This document shows positions 1-17,122 of a DNA stretch of 17,122 nucleotides, piece by piece (the stretch's first letter is position 1; every line of letters begins with the position of its first letter). Origin of the DNA: Alphaproteobacteria bacterium. Its GTDB lineage: Bacteria; Pseudomonadota; Alphaproteobacteria; BOG-932; Roseiterribacteraceae. The position numbers and the translations under genes were made by a program. The stretch is taken from contig CAJCJC010000154.1 of assembly GCA_903970575.1 (NCBI GenBank), positions 1 to 17,122 of the forward strand, written 5' to 3'. Under the pieces are notes generated by a model. That model was not told the origin of the DNA and did no database searches. It saw only the letters and a list, made by a program, of their open reading frames with translations.

Positions 1-1
1 G

Positions 2-319
2 GCCGCGCGCCAGTTGGCCTTGCTTTCGGGCAAGACCCATCGCCTGATCTCATCGGCTATCCTTCTGCGCCACGGCGAAACCGTATGGCAGGCGACCACC
101 GTGGCTGAATTATCCATGCGACGGCTGTCCGCTTCTTTCACCAATGACTATCTGCTTCGCGCGGGTGACGATGTTCTGCGTTCGGTCGGAGGGTATCGGA
201 TCGAGGGAATTGGCGTTCAATTGTTTGAATCGATCGTCGGGGATCACTTCACGATCCTCGGATTGCCGCTTCTGCCGCTGCTATCGGGTTTGCGCGAGCT
301 TGAAGTCCTGCCGTCGTGA
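2..319 (+). CDS. maf: Maf-family nucleotide pyrophosphatase, C-terminal part (5' end outside window)
   Basis: The reading frame is open from the first bases of the window and ends with TGA at 317-319, so this is the C-terminal ~105 residues of a longer protein. It matches the end of Maf proteins, which hydrolyse non-canonical or modified nucleoside triphosphates in the cytoplasm: an opening QLALLSGKTH segment, then TTV, then the family's closing pattern YRIEGIGVQLFESIVGDHFTILGLP read in pieces (GGYRIEG, LFESI, GLPLLPLL). A TTG at 14 is only an internal codon, because the homology runs upstream of it. The stop overlaps the GTG start of aroE by four bases (GTGA), which indicates translational coupling. 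The maf-aroE-coaE-dnaQ order is common in alphaproteobacteria. The N-terminal part cannot be assessed. Confidence 0.9.
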   Translation, partial: AARQLALLSGKTHRLISSAILLRHGETVWQATTVAELSMRRLSASFTNDYLLRAGDDVLRSVGGYRIEGIGVQLFESIVGDHFTILGLPLLPLLSGLRELEVLPS

Positions 320-1161
320 CTTTGACCGGTGGCATGGCCCCAAGGGCTGGCGTTATCGGCTGGCCCGTCGCGCATTCGCTGTCGCCCCGCATTCACAGAT
401 TCTGGCTTGCTGAATATGGCGTGGTGGGACGATATGAGGCGGTGGTTGTGCCGCCAGACTGGCTGGAAGGCGCCGTCGAGGGATTTAGAGTGGGGGGCTG
501 GGCCGGATTCAACGTCACAGTTCCTCATAAAGAGCGCATTTTAGCTCTGGTGGACAGTTTGGACGCCACGGCGCGCGACATTGGCGCCGTGAACACCGTC
601 GTCGCTTTCGGCGCGGGGAAACTCGAGGGACGAAATTCGGATGCGCCTGGGTTTCTCGCCAGCCTGCGGGCGCGAAGGGCTATCCCCATCGACCGGCCGG
701 CTGTTTTGCTGGGCGCTGGCGGCGCTGCGCGAGCAATTCTGGCGGCGCTCAACAACGCCGGGGTACGCGAGATACGGATCGTCAATCGCAATCGCGGGCG
801 CGCGGAAGCGCTGGCGGCGCACTTTCCTTGCACCGTTGGAGATTGGGACGATCGGACTTGGCTGCTCGATGGCGCGGGTTTGCTGATCAACGCGACCTCC
901 CTTGGCATGGTCGGCGAGCCGCCTTTGGACATCGATCTCGCGCGACTGCCCCGTGCGGCGACCGTCACCGACATCGTATACCGACCGTTGGAGACCCGCT
1001 TGCTAACCGACGCGCGGCGGCGGGGTAATGACGTGGTCGATGGTTTGGGCATGCTGCTGCATCAGGCGGTCGAGGGTTTCCGCGCCTGGTTCGGCGTAAC
1101 GCCGCTGGTGACGCCGGCGTTGCGCGCGCATGTGCTGGCGGCGATCCAGCACGGGGCATGA
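316..1161 (+). CDS. aroE: shikimate dehydrogenase (NADP+)
   Basis: AroE reduces 3-dehydroshikimate to shikimate with NADPH in the aromatic amino acid (chorismate) pathway. The 281-residue length is normal for the family. Visible motifs are the substrate-binding SLSP (residues 21-24), FNVTVPHKE with catalytic Lys72, AVNTVV (91-96), GRNSDAPGF with catalytic Asp109, the Rossmann glycine loop LLGAGGAARA (131-140), NRNRGRAEAL for NADP phosphate recognition, and the C-terminal DGLGMLLHQAVEGF helix. The usual NTDG around the catalytic Asp reads NSDA here, a conservative variation. The start is GTG at 316, overlapping the maf stop, which places the family's N-terminal GWPVAHSLSP block at the expected distance. 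The TGA at 1159-1161 lies one base before the coaE start, so these genes form an operon. Confidence 0.96.
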   Translation: MTLTGGMAPRAGVIGWPVAHSLSPRIHRFWLAEYGVVGRYEAVVVPPDWLEGAVEGFRVGGWAGFNVTVPHKERILALVDSLDATARDIGAVNTVVAFGAGKLEGRNSDAPGFLASLRARRAIPIDRPAVLLGAGGAARAILAALNNAGVREIRIVNRNRGRAEALAAHFPCTVGDWDDRTWLLDGAGLLINATSLGMVGEPPLDIDLARLPRAATVTDIVYRPLETRLLTDARRRGNDVVDGLGMLLHQAVEGFRAWFGVTPLVTPALRAHVLAAIQHGA

Positions 1162-1162
1162 G

Positions 1163-1777
1163 ATGATCATCGTCGGCCTGACGGGATCGATCGGGATGGG
1201 CAAGTCGAACGCCGCCGCCGCGCTGCGCAGCCTGGGCGTGCCGGTGCATGACGCCGATGGCGCCGTCCACAAATTGCTGGGGCCTGGCGGCGGCGCGGTG
1301 AAAGCCGTGGCCGCGCAGTTTCCGACGGCGCTCCGCGGCGACCGGGTCGACCGACGTGTCCTAGGCGATCTGGTGTTCGCCGACACGCCAGCGCTACGGC
1401 GACTAGAGTCCATCCTCCACCCCCTCGTTCGCCGCGCCAGCCGAGATTTCCTGAACGCCGCCCGCCGCCGGCGCGCGCGACTGGCGGTCCTGGACATACC
1501 GCTGCTATATGAAAATGGCGCCGACAAAAACATGGATCTGGTGATCGTGGTCAGCGCCCCGGCCGCCATCCAAAAACAGCGCGTCCTGGCGCGCCCCGGC
1601 ATGACTGAGTCTAAATTCCGCGCTATCCTGGCGCGGCAGGTCCCCGACGCCGAGAAACGCCGCCGGGCGGATTTCGTCGTTCGCACCGGCGGGCATCGTG
1701 GCGAGACATTCCGTCAGTTGCGGCGGATACTCAGGGTGGTCCGCGCGAGGAAGCCGCCTAAGCGCGTGCGAACATGA
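1163..1777 (+). CDS. coaE: dephospho-CoA kinase
   Basis: CoaE phosphorylates dephospho-CoA at the ribose 3' position, the last step of coenzyme A synthesis. The protein is 204 residues, as expected. It has the P-loop GLTGSIGMGKS at residues 5-15, the DADGAVHKL acceptor-site block, DIPLLYENG in the middle, and the lid and C-terminal part with QRVLAR and RRRADFVVRT (the family's ADxVIxN-like position). I chose ATG 1163 rather than the upstream in-frame TTG at 1130, because 1163 puts the P-loop a few residues from the N-terminus and sits one base after the aroE stop. Its stop overlaps the next ATG (ATGA, 1774-1777), so it is translationally coupled to the membrane protein downstream. Confidence 0.96.
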   Translation: MIIVGLTGSIGMGKSNAAAALRSLGVPVHDADGAVHKLLGPGGGAVKAVAAQFPTALRGDRVDRRVLGDLVFADTPALRRLESILHPLVRRASRDFLNAARRRRARLAVLDIPLLYENGADKNMDLVIVVSAPAAIQKQRVLARPGMTESKFRAILARQVPDAEKRRRADFVVRTGGHRGETFRQLRRILRVVRARKPPKRVRT

Positions 1778-2175
1778 CGATTCACCTAGGCTTGGTCGCC
1801 GACGCGCCTTTGGCCGTCCAGGTGCATTTGGCGACGGTCATTCCCGCCTTCGTCATCGGCTCCTGGCTGATCTTCGTCTCGACCAAGGGCGCGCGATATC
1901 ACAGACTGCTCGGCGTCGCCTTTCTAATATTAATGGCGATCACTGCGCTCACGACCCTGTTCATCCATGTGATCAACCCAGGGCGTCTCAGCTTCATCCA
2001 CCTCTTCATTCCGCTGACGTTTTTCAGTATCTGGAGAACCATAGTCAGTCTGCGCCGAGGCAATATCAGGGGGCATCGAAACTCAATGCTGGCGCTCTAT
2101 CTGGGCGCCTTGGTCATCGCCGGCGGATTCACCTTTACCCCCGGTCGATTGATGCACGCGGTCTTTCTCGAATAG
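1774..2175 (+). CDS. small DUF2306-type membrane protein
   Basis: This is a 133-residue hydrophobic protein with four probable transmembrane helices: about residues 12-34 (VHLATVIPAFVIGSWLIFVS), 43-66 (HRLLGVAFLILMAITALTTL), 70-90, and 105-127 (LALYLGALVIAGGFTFTPG). The pattern of a short loop GARYHR before helix 2 and RGHRNSM before helix 4, ending in a TPGRLMH segment, is what I associate with the DUF2306 family of inner-membrane proteins. No function is established. The ATG overlaps the coaE stop by four bases, which is good evidence that it is translated. It separates coaE from dnaQ, which are often neighbours in alphaproteobacteria, so it may be a lineage-specific insertion into the operon. 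Family assignment rests on motif recall only. Confidence 0.8.
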   Translation: MTIHLGLVADAPLAVQVHLATVIPAFVIGSWLIFVSTKGARYHRLLGVAFLILMAITALTTLFIHVINPGRLSFIHLFIPLTFFSIWRTIVSLRRGNIRGHRNSMLALYLGALVIAGGFTFTPGRLMHAVFLE

Positions 2176-2235
2176 CGCATATTGTGTTAAATAAAGTCCC
2201 TCACCGCTATATTTGGGAAAGGGAGAATCTGGGGC

Positions 2236-2925
2236 ATGAGCAACGTCGCGCTGCGCGAGATCGTGCTCGATACCGAGACGACGGGGCTGGACCCGCTGCA
2301 GGGCCACCGGATCGTGGAGATCGGCTGTCTGGAGCTCATCAATCACATCCCGACATCCCGGAATTTTCACCGCTACGTCAACCCGGAATGCGACATCTCG
2401 GTCGAGGCGGCGGCGGTCCACGGCCTGACCCGCGAAAAGCTGAGCGATAAGCCGGTCTTCGCAGAGATCGCGGCCGATTTCCTGGATTTTATCGCCGATT
2501 CCCGGCTGGTCATCCACAACGCGGATTTCGATGTCGGCTTCATCAACGCTGAGCTTGGCCGGCTGGGCCTGCCCCCCGTCCCGCCTGACCGCGCGACCTG
2601 CACGGTAAAGCTCACCCGGCGGCGTTTTCCCGGCTCCCCGGCCAATCTGGACGCGTTATGCCGCCGCTTTGGCGTCGACAATTCCGGCCGCGCGCTCCAC
2701 GGCGCGCTCCTTGACGCGCAATTGCTGGCCGAATGCTATGTGGAGTTGTTGGGCGGCCGCCAGCAAGGTCTGGCCCTGGCGGTCGAAACGGTTTCCGCGG
2801 TCATGACCCCCGATGGCGGGGTCGTTCGCCGCGCACCGCGCGCCCACGCCCCCAGCGACGCGGAGATCGCCGCCCACGCCCAGATGCTGGCCGCGATGAA
2901 AGCGCCAATGTGGCTCGAGGCGTGA
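2236..2925 (+). CDS. dnaQ: DNA polymerase III epsilon subunit (3'-5' proofreading exonuclease)
   Basis: DnaQ is the proofreading subunit of the replicative polymerase III core. The 229-residue protein carries the DEDDh exonuclease motifs: Exo I VLDTETTGL with metal ligands Asp12 and Glu14, Exo II IHNADFDVGFIN with Asp99, and Exo III HGALLDAQLLAECY with His155 and Asp160. The region after ~185 is the flexible tail that in the family connects to the alpha subunit. ATG 2236 is preceded by GGGAG at 2221-2225. The 60 bases between the DUF2306 gene and this start contain a TATATT at 2209-2214 that could serve as a -10, so dnaQ may have its own promoter as well as read-through. It converges on secB with only 15 bases between stops, and I see no clear terminator there. 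Confidence 0.96.
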   Translation: MSNVALREIVLDTETTGLDPLQGHRIVEIGCLELINHIPTSRNFHRYVNPECDISVEAAAVHGLTREKLSDKPVFAEIAADFLDFIADSRLVIHNADFDVGFINAELGRLGLPPVPPDRATCTVKLTRRRFPGSPANLDALCRRFGVDNSGRALHGALLDAQLLAECYVELLGGRQQGLALAVETVSAVMTPDGGVVRRAPRAHAPSDAEIAAHAQMLAAMKAPMWLEA

Positions 2926-2940
2926 TCGGCTGGCGCGTGA

Positions 2941-3456
2941 TCAGTTCGGTAAGGTATTGACCGCCAAACCTTCGGCCAGCCCCTGCCGTTCGGCGAGTTT
3001 GCGCCGGTAAAGATCAACGAAATCGATCGGGTTCAGCATCAGCGGGGTATAGCCGCCGTCCCGCGTCAGATCGGCCACGATCGCCCGCGCGAACGGGAAC
3101 AGCAGGCGCGGCCCTTCGATGAACAGAATCGGCTCCACCTGCTCTTGCGGAATGCCTACGATGGTGAAGATGCCGGCATAGGCCAGCTCGACAATAAAGG
3201 CGACAACGCCCTCGCGCTTCGCCTCGGCCCGCACGGTCAACGTAACCTCGAACGAATCCGGCCCAATTCCCACCGCCTGCACGCCGAGGTTGAACGACAC
3301 CTCGGGCGTCTGGCTGCTGGGCTGCGTCATGATCCGCAGTACGTTCGGGCTTTCGAACGACAGATCCTTGATGTACTGCGCATTGACGCTCAGCGCGCCG
3401 CGGCCATCCGTGGGTTCGGCGCCATTGCCCGCGCCATTCGGCATTTCATCGCTCAT
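2941..3456 (-). CDS. secB: protein-export chaperone SecB
   Basis: SecB is the cytoplasmic tetrameric chaperone that keeps precursor proteins unfolded and delivers them to SecA. The product is 171 residues, with the family blocks QYIKDLSFESPN (about 27-38), a Gly/Val-rich beta segment around EVTLTVRAEAK, ELAYAGIFTI, LFIEGPRLLFPFAR and GGYTPLMLNPIDFVDLY. The N-terminal 24 residues are polar and Gly-rich, and the tail after residue 150 is variable, both normal for alphaproteobacterial SecB. The start at 3456 is preceded on the minus strand by GAGGA about 7 bases upstream. It lies convergent to dnaQ and is probably transcribed on its own, because 259 non-coding bases separate it from the dehydrogenase gene upstream. 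Confidence 0.96.
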   Translation of the reverse strand: MSDEMPNGAGNGAEPTDGRGALSVNAQYIKDLSFESPNVLRIMTQPSSQTPEVSFNLGVQAVGIGPDSFEVTLTVRAEAKREGVVAFIVELAYAGIFTIVGIPQEQVEPILFIEGPRLLFPFARAIVADLTRDGGYTPLMLNPIDFVDLYRRKLAERQGLAEGLAVNTLPN

Positions 3457-3715
3457 CGCAAATTCCTCAAATCCTCGCGGGCCTTATTTTCGTCTAGGTC
3501 GCTGGCCTAACATGCCCGGGGGTAGCCGCACAACCGCGTTGGCGCGGGGAACACTTAGAGTGAACCCCCTGATTGAGACAGAGAATAAGGGACAGATTTC
3601 TATCTTGAAGCCATTGGCTGCTGCGCTGCATCCAATGTACGACGCTCGCCTTATCCGCCCATTCGGCAACGTGGGCATGGCCTTCCGGTGCGCTCTACTC
3701 CTCCATAGGCGCCTG
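3457..3715. other. intergenic region upstream of secB with an interrupted hairpin and an IS-end-like motif
   Basis: No convincing gene is visible here. It should contain the secB promoter on the minus strand, but I cannot pick out a clear -35/-10 pair. A symmetrical hairpin lies at 3546-3568: GGGG, AA, CACT, loop TAG, AGTG, AA, CCCC. Immediately beyond it, 3582-3600 reads as the motif AATAAGGGACAGATTTC, which resembles sequences I have seen near transposase genes and at IS ends in proteobacteria. No transposase is present. The base composition from 3560 to 3610 is lower in GC than the neighbours. A possible interpretation is a worn scar of a small mobile element, with low confidence. Confidence 0.35.
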
Positions 3716-4834
3716 TCATAGCGTCACTACGAGCTTGGTCGCCGAAACGCCTTGACGCTGGCGTTCGAGCGCCAGGGGGATTTGCGCCAGCCCGGCGCCG
3801 ACCACTGTCGGGCTCGGTGCCGCGACGAAGCGGCCGTCGGCCAGGGCTGAGGGCAGGAACGCCTCGAAAATCATCGGGCCCACCTCGTTGGCGATGAGGT
3901 CGCTGCCCCAAATGAATTTGGTGCGCACGCCGCGCAGGCGGGCCTTGAGCGCCAGCCTGATATTGCCGGCGACCATCCGCGCCGCCGCCGCCGCCAGCCG
4001 CGGCAAGCGGCCGCGCCCGGCCGGCACATCGTCGAACGACGCCGCCGGCGTCGCCAGCGCCACGAAGCGGTTTCCCGTGCAGGCGCCAACGATATCGATG
4101 CATGAAGCCGCCGAACCAGCGCCGATCGCCACCGCGCCGGCGATTTTTTCGCCGCGCAACGCCCGGATAATGTCGGCGGTGACGGTCTTGGACCGATAGT
4201 CGAACGCCTCGCGCGCGCCCAGCCGCTTCACATAAGCGAAATTACGGGGCGACGCGGTGGCGACCACGTCATACCCGGCCGCGACCGCGAGCTGGATCGC
4301 ATTGCTGCCCACGCTGGTCGATCCGCCCCAGACGAGCAGGGTTTCGCCCTTGGGCGCGAGCGCCGACGACGGCGCATTCATCGCCAGAAACTCCTTCTGG
4401 AACAGGCCGCATGCGGCGGTCGAAACGCCGAGTGGCAGAACGGCCGCCTCCTCGAAAGCCATGGCGTCGGGGATGGGCGCAGCCATATGCGCCAATAAAA
4501 CAACATAGTCCTGAAAGGCGCCCTCGGCCGCGCGGTTACGACGCTTGTCGGAGCCGGCGGCGTAACCGAGCACGCGATCGCCGATGCGAAATCGGGTCAC
4601 CTGGCGACCGATTTCGACGACCTCGCCCGCGATGTCGGAGCCGGTGACGAAGGGGTAGCTTATCCAGGGCGTGATGATGCCGCCCATCGTCTGTATCGCA
4701 CGGTCAAACGGATTGACCGCCACGGCGCGAACACGAACAACGATCTCATTGGCCCCCGGCGCGGTATATGGCGCCGGGCCGACGGTGAACGGCGCCCCCT
4801 TGGCGTTGAGCCAAAGGGCTGTGTTCGCGGGCAT
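3716..4834 (-). CDS. zinc-independent medium-chain dehydrogenase/reductase (enoyl-reductase-like)
   Basis: This is a 372-residue MDR-superfamily oxidoreductase. The N-terminal GroES-like domain shows IVVRVRAVAVNPFDRAIQ (31-48), the GSDIAGEVVEIG block (65-76) and FRIGDRVLGYA (82-92). The Rossmann domain has the nucleotide loop LVWGGSTSVGSNAIQLA (167-183), then YDVVATASPRNFAYVKRLGA. The Cys/His/Glu ligands of the catalytic zinc site and the four-Cys structural zinc loop are missing, so it belongs with the quinone-reductase / trans-enoyl-reductase-like branch, probably NADPH-dependent. The substrate cannot be told from the sequence. Start ATG 4834 has AGGAG about 8 bases upstream on the minus strand. 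It is flanked by fxsA and secB in the same direction with 85 and 259 base gaps. The gene is not part of the conserved housekeeping order and may be accessory. Confidence 0.85.
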   Translation of the reverse strand: MPANTALWLNAKGAPFTVGPAPYTAPGANEIVVRVRAVAVNPFDRAIQTMGGIITPWISYPFVTGSDIAGEVVEIGRQVTRFRIGDRVLGYAAGSDKRRNRAAEGAFQDYVVLLAHMAAPIPDAMAFEEAAVLPLGVSTAACGLFQKEFLAMNAPSSALAPKGETLLVWGGSTSVGSNAIQLAVAAGYDVVATASPRNFAYVKRLGAREAFDYRSKTVTADIIRALRGEKIAGAVAIGAGSAASCIDIVGACTGNRFVALATPAASFDDVPAGRGRLPRLAAAAARMVAGNIRLALKARLRGVRTKFIWGSDLIANEVGPMIFEAFLPSALADGRFVAAPSPTVVGAGLAQIPLALERQRQGVSATKLVVTL

Positions 4835-4919
4835 TGCGGTAACTCCTGATGCGGCATGGATACGCCCCCGAGGTGTGGCGACCGACCGTTGAACTAAAAA
4901 CTGCGCAAATGCCGCTTCC

Positions 4920-5342
4920 CTACGGGTCGATGCGTCGGAAATCGCCGTCGATCGATTTGGGCGCCGGCCTCGGGCCGGTTTTATCGGGCGCGATGGGCGC
5001 CTCGCGGACCAGGGCTCCCTTCAACAGGCGGCCGAGCAAAAACACGCGCAAGGGCCGAACCAGAATGGCGAGCGCGGCCAGGTCGGTCAGAAATCCAGGG
5101 ATCACCAGAAGCAATCCGGCCAGCATGCGCGATCCGCCCTCGGCCAAAATCAGCGCCGGATTGGCGGCTTTGCGTTGAAGCCTCAGCGCCGTCATGATTC
5201 CGGCGTCGCGCAGCATAATCAGGCCCAGGGCTGACGAGATTACGATCAAGCCCAAAGTCGCGAGCACGCCAATCGCCTCGCCCACCAGGATGAAAGCGGC
5301 GATTTCCGCCAGGGGATAGATCGCGAAGAACAGAAACGGCAT
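4920..5342 (-). CDS. fxsA: FxsA-family inner-membrane protein
   Basis: The 140-residue protein has the FxsA layout: an N-terminal hydrophobic hairpin (residues 2-22 and 26-44) containing FFAIYPLAEIAAFILVG, an LGLIMLRDAGIMTALRLQ segment, and a third hydrophobic region LLVIPGFLTDLAALAILVRPLR (about 77-99), followed by a polar tail. In E. coli, FxsA overproduction relieves F-plasmid exclusion of phage T7; its normal role is not known. In alphaproteobacteria the gene commonly lies near secB and the Tim44-domain gene, as here. The start at 5342 has only a weak ribosome-binding sequence (GATCGAG close to the ATG). It is divergent from the Tim44 gene across a 254-base region. Confidence 0.9.
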   Translation of the reverse strand: MPFLFFAIYPLAEIAAFILVGEAIGVLATLGLIVISSALGLIMLRDAGIMTALRLQRKAANPALILAEGGSRMLAGLLLVIPGFLTDLAALAILVRPLRVFLLGRLLKGALVREAPIAPDKTGPRPAPKSIDGDFRRIDP

Positions 5343-5559
5343 CTCGATCGCGCTTGTGGGTGGGGGGCATCGGCCCTATGTAAATTAAGAGATTAATCGG
5401 TTAGTCAGCGTTACAAGACCCGCACCGATCACATGGTGCTCGCAATCCCCGCGCGCTAGGGCGCATGTTGGGGGATTCCGGGCATCGTGCCCAATTTGGG
5501 GCGCCCATTCGGTGTGGTATCGGATCGTAAGCGCCGGCGCCACGTTAAAACAGCCGCAA

Positions 5560-5579
5560 GCCCCTCGGGGCGCGGCCCC
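5560..5579 (+). promoter_or_regulatory. three mutually complementary segments just upstream of the Tim44-gene ribosome-binding site
   Basis: The leader contains GCCCC (5560-5564), GGGGC (5567-5571) and GCCCC (5575-5579). The central segment can pair with either flank, giving two mutually exclusive hairpins with loops of 2 and 3 bases. The ribosome-binding sequence AAGAGGGA begins at 5582, directly after the third segment. The rest of the 254-base divergent region (5343-5596) shows no gene and no clear -35/-10 pair. The two-base loop makes the first hairpin poor, so functional switching is only a possibility. Confidence 0.3.
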
Positions 5580-5596
5580 TGAAAGAGGGACACTCC

Positions 5597-6250
5597 ATGA
5601 GTGATGATGGTTCGATGGTTGAAATGCTCGTCTTCGCGGCCCTGGCCGTCTTTCTTGTCTTCAAGCTGCGATCGGTCCTCGGTCGCCGCACGGGTGAGGA
5701 GCGGGAGCGGCCCAACCCGTTCGATCGCCCCGCCGTCGCGCCGTTCCGGCCGGCCATGGCCGAGCCCGCTTCGGGTATCGTGCGCGTCGCCCCAATCATC
5801 GATCAGGACCCCGATCAGCCCCTGTCCCTGGATGCCCGGCTAAAGCGCGTGCACGCGGCCGATCCCAGCTTTGACGAAAAGCATTTCCTGGCCGGCGCGC
5901 GCGCGGCGTTCCAAATGATCGTTCCCGCCTTCGTCGCGGGCGATCTGGCCACGCTGCGGCCGTTGTTAAGCTCGCATCTTTATGGCGAATTCGGCCGCGC
6001 GATTTCGGCGCGGGCAACGCGCAATCCGGGCGACACGGTGCGGTTCGAGGGCCCTGTGGAGGTCGAAATCGCCGACGCCAAGGTCAATGGACGGGAAATC
6101 CAGATCCAGGTCCGCATCGCCAGCCGCCAGATCCACCCCGGCGAAACCGCCGCGCCGGAAGAAGAAACCGTCGATCTTTGGACATTCGCCCGTGACGCCG
6201 GGTCGCGCGACCCGAACTGGCAATTGATCGAATCGTCCCAAGGCCAATAG
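5597..6250 (+). CDS. Tim44/TimA-domain membrane-anchored protein
   Basis: This 217-residue protein begins with a single N-terminal membrane anchor (about residues 7-24, VEMLVFAALAVFLVFKLRSVLG), a charged and proline-containing linker (28-75), and a C-terminal Tim44-like domain (about 85-217). The domain opens FDEKHFLAGARAAFQMIVPAFVAGDLATLRPLLS and ends with DLWTFARD...PNWQLIES, characteristic of the bacterial relatives of mitochondrial Tim44. In mitochondria Tim44 tethers Hsp70 to the import channel; the bacterial proteins are membrane proteins of less certain role. ATG 5597 has AAGAGGGA at 5582-5589. The next gene, an Smr-domain protein, starts 33 bases downstream and is likely co-transcribed. 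In many alphaproteobacteria an mltA gene lies between these two; here there is no room for it. Confidence 0.9.
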   Translation: MSDDGSMVEMLVFAALAVFLVFKLRSVLGRRTGEERERPNPFDRPAVAPFRPAMAEPASGIVRVAPIIDQDPDQPLSLDARLKRVHAADPSFDEKHFLAGARAAFQMIVPAFVAGDLATLRPLLSSHLYGEFGRAISARATRNPGDTVRFEGPVEVEIADAKVNGREIQIQVRIASRQIHPGETAAPEEETVDLWTFARDAGSRDPNWQLIESSQGQ

Positions 6251-6283
6251 GCGCCCGCCACCAGCGCCGCGCGAGGCAGCCTC

Positions 6284-6796
6284 TTGGCCAGACGGCGCGC
6301 CACGGAGTCTGAAAAGGCGCTGTGGCGACTGGCGATGCGCGATGTTCCCCGGCTCGATGGATCGGCCGCGCCGCCGCCGGAGCCGGTCGAGCCACCGCCG
6401 CCGGCCGAATCCATCCCGGTTCCACCAACCGTCCCCGCCCCCGCGAAACCATCCTCGCCGATGCAGCCGGGCCCGGTGGACCGCGCCACGCTTGAGCGGC
6501 TGCGGCGCGGGCAGTTTACCGTCGAGGCGCGGATAGACCTGCATGGGATGGATCAGCGTCAGGCCTTTACCGCCCTGATGGGTTTCGTCGATCACTCCGC
6601 GCGCGCCGGCCGCCGCGCCCTGCTGGTCATTACCGGCAAGGGTCCGTCCAATCAGGGCGGCGGCGTTTTGCGACGCAACGTCCCCCAATGGCTCATGGCC
6701 TCGTCCTTCTCCCGCGCGATCCTTACCATCGTTCCCGCCCATCCCCGCCATGGCGGAGAGGGCGCGCTGTACGTGGTGCTGCGTCGACGGCGATAG
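6284..6796 (+). CDS. Smr-domain protein (putative endonuclease-like)
   Basis: This is a 170-residue protein with a basic N-terminus (RRRATESEKALWRLAMRDV), a proline-rich linker (about 28-65) and a C-terminal Smr domain. The domain shows IDLHGM (about 86-91, the family's LDLHG motif), ALLVITGKG (109-117, the HGxG/TGKG position), and the closing segment with VPAHPRHGGEGALYVVLRR. Smr domains occur in MutS2 and in stand-alone proteins and are associated with DNA nicking or RNA cleavage; the role of this stand-alone form is not settled. I used TTG 6284, with GAGG at 6273-6276 seven bases upstream, because it gives the expected RRR/LW N-terminal block. It follows the Tim44 gene in the same direction. 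Confidence 0.88.
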   Translation: MARRRATESEKALWRLAMRDVPRLDGSAAPPPEPVEPPPPAESIPVPPTVPAPAKPSSPMQPGPVDRATLERLRRGQFTVEARIDLHGMDQRQAFTALMGFVDHSARAGRRALLVITGKGPSNQGGGVLRRNVPQWLMASSFSRAILTIVPAHPRHGGEGALYVVLRRRR

Positions 6797-6848
6797 GCCA
6801 TAGGGCGCATGATTCCGCTTGACCGGTCGCCAAGGCGATGTCTTGATC

Positions 6849-6895
6849 GCAGCAAGAATTATTGTTGCCTTTCAGGAAACTGATTGCGCGTTTCC
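6849..6895 (+). promoter_or_regulatory. two tandem inverted repeats in the leader of the lyase-like gene
   Basis: The 129-base gap between the Smr gene and the lyase-like gene holds two inverted repeats. The first is GCAGCAA (6849-6855) with TTGTTGC (6862-6868), one G-T wobble, loop 6. The second is GGAAAC (6875-6880) with GTTTCC (6890-6895), perfect, loop 9. A TTGACC at about 6822-6827 followed 17 bases later by CTTGAT is a weak promoter candidate. The repeats could be operator sites or leader hairpins; nothing in the sequence decides between these. Confidence 0.3.
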
Positions 6896-6925
6896 AGCCG
6901 TGCATCTCGCCGACGGAGCCTCCCA

Positions 6926-8737
6926 ATGTCCATCCGCCCGACCCGCCGATCGGCCTTCGCCGCTATCCTCTTGCTGGGTGGAACCGCCCTGGCCCCAACC
7001 CCCGCCGGGGCCGAGACAGTCTACAAGCCGATCGATTCGACCATGGCCAATCAAACCATCGTCTTGACCGGGAGAGACCTCACCATTCCCCAGGTAATCG
7101 CGGTCGCCCGCCATGGCGCGAAGGTCGCGCTTTCGCCCGAGGCCAAGCAAAGGGAGGCCGATAATTACGGCCTGCTGCTTGAGGCGGCGACGGAGGGAAT
7201 TTCGGTTTATTGGTTCAACCGGGGCGCGGGCGATCAACGTGAAACGGTGATGTTCGCGGGCGACCCCATGTCCGCCGAGAACAAGCCCAAGATCGAGGCG
7301 CAACAGCTCGCCGAATTCCGCATGGCGGGCATCGGCGCCTATGGCCCCGAAATCAGCGACGAGGACATCGTGCGCGCCATGATGGTGGTGCGGGCCAACG
7401 CCATGACCTGGAACGCGCCCAGCCCGCAACTGGCGCAAATGCTGACCGACCTCTTGAACAAGCGGATCACGCCCATGGTCCGTTCCCGCGGCACGCTGGG
7501 CGAGGGCGATCTGGCGCAGCTCAGCGACGTCGGCGCCACGATGGTGGGCGCCGGAGACGTCTGGTACGACGGCAAGAAGATGAAGGCGGCGGACGCCCTT
7601 CGGCAGGCGGGGCTGCAACCGATTCAGCCCTTCGCCGCTGACATCAACGCGCTCACCTCCAGCGACGCCTACGCCACCGGTCAGGCCGCCCTTCTGGTCG
7701 CGGACGCCGAGGGCGCGCTCGACTGGGCCGACATGGCCTATGCGATGGATTTGACCGGCATGAACAGCTCGATCACCCCGCTCAGCCTCGTGGTGCAGGC
7801 GGACCGGCCGTTCAAATGGCTGAACTGGGACGCCGCGCGGGTTCTGGAGATGATCAAGGGCGGGTATCTGTTCGACGCCGACGAGAAGCGGATCATCCAG
7901 GACCCGGAAAGCCTGCGCGCCTCGTCCATCCGCCAGGCCTCCGCCTGGGATGCCTGGGCGGCGCTGCGCGACGCGGTGATCGAGCAGATGAACAGCTCGG
8001 ATCACAACCCCGCCGTCCATGTCGATGTCGGACCCGGCGATTCCTGGGAACTCGCCAGCCCTCAGATGATGAAATACTACGTCAAGGGCGGCCCCGAGAG
8101 CCACGGCAAACACGGCTATATCGTCTCCAACGCCAATTGGGACCCGTATCCGCTGGCTAACAAAATCGAGGATTTCACCACGGCGCTCGCCAATATGGAT
8201 GTGGCCGTGACCTTGCGGATCGACCGGTTCAGCAATCCGTTCTTCACCGTCGCCAAGGCCAGCGAGGTGATGAAGGGCGGAATGTTCTTTGACGGCGGCG
8301 GCTATACCCCGGTCGATATCTGGCAGGACATCCAGAATCTCTCGAACAGGGTGGTCCCAGAGGGACAGTCGATCGTCGCGACGGTGGAGGATTTGCAGGC
8401 GCAGACTCGCATTAAGGTGGTGAATGCGCGCGGCGTGGTGGACGACACCTACGCGCTGCTGGCGCAGGATCTGCTGGTCGGGGGATATTGGATGGATGTG
8501 CGCAAGACCGAGGATGGCTCCCGGAATTTCGGCCCCGGCCCAACCGCCGCCTGGACCGCGCTCCGTAAGGTCGCGCCTCTGAACCCGGTCGCGCCGCCAC
8601 CCAAGCCCGTGGGGATGATGGTGACCGATTTCATCATGGCGACCCCGATGTCGAGCCTGTATTCCGGCGGCCCGGCCATGCCCGCGACCGACCCCTTGCT
8701 CGCCGGGTCGGCGAAGATGCCGGGCGGGGGGAAATAG
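6926..8737 (+). CDS. exported MIO-lacking homologue of aromatic amino acid / histidine ammonia-lyases
   Basis: The product is 603 residues from ATG 6926, which has GGAG at 6915-6918; an in-frame TTG at 6884 is a poorer start. Residues 1-29 form a signal peptide: RPTRR, a hydrophobic core AFAAILLLGG, cleavage probably after PAGA. The twin Arg is only partly Tat-like. The remainder follows the HAL/PAL fold family: VYWFNRGAG (94-102) for the usual VYGINTGFG, RAMMVVRANAM (150-160), NKRITPMV, RGTLGEGDLAQLSDVG (188-203), QDPESLR (325-331) and NSSDHNP (356-362). The MIO-forming Ala-Ser-Gly is absent: G192-E193-G194-D195 stands where G-A-S-G-D should be. By my hand alignment the catalytic Asn (Asn195 of P. 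putida HAL) is Ser245, Tyr280 is Glu328, and Phe329 is Trp405. A Pro/Gly/Met-rich tail follows residue 550. Standard ammonia-lyase activity is therefore unlikely. The function is unknown. Confidence 0.85.
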   Translation: MSIRPTRRSAFAAILLLGGTALAPTPAGAETVYKPIDSTMANQTIVLTGRDLTIPQVIAVARHGAKVALSPEAKQREADNYGLLLEAATEGISVYWFNRGAGDQRETVMFAGDPMSAENKPKIEAQQLAEFRMAGIGAYGPEISDEDIVRAMMVVRANAMTWNAPSPQLAQMLTDLLNKRITPMVRSRGTLGEGDLAQLSDVGATMVGAGDVWYDGKKMKAADALRQAGLQPIQPFAADINALTSSDAYATGQAALLVADAEGALDWADMAYAMDLTGMNSSITPLSLVVQADRPFKWLNWDAARVLEMIKGGYLFDADEKRIIQDPESLRASSIRQASAWDAWAALRDAVIEQMNSSDHNPAVHVDVGPGDSWELASPQMMKYYVKGGPESHGKHGYIVSNANWDPYPLANKIEDFTTALANMDVAVTLRIDRFSNPFFTVAKASEVMKGGMFFDGGGYTPVDIWQDIQNLSNRVVPEGQSIVATVEDLQAQTRIKVVNARGVVDDTYALLAQDLLVGGYWMDVRKTEDGSRNFGPGPTAAWTALRKVAPLNPVAPPPKPVGMMVTDFIMATPMSSLYSGGPAMPATDPLLAGSAKMPGGGK

Positions 8738-8774
8738 GCCGCATGGCGGCCGCATAGCGGCGCTGTTGCGCAAC
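8738..8774. repeat. short direct and inverted repeats between the lyase-like gene and the lipoprotein gene
   Basis: Directly after the lyase-like stop codon the heptamer GCCGCAT occurs twice (8738-8744 and 8749-8755), followed by AGCGGC, so GCCGC/GCGGC hairpins can form. A perfect 10-base palindrome GTTGCGCAAC lies at 8765-8774. There is no T-run, so this is not a standard intrinsic terminator. It may stabilise the 3' end of the upstream message or be incidental in GC-rich DNA. Confidence 0.4.
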
Positions 8775-8821
8775 GCGGGTCTTTCGCGCAAATTCGCGGC
8801 TCAACTGTCAGGACTGAAAAT

Positions 8822-9151
8822 ATGTTGAGGCACTTCGCCGCCGTCGCCGGGTTTTTGTTGCTCTGCGCCTGCTCGGATTCCGTGGTCATCGTGACGCCGG
8901 ACAAGATCGCCGGGTTCAAGCCCGGCAGCACCAACCAGACCGAAATCGCGGCCGCGCTCGGCAAGCCCACCCATACGATTACCGAGGCGGACGGCACCAA
9001 GATCGATCAGTACCCTTTCGCCGCGACAGGCGGCGGCAGCTCGTTCATGCCATCGTTCCTGGGCGGTGATTCGACGCCTAACAAATACGGCATGGTCAGC
9101 TTTTCCTACGGCGCCGGCGGCGTACTGAAGGCTGTCGATACCGGGAAATAG
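8822..9151 (+). CDS. small BamE/SmpA-like outer-membrane lipoprotein
   Basis: This is a 109-residue protein with a lipoprotein signal: MLRHFAAVAGFLLLCAC, where the lipobox LCAC would acylate Cys17. The mature part has the SmpA/OmlA (BamE-like) pattern FKPGSTNQTEIAAALGKP (about 32-49) followed by a predicted beta strand IDQYPFA, then a Gly/Ser-rich loop (68-82) and a final strand MVSFSYGAGGVLKAV. BamE itself is an accessory subunit of the outer-membrane protein assembly machine, but small proteins with this fold serve several envelope roles, so I do not call it bamE. ATG 8822 has AGGA at 8810-8813. It follows the exported lyase homologue by 84 bases in the same direction and could be co-transcribed. 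It is convergent with hslU (19 bases between stops). Confidence 0.8.
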   Translation: MLRHFAAVAGFLLLCACSDSVVIVTPDKIAGFKPGSTNQTEIAAALGKPTHTITEADGTKIDQYPFAATGGGSSFMPSFLGGDSTPNKYGMVSFSYGAGGVLKAVDTGK

Positions 9152-9170
9152 GCGCGGTGTGTGTCCGCCC

Positions 9171-10478
9171 CTACAAAATAAACTTCGACAGATCGGCGTT
9201 GGATGACAACTTGCCGACGCGCTCGCGCACCAAATCCGCGTCGATCACGATGGTTTCGCCGCCTCGGTCGGTGGCGGTAAAGCTGATATCCTCCAGCAGG
9301 CGTTCCAGAACCGTATGCAGCCGGCGGGCGCCGATATTCTCGACCGAGGCGTTGATCTCGGCCGAAAGCCGGGCGAGCTCGTCGATCGCGCCGTCTGTGA
9401 ACTCCAGCGTCACGTTCTCGGTCGACAGCAACGCCTTGTATTGCTTGATCAGGCTCGCCTCGGGCTCCAGCATGATGCGCTTCAGGTCGGCCTGCTCCAG
9501 CGGACTCAGTTCGACCCGGATCGGCAGGCGGCCTTGGAGTTCGGGCAGAAGGTCGGACGGCTTGGCCAGATGGAAGGCGCCGGACGCGATGAACAGGATG
9601 TAATCGGTCTTGACCGGGCCGTATTTGGTGTTGACGACGGTGCCCTCGATCAAGGGCAGCAGGTCGCGCTGAACCCCTTCGCGGCTCACGTCGCCGCCAC
9701 GGAATTCCGAACGCGCGGCGATCTTGTCGATCTCGTCCAGGAACACGATGCCGCTCTGCTCCACCAGATCGATCGCCTCGCGGGTTACCCGCTCCTGATC
9801 CAACAGCTTTTCGGCCTCTTCCCCGACCAGGGTCTTTTGCGCGTCCTTGGCGGTCAGTCGCTTCGTCGTGGTGCGGCCGCTCATCGCCTTGCCCAGCATG
9901 TCGCCGATATTGATCATGCCGACCGATGAGCCCGGCATGCCGGGAATATCGAAGGTGGGCATTGGCGGCGCCGTGTCCGCCATCTCGATCTCGATTTCGC
10001 GATCGTCGAGCTCGCCGTCGCGCAGGCGCTTGCGAAACGTCGCGCGGGTGTGATCCTGCGCGGCCTTGCCGACCAGCGCGTCCAGCACCCGGTCCTCCGC
10101 CGCCAGCTCGGCCTTCGCCGCCACGTCCTTGCGCATCCGCTCGCGCACCATCGTGAGCGCGGTTTCCATCAGGTCGCGGATAATCGAATCGACGTCGCGG
10201 CCGACATAGCCAACTTCGGTGAACTTGGTCGCCTCGATCTTGATGAAGGGCGCGTCGGCGAGTTTCGCTAGGCGGCGGGCAATCTCGGTCTTGCCGACGC
10301 CCGTCGGCCCGATCATCAGAATATTCTTAGGCAGTACTTCGTCCCGCATCGCCTGGGGCAGTTGCTGGCGACGCCAGCGGTTGCGCAGAGCGACCGCGAC
10401 CGCGCGCTTGGCGTCATGCTGCCCCACGATAAAGCGGTCGAGTTCGGAAACGGTTTCCCGTGGGCTGAAACTATGCAT
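9171..10478 (-). CDS. hslU: ATP-dependent protease HslVU ATPase subunit
   Basis: HslU is the AAA+ hexameric unfoldase that feeds substrates to the HslV peptidase. The protein is 435 residues from ATG 10478. The frame is open further upstream, but that part overlaps hslV and lacks homology. Motifs are Walker A GPTGVGKT (57-64), the pore loop GYVG (90-93), Walker B IVFLDEID (244-251), the conserved [14 protein letters not shown] (267-280), [10 protein letters not shown] (315-324) and sensor-2 GARR (383-386). The I domain between roughly 105 and 240 is present. The C-terminus DLSKFIL matches the tail that docks into HslV and activates it. It lies 8 bases after the hslV stop, in an operon. Confidence 0.97.
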
Positions 10479-10486
10479 GGAACGGC

Positions 10487-11044
10487 TTAGATGCTTTCGA
10501 TCGTAAGATTTGTGTTGGTGTAGACGCAGATATCGGCGGCGATCGCCATGGCGCGGCGGGCGATCTCTTCCGCGTCCAACGCCTCGATATCCACGAGCGC
10601 GCGGGCGGCCGCCAGCGCGTAGACGCCGCCCGACCCGATGCCGATGATGCCGCGCTCCGGCTCCAGAACGTCGCCTGTGCCCGTCAGCACCAAGGACACC
10701 TGGGAATCCGCCACGGCCATCATGGCTTCCAGCCGGCGGAGATAGCGGTCCGTCCGCCAATCCTTCGCGAGCTCCACGCAGGCGCGGGTCAATTGCCCCT
10801 GGTGTTTTTCAAGCTTGCCCTCAAGGCGTTCGAATAGGGTGAAGGCGTCGGCGGTGGCTCCGGCGAAACCAGCGATCACCTTGCCGCCCTCGCCAAGCCG
10901 GCGCACCTTGCGGGCGTTGGCCTTCATGACGGTTTGGCCCATCGTCACCTGGCCGTCACCGGCGATGACGACACTGCCATTCTTGCGCACGGACAGTATC
11001 GTGGTTCCGTGCCACGCGCTTTGTACGGATTGATCGGAGTTCAT
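10487..11044 (-). CDS. hslV: ATP-dependent protease HslVU peptidase subunit
   Basis: HslV is the threonine peptidase of the bacterial proteasome-like HslVU protease. The product is 185 residues. The N-terminus [16 protein letters not shown] carries a 13-residue propeptide; Thr14 should become the N-terminal nucleophile after processing, a longer leader than the single Met of E. coli HslV but usual in alphaproteobacteria. Other family blocks are [44 protein letters not shown] and [15 protein letters not shown]. The stop is 8 bases before hslU. The start at 11044 has no recognisable Shine-Dalgarno (the upstream mRNA reads ...CTTCCTGACA), and a long hairpin ends 9 bases before the ATG, so initiation may depend on mRNA structure. 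Confidence 0.97.
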
Positions 11045-11053
11045 TGTCAGGAA

Positions 11054-11105
11054 GATGTAGGATGTTGCGAGCCGTTATCAAGACGGCCCGCAAGCATCCT
11101 ACATC
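11054..11105 (-). promoter_or_regulatory. long interrupted hairpin upstream of hslV
   Basis: Outer arms GATGTAGGATG (11054-11064) and CATCCTACATC (11095-11105) are perfectly complementary over 11 bp. Inside them TTGCG pairs with CGCAA (one bulged G at 11094), then after an A/C mismatch GCCGT pairs with ACGGC around a 7-base loop (11076-11082). That is 21 paired bases in 52. There is no T-run on either side, so it is not an ordinary intrinsic terminator. It lies between the coq4-family stop (11122) and the hslV start (11044), all on the minus strand, and would sit in the hslV 5' leader or the coq4-hslV intergenic RNA. From memory, an inverted repeat in the leader of E. coli hslVU has been reported to affect mRNA stability; I could not check this. 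Confidence 0.75.
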
Positions 11106-11121
11106 ATCGGATCGGCGCGAC

Positions 11122-11988
11122 TTACTCCGCCGCGAGCGCCATATGGCTTTCGCGCGCGTCCTCGCTGACGGCGGTGGTCCAGGCCCATTGGCGGGACGGG
11201 ATGGTGGGCGTGATGCCGTATTCCGCCCTGATGTCGCTGACCTGACGATGGATCATGTCGCGATAGGGGATGAGCATCAGCGGCATTTTCCAGTTACGGC
11301 CCTGCTGCGCCCCGAAATCCTCGGCGTCGAGCTCGATCTTGAAGGCTTCGGGATAGAAAAGGCCGCTGCGCATGGTGGTGCGGGCCTTCAGGAAGGCGCC
11401 GACGCGATTGAAGAAGGCAGCCAGTTCGGGCCGGAAATAGGCGTAGAACGCGCGTGCGTTGGCGGCGAGCAATCCGATTTCGCCGGCATGGTCGGTTTCG
11501 AAACCGGTGATCATATGCTCGATATCGTGGGTCAGCGTCCGTTCCTTCAGATAGAAATCGTAATCGGTCTCGATCTTCATGCCCTGAAAGAAATGATCCA
11601 TGCTGTAGCCGCTGAGCGTCAGGAAATCGTGAATCACCGCGCCCAGGGTGCCGGGGGCGCAATCCTTCACCTCTTCCGCCGTGAAGTTCGACAGTTTGCG
11701 GCTGTCCAGCCAGTTGCGGAACACGGGCAGGCGGGCCTTTTCCTCTTCGAACAGGCGGATAATGGTCGGCATGTCCTCCAGTTGGTGAAGGATCTGAGCC
11801 ACTTCCGGGATAAAGGCGGTGTTCGGAACATCGGCCCCGTTCCGCCGCAACATTTCCTGCGCGATCAAATCCCGTAGAACCGCGTGGTTCAGATAGGGCG
11901 ATGACGACACCAGCATCGAGCTTTCGGTCGTGTAGCGCTTGATCGACCCATTATAATAGTCGAAATCGGCCTGACTGACTTCCGCCAT
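11122..11988 (-). CDS. Coq4-family protein (ubiquinone biosynthesis-related)
   Basis: This is a 288-residue soluble protein with the diagnostic Coq4 metal-binding motif HDxxH-(11)-E: His154, Asp155, His158 and Glu170 (read in THDIEHMITGF and AGEIG). Around it are the family's LKERTLTHD approach and the following helix with AYFRPELAAFF. Coq4 is required for ubiquinone synthesis in eukaryotes and has been linked to modification at C1 of the quinone ring; bacterial homologues of this length are less studied. The start at 11988 has a consensus AGGAGG (11994-11999 on the complement) 5 bases upstream, the strongest ribosome-binding site in the window. A perfect TATAAT and a large palindrome lie upstream, so the gene is likely strongly expressed when derepressed. 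hslV follows 77 bases downstream in the same direction. Confidence 0.8.
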   Translation of the reverse strand: MAEVSQADFDYYNGSIKRYTTESSMLVSSSPYLNHAVLRDLIAQEMLRRNGADVPNTAFIPEVAQILHQLEDMPTIIRLFEEEKARLPVFRNWLDSRKLSNFTAEEVKDCAPGTLGAVIHDFLTLSGYSMDHFFQGMKIETDYDFYLKERTLTHDIEHMITGFETDHAGEIGLLAANARAFYAYFRPELAAFFNRVGAFLKARTTMRSGLFYPEAFKIELDAEDFGAQQGRNWKMPLMLIPYRDMIHRQVSDIRAEYGITPTIPSRQWAWTTAVSEDARESHMALAAE

Positions 11989-12009
11989 GATATCCTCCTG
12001 CTCCGTGTT

Positions 12010-12031
12010 CGATGGCCCGAATGAGCCATCG
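12010..12031. promoter_or_regulatory. 7-bp inverted repeat at the expected coq4 transcription start
   Basis: CGATGGC (12010-12016) and GCCATCG (12025-12031) are perfectly complementary with an 8-base spacer. It lies between the -10 element and the AGGAGG of the Coq4-family gene, so it covers the predicted transcription start. It could be a second operator or a hairpin at the 5' end of the message. Confidence 0.45.
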
Positions 12032-12032
12032 C

Positions 12033-12038
12033 ATTATA
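12033..12038 (-). promoter_or_regulatory. -10 element of the Coq4-family gene promoter
   Basis: On the minus strand this reads TATAAT, a perfect sigma-70-type -10. At 17-18 bp spacing the -35 region would be AT-rich but not consensus (ATAAAT/TATAAA), and it lies inside the palindrome at 12045-12071. A promoter with a poor -35 inside an operator fits regulated transcription. The start would be near 12026, giving a leader of about 37 bases before the ATG at 11988. Confidence 0.5.
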
Positions 12039-12044
12039 AGCTAT

Positions 12045-12071
12045 ACAGATGTCTAATTTATAGACGTCTGT
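12045..12071. promoter_or_regulatory. 27-bp operator-like palindrome over the coq4 promoter
   Basis: Arms ACAGATGTCTA (12045-12055) and TAGACGTCTGT (12061-12071) are complementary at 10 of 11 positions around the AT-only spacer ATTTA. Each arm also contains its own small palindrome, AGATGTCT-like on one side and perfect AGACGTCT on the other, so two dimers could bind. This is the form of TetR-family operators. It covers the -35 and spacer region of the promoter for the Coq4-family gene, so binding would block RNA polymerase. No regulator gene of that type is in the window. Confidence 0.65.
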
Positions 12072-12113
12072 GGGTGAAGCAAGGGGGTTGACGCCGCTTA
12101 GGCGTATCAGTCC

Positions 12114-12308
12114 CTAACCGCCAAACCTAAGCGCCACGGCGTCGGCGGCTTTCGTATAGGCTTTGGCTTTCAGCAGCGCGATCTGCCGTTGGTCGCTGGC
12201 GGCGCGGCTGTGTTGGCTGCTTGTCGCCTCGTCGTCGACGGGTTCCGGCGAGATGGTTTCCCACTGTCCCGTGCGCAGGTCTATCGCAGTATTATGACGG
12301 ACACGCAC
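12114..12308 (-). CDS. hypothetical small protein, doubtful
   Basis: A 64-residue open frame from a GTG at 12308 to a TAG at 12114. I do not recognise it. The second half (AALLKAKAYTKAADAVALRFGG-like, read as ALLKAKAYTKAADAVAL) looks like an amphipathic helix and uses codons with the high third-position GC of real genes here, while the first few codons are AT-rich and there is no ribosome-binding site before the GTG. It could be a real small protein with another start, or the C-terminal remnant of a decayed gene. A frame of similar length on the other strand has no better support. Confidence 0.3.
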   Translation of the reverse strand: MRVRHNTAIDLRTGQWETISPEPVDDEATSSQHSRAASDQRQIALLKAKAYTKAADAVALRFGG

Positions 12309-12569
12309 TCGCGTTTGGCGCGAGCCGAAAGGCGCGACCTTCCGTCGGATAATCCATATAAGCTGTTATATCCCCTAGGATAATGTCTCAGAAATAATAT
12401 TGGATGCACGTGAAAGTAGCATTTATTTACACATAATATATTGATAAAATATAGGACTTATCGTCCTAGGTTTCCCTGGCGTGTCGGAGTATAAACCGGT
12501 CGACCGGCGGCGAGGATTGTCTCGAACGCCGTGTCCTTACCCATATTAACCTCACGGAGCACAGAGATC
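12309..12569. promoter_or_regulatory. AT-rich regulatory region with four inverted repeats upstream of the His-rich gene
   Basis: No gene is evident. The stretch 12340-12470 is clearly AT-rich compared with the surrounding GC-rich DNA. It holds a perfect ATATAA-GCTG-TTATAT (12356-12371), an overlapping TATCC-CCTA-GGATA (12369-12382), a perfect TAGGAC-TTATC-GTCCTA (12452-12468), and a perfect 12-base palindrome CCGGTCGACCGG (12496-12507). A promoter candidate on + is TTTACA (12426-12431), 18 bases, then TATAGG (12450-12455); the repeat at 12452-12468 would overlap its -10 and start. This gives a leader of about 105 bases before the His-rich gene. Confidence 0.5.
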
Positions 12570-12821
12570 ATGTCGATGACTCACGAAGGCGCTGAACATC
12601 ACCGGCTCGCGGCCGAACATCACGAAAAAGCCGCCAAGCATCACCACGAGGCGGCGGATCATTACGAGGCGGGCGATCATGAAAAGGCCGCCCATCACGC
12701 CCACCTGGCGGCCGGGCACCGGCTGCACGCGCATGAGCATGCCGACGAGGCCAACATCCAGCATGTCGAGAATCATGGCCATGAAGCCCATGATCATGAG
12801 GAAGAAGAAGAGGCCGCCTGA
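12570..12821 (+). CDS. small histidine-rich, helical repeat protein
   Basis: The product is 83 residues, of which 22 are His, together with many Ala and Glu and a Glu-rich end (EEEEE at 77-81). Residues 8-48 are made of short degenerate repeats of the type AEHHEKAAKHH / EAADHYEAGDHEKAAHHAH, predicting a long amphipathic helix with His on the surface. There is no signal peptide or membrane segment, so it should be cytoplasmic. I have seen similar small His/Ala/Glu repeat proteins in alphaproteobacteria, with no assigned function; metal (Ni, Zn, Cu) binding or stress protection is a guess from composition. I chose ATG 12570, with GGAG at 12556-12559; an upstream in-frame start at 12531 is not preceded by a ribosome-binding site. 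It ends ahead of a strong terminator. Confidence 0.75.
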   Translation: MSMTHEGAEHHRLAAEHHEKAAKHHHEAADHYEAGDHEKAAHHAHLAAGHRLHAHEHADEANIQHVENHGHEAHDHEEEEEAA

Positions 12822-12845
12822 CGCGGCGAACCGTTTTTGGTGAAA

Positions 12846-12872
12846 GGGGGCGGACCCGAGAGGGTTCGCCCC
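12846..12872. terminator. intrinsic terminator between the His-rich gene and the convergent membrane-protein gene
   Basis: The arm GGGGGCGGACCC (12846-12857) pairs with GGGTTCGCCCC (12862-12872) over 11 bp with one G-T wobble, closed by the GAGA tetraloop. The following + strand TATTTC is a short T-rich run, and on the minus strand CTTTCACC follows. It lies 25 bases after the His-rich stop, and its right end touches the stop codon of the minus-strand membrane protein (12872-12874). It can serve both directions. Confidence 0.75.
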
Positions 12873-14371
12873 TATTTCACATCCGTGGAGGGCCTCGGCT
12901 CGCTTCGGGCGTTCACCACGGCGTATTTATCGGCGTAAATCCGCCGCCAGCCGGGCAGCCGGTCTATAATCAACAGCGCCCGGTCGTCGGGGGCCAGCAT
13001 GGTCCAGGTCACGCCATACGCATCGAGCGCGCCCATCAAGGCCGCCTCGTCGCCGCCCACCAGTTTCATATAGCGCTTCAGAAAATCGTCGCCATACATC
13101 TCCATGCGGCCGTCGATGAAAACCTTTTCGCCGCTCAGGATCAAATAGCCGCCGAACAATTCGTTGTTCAGCACCGGCCCTGAAACGCCCGCCGCCCGCG
13201 CTGCCGACAGCGCCCCCCCGGGCGTGATGTCGCTATCTTGCCGTTCGACCGGATGCAACAGCGCGATCCCGCCAAACAGGATCGCGACGCCCAGGCTTAA
13301 AGCCATCGCCTGCATGCTCGCTCGCGTCGGGGGCAGGGCGAACATGCGGGCGATCCAGGAATTGGCGTCCGAGCGGGTCAGCCGGTTCAGTTGCGGCGCT
13401 AGGGATGCGGCGATGGCCAGCGGCGCCGCCACCGCCAGCAGGTCGCTATGTCGCTGATGCTGCAAAGTGACGTGAATGAGGCCCAGCAGCAGCAGCAGCC
13501 TGGTCAGCCTGAGTTTGGCGCCTGTGGCGAAACCTACGAAGATCATCCCCAACAGCCAGAGTTCCAGCGGAGCGGCGGTCTGGAAATCAGGGCTTCGCCA
13601 CTCCGCGAAGGTCTTGTGCAGCGTCGGCATCGCGCTGATCCGAAATGGCTCGAGAACGCCATCGACGCCGTTCGCGTTCACGCACGCGCTCGCGATGGCC
13701 AGCCCCAGGAAGGCGCCCCATCGGCGCGCCTCCAATCGGCGCGAGACTTCCTGCCCCGGGAAGATCACGGCTTCAGCCGCCAGGAACCCCGTCAGCGCCA
13801 GCCCGAACATATAGCTGCCATGAATATTGGCCCAAAGAACCATGACGGGCAAAAGCCAGCGCGACGGGGCCCGCCCGTCGTCGCGCGCCGCGAACAGCTC
13901 CACGCACCAAACCACCATCAGCGGCATCGCGATAACATGGGCGCGGGCGAACAGATGCGGCCCCAGCAGAAGAATGGATCCCAATACCAGAACCAGTCCG
14001 GTCAGCGGCTCGAAGCGCCGCCGCAGCGCCTGGGTCAGCAACAAAATCGAAAGGGCGAACAGCAGCGCCGTGACCAGCGCCAGACCGGCCCATCCAAGCG
14101 AGCCCTGAATGCCGGCCATGACCAGCTCCGCCAGCCATTCATGCGCGACCCAAGGCGCGCCCGGCATTGTGAACGAGAACGGATCGGGCGTCGGCAGCGC
14201 CAGATGCGCGATCATCCATCGCCCCGCGGCGATATGAAGATAGGTGTCCGGGTCGCCTAGAAGCTGCGCTGGTCTATAAGAAACGAATAACGCGGCAAGC
14301 CCCACGATGACTGGCCAAGACGGCGTTAGATCGCGCCGATTTGCATCGGAGAAAGTTGTCGCTACCGGCAA
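12872..14371 (-). CDS. polytopic membrane protein, GT-C glycosyltransferase-like
   Basis: The protein is 499 residues with about 10-11 hydrophobic helices between residues 18 and 385, followed by a soluble C-terminal domain. The N-terminal loop GDPDTYLHIAAGRWMIAH and TPDPFSFTMPGAPWVAHEWLAEL resembles the first periplasmic loop of GT-C-type transferases and related uncharacterised membrane proteins, where acidic residues bind lipid-phosphate sugar donors. The C-terminal part contains GGYLILSGEKVFIDGRMEMYG, a pattern I recall from the same uncharacterised family. No substrate can be named. The frame opens at TTG 14371, only 2 bases after the T-run of an apparent terminator, and no ribosome-binding site fits there; a GTG further in (about residue 23) is an alternative, but it falls just inside the first helix. 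It is transcribed away from the his operon. Confidence 0.72.
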   Translation of the reverse strand: MPVATTFSDANRRDLTPSWPVIVGLAALFVSYRPAQLLGDPDTYLHIAAGRWMIAHLALPTPDPFSFTMPGAPWVAHEWLAELVMAGIQGSLGWAGLALVTALLFALSILLLTQALRRRFEPLTGLVLVLGSILLLGPHLFARAHVIAMPLMVVWCVELFAARDDGRAPSRWLLPVMVLWANIHGSYMFGLALTGFLAAEAVIFPGQEVSRRLEARRWGAFLGLAIASACVNANGVDGVLEPFRISAMPTLHKTFAEWRSPDFQTAAPLELWLLGMIFVGFATGAKLRLTRLLLLLGLIHVTLQHQRHSDLLAVAAPLAIAASLAPQLNRLTRSDANSWIARMFALPPTRASMQAMALSLGVAILFGGIALLHPVERQDSDITPGGALSAARAAGVSGPVLNNELFGGYLILSGEKVFIDGRMEMYGDDFLKRYMKLVGGDEAALMGALDAYGVTWTMLAPDDRALLIIDRLPGWRRIYADKYAVVNARSEPRPSTDVK

Positions 14372-14373
14372 CG

Positions 14374-14408
14374 AAAAAAGGCGCGGCTTGCGGCCACGCC
14401 CCCTTTTT
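14374..14408. terminator. bidirectional intrinsic terminator abutting the membrane-protein start
   Basis: GGCG-C-GGC (14380-14387) pairs with GCC-A-CGCC (14393-14400) with one internal mismatch and a 5-base loop. On + it is followed by CCCTTTTTC (T-run 14404-14408). On the minus strand it is followed by six Ts (complement of 14374-14379). On the minus strand the T-run ends 2 bases before the TTG start of the membrane-protein gene, so it would stop any transcript coming from 14700 before that gene. Confidence 0.75.
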
Positions 14409-14744
14409 CATTTCCGCTGATTGCCATTTGTCCGCGCAGGCGCGCATGCCGGTGGAATAGCGGCGTCTTGCTGAGCGCGCTTTTTTCCGTTCGTCACCGC
14501 CGATCCGCCATTACGGAAGGAAAACGGCGGGGAAGAACACCCGAGAACCTGATCAAGCCAGTCCGGACCGTCCGGCGAACCAGGCTTCATCTGAGAAGCT
14601 GACACTGTTTGACACTCCTTGAGCGATGCGTCGAACCCGTTTTTCCACATGGACTCGGGACCAAACGCATCTCCTATGCGAATAAGATCAAATAATACCT
14701 GATTATGTCAAAGCTATGTTTGCGTCTCGGCGATTCGGGGGCAG
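14409..14744. other. 336-base region between the HIT gene and the membrane-protein gene: probable leader or small RNA
   Basis: No recognisable gene. An 80-codon frame on the minus strand (14408-14650) has a composition unlike a folded protein and only a weak ribosome-binding site. On the minus strand there is a promoter candidate at 14682-14711. It is followed by several potential hairpins, including GCTTC/GAAGC around 14584-14600 and a GTCCGGAC palindrome near 14561-14568, a TGACAC direct repeat at 14600-14605 and 14610-14615, and finally the terminator at 14374-14408. This is the layout of a transcript of about 290 bases ending in an intrinsic terminator, either a small RNA or an attenuated leader of the membrane-protein gene. 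Confidence 0.45.
14682..14711 (-). promoter_or_regulatory. sigma-70-type promoter candidate reading toward the membrane-protein gene
   Basis: On the minus strand a perfect -35 TTGACA (complement of 14706-14711) is followed after 18 bases by TCTTAT (complement of 14682-14687), which matches four of six -10 positions. The surrounding sequence is AT-rich. It lies just downstream of the HIT stop codon and faces the leader/terminator region, so transcription would start near 14675. Confidence 0.5.
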
Positions 14745-15107
14745 TCAGCCATGGTGTACAAGAGGGCCCAGCGGCCTGCCGCCCAAGATATGAATATGCA
14801 AGTGCGGCACTTCCTGGTGACTATGGGGCCCGTGATTGAGGAGGAGCCTGTAGCCCGTATCCGCAACGCCGGCCGCGCGGGCGATATGGCCCGTGGCCCG
14901 CGTGAGCGCCAGAATCTCGGCGTCGCTGGCGTTGGCGGCAAAATCGTCGAACGAGACGTAAGGCCCCTTTGGCATCACCAGAATATGCGTCGGAGCCTGC
15001 GGGTGGATATCCAGAATGGCCAGGACATGGTCGTCCTCGTAAATTTTGGTGGCGGGGATTTCGCCGCGCAGGATGCGGGCGAAGATGTTGCCATCGTCAT
15101 ACGCCAT
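14745..15107 (-). CDS. HIT-family protein (HINT-like nucleotide hydrolase)
   Basis: This is a 120-residue histidine-triad protein. It has the signature HLHIHILGG, with His102, His104 and His106; the central His104 is the catalytic nucleophile in the family. It is preceded by the conserved Asn91-His-Gly and the segment NIFARILRGEIPATKIYEDD at residues 7-26. HINT-type proteins hydrolyse purine nucleoside phosphoramidates and acyl-adenylates. The ATG overlaps the hisE stop by one base (TGATG), so it is translated with the his genes. Linkage of a HIT gene to hisE is common in alphaproteobacteria, but its relation to histidine synthesis is unproven. The sequence QEVPHLHIH has Glu-Val where many relatives have a Gln-Ser/Thr-Val type residue pair. 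Confidence 0.93.
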   Translation of the reverse strand: MAYDDGNIFARILRGEIPATKIYEDDHVLAILDIHPQAPTHILVMPKGPYVSFDDFAANASDAEILALTRATGHIARAAGVADTGYRLLLNHGPHSHQEVPHLHIHILGGRPLGPLVHHG

Positions 15108-15448
15108 CAGCCTTTCCCCTTCTTGCGAGATGCTTTCTCGGCGATGCCGCTTACGCCTTCCCGCGCCGCCAGCACGTCATAGATATCGTTTGGCTCCAGC
15201 CCCGCATCGGCCCAGAGGACCAGCAGATGGTACAAAAGATCGGCCGATTCTTGAGCCAGCTTCGCCTTGTCGTCCTTTATCGCCTCGATCACCGTCTCGA
15301 TCGCCTCTTCACCAAGCTTTTGGGCGATCTTGGCGCGGCCGCGATGGAAGAGCTTGGCGGTATACGATGTCTCAGGGTCTCCGCCCCGCCGGTCTAGGAT
15401 CGCCTTAAACAGGCGGTCCAGCGTCGCCGGGTCGCCTCGCGCCGCCAT
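15107..15448 (-). CDS. hisE: phosphoribosyl-ATP pyrophosphatase
   Basis: HisE hydrolyses phosphoribosyl-ATP to phosphoribosyl-AMP and pyrophosphate, the second step of histidine synthesis. The 113-residue protein shows the all-alpha MazG-like pattern: SYTAKLFHRGRAKIAQKLGEEAIETVIEA (about 28-56), with the metal-binding EExxE (Glu47, Glu48, Glu51), and ESADLLYHLLVLW (67-79), with the second acidic site ExxD. It is stand-alone, not fused to HisI. It overlaps the hisF stop by one base upstream and the HIT start by one base downstream, showing tight coupling. Confidence 0.96.
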   Translation of the reverse strand: MAARGDPATLDRLFKAILDRRGGDPETSYTAKLFHRGRAKIAQKLGEEAIETVIEAIKDDKAKLAQESADLLYHLLVLWADAGLEPNDIYDVLAAREGVSGIAEKASRKKGKG

Positions 15449-16248
15449 CAGGCCGCCACGCCCGTTTGCCGGGGCCCCGTCATCGGCGGCGTCGGCCGAA
15501 CTGGAATGCCGGCCTTGGACATAACCGACTTGGCTTCACCGATGGTGTAGAGCCCGAAATGGAAGATCGACGCGGCCAGCACCGCGCTCGCGCCACCCAG
15601 GGTTACGCCCTCGACCAGATGATTCAGGGCGCCGACCCCGCCGGACGCAATGACCGGCACCGTGACCGCGTCGGCGACCCGTCGGGTAAGCGCCAGGTCG
15701 AATCCGGATTTGGTGCCGTCCCGGTCCATCGACGTCAGCAGGATCTCGCCCGCGCCCGACTGCGCCATCCTGCGGGCCCAGTCTATCGCATCCAGCCCGG
15801 TTGCGTTGCGCCCGCCATGGGTGAACACCTCCCATTTTCCGGGTCCCGTCGCCTTCGCGTCGATCGCCACCACGATGCACTGGCTGCCAAACCGCTCCGC
15901 CGCCTCGGCGACGAATTCGGGCCGAGACACGGCGGCCGTGTTGATCGACGCCTTGTCCGCGCCCGCCAGCAGCAAGGCGCGGATATCCTCCACCTTGCGC
16001 ACGCCTCCGCCCACGGTAAGCGGCATGAAAACCTGTTCGGCCGTTCGCTTGACCGCGTCGTAGAGGGGGGAGCGATCCTCGCTCGACGCCGTGATGTCGA
16101 GAAAGGTCAACTCGTCCGCGCCAGCCAGATCGTAAACCCGCGCCTGCTCCACCGGGTCCCCCGCGTCGACCAGATGGGTAAAGTTCACGCCTTTGACGAC
16201 GCGGCCATCCTTGACGTCGAGGCACGGGATAAGGCGGATTTTCAGCAT
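15448..16248 (-). CDS. hisF: imidazole glycerol phosphate synthase, cyclase subunit
   Basis: HisF uses ammonia delivered by HisH to close the imidazole ring, producing imidazole glycerol phosphate and AICAR. The 266-residue (beta-alpha)8 barrel has the family's ends: [15 protein letters not shown] with catalytic Asp11, VGGGVR in the middle, VVAIDAK with catalytic Asp130, [14 protein letters not shown], and [10 protein letters not shown] with an [11 protein letters not shown] phosphate-binding end. ATG 16248 puts [12 protein letters not shown] at the N-terminus as in all HisF; an in-frame upstream start at 16281 would overlap hisA and adds no homology. It lies 4 bases after the hisA stop. Its partner hisH is not in this window. 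Confidence 0.97.
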
Positions 16249-16252
16249 GGGG

Positions 16253-16999
16253 TCATCCCTCGGCCGGCGCCGCGGAGCCATTCATAACCGCGAGCGCCTG
16301 CGCCGGATCGACCCTGCCATCATAGAGCGCCCGGCCGCAAATGACGCCGGCGACGCCGGATCGTTCCTCGCGCTTGACCGCGATGATGTCTTCTATCGAC
16401 GAAACCCCGCCAGACGCGATGACCGGCGTCGTGAGCGCGAAGGCGAGATCGACCGTCGCCTCAAGATTGATGCCGCCCATGGCGCCGTCACGGTTGATGT
16501 CGGTGAAGACGATGGCGGCGACGCCCACGGCCTCCATGTCCAGCGCTAAGTCCAACGTTCGCATGGTCGACGTTTCGCGCCAGCCCTCCACCGCGACCAG
16601 GCCCTCGCGGCTGTCTATGGCCACGGCGATATGGCCGGGAAACCGGGCGCAGGCTTCCTTCACGAGCGATGGGTTGCGCACCGCGACTGTGCCCAGAACG
16701 ACCCGCTCCACCCCGCGCGAGAGCCAGTCCTCTATCGTGGCGAGGTTGCGGATGCCGCCGCCTAGCTGCACCGGCACCTTGCTCGCCGTGATGATCGATT
16801 CCACCGCCGCGGCGTTGACCGGCCTGCCCTCGATCGCGCCATTCAGGTCGACCAAATGAAGCCAGGTGAATCCGGCGTCACTGAACTGCTTCGCTTGTTC
16901 GGCCGGGTCCTGATTATAGACGGTGACGGCGGCCATATCGCCGCGCAGCAGCCGAACGCACGCCCCATCCTTGAGATCGATCGCCGGATAAATGATCAT
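16253..16999 (-). CDS. hisA: ProFAR isomerase (HisA)
   Basis: HisA converts ProFAR to PRFAR by an Amadori rearrangement, the step before HisF. The 248-residue half-barrel repeat protein shows [16 protein letters not shown] with catalytic Asp8, VQLGGGIR (77-84), VAIDSREG with catalytic Asp129, [12 protein letters not shown], and VIASGGVSS with a [11 protein letters not shown] phosphate-binding end. The resemblance to hisF next door is the known ancestral duplication. ATG 16999 is preceded by a GAG about 6 bases and a GGAG about 13 bases upstream, a weak site. hisA leads the visible part of the operon; hisB and hisH, usually upstream in this group, would lie beyond the window edge. Confidence 0.97.
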
Positions 17000-17122
17000 G
17001 AACTCGTCAAATCTCCCGATATGCGGCGCGCGGACGCTCGCGCTCGCATACGCCCGGCCCGCATACGCACTGGATGTAGCGTAACGCGCGGCGAATCGCG
17101 ATGCCCCCGTTCGAGTTTTGGC
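17000..17122. other. upstream flank of hisA with a 9-bp direct repeat
   Basis: No recognisable gene end is visible in this 123-base edge. The last residues of HisH, which often precede hisA, are not seen in any frame. The 9-mer CGCATACGC occurs at 17045-17053 and 17060-17068, 15 bases apart. All three minus-strand frames lack early stops, but the translations do not resemble known proteins. It may be intergenic DNA with the operon promoter or the end of a gene cut by the window. Confidence 0.35.

Follow-up and report, generated by a model that had tools for sequence, protein, structure and literature searches.

Among described relatives of the protein reported here, the closest is ergothionase (ergothioneine trimethylamine-lyase) from T. 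denticola (PDB codes 6s7j and 6s7q), a known MIO-free enzyme that removes trimethylamine. The term "MIO-less" is applied in PMC3903478 to an engineered Ser-to-Ala PAL, which is practically inactive on L-Phe and is not a natural enzyme. In the literature searched, with most subscription journals outside its reach, no published work was found on the branch described below.

A maintained gene of the lyase fold family

The window (the whole 17,122-nucleotide stretch that was analysed) encodes the following protein, whose start resembles a signal peptide:

6926..8737, + strand: Lyase_aromatic-fold protein, MIO-free, of the ergothionase lineage, 603 amino acids (PF00221 profile, frame, tree)
6926..7012, + strand: residues 1-29, signal-peptide-like by eye (RR, a hydrophobic core, and AGA ahead of E30)

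The frame is open for 603 residues from the ATG at 6926 and ends with a TAG stop at 8735-8737. PF00221 (Lyase_aromatic) is the sole Pfam match, and the profile search proposed in the earlier note gave a full-length hit (positions 1-465 of 466, 296 bits against a cut-off of 27.3). Eight NCBIfam models of HutH, PAL, TAL and aminomutases were matched as well, all below cut-off, with HutH the best at 147 of 539 bits. The closest sequence in the PDB is T. denticola ergothionase 6s7j (E = 1.2e-38; runner-up 2.1e-20), in which SSIGEGD aligns with GTLGEGD of the window protein.

In comparisons with four relatives of 59-68% amino acid identity, third codon positions vary 1.8 to 2.5 times as often as first or second ones; for the gene G002_C211a, the differences by codon position are 0.26/0.22/0.55. 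The GC content by codon position resembles that of ten neighbouring ORFs, with a slightly higher third position (0.85 vs 0.71-0.83). These two observations speak against decay and bear out the earlier statement that the intact 603-residue frame is not simple decay. As the loop at the MIO position is common to 15/15 covering relatives of the branch, it is not a product of chance or error; together with the codon-position pattern, this rules out a sequencing error, a pseudogene or a chance motif. The window ORF is a maintained gene. Its surroundings, read by eye, are housekeeping-like (aroE, coaE, dnaQ, secB, Smr, hslUV, hisAFE), and the window locus therefore gives no pathway.

The N-terminal segment has a Kyte-Doolittle mean of 2.1 across residues 10-23. 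Sixteen branch rows, counting degenerate ones, reach the N-terminus; 15 of them start, by eye, in a signal-peptide-like way, the single exception being the R. ruizarguesonis copy. Judged from this segment, the window protein is probably exported and periplasmic.

The MIO loop and the active-site positions

According to the earlier note, a GEGD loop with Glu for Ala-Ser and one residue fewer replaces the MIO motif, and MIO cannot form. Translation of the ORF and alignment with two HutH proteins (GSVGASGDLAPL) confirm a loop one residue shorter than theirs, with Glu where Ala-Ser stands, and the ASG triad is absent from the whole 603-residue protein, which also speaks against a triad elsewhere. 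The changes reported at Ser245, Glu328 and Trp405 are likewise as stated. The positions are listed here with counts over 17 rows of the window branch, three degenerate rows being kept apart and rows that do not cover a column being dropped from n:

7487..7516, + strand: loop at the MIO position, R188-GTLGEGDLA-197, with Glu193 (codon 7502-7504) in place of Ala-Ser
7208..7210, + strand: Tyr95; Tyr in 14/14 covering branch rows, 17 examined
7220..7222, + strand: Arg99 of the NRG motif; Arg in 14/14 covering branch rows
7658..7660, + strand: Ser245; Ser 12 and Thr 4 of 16 branch rows, Ser also in ergothionase
7898..7918, + strand: Q325-D-P-E328-S-L-R331; Gln325 in 17/17, Arg331 in 17/17, Glu328 in 15/17
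8138..8140, + strand: Trp405; Trp in 16/16 covering branch rows, Phe in ergothionase
8387..8389, + strand: Glu488; Glu 11, Ala 4 and Asp 1 of 16 branch rows

The loop reads GE[G/A/S]D in all 15 covering rows (12 GEGD, 2 GEAD, 1 GESD), and ASG occurs there in 0/15. Residue numbers and roles follow P. putida HAL, and the roles assigned to the window positions are presumably those of that enzyme. We take Tyr95 to align with the catalytic Tyr53, Ser245 with Asn195, Gln325, Glu328 and Arg331 with Gln277, Tyr280 and Arg283, Trp405 with Phe329, and Glu488 with Glu414. On this basis the window protein resembles HutH in its fold and in keeping the positions of Tyr53, Gln277, Arg283 and Glu414, whereas it lacks the ASG triad, Asn195, Tyr280 and Phe329, at an identity of about 20%.

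For comparison we use the label group B for seven further MIO-free proteins, without implying a clade: those of S. meliloti pSymA, Polaromonas, P. saliphilus, Paraburkholderia, B. arboris, G322 and contig C386 of G744. Position 99 is Arg also in T. denticola ergothionase, Thr in HutH, and Arg in 1/6 group B rows. The exceptions at position 328, which is Leu in ergothionase, are one Ile (P. aminophilus) and one Gln among the 17 branch rows. The loop Glu and Ser245 are common to ergothionase and most of group B; as changes shared with ergothionase, they are markers of that lineage. Glu328 and Trp405 are changes peculiar to the window branch.

Relationship to ergothionase

The tree joins the window protein with ergothionase and other MIO-free proteins in one clade of 26 rows (100/99) apart from HutH, and the window branch itself (18 rows, 100/100) has a long stem. 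The phylogeny of homologues suggested earlier thus yielded a single MIO-free clade that includes ergothionase, and the loop itself is not novel. A first structure model, built from 6 sequences, reached a mean pLDDT of 40 and was set aside as poor. A second, from 8 sequences, reached a mean pLDDT of 66 and a pTM of 0.74, and the top three Foldseek matches were ergothionase chains. Around the loop, at mature residues 159-166, pLDDT falls below 50, and for this reason we make no claim on the geometry of the pocket.

With ergothionase the window protein shares the fold, GEGD replacing GASGD, the NRG motif, Ser for Asn195, the QDP..R pattern and the ED motif. It differs in being only 25% identical, in having QDPE and ANW where ergothionase has QDPL and ANF, and in its signal-peptide-like N-terminus. 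The Leu of QDPL and the Phe of ANF are present in the T. denticola enzyme and in 7/7 group B rows; that they define ergothionase activity is our assumption.

Spread of the window branch and its paralogues

The genome to which the window belongs (G000, 65% complete) has seven PF00221 matches. Besides the window gene, the branch copies lie on C357, in tandem on C341 (two, one cut by the contig end) and on C192 (also cut); the remaining matches are a degenerate copy on C381 and another HAL-like piece on C2. Of the nine matches in G002, one is a true HutH, six belong to the window branch and the remaining two are pieces of a single HAL-like gene; none of the nine is a group B member. When the window protein was the query at E 1e-30, six matches each were obtained in G000 and G002 and one in G001, degenerate copies counted.

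Five of 385 sampled genomes of the class have a match at E 1e-30 (G000, G001, G002, G322, G074), the weaker ones being those of G074 (34% identity) and of G322 (31%), which its motif assigns to group B, and two of 398 sampled genomes of the phylum do (G000, G429), with at most three candidates scored per genome in both searches. Among the best 40 of 825 plasmid records with a match, only those of P. aminophilus (pAMI4, 56%) and R. ruizarguesonis (pRlX3, 50%) stand out, the other 38 being at or below 35%. Genome contigs gave three loci, from the MAGs GP_33 and RYN_452 (67-68%). The window branch looks rare. Where covered, the homologues from both plasmids and both MAGs keep GE[G/A]D, Tyr, Gln, Arg and Trp405, as in the window protein, the nearest RYN_452 copy with a GEAD loop; the R. 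ruizarguesonis copy, unlike the window protein, has no N-terminal extension, and the gene ahead of it is of the acetate-CoA ligase family. Viral contigs yielded no relative for alignment A2, and two other scans returned one HutH fragment and one HutH. At L010 869-3913, an MFS transporter and a window-branch lyase share one open frame, stop-free between them, which leaves the contig.

A sub-branch of three degenerate proteins (G002:C216, G001:C95, G000:C381) has a mutual identity of 45-61%:

L033, 7973-9688: degenerate protein, gene divergent from thiC
L034, 8563-10245: degenerate protein, gene divergent from thiC
L040, 1808-3430: degenerate protein, gene divergent from thiC

The identity of thiC rests on Pfam in C216 and on sequence in C95 and C381, and only short frames were called between it and the lyase-fold gene. 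The position of Tyr95 is occupied by Ile, Pro and Val, respectively. The loop Glu and Gln325 are gone in 3/3 and Arg331 in 2/3, and Arg99 is kept in 3/3. All three frames are open, and in C216 vs C95 third positions change most (0.29/0.21/0.58). The thiC-linked proteins are, from their sequences, probable maintained pseudoenzymes, and they offer a natural enzyme-to-pseudoenzyme comparison.

Group B falls outside the window branch in the tree, with Polaromonas apart and the other six joining at 90/83 only. Its loops are GEAD, GQAD or GAAD (Glu 5, Gln 1, Ala 1 of 7). Like the window branch, it has the Ser position (6/7) and, in several members, signal-peptide-like starts (by eye); it differs from the window protein in its 27-30% identity and in carrying QDPLS and Phe as ergothionase does, with Leu at 328, Phe at 405 and Glu at 488 each in 7/7. 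Some of its genes adjoin urocanase-type, hut or Ert genes. Where annotated, its members are called hutH or aromatic amino acid ammonia-lyase; annotations as aromatic amino acid or histidine ammonia-lyase mislead for proteins unable to make MIO.

Genomic context of the relatives

Several relatives lie near matches to two NCBIfam families of ergothioneine catabolism, ErtE (N-carbamyl-L-glutamate amidohydrolase) and ErtD (hydantoin-5-propionate amidohydrolase). On contig C211 of G002 a window-branch gene is 122 bp from an ErtE match (564 bits, cut-off 520), with UbiX- and UbiD-type genes on the same strand. On C301 an ErtD match (690, cut-off 600) lies within 19 kb that hold two window-branch genes, about 7 kb from one of them. 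In G002 (97% complete) thiohydantoin desulfurase has no match, and thiourocanate hydratase is matched by a single fragment (213 of 930 bits) which, as it adjoins the true HutH, is probably HutU. In the 65% complete G000, ErtD has no match above cut-off, ErtE and the desulfurase have no match, and no ergothioneine-pathway gene exceeds its cut-off.

The group B gene on G744:C386 clusters with genes that score 727 bits for ErtD (cut-off 600), 555 for ErtE (cut-off 520) and 543 for thiohydantoin desulfurase (cut-off 440). A thiourocanate-hydratase-like gene in the cluster is split, and its parts, at 589 and 305 bits, stay under the cut-off of 930. This cluster supports trimethylamine-lyase chemistry for the lineage. 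On pAMI4, ErtD, ErtE, the desulfurase and thiourocanate hydratase are all above cut-off, downstream of the window-branch gene, with no lyase adjoining the cluster. Across the entire plasmid, tblastn picked up two genes of PF00221 type: the window-branch gene, at a distance of about 111 kb from the cluster, and a GAAD-type gene with the annotation hutH, about 13 kb away. Either of these, or a chromosomal gene, could serve the cluster.

Branch members were viewed on 15 contigs or records, and in six of these the stretch read holds a TonB-dependent receptor gene: C211, C301 and C216 of G002 and C95 of G001 (Pfam), and C124 and C183 of G744 (by eye). Two of the six, C216 and C95, hold degenerate members only. 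The nine negative ones, judged by eye where unannotated, are the window contig, G744 C249, the stretches read of G429, pAMI4 and pRlX3, and four contigs of G000 (3.5-6.3 kb). With 38 receptor matches in G001 and 48 in G002, about 0.15-0.17 would be expected per 20 kb. The link between branch genes and these receptors is suggestive only.

Receptors with a C-terminal OmpA domain occur at L031 6673-9588, L032 5596-8571, L033 13099-15906 and L034 13874-16720. The receptor-OmpA fusion was considered as a specific partner and dropped; the type is widespread in the same genus, and we claim proximity alone. TPR-sulfotransferase-like genes at L031 9863-11449 (Pfam), L008 1761-3767 and L074 2063-3409 (both by eye) recur near receptor genes, and in two of these cases lyase genes are close by as well. 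Two PhnD-like binding-protein genes, 32% identical (L031 5726-6544 and L045 11721-12557), lie one near a window-branch gene and the other near a group B gene of another genome. At L078 5059-7998, pqqB-, pqqC- and pqqE-like genes (by eye) follow a window-branch fragment.

Proposed function and alternatives

The window protein belongs to the lyase fold family, has lost the MIO triad, shares a clade with ergothionase and retains the Tyr, Gln, Arg and Glu positions. We consider it rather probable that it is an exported, MIO-free, ergothionase-like lyase catalysing the beta-elimination of a substituted-ammonium leaving group from an aromatic betaine. Tyr95 would take the beta-proton from the substrate, and the substituted ammonium, a good leaving group in its own right (in ergothionase, trimethylamine), would depart from the alpha carbon, so that an electrophilic MIO would not be needed. 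Glu193, at the place of MIO, may help to hold the cationic leaving group. Glu328 and Trp405 would point to a substrate other than ergothioneine, or to one that is bound differently. The substrate may enter via the outer membrane, as the receptor genes near some relatives suggest, and be split in the periplasm. The earlier expectation of a different chemistry holds in that the reaction should differ from those of HAL, PAL and TAL, but the precedent of ergothionase, with the same GEGD and Ser, had been missed. Since G002 has no desulfurase match and the incomplete G000 no pathway gene above cut-off, we commit ourselves more to the proposed chemistry, in which a good amine leaving group departs without MIO, than to any substrate.

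Ergothionase is the nearest solved relative, ErtD and ErtE lie near G002 branch members and pAMI4 carries an ergothioneine set, all of which would fit an exported ergothionase that converts ergothioneine to trimethylamine and thiourocanate. We nevertheless regard this as unlikely: Glu328 and Trp405 replace the Leu and Phe of ergothionase and of 7/7 group B rows, the desulfurase match is absent from G002, and the presence of six branch genes per genome in two genomes (one degenerate in each) suggests more than a single substrate or role. It is similarly doubtful that the window protein is a lyase-fold pseudoenzyme or binding protein, for example one that binds betaines in the periplasm for an uptake system. 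The thiC-linked sub-branch, which has lost Tyr, the loop Glu and Gln325 and yet has open frames divergent from thiC in 3/3, counts for this reading, and the binding or structural role raised earlier fits this sub-branch, one member of which is in the window's own genome. The window protein itself does not call for such a role, however; it keeps Tyr, the loop Glu and Gln325, invariant in the 17 non-degenerate rows where covered. We give less credence again to the elimination or addition of another group (sulfonium, hydroxyl, thiol), or an isomerisation, in an MIO-free lyase pocket. MIO activates a poor leaving group in lyase chemistry, which we count for this alternative together with the remodelling of the pocket by Glu328 and Trp405, whereas the gene context, if indirectly, points to trimethylamine-lyase pathways. 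A normal MIO ammonia-lyase with its triad elsewhere can be dismissed almost with certainty, as no support for it was found, the protein has no ASG, and the length and residues of the loop match MIO-free ergothionase.

Extending the favoured betaine-lyase reading to the whole branch, we tentatively suggest that it may be a secreted, paralogue-rich, MIO-free subfamily of a few alphaproteobacteria and the MAG GP_33, made up of periplasmic lyases of betaines other than ergothioneine, partly TonB-fed, with a pseudoenzyme line beside thiC. If the substrate is indeed another betaine, this would be a new route to methylated amines. MIO-free ergothionase was known; new are the distant branch, its signal-peptide-like starts, the paralogue expansion, a pocket signature of its own and the pseudoenzyme side line. 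Together they suggest that MIO-free use of the lyase fold has radiated and is not confined to a single odd enzyme.

Other variants at the MIO position

Two HAL-type genes, L055 1438-2955 and pAMI4 198892-200388 (L117/L118), encode GSVGAAD or GSIGAAD in place of GSVGASGD, a further MIO-free type; the pAMI4 gene is annotated hutH and lies near MaoC and CoA-transferase genes. A very divergent HAL-like protein (L031 18105-19634) has GQGGAGE at the MIO position, without ASG there, and the piece on C2 of G000 (L007) is similar to it by eye. In G744, a HAL-type protein (L052 1211-2590) carries GSVGACGD, with Cys for the Ser of the triad.
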